From Fuerstiella sp. (GTDB taxonomy: Bacteria > Planctomycetota > Planctomycetia > Planctomycetales > Planctomycetaceae): a DNA stretch of 64,000 bases. The notes beneath the pieces were generated by a model. The model saw only the letters and a list, made by a program, of their open reading frames with translations. It had not been told where the DNA came from and made no database searches. The number at the start of each line of letters is the position of its first letter. The stretch's first letter is position 1. The DNA lies in contig JALHMY010000029.1 in assembly GCA_022843805.1 (NCBI GenBank), forward strand, positions 1 to 64,000, given 5' to 3'. A program made the position numbers and the translations under genes. Of the stretch, positions 1 to 64,000 are shown piece after piece.

Positions 1-511
1 CTGCAGCAACTCAGCCGAGGTCGCGGAACTCCGGTTGACCGGCTCTTCCCGATAGTTGATTAGGCAGAAAAATTTCAGGGCAGAAAAATGAGTCGCAAAA
101 GAACGCCAGACGGTAAGCGGATTTCGCTGCCAAAATTGCCACGGGGCGTTGCGACACGTGTCTTCCGTACTGCTGGCAACCGGGCTGCAACCCGCATTTC
201 GTATTGCCACGTCTTCAGGGAACGTAGAACCGAAGTGATTTCAGGAAATTCTGCGGAAGGGGCCGAATGCCTATTGAAAAGTCGATCCTCAGCCTCTAAC
301 CTCATGAGACTGAATCTCAATATCACCTTAGCGTCAACAAAACAGGTGATCTTTCGATCAGTATTGCTGAGGCTCAAGCCAGCCAGTGACATCAAACAAG
401 GCGCCCGGTATGGGGTACTGATTGTCAGGTAGCCAGCCATGCTCAGCACAAGAAGGTCCGCGACACAGCGTCGCATGAGTTTCCTGTGTTTTTGTCTGGA
501 GTCACTGGTTC
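1..511. other. Intergenic, with a copy of a dispersed repeat
   Basis: I see no convincing gene here. Open frames on both strands overlap each other and have no recognisable domain. Positions 63-90 hold a tandem 'GGCAGAAAAAT' unit pair that recurs exactly at 45003-45030 and in a variant form at 63877-63904, so part of this stretch is repeat-derived. Confidence 0.5.
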
Positions 512-1531
512 ATGCATCGAAATTCGGTCTCTCGCCCGCGCGGTTTTACACTGATTGAGCTTCTGGTGGTAATCGCCATTATCGCGATCTTAATCAGCCT
601 GCTGTTGCCCGCCGTGCAGGCCGCCCGCGAAGCCGCCCGTCGAACTCAGTGCAAAAATAATCTCAAACAGCTGGGTCTTGCCCTGCACAATTATCTGGGA
701 ACGTTCAGCGTATTTCCGCCCGCAGCGATCGTCGATGGAGCGAGGATCGGCCAGCCGTGGTCAGGACAGGCGATGTTGCTGCCCTATGTTGAAGGATCGA
801 ACGAGTACTCCAAAATCGATTTCTCTCTTGGTTATCACAACGGCGTCAACAAGGCCGCTTTTCCGCCTAACGGCATTGCGACGCAGAGAATCTCCGTCCT
901 GCTTTGTCCCAGCGACATCAACGACAAAGTTCGAATTAACACGGGAACGGGTCTGCCGGAACATTATCCCCTGAGCTATGCCTTTGGAGCAGGCCAGTAT
1001 TTGATTTTTAATCCTGTTGCAAAGCAGGATGGTGGTGCTGCTTTTGCTCCGAATGGCAGGCTGGCGGATCGGGATTTCACCGATGGACTCAGCAACACCG
1101 CAGGAATGTCAGAAGTACGAGCATTTCAGAACCGCTTTCACGATGCCGTACTGCCAGCCGTCGCCCCGGTTTCTCCTGCCGCAGTGGCGGGCAGCATCAG
1201 CGGCGGAGCATTTGGCGGAACCGGACATACGGAGTGGGTGTGCGGCCGTGCGATTCACAACGGGTTCACAACGACATTTGGACCGAATACTGTTGTCCCC
1301 TATACCGATGGTTCAGGAAATGTGCTCGACATTGATGTCTGCAGCAGTCGGGAAGGTGCCAGTGCAACACTTCCAACTTACGGAGTGATTACTTCTCGCA
1401 GCTACCACACAGGGATCGTCAACACACTTTTAATGGACGGATCCTGCCGATCGATCAGCAACAATATCGATCTTAAGGCATGGCAGAATCTGGGTGCACG
1501 CAGTGACGGTAACGTTATTGGCGAATTCTGA
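512..1531 (+). CDS. DUF1559 domain protein with type IV pilin-like N-terminus
   Basis: The 339-residue product starts with a class III prepilin-type signal: a short basic leader, then Gly-Phe-Thr-Leu-Ile-Glu with the +5 Glu (residues 11-16), then a hydrophobic helix to about residue 36. The downstream 'REAARR..CKNNLKQLGLALHNY' region (split here by dots) and the C-terminal Met-Asp-Gly-Ser region are hallmarks of DUF1559, a family massively expanded in planctomycetes. Members are thought to be pseudopilin-like surface or secretion proteins processed by a prepilin peptidase; no substrate is known. Length and both ends fit a complete family member. It stands alone, with no general secretion genes beside it. 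Family assignment is firm, function is inferred. Confidence 0.93.
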   Translation: MHRNSVSRPRGFTLIELLVVIAIIAILISLLLPAVQAAREAARRTQCKNNLKQLGLALHNYLGTFSVFPPAAIVDGARIGQPWSGQAMLLPYVEGSNEYSKIDFSLGYHNGVNKAAFPPNGIATQRISVLLCPSDINDKVRINTGTGLPEHYPLSYAFGAGQYLIFNPVAKQDGGAAFAPNGRLADRDFTDGLSNTAGMSEVRAFQNRFHDAVLPAVAPVSPAAVAGSISGGAFGGTGHTEWVCGRAIHNGFTTTFGPNTVVPYTDGSGNVLDIDVCSSREGASATLPTYGVITSRSYHTGIVNTLLMDGSCRSISNNIDLKAWQNLGARSDGNVIGEF

Positions 1532-1533
1532 TC

Positions 1534-1549
1534 GGGACGATTGGTTGCC
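1534..1549 (+). promoter_or_regulatory. Weak sigma-54 (-24/-12) promoter candidate
   Basis: GGGACGATTGGTTGCC has the GG-N10-GC spacing and a perfect TTGC -12 element, but the -24 half is poor (GGGACG against TGGCAC). It lies 73 bases before the small CxxC protein gene. On its own this would not be called; it is listed because better sites precede many other genes in this window. Confidence 0.3.
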
Positions 1550-1621
1550 CAGCTCAGATGTAAAAGGCTTTAAGGTACAAAGACTTCAACGTAAAAGTTT
1601 TTTGATTGGGACATTGCTGTC

Positions 1622-1777
1622 ATGTCAAAAACGTTGTGTGAAATGAAGAAACTGCTGAAGGCTGATTTCAAGCTTTACCGGCAACTGGTTTGCGACGCCA
1701 CCCATGTCTGTACCAAATGTGGACGAGCAGCAAACGATAAAAAGCTGCTTTGTAAGCCGGAACGTCTGAAGGAATAG
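1622..1777 (+). CDS. Small CxxC zinc-ribbon-like protein (51 aa)
   Basis: This 51-residue frame runs from an ATG to TAG and encodes a basic, Lys/Leu-rich helix followed by a Cys-rich tail: Cys24, then Cys30-Thr-Lys-Cys33-Gly-Arg, then Cys44-Lys-Pro. The 'CxKCGR.A.DKK.LCKP' pattern resembles small planctomycete proteins I recall as hypothetical, and the four cysteines could bind one zinc. It is shorter than usual gene-calling cut-offs. A weak sigma-54 type promoter lies 73 bases upstream. Function unknown; a nucleic-acid or protein-binding role is only a guess. Confidence 0.6.
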   Translation: MSKTLCEMKKLLKADFKLYRQLVCDATHVCTKCGRAANDKKLLCKPERLKE

Positions 1778-2112
1778 GCTGTCGTGCGGTGAGGACTGCG
1801 AGCAGGGTTTTCAGGATGTACAGAAGCCTTGTCCTTCCCGAAGACTGCTGCAAAATTTGCAGCTTAACTATGTGACCGCGCAAATGACTTTCGGCGGATA
1901 CTGCTGCAGTCTGTCCGAACAGTTTATCCAATCCGCAGTGTGAACAGGGAGCACGAATTCTGAGACCTCAGCGGGGTGCTCGTCGCATTCAACGGACGTG
2001 GTCTGGCCGATTTGACTGACCAGAACAGGCAGTTCTTCGGTACCGGACTGCGATTCACATGCGTCGTTGCGAGCCACACCGTGTGCTTTCGCCTGCTGAA
2101 AGCGATCTCCAC
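1778..2112. other. Intergenic, no feature recognised
   Basis: Open frames on both strands overlap and match no family I know. The stretch serves as the upstream region of the following outer-membrane-type gene. Confidence 0.4.
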
Positions 2113-3009
2113 ATGTCTCGGTTTCTCGTCTTCTCAACGAAAGAATGTGTTGCGACAGCATTAATACTGTTCGCGGCTTTGGGTTTCGATGCTTCGAGTG
2201 TCTGTGGTCAGACCACAGGACAGTTATTCAGTCAGGCAGACCTGCCGTGGCTAAGGTCGACGAACGAGGGGCACCGGGGAGCTGAAGAAGAGCACCTTGA
2301 GACGGACCGCGATTCATTTACGCCCTCGACGAGCACCGTGAAATCGGGGCGGCTCCTGTTTGAGTCGGCATATTCGTTCATTGACAACGGTTCCTCCTCC
2401 GCGTCGCACAGCTTCCCTGAAATCCTGAATCGCTATGGCCTTGCTGATGGGATTGAGCTGCGATTTGGCTGGAATTATGAAGTTGGCGGCGGGGGATCAG
2501 TTGCCGGTGGCCACTCGGGACGGCACTCAGAAGGAAGCTCAGAGGAGAAGGAATCACAGGTATTGTATGGGCTCAAGCTGATGCTTACCGAACAGGACCA
2601 CTGGCTGCCCGAAAGCGCCATGATCGTTCAGGGAACAACTCCCACATCAGGTCCGGAGACGGCCAGTGACATGCAGCTCGGCTATGTGTTTGGATGGAAA
2701 TTTTTCGACGGCTGGCAGTTTGACTCATCCCTTCGCTGCATCTCCACGGTGGAAGAAGAAGATCACTTTAATGAATGGGCTCCGTCGGTGGTTCTCAAGG
2801 TGCCAGTGACGGAACAGTGGAATATTCACTCCGAGTATTTCGGGCTCTTTTCTGATGGGCGTTTCGACGAAAAGAACGGTCAGTATTTTAGTCCCGGCCT
2901 TCACTATCTTATATCGCCCGACCTGGAAATTGGTGTTCGAACAGGCTGGGGACTGAGCAACGATGCTGCGGATTTCTTTACCAACGCAGGTCTGGGACTC
3001 CGATTCTAG
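2113..3009 (+). CDS. Phenol_MetA_deg-like putative outer-membrane transporter
   Basis: I start at the ATG that gives a clean signal peptide (MSRFLVFST..., hydrophobic core Ala-Leu-Ile-Leu-Phe-Ala-Ala, cleavage near Val-Cys-Gly-Gln), rather than an earlier ATG that would add 18 polar residues. The mature part has 'DRDSFTPSTSTV..GRLLFESAYSF', 'ILNRYGLADGIELRFGWNYE' and a terminal '.TNAGLGLRF' (pieces separated by dots), the alternating amphipathic pattern of a beta-barrel ending in Phe. This matches the MetA-pathway-of-phenol-degradation 'transporter' family (PF13557), common in planctomycetes. Substrate is unknown; the family name comes from one pathway and should not be read as phenol metabolism here. 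Confidence 0.75.
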   Translation: MSRFLVFSTKECVATALILFAALGFDASSVCGQTTGQLFSQADLPWLRSTNEGHRGAEEEHLETDRDSFTPSTSTVKSGRLLFESAYSFIDNGSSSASHSFPEILNRYGLADGIELRFGWNYEVGGGGSVAGGHSGRHSEGSSEEKESQVLYGLKLMLTEQDHWLPESAMIVQGTTPTSGPETASDMQLGYVFGWKFFDGWQFDSSLRCISTVEEEDHFNEWAPSVVLKVPVTEQWNIHSEYFGLFSDGRFDEKNGQYFSPGLHYLISPDLEIGVRTGWGLSNDAADFFTNAGLGLRF

Positions 3010-3163
3010 AGCACGAGCCAGCATGCCAGACTGTGCTCTGTTCAACATCACCGATTCCTTACCGGAATTCTGTGCTGAGCACTCCAATTGCCGATGAGCC
3101 ATGACCGCCATTCATCGCGCTGCACGCCAGAAAGGCTTCGGTCGTTCCGTCAGCCTTCGCGCC

Positions 3164-3225
3164 CACGTAGGCGAGTCTCTCCGAGACTCGCGAATCCCAG
3201 CGTCTCGGAGAGACGCCGCTACGTG
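3164..3225. repeat. Composite palindromic repeat (CACGTAG...CTACGTG)
   Basis: The unit is bounded by CACGTAG and CTACGTG and holds two nested palindromes, GCGAGTCTC/GAGACTCGC and GCGTCTC/GAGACGC. The same GAGTCTC-TCC-GAGACTC core recurs four times between 33942 and 34603. This is a REP/BIME-like intergenic repeat able to form strong hairpins on either strand. Confidence 0.85.
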
Positions 3226-3524
3226 GCTGAGGTACGTCGCCTGAAAGACACAGGAACGCTGGAGTTCTCTGGTAGCTGAAGCACCGGGAGGGCGAGGCTC
3301 CTGCCGAGCCGATCACTCGCCACAAGTGGTCCCAGGAGATCCAGAACAACCAACAAAGCTGATAAATTCACAGGACGGCAGTCACCGCTCAATTTCCTGA
3401 AAATATTTCCCAGATGGCCCGTCAAATAGGTAAATGCTGGTGGCGCGGAATCCCATCGCTTGCGAATCCAATCAAAGAGACCTGACCCCTTTTTCCCTTC
3501 CAGATCGCAGTTCCTCGCTGCACT

Positions 3525-3540
3525 CGGCACACTGTATGCA
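3525..3540 (+). promoter_or_regulatory. Sigma-54 promoter candidate for the glycine-zipper gene
   Basis: CGGCACACTGTATGCA matches the -24 (GGCAC) and -12 (TGCA) elements with the required GG-N10-GC spacing. The only departures from TGGCAC-N5-TTGCA are the first base and the first base of the -12 element. It lies 120 bases ahead of the start codon. Confidence 0.6.
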
Positions 3541-3659
3541 ATGAGTCCCTTTGCGGAACGAAAAGCAACGTTCGGCCTGCGGCCGGAAACGACGTCAATC
3601 GGTCCAATGTGATTCAGATGTTACATTCGGGGAATTCCCTGTTTTTAGGAGAAATGACC

Positions 3660-4187
3660 ATGCCAGCAAACAAGCCAAAGAAACGAGATGCGGATGCGAA
3701 TCGGGATCCGATAAGTGGCGAAGCAGGTTCACATCCCGTTGGAACCGGGCTGGGTACTGCCATGGGCGGCGCCGCAGCCGGGATGGCAGCCGGGGCAGTG
3801 GGAGGTCCTGTTGGAGCAGCGATTGGAGCGGTCGCCGGAGGCATCGCAGGCGGCTATGCGGGAAAGGCTGCCGCTGAAGCAATTGACCCTACTGAAGAAC
3901 AGGCCTACTGGGAAGAAAACTACGCCGGCAGACCTTACTTCGAAGAGGATGTTCCATACGATACCTACGCACCCGCCTATCGATATGGATGGGAATCGCG
4001 AACGAAATATGCCGACCGCTCCTATAATGATGTCGAAGCGGAACTACAGCGGGAATGGTGGGAATCTGAGAACAACGACCAGCTGGAATGGGAAAAAGCG
4101 CAGCCCGCGGTTCGAGATGCCTGGGATAGAATTGACACTCGAGATCAGGCGCGAGTTCGAGAATCTCAGAGAAAAAGCCGTAAGTAA
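3660..4187 (+). CDS. Glycine-zipper protein, stress/envelope type
   Basis: The 175-residue product begins at an ATG 8 bases after an AGGAGA ribosome site. A polar N-terminus is followed by a long Gly/Ala-rich glycine-zipper segment (about residues 28-70, repeated GxxxG such as GAAIGAVAGGIAGGYAG), then a highly charged, Tyr/Trp/Glu-rich C-terminal part with 'YDTYAPAYRYGWES' and 'WEKAQPAVRDAW'. This arrangement is seen in small proteobacterial and planctomycete stress-associated proteins whose zipper inserts in or packs at a membrane. A sigma-54 type site lies upstream and a strong terminator downstream, so it is probably monocistronic. Biochemical role unknown. Confidence 0.8.
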   Translation: MPANKPKKRDADANRDPISGEAGSHPVGTGLGTAMGGAAAGMAAGAVGGPVGAAIGAVAGGIAGGYAGKAAAEAIDPTEEQAYWEENYAGRPYFEEDVPYDTYAPAYRYGWESRTKYADRSYNDVEAELQREWWESENNDQLEWEKAQPAVRDAWDRIDTRDQARVRESQRKSRK

Positions 4188-4265
4188 CATTTTCCGCTTT
4201 TCAACCGGTGGCTGACGCCCAATCGGCGGGCGTCGCGAATCAGCAGCTCAATAGATTAGCGTACA

Positions 4266-4300
4266 GGCGGGATGGCCAGACCATCCCGCCTTATTTTTTT
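4266..4300 (+). terminator. Rho-independent terminator
   Basis: A perfect 10-base stem (GGCGGGATGG / CCATCCCGCC) with a 5-base loop is followed by TTATTTTTTT. It ends the glycine-zipper transcript. Confidence 0.92.
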
Positions 4301-4354
4301 CTTAGCGACGCCAGCGTTCTCAGGCAGGCCGGTCAATGGCAATTTGAAACTTCT

Positions 4355-4519
4355 TCAATTCTCCGAACGCTGAATTTCAATTCGGCGGCCGGGCGAATGT
4401 CGGCTTTCATCGCCTTCAGGAAATTCCAGGTCATTGATCACGTCAATCAGCAGAAGTGCGACGGCCGACTTGTCGGGTGCAATTCCATGCAGATCGCGGT
4501 TTGACTCGGACATGCTCAT
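4355..4519 (-). pseudogene. N-terminal remnant of an isochorismatase-family hydrolase
   Basis: The reverse strand encodes 'SDLHG'-like then 'APDKSAVALLLIDVINDLEFP', split here as APDKSAVALL-LIDVINDLEFP, which matches the start of cysteine hydrolases of the isochorismatase superfamily, including the first catalytic Asp in LIDVINDLEF. After about 40 residues the frame degenerates to unrelated sequence and stops. A full member is about 180 residues, so the nucleophilic Cys and catalytic Lys are gone. Short but diagnostic; I call it a decayed gene. Confidence 0.6.
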
Positions 4520-4833
4520 AAACTGAAACAAGCGCATAAAAAGAGGTCGTCAGGACGCAGCATCCGTTTGCAGACCTTTACCAGCATCAAGTATTGGCGA
4601 AGGATTCTCTGAAACGATTGTTTTTCCTGACGACCCTAAGTCGCATACTGCATTTGTTGTACCAGAGTGTTTCGATCAACGTCAGCTGCTGAATTGCTCG
4701 ATCGGAAACAATTCTGACTGCAAATCGATCAGAGTGAATGGGACGCTGTCTCCCGGGGGAACTTTCGTAACGTCTCTGTCAGGAAATATCGGCCTGAACA
4801 CGATCGTCCCGTCGACCACCTGAATGATGGGAG

Positions 4834-4849
4834 TGGTCTGTTGTTTGCA
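4834..4849 (+). promoter_or_regulatory. Sigma-54 promoter candidate
   Basis: TGGTCTGTTGTTTGCA has a perfect TGG and a perfect TTGCA -12 element with GG-N10-GC spacing; the middle of the -24 box (TCT for CAC) is off. It lies 76 bases ahead of the membrane protein gene and its overlapping SDR gene. Confidence 0.5.
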
Positions 4850-4924
4850 CTAAGCAATATCGGCATCTGATGCATCTCGATGGACGGCCCGCGGGGTGCT
4901 TCTGTCACAGAGGAGATATTCTCA

Positions 4925-5377
4925 ATGAGCTCACAAAGTGCAGGACAATCCGAATATTCTTTTTCGCGTGCGGAAACTGATTCCTGCGGGGTGAAGGACG
5001 GGTGTGATTCAGCACCAGCGAGCGGAGTTGTGGTCGGGGCTCTGGCTGGCTTTGCAGCAACATTTCCCATGACAGCCGTGATGGGCGCAGGTTATCGGGC
5101 TTTGCCAGCTGGCGAGCGGTATTCGCTGCCGCCGCGTCAGATCACCATGTCGCTGGCACGTTCCGCCGGAGTGGCTGAAAGCATGGACAACAGTGATCGA
5201 ACAGTAGCAACCGCAGTAGCTCATTTTGGGTATGGTGCCGCCATGGGCGGCATTTACGGTCTGCTTACCCATTCAGAATCCCGCAGCGCAGCAACGGGTG
5301 CTGTGTTAGGGGGCTGCATTCGCCCTGTTCGAAATTGTTTTGACAATGAATCCGCACGGAGCATAAGTGATGGATAA
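4925..5377 (+). pseudogene. Truncated integral membrane protein (DUF1440-like), probable frameshift
   Basis: The ATG follows a GAGGAG site. The product has a polar N-terminus, a helix 'VVVGALAGFAATFPMTAVMG', the conserved-looking 'LPPRQIT' stretch, and a second segment 'AVAHFGYGAAMGGIYGLL'. Relatives continue through further membrane helices. Here the hydrophobic frame breaks at a GGGGG run near 5309-5313. Reading one base on gives 'AAFALFEIVLTMNPHGA', a plausible continuation, whereas the encoded end (IRPVRNCFDNES...) is polar. I infer a one-base indel. The stop overlaps the start of the following SDR gene, so the two are probably co-transcribed from the sigma-54 type site. Confidence 0.6.
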
Positions 5378-6560
5378 ACGTATAACGAGGGCATTGGGAA
5401 TCTCATTGTGCGGAGTCGCTGCAGCGATAGCGGCCCGACGATTTTTACGAGGTCCCCTGCCGAGCTTCGCCGGGAAGTGTATCGTTATTACCGGCGGATC
5501 GCGCGGGCTGGGACTCGAAATGGGAAGAATCTGGGCCGCAGAAGGTGCAAGTATTGCACTGTGTTCACGAACTCAGGATGAGGTGGAAGCGGCCGTGGAC
5601 GAACTCAGTGAGTACGGATGTCCGGTTTACGGGGAAGTTTGTGATGTTTCCGACGAAGCTCAGGTGTGCAGATTTCTTTCCGGAGTGTCACAACGGTTTG
5701 GCCCGGTTGACGTCCTTGTAAATAACGCAGGAATTATTAGTGCGGGGCCGCTTGACTGTGTCACCCTGGATGATTACCGACGAACAATGGAAGTGCATTT
5801 CTGGGGGCCGCTTTATACGATGCAGGCAGTAATTCCGGAGATGCGACGACGTGGCTGGGGGCGCATCGTCAATATTTCATCAATTGGTGGTAAAGTCAGT
5901 TTTCCTCACCTGCTTCCTTACTGTGCCAGCAAATTTGCATTGACCGGTCTGTCGGAAGGGTTGCGATCTGAGCTTGCTGCGTGCGGAATTGCAGTCACTA
6001 CCGTTTGTCCTGGAATGATGCGAACCGGAAGTCCGCGGAACGCCGAATTTAAAGGTCAGCATCGTGCGGAGTATGCATGGTTCAGCATTGCCTCATCGCT
6101 GCCGCTCGTCTCACTGAATTCCACTCGGGCCGCACGCAGGATTGTCGAGGCTTGTCGCCGAGGAACTGCGGAAGTGGCACTTTCGCTTCCGGTTGAAATT
6201 GCAGTACGCGCTCACGCGATTGCTCCGGAACTCAGCGCGTTTCTGCTCAAAAAAATCAGTGAATACCTGCCTTCTTCAATCGGCGGCGAATGCGATCCCC
6301 GAAAAGGCTGGCAAAGCTTTTCAGAGTGGTCTCCCTCCTGGCTCACAACCCTGTCGGAGCAGGCCGCCATACGAAATCTGGAGGTTCACTCGAGCCTGCC
6401 GCTGAAAATCTCTGAAGAAGACAACAGCGCCCGACAGCACGCTGGTATCCTGGATGAAGTTGATGAAACGAGTGCCGATTCCTTTCCTGCGAGTGACCCG
6501 CCTTCATGGACACCCGTCAGCCGTACGGGTTCATCTGAAGAGGCTGCTGTACAACCTTAG
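5370..6560 (+). CDS. SDR-family oxidoreductase with C-terminal SFPASDPPSW tail
   Basis: This is a 396-residue short-chain dehydrogenase. A short N-terminal hydrophobic stretch (residues 8-24) precedes a Rossmann domain with the cofactor motif TGGSRGLG, the NNAG motif, the active-site Ser in NISSIGG and the catalytic YCASK. The sequence resembles classical SDRs of broad, NAD(P)-dependent carbonyl/alcohol type; the substrate cannot be told. The usual domain ends near residue 250. About 150 further residues follow, ending in the acidic DEVDETSADSFPASDPPSW motif, known as a short conserved tail in small bacterial proteins. Its start overlaps the preceding gene by 8 bases, indicating translational coupling. 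Confidence 0.88.
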   Translation: MDKRITRALGISLCGVAAAIAARRFLRGPLPSFAGKCIVITGGSRGLGLEMGRIWAAEGASIALCSRTQDEVEAAVDELSEYGCPVYGEVCDVSDEAQVCRFLSGVSQRFGPVDVLVNNAGIISAGPLDCVTLDDYRRTMEVHFWGPLYTMQAVIPEMRRRGWGRIVNISSIGGKVSFPHLLPYCASKFALTGLSEGLRSELAACGIAVTTVCPGMMRTGSPRNAEFKGQHRAEYAWFSIASSLPLVSLNSTRAARRIVEACRRGTAEVALSLPVEIAVRAHAIAPELSAFLLKKISEYLPSSIGGECDPRKGWQSFSEWSPSWLTTLSEQAAIRNLEVHSSLPLKISEEDNSARQHAGILDEVDETSADSFPASDPPSWTPVSRTGSSEEAAVQP

Positions 6561-6605
6561 TGCTGAGTACATTTTCGATAATCTTTATCCAACGTGAGAA
6601 TGACC

Positions 6606-6704
6606 ATGCTGCCAGCAACCGTTGAACGTGTACCCGCTCAAACTGACCAGAAAATAAACGAAAGAATTCGTCAGCAGACAATCGCAAGGATTGCCCAGGG
6701 GTGA
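6606..6704 (+). pseudogene. Short remnant of a small membrane-protein gene
   Basis: An ATG opens 32 codons reading MLPATVERVPAQTDQK then INERIRQQTIARIAQG before TGA. The pattern (VxRVPxxT...INxxIRQQT) resembles the cytoplasmic start of small stress-associated proteins in which a DUF2892-like membrane domain follows. No such continuation is seen. I infer a truncated gene; the match is from memory and short, so confidence is low. Confidence 0.35.
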
Positions 6705-7090
6705 ATCAGCGAGGATCGCCGGGGATTTCTGTTTCCATTCTGCATTTGTCGTGACGGAATGAGAGCATTGAGGTCCGCGCAAAGTCCTCCACTGCAGTGG
6801 CAATGGACATCCTGTGCAGTTTAATTCCGTTTCGAACGTACTCCGAGCGCATCGATTTGCGACTCTCAGTTTAACGCCGCGAAATGACCAGAATATCCGT
6901 ACAAACTTTTATACATCCGGAAGAAAGGGCCACAATCTGAAATCAATCCGAGACAATATTTTATGACATGGTATGATCCGTTTCTGACTCTGAGCTCGAA
7001 ACAGTCGAACGTGGGCATCGGGAATCTGGAGCCATGCCAGTCCGAGTGAGATTGTCCGGGACAACATTCCTGATTGATTACGGAGATGTG
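6705..7090. other. Intergenic, no feature recognised
   Basis: I see no coding pattern, hairpin terminator or GG-N10-GC promoter here. It should hold the promoter of the receiver-kinase pair downstream, which is apparently not of the -24/-12 type. Confidence 0.4.
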
Positions 7091-7501
7091 ATGGTGAGTA
7101 AGTTTTCGCTTCGAATTCTGATTGTTGACGATAATCGAGACGGTGCGGACAGCCTTGAAATGATGCTTCGAATTCTGGGAAATGAAACTCGAACGGCCTA
7201 CGATGGTCAGAGTGGAGTGGAAATCGCTGAAGAATTTCGCCCCGACGTGGTTTTGCTGGATATTGGATTGCCCCGGCTCAATGGTTACCAGGCGTGTCGT
7301 TATCTTCGTGAACAGCCCTGGGGTCAGACAATGATTCTGATCGCGGTCACCGGATGGAGCCAGGAGGAAGATCGTCGTCGTTCGGAAGAAGCAGGCTTTG
7401 ACCATCACCTCGTGAAACCCGTCGACTCTGCGGCCCTGATGAAAATGCTGTCAGCAATGGCGGCCACAGCAACTGCGGGATCAGCCACGGCAAATCCCTA
7501 A
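7091..7501 (+). CDS. Single-domain response regulator (CheY-like)
   Basis: The product is one receiver domain of about 120 residues plus a short Ala/Thr-rich tail. Visible landmarks are the acidic pocket in 'ILIVDDNRD', the phospho-acceptor Asp57 in 'VVLLDIGLP', Thr in 'AVTGW' and Lys in 'LVKPVD'. I start at the ATG preceded by GGAG rather than the earlier ATG, which would add 19 residues without similarity. There is no output domain, so it probably acts through protein contacts or as a phosphate shuttle. It lies directly ahead of a hybrid kinase whose own receiver has the same style. Confidence 0.9.
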   Translation: MVSKFSLRILIVDDNRDGADSLEMMLRILGNETRTAYDGQSGVEIAEEFRPDVVLLDIGLPRLNGYQACRYLREQPWGQTMILIAVTGWSQEEDRRRSEEAGFDHHLVKPVDSAALMKMLSAMAATATAGSATANP

Positions 7502-7580
7502 TCCAGAGCCTGCCAGCCTCACACCACGCGATTTCCGCTCCTGGGGCCTCGGAGGAAACTGCATGACATTACGAAAATGA

Positions 7581-10547
7581 GTGGAGATGTTTCGAATAAT
7601 GAAATTATCTCATTGGCCCCGGTCACCCGGAACGACTGGCAGTTTTGGCGTCATACTGTTTGTGCTTGTGCTCAACGGAATTGTCGTTCACAGAAACAGT
7701 ATTGCCCTGCACCGTGCATATAGTCAGGTGATTGATACTCACGAGACCATCAGTCTGACAGAGCATATCTTTTTTCAGCAGCTGAATGCCGAAACAGGCG
7801 TGCGAGGATATGCATTAACTGGTAAGGACGCGTACCTTGAACCCTTCAGCGAAGCGAGTAAGTCGTTAGCAACAGAATTCTCACTTCTTCGCGTCAGGGT
7901 GGCCGATACGCCTGATCAGACAGCGAAAATCGAGTCTCTTGAATCTCTTGTTTTCGCCAGGCTTGAGCATCTGAAGTCTGTAATATCTGCTCGATCCGAG
8001 TCCGGAGCAGAAGGGGCGTCTAACGTCCTTCTGGCTGGTGTCAGCGGACAGCAGCCTGGACAGACCAGCAACCTGTTCAGGCAGCTCAAGGAAGACGAGG
8101 AGACTCGACTCAGTGTTCATACGGAATTCGCGGCCCAGCAGCTCTACATTATTCTGGCCGCGAATCTTTGTATGGTGTGCGCCGGCCTGCTGATCAGCGG
8201 CGTTGCGTGGCGATCGATCAATAGTCATGTTCGTCATTCCCGTATCGCAGAAGCCAATGCTCATGCGGAACGGGAAAACCTCATGGTCACGCTGGTCAGT
8301 ATTGGGGACGCGGTCATCGTGACCGATTCCCATGGTCGCGTGCAAATGGCCAACCCGGTCGCCGAACAGCTGCTTGGCTTCCCGGAAGATGTAATCGGCA
8401 GGAAGCTTGAGGAGGTTTTTTCCGTCATCCATGAATCCAGCCATGATCCTGTACCGAATCCCGTAGACGAGGTACTGCGTCTGGGCAGAGCTTCCGTCTC
8501 ATCGACTCTGACCCTTCTGGTGCGACAGGATGGAGTGAAACTTCCCATTGAAGAGAGTGCGTCTCCAATTCGCGACAAGTCCGGGCGAGTTGTTGGTGTC
8601 ATTCTGGTATTTCGAGATTGCTCACAGAGGCGAGATTTTGAAAAGCAGTTACAGGCCCGGGAACAGCACTTTCGCCGAATGCTTGAGACCCCGCTGATCG
8701 GTATTGCAGTCTGCACGCCCGATGGAAAGAGACTGCTGGAAGCAAACGATGCGTTCCTCAGTCTGATTGGTCATACTCGCGGCTCGCTTGACGGAAGCGA
8801 CCTTAACTGGGAGGGAGCCAGTTCGCTTCAGGGCCCACTGGACGAAGCCGCACAGAGAGAGCTGCGCGAGACAGGAATCTGTCGCCCCTCCGAAAAAGCC
8901 TGCCGACGCAGCGATGGACGAATCGTCCCCGTACTGATTTCCGCAAACAGACTATCCAGTGAAGAAGACCGAATTATCGTTTTTGTGATGGATCTGTCTG
9001 AAAGTAAACAGTCAGAAGCATCACTTAAGGAAAGCGAGAATCGATTTCTGATTCTGTCGGAAAGTATGCCTCAGATTGTCTGGCTTGCCGACATCCACGG
9101 CGACTTCAGTTATGTCAACCACACCCTGGTCTCATACTCCGGACGTTCGGCCATTGAACTTAAGGATAGTGGATGGGCCGAATTAATTCATCCCGATGAT
9201 CGGGCAGCGTATATGGAAGCATGGTCCGAGTCTGTTTCCAGTGCTCTGCCGTTTGAGGCGGAAAGCCGACTGGAAGACAGTGCGGGCAATTATCGATGGC
9301 ATCTGACCCGCGCACTGCCAATGTATAATGATCTCCGACAGATTACTCAGTGGGTTGGAACCACGACCGACATGCATGATCAGAAGGTGATTGAGGCAAT
9401 TCTGAAGGAAGAACATCTTCGTAAGGACCAGTTTCTGGCGATGCTTGCTCACGAACTTCGCAATCCTCTGGCTCCATTGGCAAATGTCGTGGAAGTGCTG
9501 TCAGCTGCTCCTCACGATGCCGGGCTCCTGGCAGACCTGCTTCCGGTTATGAAACGCAAGATCAGATTGCTGACTCGCCTGATTAATGATCTGCTTGATG
9601 TCGCTCGTCTGACGCAGGGTTGCATCGCTCTCAATCGACGGCCGTCGCTTGTCAGCACGATTGTTTCGGAGGCAGTGGAAGCAGCACAGCCGCTGATTTC
9701 AGAGTTTCAGCATCAGCTCACAGTAACAATGCCTTCACACGATATCCGGATCAGCGCAGATTCAGGGCGAATTGTGCAGGCTCTCACCAACGTCCTGCAG
9801 AACGCAGCGAAATACACTGGCCCCAAAGGAAAGATTGACCTGACGGTTGCTCAGAGCGACTGCGAAGTAACATTCTCTGTTCGGGACAACGGACAGGGAA
9901 TCTCTCCAGCAATGCTGAATCGAATCTTTGATTTGTTCATTCATGCAGAACCCAATCTGGAACGAGTCCCGGGAGGTTTGGGTATTGGTCTGTCGATGGT
10001 TCGCACGGTTATCGAACTGCATGGAGGCACGGTATCGGCAAAAAGTAAAGGTTTGGGTCATGGAAGTGAGTTCGTGATTTCGTTACCGCTCATGGATTCT
10101 GACGAAAGGACAGAAGTAGCCGCAAAGCCACGAGAAACCACGGCAGCGGCAACGGAGTCTCTGCCGGCAATGCGAATTCTTGTGGTCGACGACGTAAAAG
10201 CTTCCGCCAAAACTCTTGCAATGATGCTGAAGGTTCTCGGACAGGATGCGGAGATGACTTTCGACGGTGCATCGGCCATTGAGCGACTGACCGAAAAGAC
10301 GTTTGACGTCGTTTTTCTGGACATCGCCATGCCCGGTATGGACGGCCTTGAAGTTGCCCGACATCTTCGCGCAGTGCCATCACTCAGTTCGCTCACAATC
10401 GTTGCGCTCACCGGTTTTGGACAGGAGGACGATCGTCATCGCAGCCTGGTTGCGGGAATTGATGAACACCTGCTGAAGCCTACCAGCATCAATCTGCTTC
10501 AGGAAGTCCTTCAGCGAGCAAGCCAAAAGCTGGCGGGCTCTCCCTGA
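7581..10547 (+). CDS. Hybrid sensor histidine kinase (CHASE3-PAS-PAS-PAS-HisKA-HATPase-REC)
   Basis: A 988-residue membrane kinase. Two transmembrane helices (about 17-35 and 188-207) flank a periplasmic CHASE3-type domain with 'ETGVRGYALTGKDAYLEPF'. Three PAS domains follow (about 232-345, 360-475, 485-605); the third has the PAC-like 'GTTTDMHDQK'. The HisKA box MLAHELRNPLAPL carries the phospho-acceptor His624. The ATPase has the N box (NVLQNAAKYTG), G1 (DNGQGIS) and G2 (GLGIGLSMV). The C-terminal receiver has Asp914 in FLDIAMPGM. Start choice among GTG 7581, ATG 7587 and ATG 7599 is uncertain. All catalytic residues are present, so it should autophosphorylate. It probably works with the preceding lone receiver and perhaps with the distant Hpt protein. 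Confidence 0.93.
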   Translation: MEMFRIMKLSHWPRSPGTTGSFGVILFVLVLNGIVVHRNSIALHRAYSQVIDTHETISLTEHIFFQQLNAETGVRGYALTGKDAYLEPFSEASKSLATEFSLLRVRVADTPDQTAKIESLESLVFARLEHLKSVISARSESGAEGASNVLLAGVSGQQPGQTSNLFRQLKEDEETRLSVHTEFAAQQLYIILAANLCMVCAGLLISGVAWRSINSHVRHSRIAEANAHAERENLMVTLVSIGDAVIVTDSHGRVQMANPVAEQLLGFPEDVIGRKLEEVFSVIHESSHDPVPNPVDEVLRLGRASVSSTLTLLVRQDGVKLPIEESASPIRDKSGRVVGVILVFRDCSQRRDFEKQLQAREQHFRRMLETPLIGIAVCTPDGKRLLEANDAFLSLIGHTRGSLDGSDLNWEGASSLQGPLDEAAQRELRETGICRPSEKACRRSDGRIVPVLISANRLSSEEDRIIVFVMDLSESKQSEASLKESENRFLILSESMPQIVWLADIHGDFSYVNHTLVSYSGRSAIELKDSGWAELIHPDDRAAYMEAWSESVSSALPFEAESRLEDSAGNYRWHLTRALPMYNDLRQITQWVGTTTDMHDQKVIEAILKEEHLRKDQFLAMLAHELRNPLAPLANVVEVLSAAPHDAGLLADLLPVMKRKIRLLTRLINDLLDVARLTQGCIALNRRPSLVSTIVSEAVEAAQPLISEFQHQLTVTMPSHDIRISADSGRIVQALTNVLQNAAKYTGPKGKIDLTVAQSDCEVTFSVRDNGQGISPAMLNRIFDLFIHAEPNLERVPGGLGIGLSMVRTVIELHGGTVSAKSKGLGHGSEFVISLPLMDSDERTEVAAKPRETTAAATESLPAMRILVVDDVKASAKTLAMMLKVLGQDAEMTFDGASAIERLTEKTFDVVFLDIAMPGMDGLEVARHLRAVPSLSSLTIVALTGFGQEDDRHRSLVAGIDEHLLKPTSINLLQEVLQRASQKLAGSP

Positions 10548-10565
10548 ATGTCAGCCTGCCGTCTG

Positions 10566-11656
10566 CTAAACCGCCTTTTCAATCGTACCGCCAAATGCCG
10601 TTCGTCGTCTCCAGATGTCAAGAATCGCGTCGGCCGTTGCCAGCAATACCGGCCCCAGGATGATGCCTGAAGTTCCGAACAGAGCGAGTCCGCCGGCGAT
10701 AGAGAGAAACACCAGCAGAGTGTGAAGTCGAAGTCTCTGGCCCACAAGAAACGGATACGGCAGATTGTCGATCAGCCCGATGGCGACTGCTCCCCAGACG
10801 ATAAGAATCAGAGCTTTCGTCCAGTCACCGTTCGCGGCAAGGAAAATGGCTACCGGAACATCAGACCTCCCATGGCTCACTGAACCATGGCGACCACCAC
10901 AGATCCATAGATGGTCGCATGAATCGTGTCATCAACCCGGGAAAATACCTCGTCCGTTTCAGGACGGGTCAGAGGCAGCAGTGAACGAACAGCCTTCAGA
11001 CTCCCGTATCGGTCTCGAAAGAAATAAAACAACGTCATAAACGTCACAAGAAGCTGCATGAACAGCCAGCCAGTTCCGCCTATCAGGCTCCCGATCCCTC
11101 TGGAAATCAGCGCGGCCGCGCGTTCGACCGGAGCGGCCTCCTGTGCCGAGGTTTTTTCTGCAGATCCGGGTTCGGAAACCTGTGTCCGGGAATCCTGAGA
11201 TTCGTCCAGGGTGGGGGTTGAAAGTCCCAACTGAGATTCAATCCATGCTTTCACGGGACGCATGCGAGGATGCGATTCGAACCATCCTTGCCAATTTCCT
11301 GACGACAGGACCTCCTGTGCACGATTCGTGGCCACGCTCGCTTCGATGGCGACGCGGTGCGTCACAAAGATGGCAGGTGCAACGACAACCACCGCCACTG
11401 CGGCCACGGCTAGCGCCGCAGCAAGATTGGCATTGGCGATACGACTTCTCATCCAGCGATGCAAAGGATGCGCAATAACCGCCAGTGCCAGCGCCCATGC
11501 CAGAGAAGGCAGAAACGGAACGATAAGACGATAACACAGATATCCCGTAACACCTGTTGCTATTACAAGCACCAGAGCAAGAGACCTTTCACGTGAAAGC
11601 CACCCGTCGGCGCGCTCAATGATCGGTTGTGGTTCATGGTCTGTCCGAGTATTCAT
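10566..11656 (-). pseudogene. AI-2E family transporter (PerM/YdiK type), inactivated
   Basis: The first 259 codons give a typical AI-2E transporter N-terminus and central part, to 'ATIYGSVVVAMVQ', where an in-frame TGA (10877-10879) replaces the expected Gly. Reading through gives 'AMGGLMF', which fits the family, and then a second stop. The next frame resumes as 'VPVAIFLAANGDW...LIDNLPYPFLVGQRLRLHTL', the conserved C-terminal part. About 30 residues between GGLMF and VPVAIF seen in intact relatives are missing, with a frame change. So the gene has a nonsense codon plus an internal out-of-frame deletion. Its ATG overlaps the stop of the upstream YihY gene (ATGA), showing a former translationally coupled pair. 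Confidence 0.88.
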
Positions 11657-12636
11657 GAGTTCCACGTTCGATTCCCCATGCCGGCCACGTGGGGCGATGG
11701 CTTCAAATCCGACGAGTTGTCATCAGCCGGTGGCGCAGAATCTGATCGCCTCCGAACTTCCTGAACGACGCACTCAGCGTTCGTAGACGGTGCCACATCA
11801 GCCCGAAAATGATGGGTATAAGCCTGTGTAAGCTCGGCACCGAAGTAGAGGATCTGTGCCGAATAATAAATCCATACCACCAGTACCACCAGAGACCCTG
11901 CCGCCCCGTACGCCGAGGCAATCCCGCTGCGGCCCAGATATAAACCCAGCAGGAACTTACCGACGATAAATAACAGGGCTGTTACCACAGCCCCCATCAG
12001 AGTATCTCTCCAGCCAATTTCCACATCCGGTACCATTTTGAAGATCAGCGCAAAAAGCCCGGTAATGACCGTGAAGGAAATGACTGCTTCAACGGATCCC
12101 ACCAGAGCATCGAATCCCTGAAACAGCCCGCCCATATACTTGCCAAGAGCTGCCAGAATTGCACTAATCACGAGGGATACAACCAACATAAATGCAGTGC
12201 CCAGGACCATCGCGAATGAAAGAAAACGTTCGCGCAGAAAACCCCAGATACCTCCCCCAGGCCTGGCTCGAACGTTCCAGATTGTGTTCAGAGAATCCTG
12301 AAGCTCTCCAAACACACCGGAGGCACCAAACAGTAGAGTAATCGTCCCAAGTATCGCGGCCATCGTTCCCTCACCCGGGCGTTGTGCATGAACAATCAGG
12401 TCCTGAATTGCTTCAGCTCCTTTGGTTCCGACCAGACCCTGGATTTGCGATACGATCTCGCCGCGAGCCGCCTCTTCACCAAAAGCGGAACCCGCAATCG
12501 CCAGTACGATGACAAGCAACGGAGCCAGAGACAACACGCTATAGAACGCCAGGGCCGCCCCCAGACGCGGAGCCTTGTCTTCAAGCCAGTCGTTTCCGGT
12601 CTTCTTCAGAATGGCCCAAACGTCGTTCCACAACAT
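11653..12636 (-). CDS. YihY/BrkB-family inner membrane protein
   Basis: The product matches the YihY/virulence-factor BrkB family: 'DKAPRLGAALAFYSVLSLAPLL', the 'GASGVFGELQDSLNTIWNV' segment, and the final 'YGAAGSLVVLVVWIYYSAQILYFGAELT' region, with six or so transmembrane helices. I start at the ATG of MLWNDVWAIL. The frame is open 333 bases further upstream, but that extension is Arg/Ser/Pro-rich, lacks family similarity and contains a sigma-54 type promoter. The family is sometimes labelled ribonuclease BN in error; its members are membrane proteins of unknown transport or envelope function. The C-terminal tail is polar. It formed an operon with the now broken AI-2E gene. Confidence 0.88.
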   Translation of the reverse strand: MLWNDVWAILKKTGNDWLEDKAPRLGAALAFYSVLSLAPLLVIVLAIAGSAFGEEAARGEIVSQIQGLVGTKGAEAIQDLIVHAQRPGEGTMAAILGTITLLFGASGVFGELQDSLNTIWNVRARPGGGIWGFLRERFLSFAMVLGTAFMLVVSLVISAILAALGKYMGGLFQGFDALVGSVEAVISFTVITGLFALIFKMVPDVEIGWRDTLMGAVVTALLFIVGKFLLGLYLGRSGIASAYGAAGSLVVLVVWIYYSAQILYFGAELTQAYTHHFRADVAPSTNAECVVQEVRRRSDSAPPADDNSSDLKPSPHVAGMGNRTWNS

Positions 12637-12749
12637 ACTACGGATTCCGTGAAAAGTTCCCGATCGGCAGAAACCAGAGACTCTCATTCTGGCGGCAGGC
12701 AACTGCTGTAATGGGATGACGGGCGGATTTCCGTATCCCCTTTCTTCCA

Positions 12750-12765
12750 TGCACACCACGTGCCG
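12750..12765 (-). promoter_or_regulatory. Sigma-54 promoter candidate for the YihY operon
   Basis: On the reverse strand CGGCACGTGGTGTGCA has GGCAC, GG-N10-GC spacing and TGCA, with mismatches only at the first base of each element. It lies 114 bases ahead of the chosen start and supports that start over the longer frame. Confidence 0.5.
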
Positions 12766-13027
12766 CGAACATCCTGCCTGAACTTCTGCCGCCGCTGAGT
12801 ACCACATCCGCCCGCCCGGCCCCACAACCTGACACGCAGAATGGAGGGTGTCGACGACTGAATCGGTGGCAGCTTTCCTTCCATCATGGTCGGCGATCGA
12901 GCGAGGAGAAGGACGAGTCGAAGGACGGGGCGAGGCAGTCTGAATTTGCCGCGCGGCACACACGCACAAACTGACGGTTTTTCCTTCCCTTAGGTATTAA
13001 TATGGCGATTGGGCGGTAAGCCGTTCG

Positions 13028-13043
13028 TGGCACGAAAAATGCT
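13028..13043 (+). promoter_or_regulatory. Sigma-54 promoter candidate for the degenerate kinase gene
   Basis: TGGCACGAAAAATGCT matches the consensus TGGCACG-N4-TTGCT at all but one key base. It closely resembles the csbD site (TGGCGCGAAAAATGCC). Transcription would start near 13055, giving a leader of about 40 bases to the small upstream frame and 200 bases to the kinase. Confidence 0.65.
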
Positions 13044-13096
13044 TAAATCGGGAATTGCAGAGCGCGTCATTTTCAGACGCTAAGCCAAATGACATC

Positions 13097-13261
13097 ATGG
13101 TTCCACTCCACGTCAGCAGCGAATCCATTGATAACTCATCACGTCAGCGGAATGCCTCAACGATGCACGATTTATCTGACTATGCAAACGATGGCGCGGA
13201 CTACCGTGTTTATCAGAGACTCTTCTCCCGAAACGACGGGCTGATTATCGGAGAATTCTGA
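13097..13261 (+). CDS. Possible small leader ORF coupled to the kinase gene (54 aa)
   Basis: The frame opens at ATG, encodes a polar, Ser/Asp/Asn-rich peptide without a known domain, and its TGA shares one base with the kinase ATG (TGATG). The position, wholly inside the predicted transcript and ending exactly at the kinase start, suggests a coupled leader peptide. Protein evidence is absent, and the frame could be fortuitous. Confidence 0.35.
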   Translation: MVPLHVSSESIDNSSRQRNASTMHDLSDYANDGADYRVYQRLFSRNDGLIIGEF

Positions 13262-15189
13262 TGGCCTCCCCATTTGTCCCTGCTCGGGCAAGACTGATGG
13301 ACATGGCGGCCACGTTCAGTGAATTAAAAAAATGGATCCATGCCAGTTCGGGTGTTGCTCCAGGCGTCCGACGATGGCATCGTTCTCTGGTGATCCTTGT
13401 ATTCATTGGAGCAGTGGTGTGTGTCATTCCGCGAACGCCTCTTGCTGGTCCGGTTGGTGGCGTGGTCGGATTCTCCACGGTCCTGGCTGGCTGCTGGGCT
13501 GCCGGACCGTTTGTGGGGCTCATTACCCCGCTCTATATTGCCACGCTGTCGCGTTTGGTTAGCAATCCGCCAAAGCCTCTGGTACCGGATTCGCAGGAGT
13601 TAACGGGACTCTTTGTCATGACGGTGCTTACCCTTCTCATGGGAATAACGGGAGAAAACAGGCGTCGCCTGAAAACGGTGACCCGTCGTTCCAGCGCTCG
13701 CTTACTTCAGCAGTCGCATGCTCTGAGTCTTGCCAGAATCCTTTTTCGAGATCTGGATGGCAGTATTACAACGTGGACCCAGGGTGCTGAGGATCTTTTT
13801 GGATGGACCCAGAGCGAAGCCACGGGACGACGCATTCAGGATTTGCTGAAAACCGAATATCCGAGACCACTGGAAGAAATTCATCAGGAACTTTTGCTGC
13901 ACAGACAGTGGCAGGGTGAAGTCAGGCAACACTGCAAGGATGGCAGGGTCCGCATCATTGCCACTCACTGGATTCTTTACAGTGGCGATGACGCGGTACA
14001 GGGCGGCGTTGCTGAAGTGCACAACGACATCACTCTTTTGCGTGAGGCCGAAGCCACACTGAGGGAATCAGAACATCGCAAGGACCTGTTCGTAGCGACT
14101 CTGGCATATGAGCTCCGAAACCCGCTTGCTCCCCTTCGCAGCGGGCTCGACTGTCTGCAGCTGCTGCGAGGGGAGAGGCCGGAGGACGCTCGTGTTTTTG
14201 AAATTATGAATCGTCAGCTTCAGCATCTGGTGAGACTGATTGATGATCTGCTGGACGTGAGTCGAATCAACACGGGCAAAGTTGAGCTGCGTCCTGAACG
14301 TGTCAGCCTGAACGAGATTATCTCTGACGCCATCAGCTCCTGTCGTGCGCAGATCGATGCTGCCGGACATGAACTCCGACTGTCCATGCCGAACGAGACG
14401 ATCTGTCTTAATGCAGATCCAGGGCGGCTGACACAGGTGTTCACCAATCTGCTGCACAACGCAGCGAAATTTACTGGAGCAAAAGGGCGTATTGGCCTGA
14501 CTGTCGTAAGCTCCTGGAACGAAATCCTCATACGGGTTGAAGATTCCGGCATAGGAATTTCCAAACAGATGCTTCCTCGCGTATTTGATATGTTTGCACA
14601 GGTTCAGGACGTAAGAACCCGAGGTCAGTTCGGGCTCGGCCTGGGTTTGAATATTGTAAAATCTCTGGTGGAAATGCATGGTGGTTCCGTTGAAGTGGAT
14701 AGTGACGGACCAGGACAGGGCGCTCGATTCTCAGTCCGATTGCCGCGGACAAGCGATGATTTGCCGGTCGCTGCCATGTCCTTACCTTCCACGCCTGCGG
14801 CCAACCATCTCGAATCCCGGCGAGTTCTTGTGATCGATGACAACCAGGATGCGGCCTGCACCCTTGCGATGTCGTTAAACATTTTTGGCTGTGTTTGTCG
14901 AACGGCCTTTGATGGTGTATCAGGACTGCAGGTCGCCCGCGAATTCAATCCTCACGTCTTTGTCCTGGATCTCGGAATGCCTGGTATGTCGGGGCTGGAT
15001 CTGGCTCGTCAGCTGAGAGCTGCCCCCCAATTTGCGTCCGCCATTCTGATTGCTGTGACAGGCTGGGATAAGGAAGAAGACGTGCAGGAGTCCCGCGTTG
15101 CAGGATTCAATTACCATTTTGCCAAACCAGTTGATGTCAAAGCCCTCCACCGGCTGATTGAGTGCAACGACACGAACCAGACTTCATAA
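13261..15189 (+). CDS. Hybrid histidine kinase-like protein with Tyr replacing the phospho-acceptor His
   Basis: The 642-residue protein has an N-terminal membrane region of about three or four helices (40-135; 'LVILVFIGAVVCVIP', 'GVVGFSTVLAGCWAAGPFVGLI'), a PAS domain (about 150-270; 'DLDGSITTWTQGAEDLFGW'), a HisKA-like dimerisation helix, an ATPase and a C-terminal receiver. The ATPase looks intact: N box NLLHNAAKFTG, G1 DSGIGIS, G2 GLGLGLNIV. The receiver keeps Asp in FVLDLGMPGM and Lys in FAKPVD. But the H box reads TLAYELRNPLAPL: codon 283 (14107-14109) is TAT (Tyr) where His is invariant. Canonical autophosphorylation is therefore not expected. It may regulate by ATP binding, by heterodimerising with the other kinase, or through its receiver. 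A sigma-54 type promoter precedes it. Confidence 0.88.
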   Translation: MASPFVPARARLMDMAATFSELKKWIHASSGVAPGVRRWHRSLVILVFIGAVVCVIPRTPLAGPVGGVVGFSTVLAGCWAAGPFVGLITPLYIATLSRLVSNPPKPLVPDSQELTGLFVMTVLTLLMGITGENRRRLKTVTRRSSARLLQQSHALSLARILFRDLDGSITTWTQGAEDLFGWTQSEATGRRIQDLLKTEYPRPLEEIHQELLLHRQWQGEVRQHCKDGRVRIIATHWILYSGDDAVQGGVAEVHNDITLLREAEATLRESEHRKDLFVATLAYELRNPLAPLRSGLDCLQLLRGERPEDARVFEIMNRQLQHLVRLIDDLLDVSRINTGKVELRPERVSLNEIISDAISSCRAQIDAAGHELRLSMPNETICLNADPGRLTQVFTNLLHNAAKFTGAKGRIGLTVVSSWNEILIRVEDSGIGISKQMLPRVFDMFAQVQDVRTRGQFGLGLGLNIVKSLVEMHGGSVEVDSDGPGQGARFSVRLPRTSDDLPVAAMSLPSTPAANHLESRRVLVIDDNQDAACTLAMSLNIFGCVCRTAFDGVSGLQVAREFNPHVFVLDLGMPGMSGLDLARQLRAAPQFASAILIAVTGWDKEEDVQESRVAGFNYHFAKPVDVKALHRLIECNDTNQTS

Positions 15190-15310
15190 GCCGCTCCCCG
15201 AGCGAGGGAAATATCTGGTCCTTCGTTGCCCCAATAAAAAAATCGGGCACCATCCCCGAGACGGCACCGGATCCACAAATAGCCAGCCTGTTCATGACTG
15301 ATCACCAAAA

Positions 15311-15622
15311 TTATTCAACGGCTTCAGCATCGCGCACGGCCGGATTACCCTTATTCGAGATGATTTCGGCACCTTCCTCAATCAGGCCTTCCATGGCCGC
15401 ACATTTCTTACCTTTCGGATTGATCTGCAGCTTCTCGCAGATTTTTTCAAGTCTTGCCACATGGACCTCTGTCTCAGCAAAATGGTCTTCAAACGCCGTG
15501 GCCAGTTCTGACGACGAAGCTGCCTTCGCCATTTTCGGCAACGCTTTTGAAAGCTGATTCTCAGCACTGTAAAGGTCCTTGATTTCGTGAACGAAGAGAT
15601 CGTGCAAAGTATCGAGTTTCAT
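15311..15622 (-). pseudogene. YciE/DUF892 ferritin-like protein, C-terminal half missing
   Basis: From an ATG 8 bases after AGGA, the product reads as the first two helices of a DUF892 ferritin-like protein: 'LHDLFVHEIKDLYSAENQL', then 'ALPKMAKAASSSELATAFE' and 'HFAETEVHVARLEKI'. Family members have about 160-170 residues with two further helices starting after 'AVRDA'. Here the frame ends six residues after 'NPAVRDA'. Half of the four-helix bundle and its metal ligands are lost, and I cannot find the rest in another frame. DUF892 proteins are stress-induced in enterobacteria. Probably a decayed gene, unless a half-bundle homodimer is stable. Confidence 0.7.
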
Positions 15623-15643
15623 GCCGGATACGTCCTTTTTCAA

Positions 15644-16155
15644 AGTGTTACTGTGAAGGTTAAAAGACAGTCAATCTGAGCTGTGGACTGTGGTTGCTCT
15701 CAGGCTCTGAAAACACGCTGAAATTCATCAGACTCTGAAGAACATGATTCACATGTCGTTCGGGCGTTCTCCGGAAAAAATTCTGCCAGAGCGCGACAGC
15801 GATCGGTCGATTCGTCTAAGAACCCCTAACAAAACCTGCGTGAGCCGCGACGTTTGTGGTTGCGTGCTGAACTACTGATCTGAATCAGACGCTCCCGAGC
15901 AGTTGCAGCCTCTTTATTCAACGCTATTGCTGTACCATTTTTCTCCCACCCGGAGACAATTCAGCATCAAACTGAATCAGATGCTGCAGGTGTGTCATCG
16001 GTGCTGCCCAAAAGATTTTCATCAGCATCCAGCGGTTTACCTTCCCGGGCTTGCTTCTGCGGCACCTCAGCTTCACTCGACAGCTCACCCTCTGCAGGAA
16101 ATACCGTTCTGTTGAGACGCACGTTTCAACAGCCGAATAACTGAAGAGCGAACCT
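15644..16155. other. Intergenic, with a possible gene tail on the reverse strand
   Basis: No promoter of the -24/-12 type was found for the ferritin-like remnant. On the reverse strand, 15967-16122 encodes an acidic 51-residue frame ending '..GSTDDTPAASDSV' that reads like the tail of a protein. It follows the broken AI-2E fragment on the same strand and might be its displaced C-terminus. This is speculative. Confidence 0.3.
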
Positions 16156-16698
16156 TCAGGTTATGAAGACTACTCTTGTAAATGGTCGCGTTGCCAGAAC
16201 TTCCACGGCTGACCCGAAATACCCGGTTAGCAGCATCCACGGCAACGGATCCGACTTCAGAACGACAGGAACCGCCTCTTCATCCGTCGAAGGATCTGGC
16301 ACTTTGACCGTTTCTTCCACAGCATCATCTGCTGAGTCCTGCAATTCTGATCCAATTTCCTCGATCATATGTTCGAATCGGCGAGCTGCCGGATTCGAAA
16401 ACATTTCGCGCAGAGATTTGACCTTAGCGGCCATCCTGGAGGTATTGGCGGGAAGTTCCGCAAGCAGCGCTGTGACCTGCCGACTGCCGGCGAAACCGAT
16501 GACTGTGATGCCGGTACCAGCGAGGCATACGGCAGGAATCACGGAGGTCACTGACCCCGTACCCATTCGTCTCAACCCATAAACAATTGGATTGAGCACG
16601 AATGTCAAAAGAGCCGCCAGGGCTACCGGCAACAAAACGAGCCGCCCCCAATACATGGCTATGACAACAATGACCGCAGTGAATGTGCGAGAAAGTCA
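16156..16698 (-). pseudogene. Second AI-2E family transporter, N-terminal fragment
   Basis: The reverse frame reads 'FTAVIVVIAMYWGRLVLL' then 'PVALAALLTFVLNPIVYGLRR', the classic first helices of planctomycete AI-2E transporters, followed by a soluble segment and 'VLATRPFTRVVFIT' before a stop. Relatives exceed 350, often 600, residues. The sequence upstream of the first helix lacks a good start (a stop lies at 16696-16698), and everything after the second helical region is missing. I call it a remnant. It lies 170 bases downstream of the BON gene, on the same strand. Confidence 0.65.
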
Positions 16699-16865
16699 AT
16701 TGTGGCTCGTTGAGGTCAAGACAATTGGGGCTCTCTGGCCACAGTGAGCCTCCTGATGCGGGAGCAATTTCATTGAGGGGCATACCTTGCTTCCCCTCAA
16801 CCACCGATTCGAAGTTCACAGCACTGCAACAGTCAACAGAGCGCTTTGACGCCGAAGTGCCATCA

Positions 16866-17084
16866 TCAGCCGGATACCACCTTGAGGGCATTTCGAATTC
16901 GGTAGCCGCCCGCCACCCGTCTCACCGCGTGCTGAGCCATCTGTTTTTGAAAGTAAGACGGTACAGCCCCGGAAAGGATGATTTCCTCTCCTTCGATATC
17001 CACAAAAATGAGTTCCCTCGCTACGAACTGATCAACAGCAAGATGTCGTGTTACCGACTCCCGCAGCATCTCCGTCTCTGCCAT
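16866..17084 (-). CDS. BON domain protein
   Basis: The 72-residue product is essentially one BON domain: 'LRESVTRHLAVDQFVARELIFVDIEGEEI' (shown in part) with 'ILSGAVPSYFQKQMAQHAVRRVAGGYRIRN' giving the alpha-beta-alpha-beta-beta pattern and the conserved central Gly in LSGAVPS. I start at the ATG of MAETEM; the frame is open further upstream but that part is basic and unlike the family. BON domains bind membranes or lipids and occur in OsmY-like envelope stress proteins. It has no signal peptide, so a cytoplasmic location is possible. It is the fourth gene of the run headed by the Ala-rich protein. Confidence 0.75.
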   Translation of the reverse strand: MAETEMLRESVTRHLAVDQFVARELIFVDIEGEEIILSGAVPSYFQKQMAQHAVRRVAGGYRIRNALKVVSG

Positions 17085-17157
17085 GGACTGATAATACCTG
17101 TAAAAAAGACGTAAAAGTGTCGGTATTCGAAATTTGGCGGCCCCGATGTCATGACGA

Positions 17158-18009
17158 TCAGGGGCGATCCTGAGAATTCGCAGCGTAATAAGTTGGCTCG
17201 CGATGCCCGGTATTCGACGACGGCATTTCGTCCCTGCCGCCTTGCGAAAGTATTGAATCATGAATCGGCTCGCCACCAAGTTTTCGATTCATGTCGTTAA
17301 TGATTTCAGCCACGTGAGGCTGAAGGGCTGGGGGTACGGACTGCGATATCACGTCCCGAACAAGCCCAAGCGAAGTTCCAATGGCCAGACTTTGCAGCTT
17401 GCCGAGCTCCGCTTTTACCACGTCTTTAATCTGATCCATCCAGCCAGAACCCGCCGTACCAGTATTCTGACTGTCAAGAGAACGCCTCGGCTCCTCTTCG
17501 CAATAACGCGATGGATTTCCGCTGTTCATGAAGCCAACCGCACCATCACCCTTTGCAACGCGGAATTCCCGATCTCGATCGCTCGCAGCTCTTCGAAAGG
17601 ACTCACGTTCTCCCAGCGAACGTCCGTCTGAATACTCCTGTGGCTTCAGAAGGAGTCTCGATCCGACAAAGCCGATAACGGCGGCCCCTGCAAAGGTTTG
17701 CCAGGGGTACCTGCGCACCTGCTCCGGCAGGTCAAAGGTTTCTTTGACAGACCGGACCGTTTCGAACACAGAATTCCTCACATTCTCAACAGTATCCTGC
17801 ACGGCCGAATTTACGCATCCTACAGTATCAGAAACTGAAGCAGTTGCCTGCTGCACTGTTTCCACTACGGAGGCGGTTGCAGTCCCTACAGATTCCGTAA
17901 CTTTTTCTTCCAGCAACTCCAGTTTATCGGCAAGTGCTCCCCGTGACTCTGAAATTTGCTGTCGGAGCATTCGCTGTTCTGATGCCACACCTGTCGTCTC
18001 ATCGCTCAT
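17158..18009 (-). CDS. YqjD/ElaB-like amphipathic membrane-associated protein
   Basis: The 283-residue product has a long N-terminal amphipathic helical part (residues 10-95) with repeated 'TASVVETVQQATASVSDTV'-type heptads, a hydrophobic helix 'YPWQTFAGAAVIGFVGSRLLL' (split, about 103-123) as in ElaB/YqjD/DUF3618 proteins, and a longer polar C-terminus containing a second amphipathic segment 'LGKLQSLAIGTSLGLVRDV'. In E. coli YqjD is an inner-membrane ribosome-associated stationary-phase protein; whether that applies here is unknown. It overlaps the upstream YqjE-like gene, mirroring the yqjD-yqjE pairing in proteobacteria. Confidence 0.7.
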   Translation of the reverse strand: MSDETTGVASEQRMLRQQISESRGALADKLELLEEKVTESVGTATASVVETVQQATASVSDTVGCVNSAVQDTVENVRNSVFETVRSVKETFDLPEQVRRYPWQTFAGAAVIGFVGSRLLLKPQEYSDGRSLGERESFRRAASDRDREFRVAKGDGAVGFMNSGNPSRYCEEEPRRSLDSQNTGTAGSGWMDQIKDVVKAELGKLQSLAIGTSLGLVRDVISQSVPPALQPHVAEIINDMNRKLGGEPIHDSILSQGGRDEMPSSNTGHREPTYYAANSQDRP

Positions 18010-18394
18010 CAATTTTACTCCCCGGAAATCCTTTCACATTGCCACCTGGCGGATTCTGCGCTCTCAGGCTATTGAAACCGGTCAACAGGGGCCAGACCCC
18101 CAGAACCGCAAGTACGGCACCCACGATTCCATAGGAGGCCCAGACAGGCAGTGTGGGATAGAAACGGGAGAGCAGCATCACACACATCTGGCAGAGAAAC
18201 AACGCGCCAATCTGCACCACCATAATTCCTGCCACCAGCATGACAATCGCATCTCTGGTTTGCTGCAGGGACTCCATCAGTTCACTGCGGAACAGAGCCA
18301 TATGCCGAAGTGCCAGATCCTGGGCGTCAGCAAGAATGCCTTTCAGCAAACCTGTAACACTCACTTCGGAACCTGGTGATGTCTCGATCGACAT
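17999..18394 (-). CDS. YqjE/holin superfamily membrane protein
   Basis: The 131-residue product has the pattern of the Phage_holin_3_6/YqjE family: an N-terminal amphipathic helix ('LLKGILADAQDLALRHMALF', 'ELMESLQQTRDAI'), then two transmembrane helices ('VMLVAGIMVVQIGALFLCQM' and 'YGIVGAVLAVLGVWPLL') joined by a short loop. Despite the family name, such genes in stress operons are not phage holins. The start lies 3 bases after the previous gene's stop and the end overlaps the next start, so translation is coupled through the operon. Confidence 0.75.
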   Translation of the reverse strand: MSIETSPGSEVSVTGLLKGILADAQDLALRHMALFRSELMESLQQTRDAIVMLVAGIMVVQIGALFLCQMCVMLLSRFYPTLPVWASYGIVGAVLAVLGVWPLLTGFNSLRAQNPPGGNVKGFPGSKIDER

Positions 18395-18396
18395 TG

Positions 18397-18852
18397 TTAT
18401 CTCCTTGAAGAACTGGCCTGTGCGACGAGGTAACCAATTCCGACCCCAATCAGCAGGGAAGGAAGCGGATTGTTTCTGATCATCTGAGTCAGGTCAGTTC
18501 CCAGCCCTTTCAGACCCTCCTGCTGCAGATAGTTTCCAGTGCTCTCCAGCGTGCGAGCTACTGCAGACGAAGCATGTCCCAGTGCGCCATCATGTGGAGC
18601 ATGCTCCCGAAGCGACTGACCAGCCGATTTCAGACCACTGCCAAGCGCCGAAGAGGCGTCTTCCACTTTACCGCCCACATACGAAGCTGCCTGTTTGCCT
18701 TCTCTTGCGATATTGCTGGCAGCACTGCGTGCTGCTTCACCCGCCTGAGAAGCCGCCATTGATGCAGTCTCGGCAGCTGAAGATGCCGCCTGCCCAATGT
18801 TCCCCCCAACATCAGCCGCTTTGTTCTTCATTGTCCTGGTTGGATCGGACAT
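18397..18852 (-). CDS. Ala-rich YqjD/DUF883-like stress protein
   Basis: The 151-residue protein begins at an ATG after GAGAGGA. It is rich in Ala, Ser and Gly in LEA-like 11-residue-style repeats ('AADVGGNIGQAASSAAETAS', 'AASNIAREGKQAASYVGGKV') and ends in the DUF883-type membrane anchor 'NNPLPSLLIGVGIGYLVAQA'. Such proteins are membrane-anchored, helical and stress-linked in other bacteria. It heads an apparent operon (this gene, YqjE-like, YqjD-like, BON, AI-2E remnant) behind one of the best sigma-54 promoter matches in the window. Confidence 0.75.
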   Translation of the reverse strand: MSDPTRTMKNKAADVGGNIGQAASSAAETASMAASQAGEAARSAASNIAREGKQAASYVGGKVEDASSALGSGLKSAGQSLREHAPHDGALGHASSAVARTLESTGNYLQQEGLKGLGTDLTQMIRNNPLPSLLIGVGIGYLVAQASSSRR

Positions 18853-18968
18853 GACTATTCCTCTCGTTAAACACAATCACCCGGAGTCGCATTTGAAAAA
18901 CCTGAAAAGCGTTTTCGCTTCTCTCCCTGATCTTCAAAACTGCTTCGCTCCGGACAGAAAATGATAAA

Positions 18969-18984
18969 TGCAAGTGGCATGCCA
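18969..18984 (-). promoter_or_regulatory. Sigma-54 promoter candidate for the YqjD/YqjE-like operon
   Basis: On the reverse strand TGGCATGCCACTTGCA matches TGGCA-N6-TTGCA perfectly with GG-N10-GC spacing. It lies 117 bases ahead of the first gene. Confidence 0.7.
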
Positions 18985-19136
18985 ATAATGCCGCTTCCGA
19001 TTTCACCCCATTTCTAAAGCATTTGATCGCGCATATCAGAATCGGATCCTGGATTCGCCCGAAATGCTGGCTTGTCGGCGAGCAGGCTGAACGTAAATCA
19101 GCCGGATCCCCTCAGCCTTATTTCAGCCCGTAAACG

Positions 19137-19171
19137 AAAAAAAACCGTCGCTTCCGGAGGCGACGGTTTTC
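19137..19171 (-). terminator. Rho-independent terminator after the DUF1328 gene
   Basis: Read on the reverse strand, ACCGTCGCC-TCCG-GAAGCGACGGT forms a stem (one asymmetry) followed by eight T. It lies 54 bases past the DUF1328 stop. Confidence 0.9.
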
Positions 19172-19224
19172 TGAATTTTCAGCAGTAAAACCGCTGTGAT
19201 CTGCTGCTCTGCTTGCTGCGGAGA

Positions 19225-19392
19225 TCAAACCGACGGTGTTCCCCGTCCGCGTACCAGCGAGATGAGGAACAGGATGATAAACACCACAAACAGTACATGA
19301 GCAATCCAGGCAGCTTCTCCCGCGATTCCCCCAAATCCAAAAATCCCGGCAATCACTGCCACAACAAAAAACGTCAGTGCCCACGATAACAT
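19225..19392 (-). CDS. DUF1328 small membrane protein (55 aa)
   Basis: A 55-residue, almost wholly hydrophobic product: '[20 protein letters not shown]', then '[20 protein letters not shown]', then '[15 protein letters not shown]'. This is a textbook DUF1328 (YtjA-like) protein: two helices around a GFGGIAG turn and an Arg-containing C-terminus. It is too short for common gene-finding cut-offs and lies inside a longer frame that is not coding. DUF1328 genes are common among osmotic or envelope stress genes. It is monocistronic, with a sigma-54 type promoter upstream and a terminator downstream. Confidence 0.9.
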
Positions 19393-19534
19393 GATTCTCT
19401 CCCTTAACCTGTCTGAGAGTAAATCGATTAGGACCGGACCTGCTCGGGCCGACGCTGTTCCCCTTCGGGGATCGGTTTACAATCGAAATTGCCATCAACG
19501 GAATTCACTGCCTTAAGGACGCTGACATTGCCAA

Positions 19535-19550
19535 TGCAAACGCGATGCCA
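19535..19550 (-). promoter_or_regulatory. Sigma-54 promoter candidate for the DUF1328 gene
   Basis: Reverse strand TGGCATCGCGTTTGCA matches both elements and the spacing perfectly (TGGCA, TTGCA, GG-N10-GC), 143 bases ahead of the start codon. Confidence 0.7.
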
Positions 19551-19918
19551 GAAAACCCTTCTCAGTGCCCCGCGTAAAACTTTTCGTCGGTTCGCTTTCG
19601 ATGCACTGGGGCGAGCAGACCTCGAATTTAGAACAGATATGTTTCGGGCTGATCGATTGACAATCTGTCGACGACGGAAAGAGCGATGATCAAAAGATTC
19701 AAACAGCCATTCATCACTGTTTCATCGAAATGATGTGTCCCGCAGTTGTTACCATCGCTTTTTACCGAAAAGTCCGGCTGTCCGACGAGAATGCTGGCTG
19801 ACGGATTGGAACGAGACGGCAACGTTGGCTACCCTGATGGATGAAGGGCAGGGATGACGGATCACGATTCCCCCTTTACGATTCCCTTTTTACAGTATCT
19901 GCGTGGCAGGTGAAAAAA
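19551..19918. other. Divergent intergenic region before the sigma-54 activator
   Basis: No gene seen. It contains the upstream DNA of the DUF1328 promoter, where enhancer binding would be expected, and the promoter of the activator gene, for which I see no -24/-12 motif. A partial dyad TTGACAATCTGTCGA lies near 19658. Confidence 0.35.
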
Positions 19919-21427
19919 ATGGCTTCAGCACTTGTCGTGGATGACGACCGCAGCCTGCGGTACATGGTACAGGTTTCCCTTGAGTCGATTGGCATAGAGG
20001 TAGTAACGGCATCGACTGCTGAAGAGGGAGTACAGCTTCTGGCACAGAAATCACCGGATGTGATTCTGCTTGACATCATGCTGCCCGGGAGGTCCGGACT
20101 GGAGGTCCTCAAAGATATTCAGGCAATCGATCGCCGACTGCCCGTGATCTTTGTTACGGCTGACAATGCCAGCAGTACTGCCATCGAAGCGATGCAGCTG
20201 GGGGCCTATGATTATGTCTGCAAGCCACTTGATCTGCCGCAGCTGAATCGCCTTGTTCAAACGGCAATCAATTCGCGGCAGCTAATGAATATGCCGGTGG
20301 CCCTGGCAGCCGATCTGGACGAAAACTCATCAGGGAAGTCGTTCGTCGGACACAGCCAGGAAATGCTGGATGTTTTTAAAGCAATTGCGAGGGTCGCCGC
20401 GCAGGATGTTCCGGTCCTGATTCGAGGAGAAAGCGGAACCGGAAAGGAATTGGTTGCACAGGCCCTTTATCAGCACAGCCACCGACGCGATCAGCCATTT
20501 ATGGCCATTAACTGCGCGGCACTGCCGGATACTTTGCTTGAAAGCGAACTTTTCGGACACGAAAAAGGTGCATTCACAGGAGCAGATCGACGCCGAATCG
20601 GAAAATTCGAACAATGTCATGGGGGAACCATTTTCCTCGATGAGGTTGGTGATATGGCGCTCGTCGTACAGGGAAAAGTGCTGCGATTGTTGCAGGATCA
20701 GCGATTTGAGCGAGTTGGAGGAAACGAAACGATTTGCACAAATGTCAGGGTGATTACCGCCACTAACAGGCCGCTCGAACAAATGGTTGAAGAAAAGACG
20801 TTCCGCGCTGACCTCCTTTATCGACTCAACGGAATGACTATCTCTCTTCCTCCGCTTCGTGAACGACGCGACGATATTCCACTCCTGCTTCGATACTTCC
20901 TGGCACAGGCTCAACGCTCACTGAATAAGTTTCACATCGAAGGATTGTCGCCTGAATGCCTGGACATCCTGACCAGTTATCGATGGCCGGGAAATGTTCG
21001 GGAAATGCAGAGCGTGGTGCAACAAGCAGTTCTGAATGCCAGCGGCCCGATCATCATTCCTGACTTCCTTCCGCGGGAAATCACTGAAGGACGAGAAAGT
21101 CGAAATGAAATTCGCACCAACCCCGCTCCGGTTGCCATCGCACGTCAGGAGCCGGAATCGGGCATTGAAAGTGAGCGAGCCCGCATTGGTGACCTCGGAC
21201 AGTTTATCGAGCAGCGACTCATGGCTAACTCGAATAATCTGGCCGCAGAAGTAATCGAACGAGTTGAACGTTATCTGTTCGCTCGAGTTCTGGATCTGAC
21301 AAATGGGAACCAGAGTCAGGCGGCCGACATCCTTGGAGTCACACGAGGCAAGATTCGTGATCGAATCGCCACTTTTAATATCTCAATGGAACGAAAAGTG
21401 CGTGTTGACAAAGGTGCCGACGCCTGA
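19919..21427 (+). CDS. NtrC-family sigma-54-dependent response regulator
   Basis: The 502-residue protein starts at the ATG of MASALVVDDD, after a GGCAGGTG site. Its receiver (1-120) has Asp52 in LLDIMLPG, Thr in FVTADNA and Lys in VCKPLD. The AAA+ domain (about 150-375) has Walker A GESGTGKE, the sigma-54-contacting loop GAFTGA, Walker B IFLDEVGD and arginine-rich sensor II 'YRWPGNVREM'. A Fis-type helix-turn-helix is at the end ('NGNQSQAADILGVTRGKIRD'). All parts needed for ATP-driven sigma-54 activation are present. No cognate kinase is adjacent; the next gene is an Hpt protein. It is the obvious local candidate to drive the many -24/-12 promoters nearby. Confidence 0.95.
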   Translation: MASALVVDDDRSLRYMVQVSLESIGIEVVTASTAEEGVQLLAQKSPDVILLDIMLPGRSGLEVLKDIQAIDRRLPVIFVTADNASSTAIEAMQLGAYDYVCKPLDLPQLNRLVQTAINSRQLMNMPVALAADLDENSSGKSFVGHSQEMLDVFKAIARVAAQDVPVLIRGESGTGKELVAQALYQHSHRRDQPFMAINCAALPDTLLESELFGHEKGAFTGADRRRIGKFEQCHGGTIFLDEVGDMALVVQGKVLRLLQDQRFERVGGNETICTNVRVITATNRPLEQMVEEKTFRADLLYRLNGMTISLPPLRERRDDIPLLLRYFLAQAQRSLNKFHIEGLSPECLDILTSYRWPGNVREMQSVVQQAVLNASGPIIIPDFLPREITEGRESRNEIRTNPAPVAIARQEPESGIESERARIGDLGQFIEQRLMANSNNLAAEVIERVERYLFARVLDLTNGNQSQAADILGVTRGKIRDRIATFNISMERKVRVDKGADA

Positions 21428-21529
21428 GCTTGCCGCCTGCGTCCCCAACCTGCCCCACCCGGATCAGTCCGTTGTAATTCCTGAAATGATGGATCATGCG
21501 ATTCCCTGTTTTTTCCCTCAGTTACTCCC

Positions 21530-21889
21530 ATGCGACGACAACCAATACAGCGGCTTCCGAGCATAAACACTGAGATAGCGCTCCAAAGGCTCAATGGTAA
21601 CAAAGCGCTTCTGGCCACCCTGGCCGGATTCTTTCTGGAAGATGCTCCCCAACTTCTCGAGCAACTGCACGAAGGCCTGCGATCAAACTCATTGCAGCAG
21701 GTCACACAAAGTGCTCATCGGCTCCGGGGACTGGCATCATCGTTCGAAGCAGGCCCAGTTATGCAGTTAACGGCGGAAATCGAGAGCCTCAGGGGTTCTG
21801 ACGGCCCATCTCGCATCAATGAACTGGCAACGGAACTGGACGCCGAATTCGCCCGTCTGATTGAAACTCTCCAGTCGTTGACGACCTGA
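21530..21889 (+). CDS. Stand-alone Hpt (histidine phosphotransfer) protein
   Basis: The 119-residue product fits an Hpt four-helix bundle: 'ALQRLNGNKALLATLAGFFL' then 'APQLLEQLHEGL' lead to the phospho-acceptor motif QSAHRLRGLASSF with His63 and the conserved following Leu/Gly, and then two further helices. It has no other domain. Hpt proteins carry phosphate from hybrid-kinase receivers to a final regulator. Placement 100 bases after the sigma-54 activator suggests the relay hybrid kinase, Hpt, activator. Confidence 0.87.
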   Translation: MRRQPIQRLPSINTEIALQRLNGNKALLATLAGFFLEDAPQLLEQLHEGLRSNSLQQVTQSAHRLRGLASSFEAGPVMQLTAEIESLRGSDGPSRINELATELDAEFARLIETLQSLTT

Positions 21890-22362
21890 GCTTCAAATTC
21901 TGTATACCGCTCAGCCGTCACCCGAGGTTATTGCCGCGCCACTCCTGCGGTGAAGAACTTGCCTGCGGTGAAGAATATGACGCCTGGCAAATCCTGCGAT
22001 CCTGAAGCCTGACAGGCCCGCGTACCGAAAAATTATCGATGCTGACCGCCCAACGGTCAGCGTGGTGGAAAACAACTCAAAAAACCAGGGTTTTATTTCC
22101 CCCTCCCCGAACCCCCGCCTTTGCGACTCAAATTGCCTGAGTAACACCGTCGTCAGCCAGGCATATCGCAGCCCCTCGCTTACAGACCGTTTAAACGCAA
22201 GTGGCCTAAGCCAGTCGAAAAACGGCCCCGTTCGTGCTTTCCAACACTTGAAATCACGAATATCCGAAGATCGCCAGTCCGCCGTCCAGACAGAGATTTG
22301 GCGGCTTTCAAGTCGTGACCGGTAAGCCACCTCGTCAGTCAGCAACACAGAATGCCGATCTT
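21890..22362. other. Intergenic, no gene recognised
   Basis: Open frames on both strands look random. A 13-base unit CTGCGGTGAAGAA is repeated in tandem near 21946-21974. The right end is the upstream region of the csbD promoter candidate. Confidence 0.4.
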
Positions 22363-22378
22363 TGGCGCGAAAAATGCC
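22363..22378 (+). promoter_or_regulatory. Sigma-54 promoter candidate for csbD
   Basis: TGGCGCGAAAAATGCC has GG-N10-GC spacing and shares the GCGAAAAATGC/CACGAAAAATGC core with the site before the degenerate kinase. It lies 111 bases ahead of the start codon. Confidence 0.5.
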
Positions 22379-22488
22379 ATACTCATTCATCGGTGGGTTC
22401 TGGCTGCTGATTTAAAGAACGGCAATGCCACCATCAATCGTTCGAAGGGTCTTTGGACCACCAGGAGCATCCAACAGGGAGAATGAAA

Positions 22489-22689
22489 ATGAATTGGGAT
22501 CAGATAGCAGGAAACTGGAAACAGTTCACAGGAAACATCAAAGAAAAGTGGGGAAAACTGACAGATGACGATCTTACGACCGTCGCAGGACGTCGCGATC
22601 AGCTCAGCGGATTGCTTCAAACAAAATATGGCTATGCCAAAGAAGAAGTAGAACGAGAGCTTGATGAATTCACAACAGCACTGCGTTAA
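22489..22689 (+). CDS. CsbD-family stress protein
   Basis: The 66-residue product starts MNWDQIAGNWKQFTGNIKEK, the conserved CsbD opening, and continues with 'WGKLTDDDLTTVAGRRDQL' and 'KYGYAKEEVERELDEF'. The family's small helical proteins are general-stress induced; CsbD is a SigB-regulon member in Bacillus. I prefer the second ATG of MKMNW because it fits the GGGAGA spacing. A weak hairpin lies between this gene and the lipoprotein gene 72 bases downstream. Confidence 0.9.
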   Translation: MNWDQIAGNWKQFTGNIKEKWGKLTDDDLTTVAGRRDQLSGLLQTKYGYAKEEVERELDEFTTALR

Positions 22690-22761
22690 CAACAGGTAAA
22701 AGCCAGTCGGGCGTTACATATCGCCCGGCTCCCTTCCAGAAACTTCAACAGGAAAACAAAC

Positions 22762-23316
22762 ATGAACCGAATTTCCGCAACAATACTCTGCCTCTCCCTG
22801 ATCCTTCCAGTGGGCTGCAATCGCGGTGAGCCAGGTGGAGCTGGCGTGGCTGACAATGGCACCACCACCCGCACAACGACAACAGACACATCCGGAACCG
22901 GCACAACAACGGTCCACTCAGCAAATGACACAACCAGTACAGGAACCAGCGCAACAGATACAACCCACACTGTTGCAAAGCCTGCGATCGGAAACAGTAA
23001 CGATACATTTACCCTGAGTATGCCGTTGCTTTCAACAGGTATTAAACAGGGTGAAACGAAGAATATCACGATCAGCATTTCCCGTGGAGACAACTTTGAC
23101 GAGGATGTGACTCTGAATCTTCAGAATCTGCCGAAAGGTGTTACGGTATCGCCCGAAAAACCGATGATAGCTCATGGAGAAAGTGAGGCGGTGATTTCAG
23201 TCACTGCCGCACCAGACGCTGCCCTTGGTGACTTTACAATACCTGTCAGTGGAAAACCTTCTGGCAGTGGAGCAAATTCAACGAACGAACTTAGCATCAC
23301 CGTGGAAGAAAAATAG
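22762..23316 (+). CDS. Thr-rich lipoprotein with Ig-like domain
   Basis: A 184-residue secreted protein with a lipoprotein signal (LILPVGC, Cys19 as acylation site), an extended Thr/Ser/Gly linker (residues 22-70), and a beta-rich domain of about 100 residues: 'GIKQGETKNITISISRGDNF', 'EDVTLNLQNLPKGVTVSPEK', 'GDFTIPVSGKPSG'. The domain resembles the NPCBM-associated or bacterial Ig-like modules common in planctomycete surface proteins. It should be anchored in a membrane with the domain extracytoplasmic. Function unknown. A terminator follows. Confidence 0.75.
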   Translation: MNRISATILCLSLILPVGCNRGEPGGAGVADNGTTTRTTTTDTSGTGTTTVHSANDTTSTGTSATDTTHTVAKPAIGNSNDTFTLSMPLLSTGIKQGETKNITISISRGDNFDEDVTLNLQNLPKGVTVSPEKPMIAHGESEAVISVTAAPDAALGDFTIPVSGKPSGSGANSTNELSITVEEK

Positions 23317-23328
23317 GTTGTAAGAAGA

Positions 23329-23366
23329 TCCCTGCGGTCCGGCCCGGACCCAGGGACTTTTTTTTT
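23329..23366 (+). terminator. Rho-independent terminator
   Basis: A nested stem (CCCTG...CAGGG enclosing GGTCCG/CGGACC) is followed by a run of nine T. Confidence 0.9.
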
Positions 23367-23507
23367 CCGCGGCGAAAGTCAATTCTCTGTTTTCGGGTTC
23401 GCTGCCGCGTTAACACCACGCGGCATTTGGTTGCTGCAAAGCCGAAAACTGAATGGCGGAACACACTGTGGAGCCTCGGGGCTCTTCATAACAGGGAGCT
23501 AAATATC

Positions 23508-23825
23508 ATGTCCGGAATTAAAATGTTCCTCGTGGTACTGATTGCCGTCTGCAGCCTCACACTTGGCGGCGAAAGCGCAGAAGCAAGAATTCGTTATCGT
23601 TCCAGGGGCTTCTATGGCAGGCCGGGAATCAGTTTTCGCAGCACAATACCGTACCGAACCCGAAACTATGGCTATCGTTACAATCGCCCAAACGGCGGCT
23701 ATTACTCACGTCCAAATTCATACTACTATTACCACAATGCATACCCATCCCCATACTATAACGGATTTAACAATAACTGGGGATACGGACGCGGTGTGAG
23801 GGGCGGAATCTATTTTGGATTCTGA
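23508..23825 (+). CDS. Small secreted Tyr/Arg/Gly-rich protein
   Basis: From the ATG after AGGGAG, the 105-residue product has a signal peptide ('MFLVVLIAVCSLTLGGESAEA') and a mature region dominated by Tyr, Arg, Asn and Gly ('YRTRNYGYRYNRPNGGYY', 'SYYYYHNAYPSPYYNGF'). No domain is recognised. Such low-complexity exported proteins are common in planctomycetes and might be envelope structural material. No perfectly spaced -24/-12 site is present; a GGCAT...TTGCT pair near 23421 is one base too close. Confidence 0.65.
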   Translation: MSGIKMFLVVLIAVCSLTLGGESAEARIRYRSRGFYGRPGISFRSTIPYRTRNYGYRYNRPNGGYYSRPNSYYYYHNAYPSPYYNGFNNNWGYGRGVRGGIYFGF

Positions 23826-23999
23826 TGACTGATTTAGTGGACCTTCGATAATCACCTCCGGGACGGCTGTGCGGAATCAACTTCGTACGCCATCCTGAAC
23901 GGTGATTTGCGCCGTTCGATCCGGCTTCCTCTTATTTCTGTGGATGAACTGCAAATTCCTGCTTCCGTATTACGTCCTGAAATTGAAGAGGACAATCCA

Positions 24000-25307
24000 A
24001 TGAAAACTCTCCTTTGTATTTTGTGCCCTGCACTGTTGATCGGTTTCTCCAGCGCCAGAAGCTTTACGGAAACACTACAAACTGCGGCTGAGCAGGTTCC
24101 TCCTGCGCCAGAATCTCAGGCAGTATCCCCCGATGCTCCATCGGTCAGCCCGCCACCTCCCGGTGTCCCAGGACCTCAGCAAAGAGGAACTGCGACCGTC
24201 GAAGATAAAGATGGGGCGCTTCAAACAGAGCAGACGACTGAAATACCGGAAGAAATTCAAGACGCCCGCCAGGCCTTTGTGGACGCTTACGAAAAAGGAG
24301 ATGCAAAAGCCGTCGCGGCACACTTCACAGAGAACGGGGAGTATGTGGATGAATCGGGCTATGTGACGCAGGGGCGGGATTCCATCGAACAACTGCTGCA
24401 GCAATTTTTTTCTGAGCATCCAAAATGTCGCCTTGAAGTGTCGATCAACTCCGTCCGAATGATTAGTGAAGGAGTCGCCATTGAGGACGGATTGACCCGG
24501 GTGACCCATCTTCATGGCCCTGAAGGAACGAATCCCGTTCCGGAGAATGCGACCTTCACGCCCAGCGATCAATCTACTGTCACTCAGCCTGCACCTGTAC
24601 CTTCTGCAACTCTTCCAGCACCGGCAAGCCCAGGTACACCGTCCCCGGAGGTTTTGTCTGACAATTCCCCAACTGCCCCCCTCTCCGTATCAGATCCGGA
24701 AGCAAGAGCTTTAATGGGAATTGAATGTCGCTACACGGCAGTGCATGTCAAAGTGGACGGAAAGTGGCTGCTCGGCAGTGTTCGCGACTTACCGACTGAT
24801 TCATCGGTCTCCGAAAGCTCTGCAGATCACATGGACATGCTCGGACAGCTGGATTGGCTGAACGGAGACTGGGTTGATGAAGGTGACGACGCGATCGTAA
24901 CTTTCTCCTGCCGCCCGACTGACAATGGATGCTTTCTGCTGCGTACCTTTTCGATTGTCATCGCTGGCGAAGAAGCAATGAGCGGAACTCAGCGAATCGG
25001 CTGGGACCCACTTACCGGGAAGCTTCGGACGTGGATCTTCGATTCTGAAGGAGGCTATGCAGACGGCTACTGGCATCGGGACGAAGAACGCTGGGTATTG
25101 AAGTGTTCCGGAGTGAATGCCGTCGGGGAACCCGCTTCTTTCACAACAATCTATACACCGGTGAACGAGCACACGATGACCTGGCAGTATGTGGACTATG
25201 AAGTGGCAGGAATTCAGGAACCGGACAGCGAAATTTACACAATTGTCCGACAGGCTCCTGCCCCCGCCGATACTGGGTCTGTCTCAGATGTGTCTCCATC
25301 GGAATAG
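24000..25307 (+). CDS. Secreted SnoaL/DUF4440-like protein with C-terminal DUF1579-like domain
   Basis: I start at the ATG after GAAGAGG, which gives a signal peptide ('MKTLLCILCPALLIGFSSA'). A Pro-rich linker leads to a SnoaL-like (DUF4440, SgcJ/EcaC type) domain: 'EIQDARQAFVDAYEKGDAKA', 'FTENGEYVDESGYVTQGRDS', ending 'YTAVHVKVDGKWLLGSVRD' with a Pro-rich insertion before its last strands. A second domain, 'QLDWLNGDWVDEGDDAIV' to 'WQYVDYEVAG', resembles the DUF1579-type beta-barrel. Both folds bind small hydrophobic molecules, but no catalytic set is obvious. The 435-residue architecture recurs in planctomycetes. Role unknown. Confidence 0.75.
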   Translation: MKTLLCILCPALLIGFSSARSFTETLQTAAEQVPPAPESQAVSPDAPSVSPPPPGVPGPQQRGTATVEDKDGALQTEQTTEIPEEIQDARQAFVDAYEKGDAKAVAAHFTENGEYVDESGYVTQGRDSIEQLLQQFFSEHPKCRLEVSINSVRMISEGVAIEDGLTRVTHLHGPEGTNPVPENATFTPSDQSTVTQPAPVPSATLPAPASPGTPSPEVLSDNSPTAPLSVSDPEARALMGIECRYTAVHVKVDGKWLLGSVRDLPTDSSVSESSADHMDMLGQLDWLNGDWVDEGDDAIVTFSCRPTDNGCFLLRTFSIVIAGEEAMSGTQRIGWDPLTGKLRTWIFDSEGGYADGYWHRDEERWVLKCSGVNAVGEPASFTTIYTPVNEHTMTWQYVDYEVAGIQEPDSEIYTIVRQAPAPADTGSVSDVSPSE

Positions 25308-25465
25308 TTGACGATGGAATCTTTCCCGCATAACGAATCACATGTTGAAAATGAACGATGCCGCTGAATCAGCAGACAACTGCCTCAGCAAAGGGCTCCG
25401 GGAATCAGATCCCCAGGATTAAGGGCTTGATTTCCGCAGGTAATGGAACCGTTTTCGATTAACCA

Positions 25466-25488
25466 TGCCCCATGGACGACCTGGGGCA
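25466..25488. promoter_or_regulatory. Hairpin TGCCCC...GGGGCA upstream of a small gene
   Basis: A 6-base perfect inverted repeat with an 11-base loop lies 27 bases before the next start codon. There is no T run, so it is not a typical terminator; it could be a leader structure. Confidence 0.35.
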
Positions 25489-25515
25489 CTTTCGCGGATT
25501 TAAATGGAGAGACTT

Positions 25516-25899
25516 ATGTCAAATGATGGTGAGTTTTCAACTTCAGACGAACCCACGTCAATTTATGGTAAACTAATGGGAGTGTTTGACGAAAAGTCAG
25601 ACCTCGAATCCCTGATGCAAAATAGTTACGACTCTGCAGTCGGGCCGTTCGAAGTTATTGAAGGAAAAGATGGCGTTGCCATTCTGCAGCGATGGCAGGA
25701 AGTGATATCACACCTGTTTATGGGTGAGATGGAGATGAAAATGATCCGTGAATACCTGAATGCACTAAACGCGAATCAGATCGTGTTCGCCGTGCCGGTT
25801 TCATCAGCCCAATTAGCAGAAAGCCTTGCCCAAACAGCGAAAGCGTGTAACGCTTCAAACGTCGTTTACTTTGGTCGATCGGTTGTAACGAACTTTTGA
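25516..25899 (+). CDS. Hypothetical protein, 127 aa
   Basis: I start at the ATG of MSNDGEF, just after a GGAGA site. The product is soluble, acidic at the N-terminus, with predicted alternating helices and strands ('PFEVIEGKDGVAILQRWQEV', 'NANQIVFAVPVSSAQLAESL', 'CNASNVVYFGRSVVTNF'). The alternating V/I-rich strands followed by Ala-rich helices hint at a small alpha/beta domain. I do not recognise the family. Context (between stress genes) suggests a stress-related role, by inference only. Confidence 0.6.
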   Translation: MSNDGEFSTSDEPTSIYGKLMGVFDEKSDLESLMQNSYDSAVGPFEVIEGKDGVAILQRWQEVISHLFMGEMEMKMIREYLNALNANQIVFAVPVSSAQLAESLAQTAKACNASNVVYFGRSVVTNF

Positions 25900-25982
25900 G
25901 ATTTCGTCAGGCCCGGTCTTTTGCGAAAATCTCTGGTCCCTGGCGGATTCGCTCAAGCTCGCCTGTCCCGTTGCTCTGCGAC

Positions 25983-26018
25983 AAAAAAAAGGCCGGACGC
26001 AGGAACGTGCTGGCCGGC
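25983..26018 (-). terminator. Rho-independent terminator
   Basis: Reverse strand GCCGGCC...GTCCGGCC stem followed by eight T, 85 bases past the stop of the small membrane protein gene. Confidence 0.75.
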
Positions 26019-26102
26019 AGGATTGTAGTTGTGTAATTCTGCCCCGGATAAGAATGATCACGATCGGGCACCGGCAGCTCGAATCATTCCCTTCCGGCCA
26101 CA

Positions 26103-26486
26103 TCAGTCCACTTTGTTTCTTGAAACAGCATTTACCCGTTCTACGTTTCGCGTACCCTGATGATCACGATCTGTCGAGCTGCTTCGACGCCTTGACGCCA
26201 CAGCGGCCGAAATGACCGAGGCAGTTCCAACGACGGCCACAGAAATCCACGCGGTCATCGCGACTCGTTCACTTGCTCCCATGTTGGTCGTAACGGCCGC
26301 TGCGATTGCAAGCCCGAGCGGAACAATGCCGCCGGCTGCCACAACCATCCATGATCTGGGTGTGGGTTCGAGTTCAACGTTCCTTTCGATTGACCCGCCA
26401 CGCGCCCGCTCTACAGAACTTTCGCGATCCCGATCGATGGAGTTTGACGGAGTATCCGATGGGAATGCGGTTTGGGAGGTTGACAT
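26103..26486 (-). CDS. Small two-helix membrane protein
   Basis: The 127-residue product has a polar, Arg/Ser-rich N-terminus (1-44), two transmembrane helices ('WMVVAAGGIVPLGLAIAAAV' and 'AMTAWISVAVVGTASVISAA') separated by a short loop, and a basic polar tail. No family recognised. It has its own sigma-54 type promoter 75 bases upstream and a terminator downstream, and belongs with the other small envelope-stress type genes of this island. Confidence 0.6.
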   Translation of the reverse strand: MSTSQTAFPSDTPSNSIDRDRESSVERARGGSIERNVELEPTPRSWMVVAAGGIVPLGLAIAAAVTTNMGASERVAMTAWISVAVVGTASVISAAVASRRRSSSTDRDHQGTRNVERVNAVSRNKVD

Positions 26487-26560
26487 CAGACGTCTCCTGT
26501 GAAGGCGATACAGTTAAATCGAAACGAATTGGTTACCTGGCACCTCGTGCAGGCTGAATC

Positions 26561-26576
26561 AGCAATTCTCGTTCCA
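26561..26576 (-). promoter_or_regulatory. Sigma-54 promoter candidate
   Basis: Reverse strand TGGAACGAGAATTGCT: perfect TGG and TTGCT with GG-N10-GC spacing; AAC for CAC in the -24 box. It lies 75 bases ahead of the membrane protein gene. Confidence 0.6.
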
Positions 26577-26857
26577 GTCACTCAACGCCGAGCAAGAGGC
26601 AGTCGCAGCGAGTCGTTATCGAAGAAGTCCTGAGCGGTGTCGGGACTGAGAAGGTCAGTCAATGTATCCGCTGCGTTCACCATTTCCTGTTTTCGGCGCT
26701 TAACGACAGATGAAGTGCGCGTGACAGAAAAGTGAACTTACCGGATGAGTGCAGAATTGACGACAAGAAATGCATGGTATTTGCCGAAGAACTGCACCGA
26801 AATTGTTGTTAAGGCCTTCAAGTCGTCTGGTCGGGATGTGTTCAAAAAACCGAATGC

Positions 26858-26990
26858 ATTAACCACAGAGGACACAGATTTTCACGGATATCACGAACGG
26901 CGGCGCTTGCGTCTTTTGTCTGTGTCCAGCTGTGAAAACTGTGGTCAGAGGAAACCGAGGAGTCACTGGGAATACGCTGAGTGATTGTTG
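26858..26990. repeat. Dispersed 'CCACAGAGGACACAG' type repeat
   Basis: Positions 26863-26881 read ACCACAGAGGACACAGATT, a variant of the ACCACAGATAACACAGAGAAC and ACCACAGATGACACAG units at 63710-63740 (reverse) and 44815-44850. It continues to a TGTCCAGCTGTGAAAAC segment. It sits at the left side of the decayed region with the IS630 remnant. Confidence 0.6.
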
Positions 26991-27197
26991 ATCTCCGTTT
27001 CCTCTGTTTCCTCCTGTTCAATTCCGAGTCACTGTTCATGGTATCAGTCGTGCAGGAGCGATGGAGCTAGCCGTTTGCTGAGCTTTGCTTCGATGGACGA
27101 TTTCAGAAATTCGAAGAAGTTGCGTTGTTGTTTTCGGCATGTGGCTAGTGCTCTGTCAGTGATGTCATGATGTATGTTATCCTTGATCGGATAGTTC

Positions 27198-28190
27198 ATG
27201 GAAGACCGAAAATTCAAGGAGGAAATCGTGGAGAAACGATACCGGGTAACGCTCACGGATGAGGAGCTCGCAGAATTGAGTTCAATGGTTTCAAAGGGCA
27301 AGTCGAACGCACGCAAGCTTGTTCGAGCAAGAATTCTGTTGCTGGCGGATCAGGCTTCTGGAGGTTCCGCAAGGACGGATGTGGAGATTGTGGAGGCATT
27401 GGGATGCGGGCGGGCGACTGTGGAGCGAGTTCGGCGGTCGTTCGTCGAAGAAGGGCTGGAAGAAACTCTGGAACCATCTCCATCAACACGCATTTACGAA
27501 AGGAAATTGGACGGCAGAGTCGAGGCTCATCTGGTAGCACTCGCCTGTGGTGCGCCGCCGGAAGGACGTAGCAGCTGGACTCTGCGTTTGCTGAGTGATC
27601 GACTGGTGGCACTCGGACATGTCGAATCCGTGTCATATGAAACCGTGCGTCAGACGCTTAAAAAAACGACCTTAAGCCGTGGTTGAAGAAAGGTTGGTGT
27701 CTTCCGGAATGTCCATCGTCGGATTTTGTGGCTTCGATGGAAGATGTTCTTGAGGTCTATCACAGGCCATTTGATCCACAACGTCCAGTGGTCTCCATGG
27801 ACGAGGCAAGCAAACAGTTGATCGCAGAAGTCCGAGAGCCCTTGCCCGCCCGACCCGGAAGTGTTGCCAAACAGCACAGTGAATATGAATGGCGAGGAAC
27901 AGCCAATGTGTTCATTGCAGTCGAACCGCTCGCAGGTAAACGGACAGTGCAGATTACCGATCGACGTACCAAAGTTGACTGGGCACTGTTTATCAAGTTC
28001 CTGCTACTGACAGTTTATCCGGAGGCGGCAGTAGTAGTGCTGGTGATGGACAATCTGAACACTCACTGCATTGGGAGCCTGTAGGAAGCCTTCGATCCCG
28101 CGACAGCGCGAGCACTGGCTTCACGACTGGAAATCCACCACACACCAAAACACGGGAGTTGGTTGAACATGGCGGAGACGGAATTATCCG
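27198..28190 (+). mobile_element. IS630-family transposase gene, broken
   Basis: The element encodes an N-terminal helix-turn-helix part ('RYRVTLTDEELAELSSMVSK', 'SNARKLVRARILLLAD', 'VEIVEALGCGRATVERVRR') to 'YETVRQTLKK' in frame 1. At an A7 run (27660-27666) the reading shifts -1 to 'NDLKPWLKKGWC' and the catalytic half: VVSMDEASKQ (first Asp), VMDNLNTH (second Asp), and 'HTPKHGSWLNMAETEL' (final Glu). The second frame has an in-frame TAG (28082-28084) where Tyr is expected in SLYEAF. The reading ends abruptly after 'ETELSV', where relatives continue for about 30 residues. So: frameshift, nonsense codon and 3' truncation. Terminal inverted repeats were not found. Not capable of transposition by itself. 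Confidence 0.88.
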
Positions 28191-28407
28191 TTACGCATGT
28201 CAAATGTGCTGTCGTACAGCCTGTATCTCCGCCACCGATTCGACCACGCTCTGCCAGACAAACTGACTTGCCCGATCGGGCAAGCAAATAAGCGGCTGTG
28301 AGCCCGGTGATTCCGCCGCCCACAACCAGTACATCGCACTGAATATCATATTGCAGTGCCATAAACCGGGGCATATCAGCATTTTGCCACAAGCTCTCTT
28401 CCTTCAT
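28188..28407 (-). pseudogene. FAD-dependent oxidoreductase, N-terminal fragment
   Basis: From an ATG on the reverse strand the frame reads 'SLWQNADMPRFMALQYDIQC' then 'DVLVVGGGITGLTAAYLLAR', the FAD-binding GxGxxG signature, then 'GRIGGGDTGCTTAHLTCVTD', matching the DAO-type oxidoreductases often fused to a Rieske domain. About 65 residues in, homology stops exactly where the IS630 remnant begins, on the opposite strand. The remaining 300-plus residues are not found on the other side of the element. So insertion was followed by deletion. Confidence 0.8.
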
Positions 28408-28518
28408 CGCCGCTTCCTTTTGAAATTGCTGTCGTTGAATCCGGCAGTCTGCTGACGCCTTCAGAAGAGCTTTCACTGTGGTGGAGGGCCCGAAACGGAG
28501 TTTTGCTGTATGCTCAGC

Positions 28519-28870
28519 TCAACCCGCGGTTGTATCGCCGCCCAGCAGCGTTAAGACTTCTCCGGTGATGTAGCTGGAGTCAGCCTCTGAAGCAAAAAAC
28601 ACGAAGGCAGGGGCCACTTCTTCCGGCTGCCCCGGACGGCCCATCGGAGTCTTCTGGCCGTGTTCTGCAACTCGTTTTGCCGACTTGGAGACGGGCTGTA
28701 GTACCGTCCAGATCGGCCCCGGCGCCACACAATTTACCCGGATTTTGCGATCGACCAGGTTTAATGCGAGTGATTTCGTAAATGCGTGAATGGCACCCTT
28801 GGTTGTTGCATAATCAATCAGCGTCTTATTGCCAATTAATCCAGAAGCTTGCCCGATCCACGATAATTCG
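28519..28870 (-). pseudogene. SDR dehydrogenase, C-terminal fragment
   Basis: The reverse frame gives '[20 protein letters not shown]' (with the active-site YxxxK), 'FTKSLALNLVDRKIRVNCVA', 'PGPIWTVLQPVSKSAKRVAE', 'TPMGRPGQPEEVAPAFVFFA' and 'YITGEVLTLLGGDTTAG': a close match to the YhdF/YghA-type SDRs. The N-terminal half, including the TGxxxGIG cofactor motif and the catalytic Ser, is missing; upstream codons are unrelated and merge with the alcohol dehydrogenase remnant. No function expected. Confidence 0.82.
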
Positions 28871-28939
28871 CAGCAATATACCGTGGCCTCGGAGTCATTT
28901 CTGATTCGAGTCCAGGCTGAGTCTGCTGTTGTCCCGGGA

Positions 28940-29135
28940 ACGGAGCCATGGGCTCGTGCCACAGCACATCACCCTTCTCCATAGTGGGCATAAAGCCGTC
29001 ATACAAATGCACGTCGGATCCGCATATACCACTGGCAGTAATCCGAATGATCGCATCGCCTGGCTAAAGGATTCGAGGATCATCAACCTTCTCAACGCGA
29101 ACGTCTTCCGTACCGTACCAGCAAAGTGCTTTCAT
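28940..29135 (-). pseudogene. Zinc alcohol dehydrogenase (FdhA-like), N-terminal fragment
   Basis: Reverse strand codons from ATG 29135 read MKALCWYGTEDVRVEKVDD, PRIL, a TAG stop, then [20 protein letters not shown] and [19 protein letters not shown]. This is the start of a zinc-dependent alcohol/formaldehyde-type dehydrogenase, with the catalytic Cys in GICGSD and His in the HE pair. It carries an in-frame TAG after residue 23 and ends after about 65 residues, next to the SDR remnant. It was only recognisable by reading through the stop. Confidence 0.82.
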
Positions 29136-29464
29136 CGTGGCTCTTTCTTTAAAGCTGCCCAGTGACTACCAGAGATTAAAGGTGGGGGACAAGAACACAA
29201 AGGAAGAGCAACGATGCATGGAACGGTTCCACCTCTGCGACGGGGCTGTGCAACCAATTCTGTCTGAAAACAACGTCCGCGGAACGGAACCTATGCTGCC
29301 ATACAGCACGTTGGCCCCTCAGACGCCCGCATAATCTCTGCACCACTCCACCTGGCCGAGGTCATACAGGCATCTTTGGGGCTCGCGTGGATTCGGTAAT
29401 TTCCGACCGAAGTCAAAACACCCAGTTCTGGATGTCCCATGAGTTTCATCGCGTTCCTGCACCA
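29136..29464. other. Intergenic, no feature recognised
   Basis: Short open frames on both strands show no family resemblance. Given the remnants alongside, this may be residue of further decayed genes. Confidence 0.35.
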
Positions 29465-29998
29465 TTACCGATTTGAGGAGACTTCAGTCTCCTTCGTGGT
29501 TGCACCATGGGCGCTAAGAATGGCCCTGGCATCTTCAGTGCGACTACCGGCGGTGACGGTTACCACAACCCTGCCCGCCACAATCTCCTTCTCATAATGT
29601 CGAGCATCATCTTCAGAAATGCCCCAGCCGGTTAGTGCTCCTACAAGTCCTGCCACAGCAGCACCACCGGCAGCATTTGAGGCCAGCACACCCAGAGTCC
29701 CTGCAAACAAGGCAGGTCCAACAATGGGGATTACCCCGCTCAGTACGCCAAGCCCAATCAATCCTCCGATTCCTGCTCCAGCCGCCGCTCCCGTAATTGC
29801 TCCGGTCGCTGCGCTGTCACCTTCATCATCCGAATCATCATCGTCATCCAGCCGGCGTGCTGAAGTCTCAGTCTGGCGGGTTACCACACCGATCTGGCTA
29901 TCCGGAAATCCTTCATCCAAAAGTTCATCGATGGCCGCCTCGGCCTTTTCTCGATCTGAAAACACACCTACTGCAATCGTCGAAGATCTTGAATTCAT
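29465..29998 (-). CDS. General stress protein, DUF1269/YflT-like
   Basis: The 177-residue product starts at the ATG after GGAG. An N-terminal YflT-type domain ('IAVGVFSDREKAEAAIDELL', 'GFPDSQIGVVTRQ') is followed by an acidic run (DDDDDSDDEGD), a Gly/Ala glycine-zipper hydrophobic segment of about 70 residues, and a final alpha/beta strand part 'EIVAGRVVVTVTAGSRTEDA'. This arrangement is typical of heat-induced general stress proteins of the DUF1269 type, probably membrane-associated through the zipper. It is single, with a sigma-54 type promoter 94 bases upstream. Confidence 0.85.
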   Translation of the reverse strand: MNSRSSTIAVGVFSDREKAEAAIDELLDEGFPDSQIGVVTRQTETSARRLDDDDDSDDEGDSAATGAITGAAAGAGIGGLIGLGVLSGVIPIVGPALFAGTLGVLASNAAGGAAVAGLVGALTGWGISEDDARHYEKEIVAGRVVVTVTAGSRTEDARAILSAHGATTKETEVSSNR

Positions 29999-30091
29999 GG
30001 TAACTCCTGTCCGGTTCCTGAAATCTGCATTGAGCAGATTGGTGGTGAAAACAAACGTCAGAATGCACACTGCTTCTTCTGACCATCGTCA

Positions 30092-30107
30092 CGCAAAATC
30101 TGTGCCG
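30092..30107 (-). promoter_or_regulatory. Sigma-54 promoter candidate for the DUF1269 gene
   Basis: Reverse strand CGGCACAGATTTTGCG: GGCAC and TTGC are perfect with GG-N10-GC spacing; only the outer T is C. It lies 94 bases ahead of the start codon. Confidence 0.68.
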
Positions 30108-30464
30108 GGACACGATGCGCCATCACGGACCGCTTAATACTGCTAACTGAAGTAATTCTGCTAACAGACGCGAGCCAAAACTCCACGCAGCTTTAAATGG
30201 CGGCTCAGGCACAAGCCTGACTCACCACCATTCACGCTGAGCCTGAAGACAACAACGACAGACCTGTTGAATCGACCCTGGTTCTACGGATGGTCGTCTT
30301 ATCTGTGTCATAAGGCGATTGAACTCGACAGTCCACGACGCGGGGTGTGAAATCGGACAACTGGTTCACAGGCAGATCTGCGAGCAAGTACTCCTGGGCT
30401 GAGCAAAGCGTTTATCACCTCTGCCGCAGAGTTTCCTGACGAAACTGAAACCGCTGTAACAACG

Positions 30465-30480
30465 CGGCATCGTATTTGCG
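30465..30480 (+). promoter_or_regulatory. Sigma-54 promoter candidate for the DUF4142 gene
   Basis: CGGCATCGTATTTGCG: GGCA and TTGC with GG-N10-GC spacing, 89 bases ahead of the start codon. The structure is the same as the DUF1269 site, which faces the other way about 360 bases to the left. Confidence 0.65.
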
Positions 30481-30568
30481 GCTCTTCCGATGAGGGCATG
30501 GGACGGGTTGCTATTGTTGGCGATGCGTATGGAGCCATGCCTGCGAGTATTTGGAGAGGGAGCAGGAT

Positions 30569-31486
30569 ATGAAGATTTGCAAGATGGTAGTCATCCCGAT
30601 TGCCGGAGCAATGCTGAGTGCAGCCTATGTGTCAGCTCAGGATAATCAGCCGCAGCCTGGCCAGACAAAACCGGCCCAGAATCAGCCAGGGCAGACACAG
30701 TCCGGCCAGAGACCAACAGGGCAGAATCAGCCGGGACAGCGACAACAGACTGCTGACCATTCAGGATGGCAGAATTCTGACCAGGCAATGGCAGCCTCAG
30801 TTGCCATCGACAATCAGGCGGAAATCGCCCTTTCAAAGATGGCTGGTGAGAAGCTTCAGAACGAAGAGGTGAAACAGTTTGCGTCAATGATGGTTGAGCA
30901 GCACCAGGCGTATTTAAAGAAGCTGCAGAAATATGCTCCTGATGTCGCAGGGGAGGAACTGCAGGAAGGCAATACGCCAACCCAGGGAAATCAGGGACAG
31001 GCAGCAAACAGCCGAACCAACCGTCAGAAAGTCGATCAGGCGAAGGCAACACGCGATGACGCTCCCAGTGTCCGTCCGGCATCAGGAACTCAGGCCGATC
31101 GAACAGCCGGACAGACAGATGCGCAGGGAGGTTCTGGTGCCGACTTTGTGCAGATCCAGAAGGAGATCGCTCAGGAATGCCTTCGATCCGCAAAAGCGGA
31201 ATTTCAGGAAAAGCAGGGAGTTGAAGCAGACCAGTGTTTTCTTGGCCATCAGATCGCCATCCATGGTGCTATGAAAGCCAAGCTGACAGTTCTTCAGCGC
31301 CACGCCTCCGGGGAGTTGAGTCAGGTATTTGCCGAGGGAGCAGAGACAGCAGAGAAGCACAGGAAGGAAGCTGAGAAGCTAATGTCTCAGGTCGACAACT
31401 CAGATTCTGCCAGCGAGAAGCGTTTGGAACGACGTGAGGGTCGCGTCGATCGACGCGAAGAACGTCGCCAGACAGACAAAGAGTAG
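30569..31486 (+). CDS. Secreted DUF4142 protein
   Basis: I start at the ATG after GGGAGCAGG. A signal peptide ('MVVIPIAGAMLSAAYVSAQ') is followed by a Gln/Pro/Gly-rich tract (NQPGQ repeats, residues 24-65), then the DUF4142 helices: 'ASVAIDNQAEIALSKMAGEK', 'VKQFASMMVEQHQAYLKKLQ', a polar insertion of about 70 residues, then 'QIQKEIAQECLRSAKAEFQE' and 'HGAMKAKLTVLQRHASGELS'. The tail is very charged (ERREGRVDRREERRQ). DUF4142 is a ferritin-like-fold periplasmic family of unknown activity, frequent in stress loci. A terminator follows. Confidence 0.88.
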   Translation: MKICKMVVIPIAGAMLSAAYVSAQDNQPQPGQTKPAQNQPGQTQSGQRPTGQNQPGQRQQTADHSGWQNSDQAMAASVAIDNQAEIALSKMAGEKLQNEEVKQFASMMVEQHQAYLKKLQKYAPDVAGEELQEGNTPTQGNQGQAANSRTNRQKVDQAKATRDDAPSVRPASGTQADRTAGQTDAQGGSGADFVQIQKEIAQECLRSAKAEFQEKQGVEADQCFLGHQIAIHGAMKAKLTVLQRHASGELSQVFAEGAETAEKHRKEAEKLMSQVDNSDSASEKRLERREGRVDRREERRQTDKE

Positions 31487-31527
31487 TCTGAACATTTGCC
31501 GCGCTGTCCAGCCGGTAAGCAGAAAAT

Positions 31528-31562
31528 GGGATGATGGCAGGGATGCCATCATCCATTTTTTC
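31528..31562 (+). terminator. Rho-independent terminator
   Basis: GGATGATGGCA-GGGA-TGCCATCATCC is a perfect 11-base stem with a 4-base loop, followed by ATTTTTT. Confidence 0.93.
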
Positions 31563-31706
31563 TGATTTTCTGTTGTTAGTTTCATTTCCCTGACGGCTCC
31601 TCTCCTTTCACAGTTGCACGAATTTTTGACGGAGCGAATTCTCGGGCCTGCACGATTGCTGCCGGTAAATCCGCCGCACAAAGTGTCCAATGGTCGGAGC
31701 AGTATA

Positions 31707-32906
31707 ATGTCATCGCTTTTGTCGGCGCCGGTTCAGAAAACAAAACGATCCTCGCAGCGTGGCATGGTTCTATGGCACGGTATGCGGATCAGTGAACTCA
31801 TTGAGCTGTTCGGCAGAAAGCCCGATTTACATCTGTCGCGATGGAATCGGATCGCCCTTCTGCCTTTTACAGCCGCATACAATTCCGCACTTGCCCTCGC
31901 TGAGCAGCTTCTCTACGGATCCCGGATCGAAAAGACCACACTGACCGAGCCACCTATCTTTATTCTGGGGTTCTGGCGAAGCGGAACGACCCTTTTGCAT
32001 GGCCTGCTGAGCCGCGATCTTCGTCATACCTCCCCGAATATGTATCAGACTCTTTTTCCATGGCACTTTCTGCTCACCGAAAGGCTGGTTAGCAGGGCGA
32101 CGGCAGGGCTGCTGCCGAAATCCCGCCCGATGGACAACGTAAAACTGTCATGGGACGCGCCGCAGGAGGATGAAATCGCTCTGTGCGTGATGTCCGGTCT
32201 CTCCCCATATGCCTTTCTCGCGACGCCGGAGGATTTTCGCGAATACTGGCGGACACTGGATATCAATAATCTGAATCCCAATGAACGCGCTCGCTGGAAG
32301 ACTTCTTTACTCCTTCTTATGAAAAAAATCACGCTCCTGACAAACCGGCGACTGGTGATGAAATCGCCCACACACACGTTTCGAATTTCAACGTTGCTGG
32401 AAATGTTTCCAGACGCCAGATTCGTCTACATCTATCGCAACCCTTATGACGTCTTTCGATCCGCTGTTCATCTTCGCAAGGTCATGATCGCCGAAAACGG
32501 ACTCGGACGTCCTGTATTTAAGGACGCTGAAATGGAAATCATTCGCAGCTATCAGGCCTGTTTCGATGCTTATGAACGCGACCGATATCTCATCCCCCAG
32601 GAAAACCTGCATGAGATTCGATTCGAGAATCTTGAACAGGAGCCGCTCGAAGAAATGGCAAAGCTATACGAAGCTCTTGATCTTCCTGGGTTCGATGAAC
32701 TCTATGATGTCCTGAAACCAGAGGAGCCGCAGCTGAAACGCTATCGCAAAAACGTGTTTCGTGATGATCCCCGATGGATGGCCAGGGTGGCAGACGAACT
32801 TCAGCCAGCCTTCGAAAGATATGGCTACCCGCTGCTTCCCGAAATGTCGAACCGCGCGGATTCCGGAGTTTGCTCAGTGACCAGATCGACTGCAGGTGCC
32901 TTGTAA
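31707..32906 (+). CDS. Sulfotransferase family protein
   Basis: The 399-residue product has the two PAPS-binding signatures: the 5'-phosphosulfate loop 'FILGFWRSGTTLLHGLLSRD' near residue 90, and the 3'-phosphate site 'FVYIYRNPYDVFRSAVHLRK' with the conserved Arg and Ser. The catalytic region 'MKSPTHTFRISTLLEMFPDA' precedes the latter. It should transfer sulfate from PAPS to a hydroxyl or amine; the acceptor is unknown. Planctomycetes carry many such genes. I start at the ATG of MSSLLSAPVQ; the frame is open 93 bases further. It is alone, between a terminator and a long non-coding stretch. Confidence 0.9.
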   Translation: MSSLLSAPVQKTKRSSQRGMVLWHGMRISELIELFGRKPDLHLSRWNRIALLPFTAAYNSALALAEQLLYGSRIEKTTLTEPPIFILGFWRSGTTLLHGLLSRDLRHTSPNMYQTLFPWHFLLTERLVSRATAGLLPKSRPMDNVKLSWDAPQEDEIALCVMSGLSPYAFLATPEDFREYWRTLDINNLNPNERARWKTSLLLLMKKITLLTNRRLVMKSPTHTFRISTLLEMFPDARFVYIYRNPYDVFRSAVHLRKVMIAENGLGRPVFKDAEMEIIRSYQACFDAYERDRYLIPQENLHEIRFENLEQEPLEEMAKLYEALDLPGFDELYDVLKPEEPQLKRYRKNVFRDDPRWMARVADELQPAFERYGYPLLPEMSNRADSGVCSVTRSTAGAL

Positions 32907-33461
32907 AATTCCCGCACAGTGCCGGTTGAACACAAATTTCCTCTGGGCACCCGCCCGTCATGTTTTTCCCTGCACACTTATTGCTTTCACGGGAAAATCA
33001 GGACGAAAACTTCTCTGGTGAGACATATTGATTCAGCTCCCGAAATGGCAACCCGGGACGTCACTTCACTGCGTCTGATCTGGAAAAGGGCAGTGGAGGA
33101 ACTCCGGGAAGAACTTTTGAGCGACTTGCTGGCTGATGCAACAATGGCATGAGCTTTTCGCAAAGTGACGTTCAACGCTGACGCTTTTCCGAACAGTTTT
33201 CTCTCAAAATCCCCACCCTGGCATTTCACGGTCCCAGGTGAACGATAAACGGCCATTCGTGTGTTGGCGAGATGCTCTGAACATCATAAGCCGTATATGC
33301 GGGAATTCCCGACAAGTGCAGGTCAGCCGTATCCCCTGTATGATGCCGATTCCGTGGATCACCACGGTCGATCAACCCGGTAATTCGCCACATCCCAAAT
33401 TCCTGCGAAGTTTCCGGGCACTGGCATTGAGTTGCGCATTCAGGGTGAGGTTCACAGCAAG
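32907..33461. other. Intergenic, no feature recognised
   Basis: No family resemblance in any frame and no clear terminator. A TGGCAT-TGAG-TTGC motif at about 33421-33436 resembles a -24/-12 site but is one base too short in the spacer. Confidence 0.4.
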
Positions 33462-33896
33462 ATGGTCTCGGTTTCACGCCTGTTACTGGTTCTGGAGAAT
33501 GATCTGGCAAACATCGAAGAAATGCGGCAGCAGCTGGCCGGTGCAGGTCTGAAAAAATCTGTCACCTTTATCGATAATAGTCCGGACTGTATTTTATGGC
33601 TGAGTCGAAATCTGCTGCGATGCGGCCTCATTTCGCTGGATTATGACCTGGGCCCATTCCGCGAAAATGACCCCGAGAGTTTTGATCCCGGAACTGGGCG
33701 GGATGTGGCCCACTATCTGGCAGAACGTGCTCCGGTATGTCCGGTGGTGATCCATACGGACAATTTTTTCATTCGACCCGGTATCCAGGAAATTCTGGAC
33801 AACGGAAACTGGCGCCACCATAGTGTATCACCTGGTAATGGCATCACATGGATCAGAACGGAATGGCTTCCTGCAGTGAAACAATACTTTTCATAA
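33462..33896 (+). CDS. Cyclic-phosphate-processing receiver-like (cREC) protein
   Basis: The 144-residue product resembles the receiver-like family PF20274: 'LLLVLENDLANIEEMRQQL', 'CGLISLDYDLGPF' (the Asp pair at the receiver phosphorylation position), 'PGTGRDVAHYLAERAPVCPV', 'VIHTDNFFIRPGIQEIL', and 'WIRTEWLPAV'. The GTGRDVA...VIHT arrangement differs from standard receivers. The family was named for gene contexts with cyclic-phosphate processing enzymes; no such enzyme is adjacent here. I start at the ATG of MVSVSRLLLV. Not part of an operon. Family assignment is by memory of motifs. Confidence 0.72.
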   Translation: MVSVSRLLLVLENDLANIEEMRQQLAGAGLKKSVTFIDNSPDCILWLSRNLLRCGLISLDYDLGPFRENDPESFDPGTGRDVAHYLAERAPVCPVVIHTDNFFIRPGIQEILDNGNWRHHSVSPGNGITWIRTEWLPAVKQYFS

Positions 33897-33941
33897 GTCT
33901 GCCGTTCGTATCACAACTGGCCAGTAAATCGAGGTGCGCCC

Positions 33942-34058
33942 CACGTAGTCGAGTCTCTCCGAGACTCGATGTTCCCTGCACCTCGCCCGGCCCCGATGCT
34001 CAGTGTGAAGCCGGATTATACGGTTGAATCGCGAGTCTCGGAGAGACTCGCCTACGTG
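33942..34058. repeat. Composite palindromic repeat, copy 1
   Basis: Bounded by CACGTAG and CTACGTG, with a GAGTCTC-TCC-GAGACTC palindrome at each end and a 60-base core ('GATGCTCAGTGTGAAGCCGG' inside it). The last 111 bases match the copy at 34493-34603 with three substitutions. Confidence 0.92.
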
Positions 34059-34274
34059 TCGCCTCATGCAACTGCAGACAAAACCGTCGCCAAGCGACAA
34101 CGGGAACACGAACCATCTTTCAGGATCATTGTGGGATGCCTCACACGTAGTCAGGTCGGTTCTGTACGAAATGAAGTGCGAGACCCAGGACGAAGCAAAT
34201 GAAACAGCGAGGGATCTCCATGGCCGGACCTAAGCGTCAGCCAAACAGTGAACGGCCAGAAGACATGAGTTTCA

Positions 34275-34448
34275 ACCGCTGATCAACGCCAATGAACGCT
34301 CATGAATGCAAAAAAAGTGGAGAAACAATGGCATCATGCGTATTGGACACTCAGGCTGTCATTGCTCGACGAAGTCTTCGGGAAGAGCAGCGGCTGGACC
34401 TCAGAAACCATGAGCCATCATTAGCGTTCATGAGTGTTCATAAGCGGT
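34275..34448. mobile_element. Small element with imperfect terminal inverted repeats
   Basis: Twenty-six-base ends (34275-34300 and 34423-34448) are inverted copies matching at 21 positions, each starting ACCGCT and ending GAACGCT. The 122 bases between encode nothing recognisable. This looks like a miniature, non-autonomous element or a paired repeat of the 'TTAGCGTTCAT' type. Confidence 0.6.
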
Positions 34449-34492
34449 CTATACAACGAATCCGAACCACGCAATTCATTTCACGCAGAACC

Positions 34493-34603
34493 GTCGAGTC
34501 TCTCCGAGACTCGATGATCCCTGCACCTCGCCAGGACCCGATGCTCAGTGTGAAGCCGGATTATACGGTTGAATCGCGAGTCTCGGAGAGACTCGCCTAC
34601 GTG
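34493..34603. repeat. Composite palindromic repeat, copy 2
   Basis: Same length and orientation as 33948-34058, with three substitutions in 111 bases, all clustered in the first third of the core. The near-identity indicates recent duplication or gene conversion. Confidence 0.92.
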
Positions 34604-34639
34604 TTAGTCGCAACCTTGAATTGGTGGTTTTCGAACTGA

Positions 34640-35188
34640 TCGGCCTTCGATGCCTCGATCTGGGCTCGGATTCATCAGCATCGCGCTCATTTTGCCTGTG
34701 ATTTCGAGCGTCGTGCAGTGTTTCCCGAAATCTTATTCCGTCGCACTCGGTATTAGTGCGTTCACGGTCATCGTGAACTCAGCTACGACGAAACTGCTCA
34801 GGTGCGACAGGGCGAATGTATCGTTCATACCACAACCGAAGAGTTTCCCGTTTCGTTTTTTGAGGAAGCCATTCCCCCGGGGATTGCGGGTGCAACAACA
34901 TCAATCGATGGCCATCGCGAGCTGAGATACGACACCGCCGCGCAGGTGCGGTATGGAGAATGTATCGCTCATACTGATTCCGGAGATATCACAGTCCAAT
35001 TTATCGTAGCATGGCAGGACCGAAGTAAGGGTATGTTCCAGGTCCAGATACTTTCGTCAACTGACGACCAGGAGCGACCGGAACTTGTTCGGCGACAAAG
35101 GATAGGGACTGATCAGAATTTGAAGTTCATCAAGGGCAGGGAAATGTATTGGTTCAGCGTCACTTGTGAAATCGGTGCACGAGAATAA
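34640..35188 (+). pseudogene. Unknown protein with internal repeat, interrupted by TAG
   Basis: Reading one frame through gives 'WARIHQHRAHFACDFERRAV', 'FPEILFRRTRY', a TAG at 34754-34756, 'VHGHRELSYDETAQVRQGEC', and later 'IDGHRELRYDTAAQVRYGEC'. The protein sense is continuous across the stop, and the GHREL-YD-AQVR-GEC-HT unit occurs twice, 48 codons apart. The downstream open part (128 codons from a GTG) could still be translated. I do not recognise the family. A decayed gene, or a fragment with a false upstream extension. Confidence 0.5.
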
Positions 35189-35326
35189 CACAGACGTGTC
35201 GTGAGGCGGACAGAGGAGGGATTGGATGTTGGTTTGGCCATTGCATGGGGGCCAGCTTCCAAACGCCAGGATCGATCCCACAGGCCATTAACGTCTCATG
35301 CGTTTCAATGAATGAACCATTGCAAC

Positions 35327-35513
35327 CTGCCCCAACGGGGCTCAGTGTGAAAGCCTGGGGCATCGCCCCAGGAATTGCACACAACAATGACGAATGCCCT
35401 GAAAGGGCCTAATGAACCACGCGTCCATTCCGCCCCGTTGGGGCTTTTGTCGTTGATGATCTACGTTCCCAGGGCGTTGCCCTGGGCTTTCACCTTCCGG
35501 ACCTTCGGCCCCG
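35327..35513. repeat. Multi-hairpin intergenic repeat element
   Basis: Consecutive short palindromes are visible: GCCCCAACGGGGC, CCTGGGGCATCGCCCCAGG, GCCCTGAAAGGGC, GCCCCGTTGGGGC, CCCAGGGCGTTGCCCTGGG and CCGGACCTTCGG. The first and fourth are inverted forms of each other. I know this style of element from planctomycete intergenic regions. No coding potential. Confidence 0.85.
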
Positions 35514-35589
35514 AGTTCTGACGTGCCGCTCATTTTTTATCACACAAAAGATGTGTGGTACGATGAGGCACGAGGGATGGGGGATGGTA

Positions 35590-36441
35590 CTAATTCGTTT
35601 TCGGGGCGACGGATTCTGCCAATTTTTTCTGATCGGCTGACAACTGAGGATTTGGATCGGATGCCCCATCCACTTCTTGTCGCATCCATCGAACGGCATT
35701 TGTGATGGATTTCAGATAACGCTCGTCGGCCCATGATGTTTCGTTGTGCCCAAGATTGTTTACGTAAACTCTGCCGTCGCCCCACGACTTCACCCACGCG
35801 ACCGGAACGTGATACGGCATTGAGGGCTTTGTCTTTGCCATATTCAGACTCATCAGGACCCGCACTTTCTCCGGCTGCCAGTTTCGGTACTGATAGATTT
35901 CATCCTGAATCTGAAACTCACCATCAAATGGCTGCATGACCGGATGCTCTGGCTCATGCACCGTGATCGTGACCGTATTTTCTGCATTCCAGGGATGTCC
36001 GTCAAAGGTACCGCCGACCATATCCCAGTACGGCTGATAGTCTGCAAACGTATCCGTGGCAGAATGGAAACCGATAAAGCCATGGCCTTTTTCCCGGAGC
36101 CACTCTTTCAGGAAATAGTCCATGTGAGCTTCGGGAATCGGAAGTGCGCCCGTCGTGTAGAACATCACGATGTCATATTTTGCCAGGTTTTCCTTTGTGA
36201 AATCGGCAGCCGCGTCCTGCGTACAGTCAACCGAAAACAGTTCCGTTTTCTGTCCGAGCTGTATCATTGCGACTTCAGCAACCGCAAGTTTGTTCTCCGG
36301 TCGGCGAACCGACCCGTGAACAAACCCGCTGCTCTGTGTCAGCATCAGCACTTTCGACTTCTCAGCCGCTGGCACGGAACAACAGATCGAAAAAACAACG
36401 ACAACTGCAGTGAGCAGACGGATGGCAGACTGAGGTAACAT
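35590..36441 (-). CDS. Secreted ThuA-domain protein
   Basis: A signal peptide ('LLTAVVVVFSICCSVPAAE') precedes one ThuA domain (PF06283): 'KVLMLTQSSGFVHGSVRRPE', 'YDIVMFYTTGALPIPEAHMD', 'GHGFIGFHSATDTFADYQPY', 'MVGGTFDGHPWNAENTVTIT' and 'GDGRVYVNNLGHNETSWADE'. The fold is class-I amidotransferase-like; the catalytic Cys position appears to be occupied by His-Ser (GFHSAT). In planctomycetes such proteins are abundant and linked by inference to sugar metabolism. The 283-residue length is normal for the family. I start at the ATG of MLPQSA, which gives the signal peptide. Confidence 0.9.
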   Translation of the reverse strand: MLPQSAIRLLTAVVVVFSICCSVPAAEKSKVLMLTQSSGFVHGSVRRPENKLAVAEVAMIQLGQKTELFSVDCTQDAAADFTKENLAKYDIVMFYTTGALPIPEAHMDYFLKEWLREKGHGFIGFHSATDTFADYQPYWDMVGGTFDGHPWNAENTVTITVHEPEHPVMQPFDGEFQIQDEIYQYRNWQPEKVRVLMSLNMAKTKPSMPYHVPVAWVKSWGDGRVYVNNLGHNETSWADERYLKSITNAVRWMRQEVDGASDPNPQLSADQKKLAESVAPKTN

Positions 36442-36551
36442 CTTTGTATTCCGGTTGACAGAAGATCTGAAACGATCGTAAAGGTTAAAAAACATCAACA
36501 ACAGGCGCCAAATCGCTGCTCAGGCTGCTGAGACAGGCCCGACAATCAGTT

Positions 36552-37163
36552 TCAGGCACTGCGGATTGTCTTCCAGGGATCGGTAATGTCAAACGGATTG
36601 AATAATTGGGCGACACCAGCGGCGGACAGTTCGGGACCACTGACAAATCGCCCCGGGCGGGTCCACTCATGCAGCGCGTCCATTGGTAAAGGAAAAAGCG
36701 ATGAGAGAACCTGATCGAGCTCCGCTTCAAGCAATTTAAAATGTCTTGCCCATTCGGTCGCTTCCTCAAGTCGCACATCCTCCTCCGACTGCCACCTCAT
36801 CGGATGAAACAGCAGAGTGCACTGAGGCGTTACGAATCGCCTGTGGCATGCAGCGAATGGCAGCAGAGCCGCAGACGAACATTCTCCAATCACGACGCCC
36901 GTGGTCTTCAGCCCCCGAGTGCGGATGAGTGTTGCAAGGGCGAGTCCGGTGTAAACGCTGCCGCCGCATGAATCAAAATACAGAATGCCCCGACTTCCCG
37001 GTTTAACTTCCGTCAGCTGGCCAAGCAGATCTCCCTGGCGATCTGTCAAATCACCACAGAGTGCCATTTCCCATGGCTGACGGTCGGAGCCTTTATCCAT
37101 GCCGTGCCCCAAAATGGCGGGCGAGGAGGTAATTCGACGAGGTTGTTCGGCTGGTTTGGGCAT
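36552..37163 (-). CDS. ClpP/SDH-type serine protease-like protein
   Basis: The 203-residue protein has the ClpP/crotonase-like protease pattern: '[20 protein letters not shown]' (oxyanion-loop Gly-Gly-Ser), '[19 protein letters not shown]' with the nucleophile Ser in the SSA motif, and '[14 protein letters not shown]' with the catalytic His. The third residue, Asp, is less clear. It is divergent from housekeeping ClpP, lacks a signal peptide, and ends with '[11 protein letters not shown]'. A proteolytic role is plausible but the partner ATPase is unknown. It is between ThuA and the lipid-kinase-like gene on the same strand, with gaps that make one operon uncertain. Confidence 0.7.
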
Positions 37164-37214
37164 TGAGCAGCAATTCAAAAACAAAAGGCCATAAGAAAGC
37201 AGACTGTGACTGAT

Positions 37215-38270
37215 TCAGGAACACGGAACAAGCAGAGTCAGCGACTTTGGATCGACACCAATTTTTACCGGAAGTCCTTCGGCCGGGTCGCCGTCGGTCT
37301 GCACCGGTATCGCATCAGGTGCAGCGGCGACTCCATTGGAATCAGGTGGAAGAATTGTTAACTCCCGAGTCAGTAAACGAGTAACTCCCGATTCCCGCCA
37401 GGGACAGCTCAATCGCACACTGGCCGCGTGCAGAAATGAACTCAGGCGAGTCTTCCCGCTGAAAACCCTGACATCAAGCAAACCATCATCAGGAATCGCA
37501 TCCGGAGAAAACCGAAATCCCATTCCATACGCCGGAATGTTTGTCACCAGCAGGAATGTTCCCGTTGCGGTCTGTGCAGGGTCGTCGGTCATAAAGGTCA
37601 TTGGCCGTGGTCTGTACTGACAAAAGCCTCTGATGACCGGGAGCAGATAGTTGAATCGGCGAATGTTACCGGTTCGAGATGAATGTACGTCGTGCACGAT
37701 TTTTGCATCGACCCCTGCACTCCACATCAGCAGGAAGCGACGACCAGCCGCCATCCCGCTGTCCAGTTTGCGCACCATGCCGGCATTGATGAATTCGGCC
37801 GTTTGAAAACCGTCAGGCTTCAGGCCAAAGTAACCTGCCAGCAGGTTCTCCGTACCCAGTGGCAGAATCGCGAGCGGTACCCCCGGATGCCGATTGACAA
37901 GATCTGTAACCGTGCCGTCTCCTCCGGCAGCCACGATACATCGCAGTTGTTCACGTACCTGTGGCAGAGCTGCATACTGATCCAGAGCAGTTCGATTGCG
38001 GAACATTCGAGTTCGAAATTGGAGCTGGCGAAGCCTTCTGACGAGTGCCAGCAGTTCGCCCCGGTAAACACCACTCCCCGACCGGGGGTTCCGCTGAATC
38101 AATACCAGCCTGCGCTGAGCGGTTTCGCAGAGTTCAGATGGCAGTGAAGAAGGGTTCAACAGCGTACTTTCAAAAGCTGATACGAAACAGCCGCACAGTG
38201 TCACAGCAGATTCGAATTCTGGTCCGCGTCTGTCGGTTGCGGTGACGCTGATACAGCGGCGACCTGACAT
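37215..38270 (-). CDS. Diacylglycerol kinase-family lipid kinase
   Basis: The 351-residue protein has the DAGK catalytic domain: 'RLVLIQRNPRSGSGVYRGEL', the nucleotide-binding 'CIVAAGGDGTVTDLVNR', 'PLAILPLGTENLLAGYFGL' (GTxN motif with Glu for the usual Asn-flanking Gly-Asn), and the YegS/DgkB-like second domain ending 'VQTDGDPAEGLPVKI'. It should phosphorylate a lipid such as diacylglycerol, or a sphingoid base, at the membrane. The start overlaps purN by 70 bases; no closer ATG exists downstream before the domain, so the overlap may be real or a GTG/TTG start nearer the domain may be used. Confidence 0.87.
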   Translation of the reverse strand: MSGRRCISVTATDRRGPEFESAVTLCGCFVSAFESTLLNPSSLPSELCETAQRRLVLIQRNPRSGSGVYRGELLALVRRLRQLQFRTRMFRNRTALDQYAALPQVREQLRCIVAAGGDGTVTDLVNRHPGVPLAILPLGTENLLAGYFGLKPDGFQTAEFINAGMVRKLDSGMAAGRRFLLMWSAGVDAKIVHDVHSSRTGNIRRFNYLLPVIRGFCQYRPRPMTFMTDDPAQTATGTFLLVTNIPAYGMGFRFSPDAIPDDGLLDVRVFSGKTRLSSFLHAASVRLSCPWRESGVTRLLTRELTILPPDSNGVAAAPDAIPVQTDGDPAEGLPVKIGVDPKSLTLLVPCS

Positions 38271-38950
38271 CGGATCTTCACCCTGCCGTCTGCCAGCAGT
38301 CGGATGGCTTCAGGATAAGCAATTTTCTCCTGTTCAAAAACCAGTCCGGCAAGCTGATCGGCGGTTGCGTCATCCGGAACGGACACTGCTCTCTGCAATA
38401 TAATCGGGCCGTGGTCATAATGATTGTCGGCAAAATGTACTGTGCAACCACTGATTTTGACACCTCGGTCGATGGCTGCTTCGTGAACATGATGGCCGAA
38501 AAAACCATGTCCGCAAAACGCCGGGATCAGCGACGGGTGAATGTTGACGACTTTCCATGCATAGTCATCAGGAATTCTCAGGAGACTCAAAAAACCGGCC
38601 ATCACCACAAGATCGACATTCGCCGCACGCAGTTCACTGAAAACAGCATCACTGAAGCCCGCTGTCGAAGTAAAGTCGCGTGGTCGGATGACTCGACAAT
38701 CCAGCCCCGCAGCAACAGCCCGCTCGACGCCCCGACACGTTCTCTGGCTTGCAATCACAAGCGGTACTTCTGCATTCATTTGTCCGCTGCGAATTTGTTC
38801 GAGAAAATTCAGCAGAGTAGTACCACCGCCGCTGATCAGCACTCCCAGTCGAATCGGACGATCACGAATTGGCGGGAACGGATTGATCAGTTCGCATTGA
38901 GCATTCCGGGACACGGATGGGCGATGAGAAAGATCCTGGGAGGAAGTCAT
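38201..38950 (-). CDS. purN: Phosphoribosylglycinamide formyltransferase
   Basis: The product carries the GART signatures: 'RLGVLISGGGTTLLNFLEQI' (phosphate loop), the 'VVNIHPSLIPAF' motif with catalytic Asn and His, and 'CTVHFADNHYDHGPIILQ' with the catalytic Asp. It transfers a formyl group from 10-formyl-THF to GAR in purine synthesis. I start at the ATG of MTSSQDLS; about 33 residues precede the first strand, slightly longer than E. coli PurN. No other pur gene is adjacent. It overlaps the lipid-kinase-like gene downstream. Confidence 0.93.
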   Translation of the reverse strand: MTSSQDLSHRPSVSRNAQCELINPFPPIRDRPIRLGVLISGGGTTLLNFLEQIRSGQMNAEVPLVIASQRTCRGVERAVAAGLDCRVIRPRDFTSTAGFSDAVFSELRAANVDLVVMAGFLSLLRIPDDYAWKVVNIHPSLIPAFCGHGFFGHHVHEAAIDRGVKISGCTVHFADNHYDHGPIILQRAVSVPDDATADQLAGLVFEQEKIAYPEAIRLLADGRVKIRCQVAAVSASPQPTDADQNSNLL

Positions 38951-39024
38951 GAGAGTTTGAATTCGGTTCGTTGGCAACAAGTATTGGTACGAGCAGTCCG
39001 GAACGGCAGTCAGTCCCACGGCCT

Positions 39025-40962
39025 TCAGAACTTAGATTCCTGTGGAAGACTGCTGGTTTCATAACCTGATAAACCGGAAAGTACATCTTCGGCAGGATTG
39101 TGGTGTAAATCTCTGCGAGAGTCTACCAGAACGAGAAGCCGTTCTCTTTCCCGTCGATCGCGCTGTACTCGTCCCCAGATGGCCATCATCACGACAATGG
39201 AAAGGAAGCCAAACAGCATTACGGCCGTGTCACTGATACGAGAATCTGCACGACGGCGGGCAGCCAGCACCCTTGACGAATCAGCTGGCAGGGCTCCTTC
39301 CGCGGAGAGCGACTGAATCTGGTCATCGGAAGGCTCCCAGTCAACGCGACCACACAGGATCAGTGGAGCGATCCTGTGCTCAGTATCTGCACGATAGACA
39401 TACATCTTAAAAAAGCAGCCGGTAACGGTAACTCGGTCAACCACTTCCGCTTCGACTGGAAACTCTTTTGGCAGTGTCGGCGTGATAATTACCGCCGGAT
39501 TATGCTGTGAATCGTCTGTGAATAACCACAATTCGTGCAGCGGCTGACTTCCAAACATCTCGGAATCGCCCGTATAACTGACCACGCGTCGAACATGTCC
39601 GGAAAGAGAAACAACGGCACCGTGCCATTCCTCCGGATTCTGAAAGATATCAACGAACAGCGGGAACTCCTGAGGCGATGTCAGATACTCGCGGTGCCGT
39701 TTAAGCCGTATTCCGAGCTGCCGATCCAGCCGAGTGCGACGAGTGCGGAACTGATCTTCTGTGATCGCTTCCCTCCGCAGATCTCGCTCCAAAAGAGACT
39801 TGTCAGCGGTCGCCTTGTCCTGAATCTCACTCATCAGCTGACTTAGCCGACGCTGCAACAGAGATGCTGCCAGCTGCTGTTGTGAGGACGCATTTGTCAG
39901 CTGCATCTGTCGCAGTGTCTCATAGTACAACCAGCGTTCTTCCTCCCTGAGCGAGGATCGATTGACGGTGTGCTGACGAATGAGTTCGTCATAGGGACGA
40001 GGTGTCAGCAATCGTATCGTTTCCGTCAATATCAGGGGCTGCTGGCCCCAAAGCTTCACGAACCAGCCCTTGACAAGAACCGGGACGGAAACGCCCTGAT
40101 CTCCAGTCCAGGTCTCCAGTGGCTTCAGCTGATTGTTTGGACCGATATAGCCAACAGCATCAACAATCGCCAGGTCCTTCAGGTCAGCCAGATTGCGAAG
40201 AAAACCTCGCTGAAGTTTTACTCCCGACGTGCTGCCATAAACGTTTCGCTTTTCTGTGTCCAGCTGAACCTGGCCGGAAGGACTATACAATCCGTACATC
40301 ACAACGGGGCGCCCGACGTAATGTTCAGGATGGCTCCGCATGTCTCCTATCAGGCTCCAGGGAATCGGTTTGGCGGATGACGATATTGCAGCACGGGTCA
40401 GATTTCCGCCTTCCCTGGAACCTCCTCCAAAAGGACTGGCCATACCCGATTCGCCCGAATTCAGCTGCAGTTTCCCGTTCCGCCATGCCAAACGGCGAGC
40501 TTCCTCAAACTTGTAGAAAGCCGATTCCCAGACGTTTTCCTGTTCATTGAGTGTGCGATCTTCTCCACCGGCATCCAGCTGCACTGCGAAGCGGCGTTCC
40601 TGAATCATATTCAGAAGTTCCACATACGCTTCGGCCTCAGCCTCCGTTAGGTTGGGCTTCCGCTGCTGAAACGGCAATGGCAGGCCAACTGCCAGATCCG
40701 CTGCGGACGTTCGATACTGAGTCCAGTCAAAGTCAGCTTCCGTCGCACGCAATCCATCCTCTGCAATGGGCGCCGAGATGACTGAGTCAGTATTCGAGGG
40801 AACTATGGCCGGGTCAGAAGTGAACGGCGGCTGACCAACAACCCGAACGCTCAGCAGCAGAACAAAAAGACACACGCAGCAAAGTTTTGGAAATACAATT
40901 CGATTCCGGTCGTTTTTGGTAAGTTCAAAACAGACCGCAGTATTCAATTTTCGAGGAAACAT
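39025..40962 (-). CDS. Large planctomycete membrane-anchored protein of unknown function
   Basis: The 645-residue product starts at MFPRKLN and has an N-terminal hydrophobic segment ('LCCVCLFVLLLSVRVVG', signal anchor or signal peptide) and a C-terminal transmembrane helix ('TAVMLFGFLSIVVMMAIWG') followed by a basic tail. Two similar-looking beta-rich units can be seen around 'RSHPEHYVGRPVVMYGLYSP' and 'FQNPEEWHGAVVSLSGHVRR', both of the form 'xP..(Y/W)xGxxVxxxGxx', separated by a charged helical segment of about 100 residues. I think this is an internal OB-like domain duplication; the family is otherwise unknown to me. Located just upstream of purN. Confidence 0.7.
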   Translation of the reverse strand: MFPRKLNTAVCFELTKNDRNRIVFPKLCCVCLFVLLLSVRVVGQPPFTSDPAIVPSNTDSVISAPIAEDGLRATEADFDWTQYRTSAADLAVGLPLPFQQRKPNLTEAEAEAYVELLNMIQERRFAVQLDAGGEDRTLNEQENVWESAFYKFEEARRLAWRNGKLQLNSGESGMASPFGGGSREGGNLTRAAISSSAKPIPWSLIGDMRSHPEHYVGRPVVMYGLYSPSGQVQLDTEKRNVYGSTSGVKLQRGFLRNLADLKDLAIVDAVGYIGPNNQLKPLETWTGDQGVSVPVLVKGWFVKLWGQQPLILTETIRLLTPRPYDELIRQHTVNRSSLREEERWLYYETLRQMQLTNASSQQQLAASLLQRRLSQLMSEIQDKATADKSLLERDLRREAITEDQFRTRRTRLDRQLGIRLKRHREYLTSPQEFPLFVDIFQNPEEWHGAVVSLSGHVRRVVSYTGDSEMFGSQPLHELWLFTDDSQHNPAVIITPTLPKEFPVEAEVVDRVTVTGCFFKMYVYRADTEHRIAPLILCGRVDWEPSDDQIQSLSAEGALPADSSRVLAARRRADSRISDTAVMLFGFLSIVVMMAIWGRVQRDRRERERLLVLVDSRRDLHHNPAEDVLSGLSGYETSSLPQESKF

Positions 40963-41262
40963 CGGAGGGCCTTCCATACCGCATTCCGCTGCGACTAAAA
41001 CTGGCATCGGCATGTGTTTCCATAAGAACCAACAGCCGTGATTCCGTCAGTCGAACGGAGTTATCAACAATCCGCACGACCTGCTCAGCTTGCGAAGTTT
41101 AGGCGTTTTGCGATATTTCGTGCCAGCCCGGTCAGTCGATTTCAGGGGGCAAACAGGCGAAATCTGCTTATTTGTAAGGGATTTACGTCAAGCCTCGTCA
41201 AAAGAGTCGCGTTGACAGTGTTTGCTGAAATGCCGATAATCCAGTGCCAAACGTTGATAATA

Positions 41263-41278
41263 AGGCACTGTCAATGCT
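41263..41278 (+). promoter_or_regulatory. Possible sigma-54 promoter for thioredoxin
   Basis: AGGCACTGTCAATGCT has GGCAC, GG-N10-GC spacing and ATGCT, 139 bases upstream of the thioredoxin start. It is outside the stress island, so it may be chance. Confidence 0.4.
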
Positions 41279-41416
41279 CGGAGTGTTGACGCACGAGGCG
41301 GTTTCAGCTGTTCGGGCCGTAGGTTCAGGGTTGCGGATCGCAAATCCTGTTCGGACGGGGCTTCGTCGACCCTGATGATGAAGCGACATATTCGAGCTAT
41401 TTTGAGGAGAACTGGT

Positions 41417-41746
41417 GTGGCTGGAAATTTACACGAATTCACTGACTCAAACTTCAAATCTGAAGTACTGGATTCTTCCGAACCCGTATTGGTGGATTTT
41501 TGGGCACCATGGTGCGGACCATGTCGTATGCTGATGCCGACTGTCGAGCAGCTTGCCAACGAATATGCTGGCAAGGTGAAGATTGGAAAAGTGAACACTG
41601 ACGACAACCACCAGACGGCCGCGAGCTACGGCATTACCAGCATTCCGACAGTGATGTTGTTTAAAGACGGCCAGCTGGTAGACAAAGTGGTCGGTGCTCC
41701 TCCGAAGCAGCACTTTGTCAATATGCTTCAGAAGGCTATGGGTTGA
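41417..41746 (+). CDS. trxA: Thioredoxin
   Basis: A 109-residue thioredoxin with the active-site Trp-Cys-Gly-Pro-Cys in '[15 protein letters not shown]', the cis-Pro in '[15 protein letters not shown]', and the final amphipathic helix. I start at the GTG (VAGNLHEF) that follows a GAGGAGA ribosome site and gives the standard length; an ATG 42 bases earlier would add an unusual basic extension. It reduces protein disulfides in the cytoplasm. A long hairpin follows the gene. Confidence 0.93.
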
Positions 41747-41759
41747 TCTACCGACGACC

Positions 41760-41799
41760 ATCATGCTTGATCCCGGTAAGACTCCGGGGTCAGCATGAT
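41760..41799. terminator. Strong hairpin after thioredoxin, without T run
   Basis: ATCATGCT-T-GATCCCGG, a 7-base loop, then CCGGGGTC-AGCATGAT: a 16-base stem with one bulge and one mismatch. The missing T run means it may be a Rho-linked or RNA-stabilising structure rather than an intrinsic terminator. Confidence 0.55.
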
Positions 41800-41883
41800 C
41801 TGATCGAGCGGCGGCGGAACAGATCCGCCAGTTGTGTTTGAGTTTGATGTGTGACACCGAGGTTTGGGAAAGGAATCCCGAAC

Positions 41884-43836
41884 ATGCCGGCCGAGTTCGC
41901 GGGAAAGTTGCAGGCTGAAGAATTGCAGCCAGACCGCGCGCCGAGCGAAGGCAGTTTGTCTGCGGCTGATTCTGCGGCGTTCGCTGTGCCAGATGCCGGT
42001 CAGGGACATGGTCACGCTCAACTTTCAAACGACAGTGAGCGTTCGCTGCGTGCAAGGGCTGACTACGGATCCGAACCAGCTGCGTCGGTAACGGTGCTTC
42101 CGGCAGCTCGATCAGCAATGCCAGCGGTTCGAAGCGCTGTTCGTTCAAGTTCCGATCAGACTTCTTCATTGCCCGCGTCAGCCACCGGCCAGACGGCTTC
42201 GAATGAAGCAGATGCGTTACAGATTCTGCTACAGGCATCAGCGGCGGCAGAAACTCTCCAGAATCGTTTCTCTGAACTGCAGCTTCGCCGTTCTGAACTT
42301 GCAGCAGAACATCGACAGCTTGAAGCCGATCGACGCGCATTTGAACAACATGCTCAGGAGTTTGTCAGTCAGGTCGCCAGGGACCGCTCGCTGCAGAGGG
42401 AGATGCAGCTGGAGCTTGAGCAGCGTCTGGCAAGAGCCACCGAAAAGGAAGAGGCGATTGACAGGACAGCTGCCGAACTGAAAGCCGCTCAGAGGTCATT
42501 AAGTGAAGAACGCGTCGTGCTGAAACAGGCGCTGAAAGCGGAGCTTGACGACGAACGGCAGCAACTGGAAGAACAACGCAGGCAACTTGCCGAAGAACGT
42601 CGCCAGACAAATCTGACTCGGGACGAGTATCATCGCGAACATACGGAACGGCTGCAGCAGATCGAACTGATCCTGAACACGGAAAAACAGAAACTGGCTG
42701 ACAGGGTACGAGACGAGATTTCGTCCGAACTGGCACAGCTGAATCGCGAAAAGCAGGAATGGCGACAACAGCGGGAACAGCAAAAAACCGAGCTTCAGCA
42801 ACAGGCGGAAGACCTGCAGCAGCAGCGTGAGGTATTTGGCGAGCAACTGGAAGCAGAACAGCAGCGACTTCGTGAAGAAGTGGAGAAACGAAGGCAGATG
42901 CTGCTGACTGAACAGAGCAATCTGCAGCGACGTTACCGGTTTCAGTTCGAACATCTCGGCCGTGCTCGCGAAGATCTGGAGATCGAGGTTCGAGAGCTCC
43001 GGCGGGAACAGCAGCTGCTTCGTACCGATCGACATCGTTTTTCCGAACAGCATCGCCTGCGGTTCACTCAGCTGCTTCGAATTCGACAGAAGCTCGAAGA
43101 AACGGAAGCCTCCCTCGGACGTGAACTGAGACTCATTGAACGCACACGCACGGCCGCAATGTCCGACATCGGGCGATTGCAGCGGCGCGCGGAAGAGGAA
43201 CGTGAGGCGATGCTCCAGGATCTGGAAACTCGCCGAGTCCGGCTGCGTCAGCAGGAACATTCTCTGACGGAGCTGGCACAGCGACTTGAGGAGCGATCAC
43301 AGCGACTTGCCCGACTGCGGGCAGAACTCGACAAGACTCAGGGCGAGATTCTCGAACAAAGACTTGCGATTGAAGAAGCCAAATCAGGACTGTTTCGAGA
43401 TCCGACCGCTTCAGAGATCGCGCGTGCCCGCCTGGAACAGGCTCGCGGCGATGTACAGGTCTTTTTTGATCGCGTCAGGGGTCAGATCAATTCAGAACGC
43501 GACAAAATTGAAATTGCATCCGCCGAACTTACTGAACGACAACAACAGTTTCGACGGGATCGCGCAGAACTGGAGAACTGGTTTGCCGAGCGCGAAGCGA
43601 TGCTTCAGGCGAGGTCCGCTGATTCTGTCGTCGATGAACTTCAGCAACAGCTCGAAGCCCGTCAGATTCAGCTCCAGGAATTTCAGGAACGCTGGAAGGC
43701 CGATCGACGTGAAGCGGAGCACAGTATTCGCGAACTGCTCGATCAGCTGACGTCTCTGGAAATCAAAGCGTTTGAATCTGCCGGTACGGGGCAGCCATAT
43801 AATCCAGCGCAGCCGAACAATCGTGATGCAGCTTAA
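41884..43836 (+). CDS. Long coiled-coil protein
   Basis: A 650-residue protein. The first 120 residues are Ala/Ser-rich and disordered-looking. Residues from about 125 to 640 are an almost unbroken, Glu/Gln/Arg/Leu-rich heptad coiled coil (for example 'ELDDERQQLEEQRRQLAEER', 'EQLEAEQQRLREEVEKRRQM'). There is no signal peptide, membrane segment or enzymatic motif. I start at the ATG of MPAEFAGKL. Planctomycetes have many such filament-like proteins; a cytoskeletal or scaffolding role is possible but not shown. Alone between a hairpin and a repeat cluster. Confidence 0.75.
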   Translation: MPAEFAGKLQAEELQPDRAPSEGSLSAADSAAFAVPDAGQGHGHAQLSNDSERSLRARADYGSEPAASVTVLPAARSAMPAVRSAVRSSSDQTSSLPASATGQTASNEADALQILLQASAAAETLQNRFSELQLRRSELAAEHRQLEADRRAFEQHAQEFVSQVARDRSLQREMQLELEQRLARATEKEEAIDRTAAELKAAQRSLSEERVVLKQALKAELDDERQQLEEQRRQLAEERRQTNLTRDEYHREHTERLQQIELILNTEKQKLADRVRDEISSELAQLNREKQEWRQQREQQKTELQQQAEDLQQQREVFGEQLEAEQQRLREEVEKRRQMLLTEQSNLQRRYRFQFEHLGRAREDLEIEVRELRREQQLLRTDRHRFSEQHRLRFTQLLRIRQKLEETEASLGRELRLIERTRTAAMSDIGRLQRRAEEEREAMLQDLETRRVRLRQQEHSLTELAQRLEERSQRLARLRAELDKTQGEILEQRLAIEEAKSGLFRDPTASEIARARLEQARGDVQVFFDRVRGQINSERDKIEIASAELTERQQQFRRDRAELENWFAEREAMLQARSADSVVDELQQQLEARQIQLQEFQERWKADRREAEHSIRELLDQLTSLEIKAFESAGTGQPYNPAQPNNRDAA

Positions 43837-43865
43837 GGACTCGCTGAAAAATCAGGGAAGGAATT
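43837..43865. repeat. 29-base repeat, left copy
   Basis: GGACTCGCT...AAATCAG.GAAGGAAT matches 45065-45093 in direct orientation with four differences. The pair brackets 1.2 kb of repeat-rich DNA. Confidence 0.6.
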
Positions 43866-44053
43866 AGCGGAACGGCGCAAGCCGTCTGGTGCCACAAAAC
43901 CGGAGGACTCGTGCCCTGCTGCTGCTTTCGAATCCCTCTGTGATTTTTTGAAGAAGTCCTCACTGGTGCTTCGTCAAGCTTTGAATTTCCGTAACCATTC
44001 ACGGATTCAAATTGCTCCTGGGTCAGAGTGGGTAAATTTTTTAGCGTCCGTCC

Positions 44054-44364
44054 ATGGACGCGAAAGACAAGATCATAGAGGATCTTCAGCAGCATTTGCG
44101 GGAAAACCTGCCGCCGGAACGCATCGATGAAACATTCGATTATGGAACTACTGACGAAGACGTTCAGCGTCTCGACCTGACGCCCACCGCCGAATTCGAG
44201 ACCTACCAGTTCATCGAACTTCCCGAGTCGCCGGTCTTCGTTTCCGAACATCGGATGGATGAAGTCCGGAGCTCATTGCAGCAATTCCACCATCGAAACG
44301 TACATGGAAGCCCCAAGTGTGGGAGTTGTCAGGAGAAATTCCTGCAGAGCAGGTCGACACGCCT
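44054..44364 (+). pseudogene. Unrecognised acidic ORF running into repeats
   Basis: An ATG opens a coding-looking frame ('AKDKIIEDLQQHLRENLPPE', 'DVQRLDLTPTAEFETYQFIE', 'LPESPVFVSEH') that after about 100 codons runs into the palindromic repeat cluster, which supplies an artificial tail. I do not recognise it. It may be the N-terminal remnant of a transposase or other gene cut by repeats. Confidence 0.35.
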
Positions 44365-44480
44365 GTATGTCCGGCTTTCGAGCCGGGTCACGCCCGGCAA
44401 GTCAGCCTGGAAAGGCTGACGTACGTCCGGCTTTCCAGCCGGACTCAGCACAACGGGCCTTCCAGCCGGACTTTGATGGA
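44365..44480. repeat. GTCCGGCTTTCCAGCCGGAC palindrome cluster
   Basis: Three or four variants of a palindrome are packed here: TCCGGCTTTCGAGCCGG, GTCAGCCTGGAAAGGCTGAC, GTCCGGCTTTCCAGCCGGAC, and GGGCCTTCCAGCCGGAC. Each is separated by the TGTATGTC/ACGTACGTC joint. A REP-like family common in planctomycete intergenic DNA. Confidence 0.85.
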
Positions 44481-44645
44481 AAGACTCTGCTGGGGTGACT
44501 GCTTTGCAATCTGCTCCCATTGCATCGCCACCTGCTTCCAAAGATCCTCAATGATCTTGTCTCTAACATCTATGTTCGAGATCCAACAAATCCCCTGAGT
44601 TTGACCCACGTCCATTTTGATAACGTGAACCGTTACGAATTTCCG

Positions 44646-44860
44646 GTAGTGGACCTTGCTAAAGGTCCTGCAGCCAGGGGATCTTCAGCAGGATCCACTA
44701 CCTTCAGCCCGAACTCTTTATCCTGACAGAGCACCAGACGGGAGATCTCCCAGCTACCTTGTCCGTTTCTTCCCAATTTTTCTGCCAACCTGCGTCATCT
44801 GCGGTTCATTTTTGACCACAGATGACACAGATGACACAGATGAAACGCAGAAATTTCTTA
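44646..44860. repeat. Mosaic repeat, copy A
   Basis: In order: a palindrome GTAGTGGACC...ATCCACTAC, a GAACTCTTTATCCTGA segment, GAGATCTCCCAGCTACCTTG, TCTTCCCAATTTTTCTGCCA, and the ATCTGCGGTTCATTTTTGACC, CACAGATGACACAGATG track. The same blocks in the same order appear in reverse complement at 63690-64000. Confidence 0.88.
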
Positions 44861-45002
44861 TCGGGGAGCCCGGGACCGAATGCTCTGTCAAGTCTAAAAA
44901 TGTAGGTTGGACATTCCTGTCCGACTGCATTTTGACGGGCAGGAATGCCCATCGCACCCCAAAACGAAGTGTTGACAGATCACCAGACGCGCTTTGATCG
45001 TT

Positions 45003-45030
45003 GGCAGAAAAATTTCAGGGCAGAAAAATG
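45003..45030. repeat. GGCAGAAAAAT tandem repeat, second copy
   Basis: The 28 bases are identical to 63-90 and a variant of 63877-63904. It lies at the right end of the repeat-rich stretch. Positions 45065-45093 carry the right copy of the 29-base repeat. Confidence 0.9.
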
Positions 45031-45125
45031 AAACGCAGTGGAAGATCGGATGTGCGGTGAGTCAGGACTCGCTCAGAAATCAGAGAAGGAATCCATTGCC
45101 TGTCGTACAAACGTGAATCAACTGG

Positions 45126-45842
45126 TCACAGCTCGTTGAGCGCAGAGGTCGTGGTCCGGCCTCCGGTACGCAGGATCTGTTCGGATTTCTGAACGATCTC
45201 TTCGTCGATACCACTCTGTCGCATGTGGTCAATACACTGATCAATGTCGTATGCAACGCGGTGCATCTGCACTTCTCCTCTGTCAATCACCGCATAAGCG
45301 GCGCGAGGATCACCGTCGCGGGGCTGACCGACGCTGCCGGGGTTGATCACCTGAGTATTGGGCAGGTGAAGATGCATGGGAATATGAGTGTGTCCAACAC
45401 AGACAAAATCGACATTCACATGCTCCAGCCGCTGCTGCCACTGTTCTTCGGAATCCGGAATGTACTCGTCCATTGGATCGCGGGGAGTTGCATGTACCAG
45501 CAGCAGTCGATGTCCGCCGAGCGTCAGGTAACGGGTCACCGGCATACGTGCCAGCCATGTCAGATGATCGTCGCTTAGTACTCGAAAATGATGCGGACGA
45601 AGGGCAGCCGATATTCTTCGAAATGTTCCCGCGGGACGCATCAGCACCCTCTGTGCAACGGAATGGTCATGGTTGCCCCTGACAACAGCGGTGGCATACC
45701 GCCGCACCCAATCAATACATGGCACGGGATCAGATCCGTAATCTACCACATCTCCCAGAAACAGACATGCGTCAAAAGTCTCATTGATGGCGGAGAGTGC
45801 CGGCCAGTTTGAATGAATATCTGCAAGCAGCAAAATTCTCAT
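45126..45842 (-). CDS. Calcineurin-like metallophosphoesterase (YfcE/MJ0936 type)
   Basis: The 238-residue protein shows all metal-binding motifs in order: 'LLLADIHSNWPALSA' (DxH), 'ACLFLGDVVDYGSDP' (GDxxDYG), 'AVVRGNHDHSVA' (GNHD), 'RLLLVHATPRDP' (H) and 'FVCVGHTHIPMHLHLP' (GHTH), then 'INPGSVGQPRDGDPRAAYAV'. This fits the small YfcE-like phosphodiesterases that hydrolyse phosphodiesters with Mn2+; substrate unknown. No signal peptide. Alone between two non-coding stretches. The ATG of MRILLL is chosen over one two codons earlier. Confidence 0.92.
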   Translation of the reverse strand: MRILLLADIHSNWPALSAINETFDACLFLGDVVDYGSDPVPCIDWVRRYATAVVRGNHDHSVAQRVLMRPAGTFRRISAALRPHHFRVLSDDHLTWLARMPVTRYLTLGGHRLLLVHATPRDPMDEYIPDSEEQWQQRLEHVNVDFVCVGHTHIPMHLHLPNTQVINPGSVGQPRDGDPRAAYAVIDRGEVQMHRVAYDIDQCIDHMRQSGIDEEIVQKSEQILRTGGRTTTSALNEL

Positions 45843-45848
45843 GTTCAC

Positions 45849-46275
45849 TCTCAGCGTTTTAGCGTCTTCAGCGCCCTTCTCGTTCGACTATCTCTGCGGA
45901 GAAAACAGTGCTCTGAAAAATCTGCCGATTTCAACCAAAACAGCGAATACGGGCCATAGTCTTCGTCAGGAGACTACCAGACAGGCTGCGAAAATGCACC
46001 TTTGAAGTCTTTGTGAGTTTCCCTGCCTTTGCTCAGAGATGCCAGTTTTAAACTCGGGGGTTCTAAAAAAGTCCGGAATCTGCCCCCAATTGGCATGGGC
46101 AATCGGACCTGAATATTTCATCGATTGGAATGATGATTACGCTTATGCCGTTGAACATATGGCGGTCTGACGCGAGAATTCCCATACCAGCAGGGACTGA
46201 CGAGTACGCTCAGGTACGAAAGTGATACAAAAAATGAATGCCAGGGTACTGAATGCAATGACGCAGGGAAACACA
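45849..46275. other. Intergenic, no feature recognised
   Basis: No family resemblance in any frame. It is the shared upstream region of the divergent phosphoesterase and cytochrome-domain genes. Confidence 0.4.
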
Positions 46276-49200
46276 ATGGCGAAGCAAATATTGCCGCACA
46301 GTCTGCCCGGCTTCAGCATTCTGTTCGTTCTATTGGTCAGCGTTTTTGTTCCTTCACAAATGGTTGCCGATGCGGTCGCAAATGATGCGGTCGATCAAAA
46401 GGCTGGCGCAGACAGTGACGATTCGGACAGCAAAGCTGGCTCAGAACAGCCTGCCACTGCCACGGCCATTTCGGAAGCTGACCTGAAATGGGTACAGGAG
46501 AAAGTCCAGCCGTTGATTCAGTCGCGATGCGGGGAGTGTCACAGTCTGAAGGATGGTGCCGCTCCCGCATCACTCAAGGGTGGGCTCTCGCTGGTTTCCC
46601 GCCAGTCGATCCTTCGCGGAGGCGACAGTGGTCCTGCGATTGTTCCATTTCATCCTGAGCAAAGTCTGATGATTTCGGCAGTGCGGTACGAAAGCTTCGA
46701 AATGCCGCCGAGAAGTCGGCTGCCGGAGGAGGAAATTCGGATCCTTGAGAAATGGATTCAGCTGGGAGCTCCATGGCCTCAGTCGGAATTACCTTCCGAT
46801 CTTACATCAGAGAAGGAAGAGTTTCCGCTGGCGGCCAGAAAGGCAGCACACTGGGCATGGAAGCCGATTTCCAGCCCCAAAGTTCCTGTCATCGATTCCC
46901 CCTGGGCTGAAACGCCGATCGACAGTTTCGTACTTTCAGGTCTGAAGAACAGCGGACTCGAACCGGCCGCCGATGCAGATCGTCGCACACTGATCCGCCG
47001 CCTCTATTTCGATCTGACCGGACTTCCGCCAACCGTTGAACAGCAGGAGAAGTTCTTCAATGATCCGTCAGATACACAGTCGGCGATCTCTGAACTTGCT
47101 GATCAGCTGCTGCAATCGCCTCACTTTGGTGAACGCTGGGCTCGACACTGGCTCGACCTCGTACGTTATGCAGAAACGCTTGGTCATGAATTTGATTATC
47201 CTCTGCCATACGCATGGCAATATCGTGATTACGTGATTCGCGCACTGAACATGGATGTCCCCTATAATCAGTTCGTGACTGAGCATGTGGCTGGTGACCT
47301 TCTTGCTGAGCCCCGAAGGCATCCCGAACTGGGCTTCAATGAATCAATTATTGGTACCGGATTCTGGTATTTGAGCGAAGACAAACATGCGCCGGTTGAC
47401 GTGAAGGGGGAGGAAGCTGCCCGGATTGATAATCAGATCGATGTATTCTCAAAAACATTTCTGGGACTCACCGTTGCTTGCGCCCGCTGTCACGATCACA
47501 AGTTTGATGCAATCACCGCCCAGGATTACTACGCACTCTCAGGGTATCTGCAAAGTTCACGGCGGCGGACGGACTGGCTGACCCCGCAGCGAAAAATTGA
47601 CGACGCACTCAACACTCTGCAGACTGTGCGCGCCGATCTGAAACAACAACTGCGGAAAGATCTGAACTTATGGACCGCAGAAAAGCTTGCTGCTGTCACC
47701 AGCATTTGCCTCGACAGCATGTTGTCGTCACAAGCTTCCTCTGACACATTGAAGGAGTTGTCATCCACCGCCAGTCGGATGAAAGCTCAGCTTGCGACAG
47801 AGACGAGTCTGCATCCGGACAACCTGTTGTCATTTCCGGCTGAACTTGCAAAGTCCTGGAAGGCTGCTGCCACCGGACAACCGGACTCCGAAAATTTGCT
47901 GAATACCGTTCGTCAGTGGAGTCAGCGAATTCAGGAGGCAGCGGACGCCGACAAAGCACAGTCAGATCCCGTATTTGCTGATTTTCGAGATGGTCTGCCG
48001 GATGGATGGCTGGTCTACGGCGATGCCTTTTCACACCTGAAGAACTCAGCGAAGCGAGACATCTCTGCGGGTATTTCGTGGTCGAATCAGGGTCTGACCG
48101 TCACGGCATCTGACAGCCTTTCTTCTGCCGAACTTGCTCCGGAGCTCAGGGGTACACTGCATTCACCCACCTTTGAACTAACGACTCCGGAAATCCTGGT
48201 GGAAGTTGCCGGAAAGAACTCAGGGATGCGGCTTGTGATTGACGGCTATGTGATGAATGAATTCAGCGAACTGCTGTTTCACGGAGCACGGCAGGCGATT
48301 GAGACCGACGGTGAATTTCGCTGGATCCGGCTTGCCGGAGACGTTCATCGCTACCAGGGCCATCGCTGCCATCTTGAACTGACTGATAACGGAAACGGCT
48401 GGTTCAATGTTCGGCAGATTCGCTTTGTTTCCAGACCAGGATCTGGTGAACCTGCATATGATCGCGCGATAGAGACAAATTTGCAGATTGCGAAAAAGCT
48501 CTCGGATCTCTGTGAAAAACTGAAAACACAGACATCAGAAGATGATGGGCCTTCACTTTCTGAAATGCTGATGTTGTGGAGTACCACGGTGCTGAGTGAT
48601 CCGCAATGGCCGGCCGCTGCACTGCTCTTTGACGCGTTCCCATTCATAGACTCAGCCGATTTTCAGGACATCCGGCAGCGGTGGAAAGATGCAGCATTAC
48701 AAATTCCTGATGGATTCCCCGTTCTTGTGATGTGCGACGGATCGCCGGAAGATGAGCATTTGTTTATTCGAGGAAGTCACAAAAATCCGGGCTCTCTGGT
48801 ACCTCGTCGTTTTCTTTCAGCACTAACGGATGAGAAAGATTCTCCAGCTGCGAAAGATTCTTCCGCAGCGACAGGCAGCGGTCGCATGGCACTGGCCGAA
48901 AAACTCGTCGCAGAAGACAATCCATTCGTTGCACGAGTGATTGTTAATCGGGTGTGGCAACACCTGATGGGAACCGGGATCGTTCCATCTGTTGACAATT
49001 TCGGCGTGCTGGGTGAGCTGCCGTCGCATCCGGAGCTTCTGGATTACCTTGCCGACGAGTTTCGTAACGATGGCTGGTCAATTCATCGGCTCATTCGACG
49101 AATTGTACTTTCAAGAACTTATCGCATGAGCAGTAATCGCAGCGAAATGGCGGAAACACTTGACCCCACAAATCGCCTTTATCACCGCGCTAATTTTCGA

Positions 49201-49761
49201 CGACTGGAAGGGGAGATTATTCGCGATGCAATGCTGATGGTCTCCGGACGCCTGCAGCCAAAAATGTACGGACCACCGGTGCCCGTATATTTGACTTCAT
49301 TTATGCAGGGGCGTGGTCGTCCCGGTAAAGGCGGGCCGCTTGATGGCGATGGGCGTCGAAGTATCTATCAGTCCGTGAATCGAAACTTCCTGTCGCCCTT
49401 TATGCTGGCATTTGATACGCCAATTCCCGCGACAGCTGTTGGCCGCAGAAGTGTGTCCAATGTGCCCGCACAGGCACTGATTCTGCTGAACAATGAGTTT
49501 GTCAGCCAGCAGGCAGCCGTCTGGGCTGAGAAGCTGGTCGCTGAAGAACATTCATCACTGGAATCGCTGCTGAATGCCGCGTACCGGCAGGCATTTTGTC
49601 GACATCCGACGATGCAGGAAGTTGCGGACATCAGTGAATTCACGTTCGTTGTCGCGGACGAAAGAAACATCGCCCGACAGGAAGTGGCTGTCAGCAGGGA
49701 ACTCGTCACAGACATCTGTCACGTGCTTCTCAATCAGAAAGAATTTCTGTTTCTCGAATGA
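46276..49761 (+). CDS. PSCyt1-DUF1549-DUF1553 surface protein
   Basis: The 1161-residue product has a signal sequence ('FSILFVLLVSVFVPSQMVADA'), a PSCyt1 cytochrome-like domain with a haem-type Cys-Gly-Glu-Cys-His site and 'MPPRSRLPEEEIRILEKWIQ', a DUF1549 (PSCyt2) domain ('RTLIRRLYFDLTGLPPT'), a second Cys-Ala-Arg-Cys-His site (ACARCHDHKFD), a linker and beta-rich insert, and the C-terminal DUF1553 (PSD1) with 'ARVIVNRVWQHLMGTGIV', 'LLDYLADEFRNDGWSIHRLI' and 'FDTPIPATAVGRRSVSNVPA'. The family is a planctomycete signature, usually paired with DUF1501 sulfatase-like partners and linked to polysaccharide breakdown; here the partner is a DUF1570 protein. Start ATG has a CAGGGA site. Confidence 0.95.
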   Translation: MAKQILPHSLPGFSILFVLLVSVFVPSQMVADAVANDAVDQKAGADSDDSDSKAGSEQPATATAISEADLKWVQEKVQPLIQSRCGECHSLKDGAAPASLKGGLSLVSRQSILRGGDSGPAIVPFHPEQSLMISAVRYESFEMPPRSRLPEEEIRILEKWIQLGAPWPQSELPSDLTSEKEEFPLAARKAAHWAWKPISSPKVPVIDSPWAETPIDSFVLSGLKNSGLEPAADADRRTLIRRLYFDLTGLPPTVEQQEKFFNDPSDTQSAISELADQLLQSPHFGERWARHWLDLVRYAETLGHEFDYPLPYAWQYRDYVIRALNMDVPYNQFVTEHVAGDLLAEPRRHPELGFNESIIGTGFWYLSEDKHAPVDVKGEEAARIDNQIDVFSKTFLGLTVACARCHDHKFDAITAQDYYALSGYLQSSRRRTDWLTPQRKIDDALNTLQTVRADLKQQLRKDLNLWTAEKLAAVTSICLDSMLSSQASSDTLKELSSTASRMKAQLATETSLHPDNLLSFPAELAKSWKAAATGQPDSENLLNTVRQWSQRIQEAADADKAQSDPVFADFRDGLPDGWLVYGDAFSHLKNSAKRDISAGISWSNQGLTVTASDSLSSAELAPELRGTLHSPTFELTTPEILVEVAGKNSGMRLVIDGYVMNEFSELLFHGARQAIETDGEFRWIRLAGDVHRYQGHRCHLELTDNGNGWFNVRQIRFVSRPGSGEPAYDRAIETNLQIAKKLSDLCEKLKTQTSEDDGPSLSEMLMLWSTTVLSDPQWPAAALLFDAFPFIDSADFQDIRQRWKDAALQIPDGFPVLVMCDGSPEDEHLFIRGSHKNPGSLVPRRFLSALTDEKDSPAAKDSSAATGSGRMALAEKLVAEDNPFVARVIVNRVWQHLMGTGIVPSVDNFGVLGELPSHPELLDYLADEFRNDGWSIHRLIRRIVLSRTYRMSSNRSEMAETLDPTNRLYHRANFRRLEGEIIRDAMLMVSGRLQPKMYGPPVPVYLTSFMQGRGRPGKGGPLDGDGRRSIYQSVNRNFLSPFMLAFDTPIPATAVGRRSVSNVPAQALILLNNEFVSQQAAVWAEKLVAEEHSSLESLLNAAYRQAFCRHPTMQEVADISEFTFVVADERNIARQEVAVSRELVTDICHVLLNQKEFLFLE

Positions 49762-49776
49762 TTTTGAGGACATATT

Positions 49777-51168
49777 TTGATCAATCCTGCACAGGTGAAA
49801 CAGCTTCTCCGTTCGTTTTGGGGCTGTGGACGAACTGAGATTCTGGTGAACACAGCGCGGACTTTGCTGTCCGGCGGGACATGCACGGCACCGGTGCTGA
49901 GATGCAGAGTGCAGAGATGCACGGGACTGACATGGGTGGTACAGTGTCTGATCCGGGTGTCACTGTGCCTGGCGGGCATTTCACTGTTGCCAGGCCACGC
50001 TGATGCGGATGAAGGGGCGAATTTACCGCCACGTGAATTTCGTTCAAAAAACTTCGTCATGCGGACGGACCTGCCTGAACGGGATGCTCAGCAACTCCTT
50101 GATAAAATGGAGACAATGCTCAGAATCGTATCCGGCTACTGGGGTGCCCCATCGAGGAAGACCATCGAATGCTGTGTTGTCAGCAACGCGGACACGTGGC
50201 CAGCCGAACTTCTGCCTGCTCCCGTCAGACCTCACGTGCAAAACGGCGGACTGACGGTTGCACAGGGTGTTCGGATCGGTCGACAAATGAATGTCAGCGC
50301 AGTTTCATATGCTTCATCACGTTTCGGCACGCCGCAGCATGAAGCCGTGCACGCCTATTGCTATCAGACATTCGGCAGTACAGGCCCCACGTGGTATGCA
50401 GAGGGCATGGCTGAAATGGGCAATTACTGGGTGGAGAACAACTCCGGAGTCAACACGCCCGACTACGTCATCGATTTTCTTCGCAATTCGGATCGACCGT
50501 CGATTGATGAGATAACATCACTCGATCAGGCGTCCGGGGACGGCTGGAGGAACTATGCATGGCGATGGGCTTTGTGCCATTTCATGGTCAATAATTCAAA
50601 CTATTCTGATCGATTTCGAACATATGGAATCAGCCTGCTCAACGGAAAACGACAGACATTTGGTTCCGCATTTGATTCTCAGCGAAAAGAGCTTGAATTT
50701 GAATTCGGCTTCTTTCTTGATCACCTGCAGTCGGGATTTGACTGTCGGCGATGCAGCTGGGACTGGAAGTCCCGGTTTCGAACACCTCGAACGGATCGTC
50801 CGCTGTCCGCAACAATCAAAGCGGATCGAGGCTGGCAACCGGCGGTACTCAGGATGGTACCAGGGCAGAAGTATCGGATTGAATGGGACGGGACGTGGAA
50901 CACGAACTCCACCCAATCCCGTCCCGATTCTTCACCGAAATCGCCGGACCAGCCTTCCACGGAAGAGTCACCCGGACAACAGCTGCTGAAGGGCTGCGTG
51001 ATGCTGCAGGGCCAGAAGCTGCAGCTGAGCGAGCCGTTTGAGGTGCATTCCGGTAAGTCATTTGCAGGTGAATTTGCCGGTGACCTTTATCTGCGGTGTC
51101 CTGACAGCTGGGACAGTCTGGAAGGAAATTCCGGGACCGTCAGGTTGCAGATTTCAGCAGAGAATTAA
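49777..51168 (+). CDS. DUF1570-like zincin peptidase-type protein
   Basis: The clear domain spans residues 90-330, with 'FGTPQHEAVHAYCYQTFGST' carrying a zinc-binding His-Glu-x-x-His motif and 'PTWYAEGMAEMGNYWV' carrying the downstream Glu, as in gluzincin-like DUF1570 proteins. The likely start is TTG after GAGGA. A later GTG near 49933 would give a neat signal peptide ('VVQCLIRVSLCLAGISLLPG', then HADADE), and the preceding 50 residues are unusually Cys/Thr-rich. Secretion seems likely. It lies 15 bases after the DUF1553 gene, so the two form an operon; convergent overlap of 29 bases with the ceramidase-like gene. Confidence 0.8.
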   Translation: MINPAQVKQLLRSFWGCGRTEILVNTARTLLSGGTCTAPVLRCRVQRCTGLTWVVQCLIRVSLCLAGISLLPGHADADEGANLPPREFRSKNFVMRTDLPERDAQQLLDKMETMLRIVSGYWGAPSRKTIECCVVSNADTWPAELLPAPVRPHVQNGGLTVAQGVRIGRQMNVSAVSYASSRFGTPQHEAVHAYCYQTFGSTGPTWYAEGMAEMGNYWVENNSGVNTPDYVIDFLRNSDRPSIDEITSLDQASGDGWRNYAWRWALCHFMVNNSNYSDRFRTYGISLLNGKRQTFGSAFDSQRKELEFEFGFFLDHLQSGFDCRRCSWDWKSRFRTPRTDRPLSATIKADRGWQPAVLRMVPGQKYRIEWDGTWNTNSTQSRPDSSPKSPDQPSTEESPGQQLLKGCVMLQGQKLQLSEPFEVHSGKSFAGEFAGDLYLRCPDSWDSLEGNSGTVRLQISAEN

Positions 51169-52555
51169 TGCCACCGGTCAGGATTTCGTCAATCCGCGCA
51201 TCACACCACGCAACACTGACCTCGTATCCTCCCTGTGGATAAGCCTTTGCAGTTGGAATGTACCACGGACCACCGTCGCCATAAGCCGCGCAGGCAACGA
51301 AACGGTCGCTGGCCGTTTGCTGTGCGGCCAGCTGGTATTCAACAAAGGTCTCTGAGGGCAAATGAAGCAGTGATACGTTATTGACATGAAGTGAGCTGAG
51401 TGTGATCGGGATATTTTTCCGATGCCGTCGAATCCATGACACGACAAATGATGGCCGATTTCGGTTGACAACGGACTGTGAGTGATCATTGATGCCCTTC
51501 ATGATTTCTTCTTCACTGTATCGGGGATCTGTGGGAGGAAGAATATCAACGGAGGCCCACTTCAGGCTGGCGATTTTTTCCGGACGCAGTCCCGCAGCCG
51601 CACTCACCATGCCATCAAGAATTCGCTGAGTCAGCACAGGCCGCATTTCCGGGGACCCGTCATTATACTTTCCGGCGCCGATGTTGCCGCCGCAGCCATT
51701 GAAGTAAAGGTGCGTACAGCCTGGTTCGCTCATCTGCAGCTGCTTTCTCGCAAGCCCGCAAAAATCAGAACTGACACGACCATCGCCGTAGTAGCTCATT
51801 GGGTGGCAGGCATAGTAATGACAGGCAATCAGTTTTTCATCGTTGTGGTAAAATGCAACGGTCTTCAGCATCGGATCAATCAGACCCTCCGGGAACTCAT
51901 GATGCTTCGGATCTTTTGAACTGCTGCCGCGCTGAGAAATCACTTTACCTTCGGGTCCGAGGATTCTGCGGTTGCCCGCGACCTTCTCCACTTTGGACTC
52001 ACCATGTGCAATATGAGTGACCGGCTTCACAGCTTTCATAGCCGCCGCTACCGCACTTCGACCGGAATCCAGACAACGACGGAAATAATCCAGCTCGACG
52101 ATGTGGGGAAGATCTCCCTGAGCCAGCACAATGTTCTCCGCCTCAAGGCAGGCAAATGGAGCATTGTGCTGATGGACGCAGTGCACCGCAACACGGTCAA
52201 TCGTTGTCCCGGCCGCTTCCGCAAGAGCAGCTCGCCACTCAACATGTGCTTCATTCAGCAATCCGGTCCAGTCCACCGAGCAGATCACGATTGGCTTTCC
52301 GGAGCCCAGCAGTACAAATCCAATCGCCTCGAGTGGATCATCCACGCCCACGACTGGCTTGATCCAGCCGCCGCAAAGCGAGTGTCCCATCGGAGGAGTC
52401 ACATCAAACCGAAACGGTGCTGCGTGCAGCTGCCCCTCTCCCACCGCAGATTCATCCGCACGTCCCTGTGAAGGCAACATACCCGCCGCAACGGCCGCAG
52501 CAGCAGTTCCAAGAAACATCCGGCGATTCGGAATCACAATTGAAGGATTTACCAT
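51140..52555 (-). CDS. Neutral/alkaline ceramidase-like secreted protein
   Basis: A 471-residue protein with a Tat-like N-terminus ('NRRMFLGTAAAAVAAGML', two Arg) and a neutral-ceramidase-like fold: 'PFRFDVTPPMGHSLCGGW' at the start, 'GKPIVICSVDWTGLLNEAHV', 'RVAVHCVHQHNAPFACLEA' with the metal-site His cluster, 'IACHYYACHPMSYYGDGRVS' and 'HLYFNGCGGNIGAGKYND'. These are typical of planctomycete 'neutral/alkaline non-lysosomal ceramidase' annotations, although the true substrate is unproven. It is exported and likely periplasmic. Convergent with the DUF1570 gene. Confidence 0.85.
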   Translation of the reverse strand: MVNPSIVIPNRRMFLGTAAAAVAAGMLPSQGRADESAVGEGQLHAAPFRFDVTPPMGHSLCGGWIKPVVGVDDPLEAIGFVLLGSGKPIVICSVDWTGLLNEAHVEWRAALAEAAGTTIDRVAVHCVHQHNAPFACLEAENIVLAQGDLPHIVELDYFRRCLDSGRSAVAAAMKAVKPVTHIAHGESKVEKVAGNRRILGPEGKVISQRGSSSKDPKHHEFPEGLIDPMLKTVAFYHNDEKLIACHYYACHPMSYYGDGRVSSDFCGLARKQLQMSEPGCTHLYFNGCGGNIGAGKYNDGSPEMRPVLTQRILDGMVSAAAGLRPEKIASLKWASVDILPPTDPRYSEEEIMKGINDHSQSVVNRNRPSFVVSWIRRHRKNIPITLSSLHVNNVSLLHLPSETFVEYQLAAQQTASDRFVACAAYGDGGPWYIPTAKAYPQGGYEVSVAWCDARIDEILTGGINSLLKSAT

Positions 52556-52734
52556 CGTTCGTTCCCTGTCGAATATTCAGCATCCTTATCACAGTATGCT
52601 GATGGCTTAAAAACGAAAATCAACAAAATCGCCTGCCCTGGAAACTCATTTGTCTGACAGTCCGCAGAATTGAAAATTCCACAGGACGATCGGACTCATC
52701 AGATCGTGCGGATTTCGGTTGTAACCCAGCGGTG

Positions 52735-55134
52735 TCAGCGGCCAGCAGCCTCTACGGCGGTCTCCGCAGCGTGCCCAGTATCCTGTGGGTAAACAATCAT
52801 TCGGTCATGGCACAGCAATATCAGATCCAGTCGTCCGTCCCCGGTCACATCGATTGCCAGACCTTCGCGAGGTTCAGTGCCGCGACTTTTTGATTCGGAC
52901 ACCAGCCGCTTCTCCTCAAAGACCCGAAAATGCGTGGCTGATTTGATTTCATTTTCATGAAATCGCAGAATTTCAACCCCGTTAATGCTCGTATCAATCA
53001 CCGTTAAATCCGTACTTCCGTCGCCATTAATATCGCCGGCAATGACATCGGCGGCAAAAGCGTCTTCTCTCTTTGGCTTGTAGGAGGCAATCTCCTTAAG
53101 TATGGGGTTTCGTCGTCCGGAGTACAGCACGGAGAAATGCTGCGCACCAGCCAGCAACAGGTCGGGCCGTCGATCGCCATTCAGGTCGGCAACATACGAT
53201 CCCATAAACGTCAGGTTTCCAAGCTCCGCCTCTTTCCAGGGACGAAACAACCCATCGGACTTCTTCAAAACGCGAAGCCTCTTTACGCCCGTATCCACAA
53301 GTGCAATCTCTTCCCCCGCCTCACCGTCCAGATCCAGCTGAGCGACGCCTTCAAGACGTGCTGAAGTTTCTCCCGCGTTAAACTGGTCCCTGACGTTCCA
53401 TCCGGAGTCTGAAAATTCAACGGATCTTGCAAACGAGTCGCGAGCAACAAGCAACTGAGAGCCGGAAATAAACAAATTGCCGACTGACCCAATTCCCAGA
53501 TCCAGTTCGCTTCGACGTCGGATCAGTTCAAGACTGCCATCTGCCTTTTGAAGAAGTACCTGAACACCGGCTTCACTCGTGCCGTTCGGGACAGCCAGCA
53601 GATCTTTTAAACCATCACCGTTAATATCCATGGCGACAAGATCGGTTCCGCGAGCTCCGAGCGCGCCGGTCACTTCCGGAACAGCCGATTCTTCCACAAG
53701 CTTCCAGCCCGCTTCGCCGTCCCTCGTCAGCCTTCTGAATTCCATACGAGCCTTGTTTCCTGAGCCTTTCGACAGGCACAGGACAATCTGCATTCCAGCG
53801 GATCCCGGCAATGGTTCGATCGCCGCCATTTCAAACCCATCCGGCTTCTTGAGAATGGACGTGGGAAATGTCAGACGCCCCTCGGAAAACGAGCAGGTGG
53901 CCAGAACCGATTCCTTCTCACTCAGTAACAGGACTTCCATGCGACCGTCGCCGTCGAGGTCGGCTACGCTGACGTCCTTTGTTCCGAGTAAACTTGGAAA
54001 GACTTCTGCTGTCCCCAGGCCGTCAATGCCATTTTGGCGGTAAAGCAGCAACTGAGCCTGGTCGGGATCAGTCACCAGAACATCTGTCAGCTGATCTCCG
54101 TCAACATCAGCCACCGCAAATGAACGAGTTCTGGCACTGCCGCCGGAACCAATTCCATACTGCATCAGTCGCTCAGGCAAACTGCCGACTTCTTCTGCCG
54201 CCGACTCCAGCCCGGAAACAACAATTCGACCAGTGCGGGATTCCACTGTCACAATTTCCTGCCCCGGATGCTGATCAACATTCTGAAGCGTGACAGATCG
54301 AGGCTGCTGTAAATCAAAACAAATCTCAGGCCCGAGCCGCCCGTCAGCCGTCTGAAATCGAGCACAAAGGCCACGAGTGCTTCCTTCGTTCGCCATATAA
54401 CAAAGATCGTTGCGGCCATCTCCATTGATATCTGAAATCTGAACCATGGAAAGCTGAGTGGATGTGTTGATCAGTGAGACGGGGATATCCATTTTCCCGG
54501 ACGCATTCTGATAAATGACATAAGTCACGGTTTCGCCCAGCACGACCACATCCGCACGTTTGTCGCCATTCAGATCACCCGCTGCAATCATCCATGTTGC
54601 AGGCTTCAGCGCGGGAAGCCGTATGGTCCATTTCTCGGACCATTCTGTCTTGCCCGCCTCCGGCTGATATCGCACGATCACCTGATCCGGAACGCCCACA
54701 TAAGCCACATCCGTTCGACCATCGCCGTTGAGATCCGCAGCTGCAGCCCCTGCCAGCTGCTTTTCGACAGGAATCTGTCGGATATCAAATCGCCAGTCAG
54801 ACTTCAGATCATTCGCGGGTGCCCCCACATTCTTCTGCGGCTCAGGCCGTTCAGATCTCTGTACAAGAAGACGCAGAGAGCTATCCCGATTGTCGGCAAC
54901 CATGATGTCGCTCATTCCGTCGCCGTTGAAATCACCGGATAACAGATTGAAGACGCGAGCATCCAGTTTAAACAGTTCAATTCCGGCGAAACCGTAATAC
55001 TCGGCCAGAGTATTCGGCTCATCGCTGTCCTCCGTCATGCCGGCCGGGATCTGACTTCCGACACCGAAGGCAGACAAAAGAATGGTGATGTACAAAAACA
55101 TCCGGATTGATGCGACAAACATTCGAGTCTTCAT
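52735..55134 (-). CDS. Secreted FG-GAP/VCBS repeat protein
   Basis: After a signal peptide (MKTRMFVASIRMFLYITILL then SAFG) the 799-residue protein is built of about twelve FG-GAP/VCBS beta-propeller repeats. The Ca2+-binding DxNGDG core is visible again and again: 'LLSGDFNGDGMSDIMVADN', 'AAADLNGDGRTDVAYV', 'AAGDLNGDKRADVVVLG', 'QISDINGDGRNDLCYMA', 'VADVDGDQLTDVLVTD', 'VADLDGDGRMEVLLL', 'AMDINGDGLKDLLAVP' and others. Two or more seven-bladed propellers are likely. Such proteins act in adhesion or polymer binding at the surface. I start at the ATG with the signal peptide; the frame is open far upstream. Confidence 0.9.
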   Translation of the reverse strand: MKTRMFVASIRMFLYITILLSAFGVGSQIPAGMTEDSDEPNTLAEYYGFAGIELFKLDARVFNLLSGDFNGDGMSDIMVADNRDSSLRLLVQRSERPEPQKNVGAPANDLKSDWRFDIRQIPVEKQLAGAAAADLNGDGRTDVAYVGVPDQVIVRYQPEAGKTEWSEKWTIRLPALKPATWMIAAGDLNGDKRADVVVLGETVTYVIYQNASGKMDIPVSLINTSTQLSMVQISDINGDGRNDLCYMANEGSTRGLCARFQTADGRLGPEICFDLQQPRSVTLQNVDQHPGQEIVTVESRTGRIVVSGLESAAEEVGSLPERLMQYGIGSGGSARTRSFAVADVDGDQLTDVLVTDPDQAQLLLYRQNGIDGLGTAEVFPSLLGTKDVSVADLDGDGRMEVLLLSEKESVLATCSFSEGRLTFPTSILKKPDGFEMAAIEPLPGSAGMQIVLCLSKGSGNKARMEFRRLTRDGEAGWKLVEESAVPEVTGALGARGTDLVAMDINGDGLKDLLAVPNGTSEAGVQVLLQKADGSLELIRRRSELDLGIGSVGNLFISGSQLLVARDSFARSVEFSDSGWNVRDQFNAGETSARLEGVAQLDLDGEAGEEIALVDTGVKRLRVLKKSDGLFRPWKEAELGNLTFMGSYVADLNGDRRPDLLLAGAQHFSVLYSGRRNPILKEIASYKPKREDAFAADVIAGDINGDGSTDLTVIDTSINGVEILRFHENEIKSATHFRVFEEKRLVSESKSRGTEPREGLAIDVTGDGRLDLILLCHDRMIVYPQDTGHAAETAVEAAGR

Positions 55135-55361
55135 AACGCTCCACATTCCCATATACGTAAGCATCGCGATCTCAATTTGATAAGGATGACAGCGAATGCC
55201 ACACATTTCCAGACTGATTGGGAGGTTTATGAAAACCTTTGCGAACGGAGCGGTTCTGGCCCTATGGGACAGGCTATGGAAACGGATGGCCCATTGGGCC
55301 GAAAACACAATGGCCAATCAGGCCCAGGCGATTCCAATGTGGACCTGAGCGGATCGATCGT

Positions 55362-56372
55362 TTACGCCATATTGTCTGAGGCATTTTCCGAAAACAGACC
55401 TCTGTCCTTCCTGTGAAAAAAACGCTTTATCGCGGCCCGCATTGCCAGCTCACAAAGTTGCCCGGTACTGAGTCCGACTGCCGCGGCTGACATTGGTACC
55501 AGGCTGTGTGACGTCATTCCAGGGATCGTATTAATTTCGAGGATCCAGCAGAGGCCCGAAGGATCAACTCGCAGATCGACTCGACAAATAGCAGCGACGC
55601 CACACACCTCACACGCCTTCCCTGCAGCTTCACACACCTCAGCAGAGACATTGGCAGGGTTGACATCATATTGAGTCTGACTGTCAAGATATTTCGCATG
55701 ATAGTCATACCATGTTCCCGCTGGTCGGATTTCGACAGGCGGTAACAGACGACTGTCGATCAGTGGAACGGTGAGCTCGCGGCCGGGGATATACTGTTCC
55801 ATCAGGACCACCGCCCCAAGGGAACGTGCGAGTTCGAGTGCCGTTCTGAGTTCGCCGGCTGCTGAGACAACGGATACACCAACACTGGAGCCCTGCGCTG
55901 CCGGTTTGACAACAACGGGAAATCGCAGTTGCTCCGCGAATCGCTGACATTCTGCGAAAGTCGTTTCCGGCCGCACCACTCGTCCCGGCGGAACACGGAG
56001 CCCGCAGGATTCAAGCCGATCTCGAGTCCGCACTTTGTCAAACGTCAGTGCCGAAGCCTCGGCGGAACTGCCCGCATATGGAACATTCAGTTTGTCCAGC
56101 TGGCGCTGCAGGCTGCCATCTTCTCCACCGGTGCCGTGCACGAGAGGCAGAATAACATCAAAACTCTCCGGCAGAAGCTGATCGAGCGTCTGCTCGGCGG
56201 GATCGATGATCGTAACGGAATGTCCGAGCAATCTCAGAGAATTCGCGGCACACCGGCCGCTGTCAATGCTGACTTCACGTTCCGGAGACGTGCCACCTGC
56301 AAGAACAGCAATCCTCAGCACTTTCGGTGCGTTGTCCGTTCCACACGTTAACGTCCTGTCGTCTGAAGCCAT
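55362..56372 (-). CDS. ddl: D-alanine--D-alanine ligase
   Basis: An ATP-grasp ligase of 336 residues: 'RIAVLAGGTSPEREVSIDSG', 'PLVHGTGGEDGSLQRQLDKL', 'LRFPVVVKPAAQGSSVGVSV', 'LMEQYIPGRELTVPLI', 'ICRVDLRVDPSGLCWILEIN' and 'TIPGMTSHSLVPMSAAAV'. It makes the D-Ala-D-Ala dipeptide for peptidoglycan. The start is uncertain (ATG 56372, 56420 or 56426). Follows murB by about 95 bases (40 with the longest start) in the murC-murB-ddl operon. Its presence shows that this planctomycete can build the usual stem peptide. Confidence 0.94.
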   Translation of the reverse strand: MASDDRTLTCGTDNAPKVLRIAVLAGGTSPEREVSIDSGRCAANSLRLLGHSVTIIDPAEQTLDQLLPESFDVILPLVHGTGGEDGSLQRQLDKLNVPYAGSSAEASALTFDKVRTRDRLESCGLRVPPGRVVRPETTFAECQRFAEQLRFPVVVKPAAQGSSVGVSVVSAAGELRTALELARSLGAVVLMEQYIPGRELTVPLIDSRLLPPVEIRPAGTWYDYHAKYLDSQTQYDVNPANVSAEVCEAAGKACEVCGVAAICRVDLRVDPSGLCWILEINTIPGMTSHSLVPMSAAAVGLSTGQLCELAMRAAIKRFFHRKDRGLFSENASDNMA

Positions 56373-56467
56373 GATTGTTTCTGCGCCGCAAAAGTCCGGT
56401 TGCCGGACGACTTCTGCCATGTGCATGACTTAAGAGTTCAATCCGTCAGCACAATACCCATCGAGTA

Positions 56468-57361
56468 TCAGGCACTGGCTGGCCAGACTCGAATCTCCAG
56501 TTCCAGATCGACCGCAAACTTCTCTGCGACTGCTTTTTGAATGCGGGCAATCAGTTGTTCCACATCGCGACTGGATGCTCCTGGCTCGGTCACGATAAAA
56601 TTCGCGTGTCGATCGCTGATCCTGGCCTTGCCGACGGCCATCCCCTTCAGCCCACATTGTTCGATCAGAGCGCCTGCACTAAGTCCTCTGGGATTGCGAA
56701 AAATGCAGCCGGCAGACTGATCCGCCAGCGGTTGTGTGGATCGCTTCACAATCCAGTTCTTCCTCATACGACGTGTCAGCTCTTCTGAATCATCGCGAGT
56801 CAGTTCCAGCGAAGCGGACAGCACAATCAGATCCTGCAGACTGCTGCGACGATAGGCAAAGGACAATTCATCACCTTTGCGAACTGCGATGTCACCATTC
56901 TGAGTCAGTACGGTCACACCTGTGACAACCTGCCCAAGATCACCGATTCTGCCACCGGAATTCCCGACGATGGCACCACCAATGGTTCCGGGAATTCCGA
57001 CGAGATGTTCGAGCCCTCCCAGCCCATGACGGACTGCTTCCGCAATGACATGGGACAACAAAGTTCCGCCTTCAGCGACCAATGTCGTGCCATCGATCGT
57101 CACCCCGGACAGCAGGGGCTCAACAATCCGAATGACGGCTCCTTTGACGCCTTCGTCACGTACCAGAATATTTGATCCGCCTCCGAGGATTTGAATGGGC
57201 ATCTGCTGCTGTCGGCAATATTGCACAACATCCAGCAGCTCCTCCTGCGTTCGGGGAGTAAAGAAAAATTCTGCGGCACCTCCCAGTTTCAGCCAGGTAT
57301 GCTGGCTGAGCGGTTCGTTATGCAACAAAATCTCTTTGAAGTCTTCGATTGATTTGGTCAT
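56468..57361 (-). CDS. murB: UDP-N-acetylenolpyruvoylglucosamine reductase
   Basis: A type-II-like MurB of 297 residues: 'EPLSQHTWLKLGGAAEFFF' at the start, the FAD-binding 'ILGGGSNILVRDEGVKGAVI', 'EHLVGIPGTIGGAIVGNSGG', 'FAYRRSSLQDLIVLSASLEL' (Tyr/Arg substrate site), 'QSAGCIFRNP' (the catalytic Ser/Cys region) and a C-terminal 'HANFIVTEPGASSRDVEQLI'. It reduces the enolpyruvyl group to form UDP-MurNAc. Its start overlaps the end of murC by 44 bases. I chose the ATG of MTKSIEDF. Confidence 0.94.
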   Translation of the reverse strand: MTKSIEDFKEILLHNEPLSQHTWLKLGGAAEFFFTPRTQEELLDVVQYCRQQQMPIQILGGGSNILVRDEGVKGAVIRIVEPLLSGVTIDGTTLVAEGGTLLSHVIAEAVRHGLGGLEHLVGIPGTIGGAIVGNSGGRIGDLGQVVTGVTVLTQNGDIAVRKGDELSFAYRRSSLQDLIVLSASLELTRDDSEELTRRMRKNWIVKRSTQPLADQSAGCIFRNPRGLSAGALIEQCGLKGMAVGKARISDRHANFIVTEPGASSRDVEQLIARIQKAVAEKFAVDLELEIRVWPASA

Positions 57362-58841
57362 GAATCTGATTCGTCCTGCCTGCACCCATCGTTATTACAA
57401 CATCACCGGGTTTGCCTGAATGGTCTATTCTTGCAAGCACCTGGTCAAGATTGGCGAGCAGGAATGCTCGACCTCCGGCCAGATTGACCGCTCGGACCAG
57501 CCGACCGCTCGTCCGACAGCATTTCGCGTGACTCGCCTGTTCACGAGCCGGAAGCACAGGCAAAAGCAAACATTCATCGGCGATTGTCAGCGAATCTCGA
57601 AATTGTTCGAACAGCTGTTCCGTACGAGACAACTGATGAGGTTCAAATGCCGCGACAAGGCGTCGACCGGGAAAGATGCTTCGAGCTGCCGTTAAAGTGG
57701 CCGCAATGGCGCCTGGATGATGGGCATAGTCATCGATCAGCTCCATGCCCCTCCATGTGCCGCGTCGCTCAAATCTGCGTTCGATACCCCGGTACTGGCC
57801 AGCCGCATCTGCGATTTCATCAAAAGAAAGTCCGGTTTCCGTCGCCGCGGCAATCGCTGCAAGTGCGTTACCTGCATTGTGCCGGCCCGGCAGTTGCAGG
57901 AGAATTGTTCCGGCCCTGGAGGCTCCGAAATACACGTCAAACTGCTGCCCGGATTCCCAATGCCTGAAGTGATCGGCAGACCACTGGCACTGCACCTGCA
58001 AACCATAAGTTATGACATGCCCTGAGAATTCCCGTGCAATGTCGAGACTGCGCGTGCAGTCTCCGTTCACAATTATTTTGCCGGTTTCAGGGAGCCGTGC
58101 GACAAGGGATCGAAACGCCTGATCTTCCTCGGCACGAGTCGGAAAACAGTCAAAATGATCCCGGTCAATTCCCGTCACGACCAGTTGATCGGGACTAAGA
58201 CTGAGAAAGCTGTTTCGATACTCACAGCTTTCTACAACCGCAATCCCTCGATCGGCACCGGAATGCCTCAGATATCCCGACCTCTGCAGCTCCGCCATCC
58301 GCCCTCCGACAAATCCGGAAGGACTTCGGCCTGCCGATTCCAGAATCCACCATAAAAGTCCGGTTGTTGTCGTTTTGCCATGCGTGCCAGCAATGCAGAT
58401 CTGGCGATGTGACGCAAAGCAGCGAGCCAGCGCAGCTGACAAAAGCTCGACTGGAACTCCGTGTGCAATGGCGTATTCAAGCCTTACATCACTGCCTGGA
58501 ACGGCAGCCGAAGTGACGACTCGCGAAAATCGCGGAACCTGGACAGAGGTAGCGTCCCGCAAATCACCCGCTTTTGCCAGCATGGCAGCCGACTCATCCC
58601 AGTCACAGATTCGCAGCCGAGGATGTCCCCAGTCTGCCCAGAACTGATGAGCATCCATGCGTGATTTCAGTTGAACGTCTGTGGCGGTAACGGAATGCCC
58701 GGCATCAAGCAGGATCTCAGCCAGCGCGCGGATGCCAGCTCCGCAGATGCCCAGCAGAAAGATGTGCTCGGCCACGGCTGCCACGGGTTTATCATAAACT
58801 CGACTCAGCAGAGCAGGTTTTTTGCTGCTTTGGCCTTCCAT
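57318..58841 (-). CDS. murC: UDP-N-acetylmuramate--L-alanine ligase
   Basis: A Mur ligase with the MurC N-terminal Rossmann motif 'HIFLLGICGAGIRALAEILL', P-loop 'ICIAGTHGKTTTTGLLWWI', 'GIAVVESCEYRNSFLSLSPD', the Asp-His region 'VVTGIDRDHFDCFP', 'QLPGRHNAGNALAAIAAATE' and 'LIDDYAHHPGAIAATLTAAR'. It adds the first L-Ala to UDP-MurNAc. The ATG at 58841 is preferred; the frame is open a further 57 bases, to a TTG. It is the first gene of the murC-murB-ddl operon. Confidence 0.94.
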   Translation of the reverse strand: MEGQSSKKPALLSRVYDKPVAAVAEHIFLLGICGAGIRALAEILLDAGHSVTATDVQLKSRMDAHQFWADWGHPRLRICDWDESAAMLAKAGDLRDATSVQVPRFSRVVTSAAVPGSDVRLEYAIAHGVPVELLSAALARCFASHRQICIAGTHGKTTTTGLLWWILESAGRSPSGFVGGRMAELQRSGYLRHSGADRGIAVVESCEYRNSFLSLSPDQLVVTGIDRDHFDCFPTRAEEDQAFRSLVARLPETGKIIVNGDCTRSLDIAREFSGHVITYGLQVQCQWSADHFRHWESGQQFDVYFGASRAGTILLQLPGRHNAGNALAAIAAATETGLSFDEIADAAGQYRGIERRFERRGTWRGMELIDDYAHHPGAIAATLTAARSIFPGRRLVAAFEPHQLSRTEQLFEQFRDSLTIADECLLLPVLPAREQASHAKCCRTSGRLVRAVNLAGGRAFLLANLDQVLARIDHSGKPGDVVITMGAGRTNQIHDQINRRLQRDFVA

Positions 58842-59104
58842 GGCGAACGCATCCAGACCCACAACAGGGGCAATACCACGCACGTACTCCGGCAGCAAAC
58901 AACCGCCGGACAGAACCTGCGGCTACGTTTCACACACGTAACCTTCACACGCGTAACCGCAGTCCGGCGATTATAATCGAAATGCTGCGTTTTCCGCCAG
59001 ACGGTTCGAGACCATGAGCAAACCTGGGTTCCGATGACAGAACCACAAGGCAATTCCGTCCCCAGTGAAAGCAGGACGGAATTGGGCCAGATGGCAGCGA
59101 TGGA

Positions 59105-60967
59105 TCACTTTCCGCGATGCATTCGTTTACGTTCGTTTTCGGTGAGGCAAACTTTCCGAAGCCGTATTACCTGAGGAGTGATCTCCACGTATTCATCCCA
59201 CTCGATGTATTCCAGTGCCAGCTCAAGTGTGATGTCACGGGGAGGTCTGAGCAGAATCGCATCGTCGGCACCGGACGAACGAATATTTGTCAGCTTCTTC
59301 TCGCGAATCGGGTTGACCGTCATGTCATTATCCCGGGCATTTTCGCCGACAATCATCCCTTCGTAAACGTCTTCACCAGGGTTCACGAAAAGATCGGCCC
59401 GTTCCTGAAGTTTCCAGAGAGCGTAAGCAACCGTTTTGCCACTTTCCTGAGAAACCAGCACGCCGTTTTGTCGAGTCGCAATGTCGCCTTCCATCGGACG
59501 ATACTCAGCAAAGCGATGGTGCATGATTGCTTCACCTCGCGTTGCATTCAGCATCCTCGTCCGCATACCAATCAAACCGCGAGCCGGAATACTGAATTCC
59601 AGATGAGTCAGACCGGTGTCGGATGTGGTCATTTCGGTTGCCTGTCCCCGACGTGCTCCGACCAGTTCCATCACCGGACCCAGGTCAGCCGAGGGAACGT
59701 CGACAACGAGCAGTTCGTACGGCTCATGTCGACGACCGTTGATTTCCTTAATAATGACTTCCGGTTTTCCAACCGACAGCTCAAATCCCTCGCGTCGCAT
59801 CGTTTCGATCAGAACAGCGAGGTGTAAAATTCCGCGACCGGATACCTTAAAGGAATCCTTGTCACCCATTTCCTCCACCCGCAACGCGACATTCGACTGA
59901 AGTTCACGATAGAGACGATCGCGCAGGTGTCGGCTCGTCACGAACTTGCCATGCTGACCTGCCAGAGGAGAACTGTTGATGGTGAACTTCATCGACAGTG
60001 TCGGTTCATCCACAGCGATGCGTTCCAGGGCTACTGGATTCGCCGGATCCGCGATGGTGTCACCAATTTCCGGATCAGGAATTCCGATCACTGCCACTAT
60101 GTCACCGGCAAAGGCCTCGGCCGCATCTGTTCGTCCAAGATTGTCGTACAGCTGAACCTGATCAACTTTTGCCAGCACCTTTGTTCCGTCGCCACGAAGC
60201 AGGGCAATCTGCTGACCAGTGCGTATCCGGCCGGCACTAATTCGTCCGGTAGCGATGCGCCCAACGTATTTCGACCATTCCAGAGAAGTTACCATCAGCT
60301 GCAGAGCATCGTGAGGACGCACTTCAGGCCCTGGAATCTTTTCCAGCACCATATCCAGGAGGGGACGAATGTCGCCGCCCAGATTCTTCGGATCATGGGT
60401 TGCATATCCGTTGATTGCGCTTGTGAAGATGTAAGGGAAGTCAAGTGTCTTGTCGTCTGCACCCAGCTCCACCAGCAGATCGAAAGTCTGGGAAAGCACT
60501 TCGTCAGGACGGCAGTTCGGCCGGTCAATCTTGTTGATGACCACCATCAGGGAGAGCCCGCACTCAAGTGCCTTTTGAAGCACAAAACGAGTCTGCGGAC
60601 GAGGCCCTTCGAAGGCATCAACCAGCAGCAGAGCTCCATCCGCCATCTTCAGCACTCGCTCCACCTCGCCGCCAAAATCCGCGTGCCCGGGAGTGTCGAT
60701 AATGTTGATGCGGACGCCTTCATACATCATGGCGATGTTCTTCGCCAGAATCGTAATTCCCCGCTCTCGCTCCTGATCATTGGAGTCAAGAATGCAGGTG
60801 CCCATCTTCTGATTGTCGCGGAAAACTCCGCTCTGCTTAATCAGGCAGTCGACCAGTGACGTCTTTCCATGGTCAACGTGGGCGATAATGGCAATGTTGC
60901 GAATGTCTTTACGTCGTTCAACAGCTGCACCAGGCACTGACGACGATGGATCAAGAACGGTAGACAT
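59105..60967 (-). CDS. typA: Translational GTPase TypA/BipA
   Basis: A 620-residue ribosome-binding GTPase with G1 '[19 protein letters not shown]', switch region '[11 protein letters not shown]', G3 '[18 protein letters not shown]', G4 'VVINKIDRP' and G5 'FTSAING', then EF-G-like domains II, III, V and the TypA-specific C-terminal domain ('[13 protein letters not shown]' region, '[20 protein letters not shown]', ILLRPPRDI). It is implicated in ribosome assembly and stress adaptation. The ATG of MSTVLDPSS is chosen; upstream codons are open but basic and unlike the family. Reads toward murC. Confidence 0.95.
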
Positions 60968-61302
60968 GAGTTTTTCGACGCCCTGGGAGACCGGTGAGCG
61001 CGTTTCGACGAAGAAAAGCGGCAGCGTCGAAAGTCGACGCACAATGTAATCCGCTGGTCAAAACCATCCGGAAAGCTCTGTAATCTTATCCTCAACCACG
61101 TTCGGAGCGAATACGACCTTGCGAATTTAATGTGAATTTCTCTGACGTTGGACGACATCAGGCCAACTTCCGTTCACCTGTCTGCCGAGTTGCCATTTCG
61201 GCAGGACAACCCATTCCAGTAAGCCGTGCTGTCGTGAGAAGGAAACCTGGGTTGTGGCGCAACATCATATGCGAAAGAGACTTGCGGCAACTCGAAAGCT
61301 TG

Positions 61303-61318
61303 TGGCACATAATTCGCA
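61303..61318 (+). promoter_or_regulatory. Possible sigma-54 promoter for groES-groEL
   Basis: TGGCACATAATTCGCA: a perfect TGGCAC, GG-N10-GC spacing, and TCGCA in place of TTGCA. It lies 123 bases ahead of groES. No CIRCE inverted repeat is present in the leader. Confidence 0.45.
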
Positions 61319-61440
61319 GCCGGCGGGGTCCGACAGTTGCTTCTCTGCAATCTTGGCTGACGAACGTCGCGCTGGTGTGGGTGCGGCAGGGGATTTCAGC
61401 ATTCTGTTTCAACGACTGGTCGACAGGTCAGGAGAAAATC

Positions 61441-61752
61441 ATGGCGAAAAAGGCTTCTTCAGGCGGTACCCGCATTGTGCCTCTAGGTGACCGCGTGGTT
61501 CTGAAGCGAGCCGAGGCGGAAGCGAAAACAGCTGGTGGCATCGTGCTGCCAGACTCAGCCCAGGGAAAACCTCAGCGTGGTGAAGTTGTTGCCGTTGGCG
61601 ATGGCCATGTCAGCGACAAGGGTGAACGTATTCCGCTTACGGTCAAAGAAGGCGATCGTGTGATTTTCAGCTCGTATGCTGGCGATGAAATCAGCCTTGG
61701 CGACCAAACGTTTCTGCTAATGCGTGAGAGTGACATTCTGGCCACTCTGTAG
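61441..61752 (+). CDS. groES: Co-chaperonin GroES
   Basis: The 103-residue product has the GroES core ('IVPLGDRVVLKRAEAEAKTA', the mobile loop 'GGIVLPDSAQGKPQRGEVVA', 'VKEGDRVIFSSYAGDEISLG', and a final 'LLMRESDILATL'). The N-terminal MAKKASSGGT is a short extension. I start at the ATG after AGGAG; the frame is open upstream but is the leader. It caps GroEL and is followed by groEL 151 bases later. Confidence 0.96.
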   Translation: MAKKASSGGTRIVPLGDRVVLKRAEAEAKTAGGIVLPDSAQGKPQRGEVVAVGDGHVSDKGERIPLTVKEGDRVIFSSYAGDEISLGDQTFLLMRESDILATL

Positions 61753-61903
61753 GAATATCGGAGCCGCGGGTCGAATTTCTGCGGCACTGTCCGGTTCGAG
61801 TGGCCTTGTAAGTTCCGGGCGCTCATTTTCTTCGCAGCAAATGTCTGCGATGACTGAATATTTTAACGATTCATTTTGATTCGGATTTCTGGAGACGAAG
61901 AAC

Positions 61904-63520
61904 ATGGCAAAGATGATTGCCTTTGATCAGGAAGCACAGGAAGCCATGCGACGTGGTGTGGCCAAACTGGCGAGAGCCGTTAAGGTCACCCTTGGTCCTC
62001 GCGGCCGCAATGTGATTATTGAGAAGAGCTTTGGGTCACCAACGGTCACGAAAGACGGTGTTACCGTTGCCCGCGAGATCGAGCTGCCGGACAAGTTCGA
62101 GGACATGGGCGCTCGGATGGTCCGTGAAGTCGCCAGCAAGACCAGTGATGTGGCTGGAGACGGAACAACAACGGCCACAGTAATGGCCGAGGCGATTTAC
62201 AAGGAAGGTCTGAAGGCCGTTGTCGCCGGTGTTAGTCCTCTGGATCTGAAAAGAGGCATGGAAAAGGCTGTCGCAGACATTATCGAACAGCTTCGTGGCA
62301 TGGCTCAGGAATGCCGTTCCAAGAAATCAATCGCTCAGGTCGGAACAGTTGCAGCCAACGGCGACGCAGAAATTGGCCAGATTCTGGCCGACGCCATGGA
62401 GCAGGTTGGTAAAGACGGGGTCATCACGGTCGAAGAAGGCAAGAGCCTGGAGACCAGTTTCGAAGTGGTCGAAGGTCTGCAGTTTGACCGCGGTTACCTG
62501 TCTCCATACTTCGTAACCGACTCCGAAAGCATGGAATGCCTGCTGGAAGATGCTTACGTTCTGATCCATGAAAAGAAGATCTCGAACATTAAGGATCTGG
62601 TACCGGTTCTCGAAAAGGTTGTCAATTCGGGCAAGCCACTGCTGATCATTGCCGAAGAAGTCGAAGGCGAAGCCCTGGCTACTCTGGTAATCAACAAGCT
62701 GCGGGGAACATTCAAGATCGCTGCGGTGAAGGCTCCAGGTTATGGAGACCGCCGGAAGGCCATGTTGCAGGACATTGCCATCATGGTCGGTGGAACAGCC
62801 GTCTTCGATGACCTCGGAATTAAGCTGGAAAACATCGAACTGACCGACCTCGGTACAGCAAAGAAAATCGTTGTTGACAAGGACAACACGACTGTTATTG
62901 AAGGTGGCGGTAAGAAGGCCGACATTCAGGCTCGAATTGAGCAGATCCGTCGGGAACTTGAGAACAGCTCAAGCGATTACGATCGCGAAAAGCTGGAAGA
63001 ACGCATCGCCAAACTGGCCGGTGGTGTGGCTCAGGTGAATGTGGGAGCCGCCACTGAGAGTGAAATGAAGGAAAAGAAGGCGCGAGTTGAAGATGCACTG
63101 CATGCAACTCGTGCGGCTGTGGAAGAAGGAATTCTGCCCGGAGGTGGCGTTGCCATTCTGCGAGCATCCACGGCCGTAAAACCTGGAAAACTGTCACACG
63201 ACGAAAAGGTTGGTTACGAAATCATCGTTCGTGCCTGCCGGGCTCCGCTGACTCAGATTGCCGACAACGCCGGTGTGGACGGCAGCGTCATCTGCGAAAA
63301 GGTTGCGAACGGTGAAGGCAATTATGGCTACAACGCCGCAACTGATAAGTTTGAAGACATGGTTAAGGCCGGAGTGATTGACCCAACCAAGGTCACTCGT
63401 ACCGCTCTGCAGAATGCTTCAAGCGTGGCAACTCTGTTGCTGACCAGCGATGCCCTGATCGCAGAAAAGCCGAAAGACGACAAGAAGAAATCTGCTCCTG
63501 CAGATGAAGATCTTTACTAG
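61904..63520 (+). CDS. groEL: Chaperonin GroEL, lacking the GGM tail
   Basis: A 538-residue chaperonin with the full set of signatures: '[20 protein letters not shown]', '[20 protein letters not shown]', the ATP-binding GDGTTTATV, the apical segments '[20 protein letters not shown]' and '[20 protein letters not shown]', and '[13 protein letters not shown]'. The C-terminus is '[17 protein letters not shown]', without the Gly-Gly-Met repeat of E. coli GroEL. The Asp/Lys-rich end still could fill the cavity floor. It has a GGAGA-type ribosome site and forms an operon with groES. Confidence 0.97.
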
Positions 63521-63589
63521 GACCTCCGAACGGCATCCGCCATATCAGGCTCTCGCCCGGAACAGCGGATTGCTAAAGGCTTGGACAGA

Positions 63590-63622
63590 AGCCCGACATC
63601 TCAGGATGTCGGGCTTTTTTTT
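63590..63622 (+). terminator. Rho-independent terminator after groEL
   Basis: AGCCCGACATC-TCAG-GATGTCGGGCT is a perfect 11-base stem with a 4-base loop, followed by a T run of about eight. Confidence 0.95.
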
Positions 63623-63689
63623 GTTGAAAAAAAAAGGCCAATGAAAAAAGGCGGAAGGTCTTTTGGACAACGGCGCCCCGGGCGCCCCA

Positions 63690-64000
63690 CATCAGAAATT
63701 CCTGCGTTTCATCTGTGTTCTCTGTGTTATCTGTGGTTAAAAATGAACCGCGGATGAATCACATCAATGCCCTGTCGCTTCGTTGGCGACCACATCATTC
63801 TGGCTGGAACTGTCACAGCGTGTCTTGCATCAATGGCGAGCCACTGTTCAAGCGCTTGAGCGGGCGGACGGAAGTTGGCAGAAAAATTATTTGGCAGAAA
63901 AATTGGGAAGAAACGGACAAGGTACCTGGGAGATCTCCAGCCTGGTGCTCCGTCAGGATAAAGAGTTCGAGTTGGACGTAGTGGATCTTGCTAAAGATCC
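63690..64000. repeat. Mosaic repeat, copy B (inverted relative to copy A), cut by the window end
   Basis: From left to right: GAAATTCCTGCGTTTCATCTG, split as GAAATTCCTGCG-TTTCATCTG, the TGTGTTATCTGTGGTTAAAAA track, AACCGCGGATGAATC, about 110 unique bases, the paired GGCAGAAAAAT units at 63877-63904, GGGAAGAAACGGACAAGGTA, GGAGATCTCC, TCAGGATAAAGAGTTCG and GTAGTGGATCTTGCTAAAGATCC. Reverse-complemented, these blocks and their order match 44646-44860, with the paired GGCAGAAAAAT unit and the unique segment as insertions. Confidence 0.88.

Follow-up and report, generated by a model that had tools for sequence, protein, structure and literature searches.

In histidine kinases of the HisKA type, the acceptor His takes phosphate from ATP, and the RetS/LadS-type hybrid kinases of Pseudomonas are models for a hybrid kinase that acts on another kinase. 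In Caulobacter, DivL carries Tyr550 in place of the acceptor His; it shows neither kinase nor phosphatase activity and works through its binding to DivK~P (PMC4211667). This protein has PAS domains and, at its C-terminus, an HK module but no receiver, its ATP binding is weak, and its Tyr is retained in nearly all homologues from alpha-proteobacteria (PMC4211667). A second Caulobacter protein, the hybrid kinase CCNA_03265 (CC3162), which belongs to a motility/holdfast pathway, is devoid of the conserved His and retains the receiver Asp (PMC11481889). The likeness of RetS and LadS (PMC4866733) to the protein described below should be taken as an analogy only.

We analyzed a gene for a hybrid histidine kinase of 642 aa (13261–15189) located in a 64-kb window, by which we mean the whole stretch of DNA examined. 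Its product contains, in this order, a hydrophobic membrane region of about residues 43–135 (13387–13665), recognized by eye in the translation and without a Pfam match, a PAS domain (13738–14034; Pfam PAS, PAS_3 and PAS_9), a HisKA (DHp) domain (14080–14277; PF00512, 47.5 bits), a HATPase_c domain (14416–14751; PF02518, 96.9 bits), and a C-terminal receiver (residues 522–633, 14824–15159; PF00072 Response_reg, 66.9 bits), all of them on the forward strand. The last three domains scored above the Pfam cut-offs, the domain order is that of the HisKA hybrid histidine kinase structural family, and the fold is clear from the sequence matches to Pfam and the PDB. Codon 283 (14107–14109, forward strand), at the position of the phospho-acceptor His, is TAT (Tyr), and the H box is KDLFVATLAYELRNPLAPLRS. 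The reading frame, its coordinates, and this codon had been correctly described in an earlier note, which also pointed out that the sister kinase at 7581 has a His codon (CAC) in the same place and that the ATP-binding motifs and the receiver Asp are retained. These observations were confirmed: the N, G1, F, and G2 motifs are intact and keep their invariant columns, and N396, N400, D428, the G2 glycines, D526, D527, D570, T600, and K622 are all present, the phospho-acceptor of the receiver being Asp570 (14968–14970, forward strand). Also retained are E284 and N287, close to the lost His. Hence, the protein has the boxes and the receiver Asp of an active enzyme and fails to show the acceptor His in the H box.

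The Tyr283 kinase resembles DivL in the presence of Tyr at the acceptor position and in the combination of PAS plus an HK core, and this core matches the DivL structure 4q20 (E = 3.5e-27). In contrast with DivL, its ATP motifs are intact, and it has both a membrane region and, at the C-terminus, a receiver. Furthermore, the Tyr of DivL is conserved in its orthologues, whereas that of the query occurs in a single genome among the data available. Given that the Tyr is not conserved among orthologues and that a receiver is present, we conclude that the Tyr283 kinase is not a DivL. With CCNA_03265, which is a different protein, it shares the absence of the conserved His and the retention of the receiver Asp.

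Orthologues were searched for with the N-terminal 264 residues, since paralogy among the kinase cores is too extensive for these to reveal orthology. Two full-length orthologues were found in other genera, at the loci L060 (51% identity) and L061 (52% identity); both have the same domain order as the query, which is shared by the more distant kinase at L064. The H box of L060 and L061 reads KD[LI]FVATLAHELRNPLAPLRS, so that both carry His, encoded by CAT in L060 and by CAC in L061 (CAC is also the codon in L063). In the core tree, L060 pairs with L061, the query is adjacent to this pair, and the acceptor column is His in every homologue included. No orthologue was present in the three same-genus genomes searched, which indicates that the unit formed by this kinase and its upstream DUF1559 gene (see below) is patchily distributed, and the class-wide search with the N-terminal region gave no further full orthologue. 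The earlier note had suggested an alignment of orthologues to find out whether the Tyr is conserved; both full-length orthologues have His and no relative has Tyr, and therefore Tyr283 is private to this genome in the data available.

The motif LAYELRNPL occurred only once in 398 genomes of the class, in the Tyr283 kinase itself. An H-box pattern that accepts any codon not starting with C at the His position, and thus takes in Tyr and leaves out the Arg, Pro, Leu, and Gln codons, gave five further matches in 396 genomes of the class; four were readable and none of these was a kinase, and the fifth (L074) showed no readable frame with the motif. The His form of the same motif was found about 229 times in 99 genomes (summed over the search rows). 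Because the Tyr283 kinase is the only such kinase in 396 genomes, compared with this abundance of the His form, the loss of the His at this motif is a rare change and not background. Among the homologues with an aligned H box (E < 1e-60), His was present in all others except for one Tyr kinase that had been sought by its motif, and in the kinase loci first taken from the same genome and its relatives this column was 100% His.

A survey of the Tyr motif in about 85,000 species yielded six matches, three of which were not kinases. The three kinases come from Massilia sp. Bi118 (L055), a Kofleriaceae MAG (L057), and Caballeronia (L058); the frame of the last one appears broken, and the closest relative of the Massilia kinase, the one close relative available, carries His. 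These Tyr kinases look like scattered single cases, and Tyr codons are one C-to-T transition away from a His codon. In Massilia sp. Bi118 (L055:1273–4348), the Tyr-type kinase (511 aa) and a His-type kinase (533 aa) overlap in a tandem arrangement, and thus form a pair well suited to tests of pseudokinases that act in trans. In the Tyr hybrid kinase of the Kofleriaceae MAG (L057:1172–2281), further conserved residues are missing besides the His, and for this reason it is the better candidate when an old pseudokinase is sought.

DUF1559 proteins are pseudopilin-like surface proteins. In distinct genera, a complete DUF1559 gene immediately precedes the gene for a membrane/PAS hybrid kinase (L060:7855–10836 and L064:758–3778), with gaps between the two genes of 27 nt in L060 and 42 nt in L064. 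Both DUF1559 proteins include an N-terminal methylation motif and SBP_bac_10, and at 80% identity to each other they are much better conserved than the corresponding kinases, which are 44% identical. In the window, the place of this gene is taken by an ORF of 54 codons (13097–13261, forward strand), whose stop codon overlaps the start of the kinase gene (TGATG). Its translation, SESIDNSSRQRNASTMHDLSDYANDGADYRVYQRLFSRNDGLIIGEF followed by the stop, aligned through its homologous part (13118–13258) with the C-terminus of the DUF1559 protein of L060 (68% identity over 47 aa, E = 3e-15) and with that of L064 (57% identity), and the alignment score was 162, compared with at most 46 in 300 shuffles. 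The intact copies of L060 and L064 are themselves 72% identical over the same 47-residue stretch, and for this reason the remnant appears to be little drifted. Upstream of the Tyr283 kinase, the remainder of the DUF1559 gene is missing together with its entire Pfam domain, and only the last ~47 codons of the complete same-strand gene that characterizes the unit are left. The genome contains 53 DUF1559 matches, a number suggestive of a planctomycete, and the best-scoring copies elsewhere in it are only 44–47% identical to the L064 copy. Most likely, the partner gene was deleted in this lineage, and such a deletion would represent separate evidence of a damaged unit. The view that this locus does not reflect general decay, put forward in the earlier note, therefore holds for the kinase frame, which is intact, but not for the two-gene unit, which is broken. 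At L061:6465–6611, a DUF1559-like C-terminal motif (RFVS) was observed just upstream of the kinase; this putative tail, truncated by the end of the contig and interrupted by an in-frame stop, may represent damage or a shorter protein.

A sigma-54-type −24/−12-like site, TGGCACGAAAAATGCT (13028–13043, forward strand), is located 54 nt upstream of the ATG of the remnant and 218 nt upstream of that of the kinase. The window contains two exact matches to TGGCAC-N6-TGCW, this site being one of them, and 20 when one mismatch is tolerated, compared with 9.3 expected by chance. In contrast, no sigma-54-like site was found upstream at L060 or L064, the two related loci in which the DUF1559 gene is complete and the kinase has its His. 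We infer that the putative site may have been brought next to the kinase by the DUF1559 deletion. The proposal that this gene is a feedback element of a sigma-54 regulon was thus sustained only with regard to the good site upstream; its absence at the two related loci left regulon membership and the feedback role without support. The start codon of the remnant, the stop-start overlap, and the upstream site suggest that expression of the Tyr283 kinase may be maintained. Elsewhere in the window, a sigma-54 activator of the response-regulator type is encoded at 19841–21427, and a single-domain receiver (7034–7501) adjoins the CHASE3/PAS hybrid kinase at 7581–10547. Since this receiver and that of the Tyr283 kinase are 48% identical, cross-talk is conceivable.

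To evaluate the constraint on the rest of the protein, the query was compared with 35 homologues, and it differed from them at only one of the 44 invariant columns, H283. In a leave-one-out comparison of the columns that are at least 97% conserved, the query showed a single deviation (H283) and the Kofleriaceae Tyr kinase showed nine; when the columns at least 90% conserved were considered, the query had eight deviations, a rather high number that is nevertheless near the six of its orthologue L060. The DHp+CA branch of the query, calculated with outgroups, was 0.49, versus 0.38 and 0.41 for the orthologues, and was not significantly faster, given that the ranges of the differences in 60 bootstrap replicates span zero. 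With one of 44 invariant columns lost and no significantly faster branch, either the change is recent or the protein is still constrained for another reason, both being compatible with the sequence.

Taken together, we consider it moderately probable that the Tyr283 kinase belongs to a DUF1559-hybrid-kinase unit that was disabled recently. For the most part, the locus gives the impression of signalling machinery that has lately been broken in a single lineage, and not of a conserved new kind of pseudokinase. The presence of His in both orthologues, the reduction of the DUF1559 partner to its tail, and the isolated nature of the Tyr variants elsewhere are in favor of decay. On the other hand, the frame of 642 codons is open and the other invariant residues are kept, as would also be expected under selection for a function independent of kinase activity; the remnant ORF with its start codon and overlapping stop-start and the sigma-54-like site upstream also argue against decay. 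According to the disabled-unit reading, the ancestral unit would have consisted of the gene for a DUF1559 protein and, behind it, that for a hybrid histidine kinase of the membrane/PAS type; a deletion in this lineage would have left no more than the C-terminal ~47 codons of the former, and the acceptor His would have been replaced by Tyr, for which one C-to-T transition is the simplest route. The Tyr283 protein is predicted to be still made, to dimerize, and to bind ATP. However, from the established chemistry of HisKA kinases, the missing His283 should prevent the normal uptake of phosphate from ATP, and the protein would be unable to start a normal His-to-Asp relay. In HisKA kinases, the Glu at H+1 and the Asn at H+4 serve the phosphatase reaction, and as E284 and N287 remain, phosphatase activity on a partner is possible. 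At most, the protein would have a passive role: by means of the E284/N287 motif, which is intact, it could bind a partner receiver or remove its phosphate or, alternatively, its own receiver could take phosphate from another donor. The loss of kinase activity, any phosphatase or binding activity that is left, and the recency of these events are all deduced from the comparisons above.

An unlikely alternative, which still deserves consideration, is that of a kept pseudokinase similar to DivL or RetS, in which the loss of the His would be adaptive and the core would have acquired a new task, either the binding of a phosphorylated response regulator or the formation of heterodimers with another hybrid kinase. 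The retention of all other invariant catalytic and receiver residues, the lack of a significant rate increase in DHp+CA, the good promoter-like site, and the match to 4q20 are compatible with this idea, and DivL itself is a precedent of a protein with Tyr550 instead of His that is functional without kinase activity (PMC4211667). The unrelated Massilia Tyr kinase, in tandem with a His kinase, points in the same direction; nevertheless, its Tyr also looks like a singleton. Against this alternative, neither orthologue has the Tyr, unlike what is observed for DivL (PMC4211667), and the DUF1559 partner gene has been lost. The kept pseudokinase proposed in the earlier note is therefore not borne out by the full-length orthologues with His, by the lack of Tyr in every relative, or by the partner deletion; the heterodimer, ATP-trap, and phosphate-sink roles that it mentioned are conceivable.

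It is quite unlikely that codon 283 is really CAT (His) and that the Tyr arises from a base-call or assembly error. A single C-to-T difference, common to no relative in a gene that is otherwise normal, would be expected from such an error, but no other part of the gene looks erroneous, and the partner gene underwent a deletion of its own, which shows an altered locus in this lineage. We regard as improbable a sequence of events in which the kinase came under the control of a sigma-54 promoter through the DUF1559 deletion and was afterwards turned by the His-to-Tyr change into a receiver-bearing, ATP-binding pseudokinase modulating another hybrid kinase, e.g., that at 7581; if true, this would be an independent and very young origin of a DivL-like regulator. 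Slightly less credit can be given to a kinase-negative, phosphatase-positive regulator that drains phosphate from a partner response regulator and locks the pathway off. The preserved H+1 Glu (E284) and H+4 Asn (N287) speak for it, but DivL has no phosphatase activity (PMC4211667), and this scenario overlaps the disabled-unit reading as a leftover activity; our search for literature on phosphatase-positive acceptor-His mutants gave no useful paper in the collection searched. Finally, it is very improbable that the protein is a genuine tyrosine kinase or that another His (H272 or H321) is phosphorylated: Tyr can in principle take phosphate and both His residues are nearby, but no autokinase activity was seen for DivL, which had originally been taken for a tyrosine kinase (PMC4211667). 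As replacement acceptors, H272 was rejected for not being conserved in the orthologues, and H321 because it is also found in kinases with a normal His.

Acceptor-less histidine kinases are easily assumed to be repurposed, and the disabled-unit reading of the Tyr283 kinase illustrates that the orthologues and the neighboring gene can help to distinguish an allele that is private and probably degenerate from a pseudokinase that is conserved. Regarding the unit from which this kinase would derive, it is possible that the DUF1559 protein and the hybrid kinase form a sensor-partner pair, which could offer a handle on the function of the expanded and unexplained DUF1559 family.
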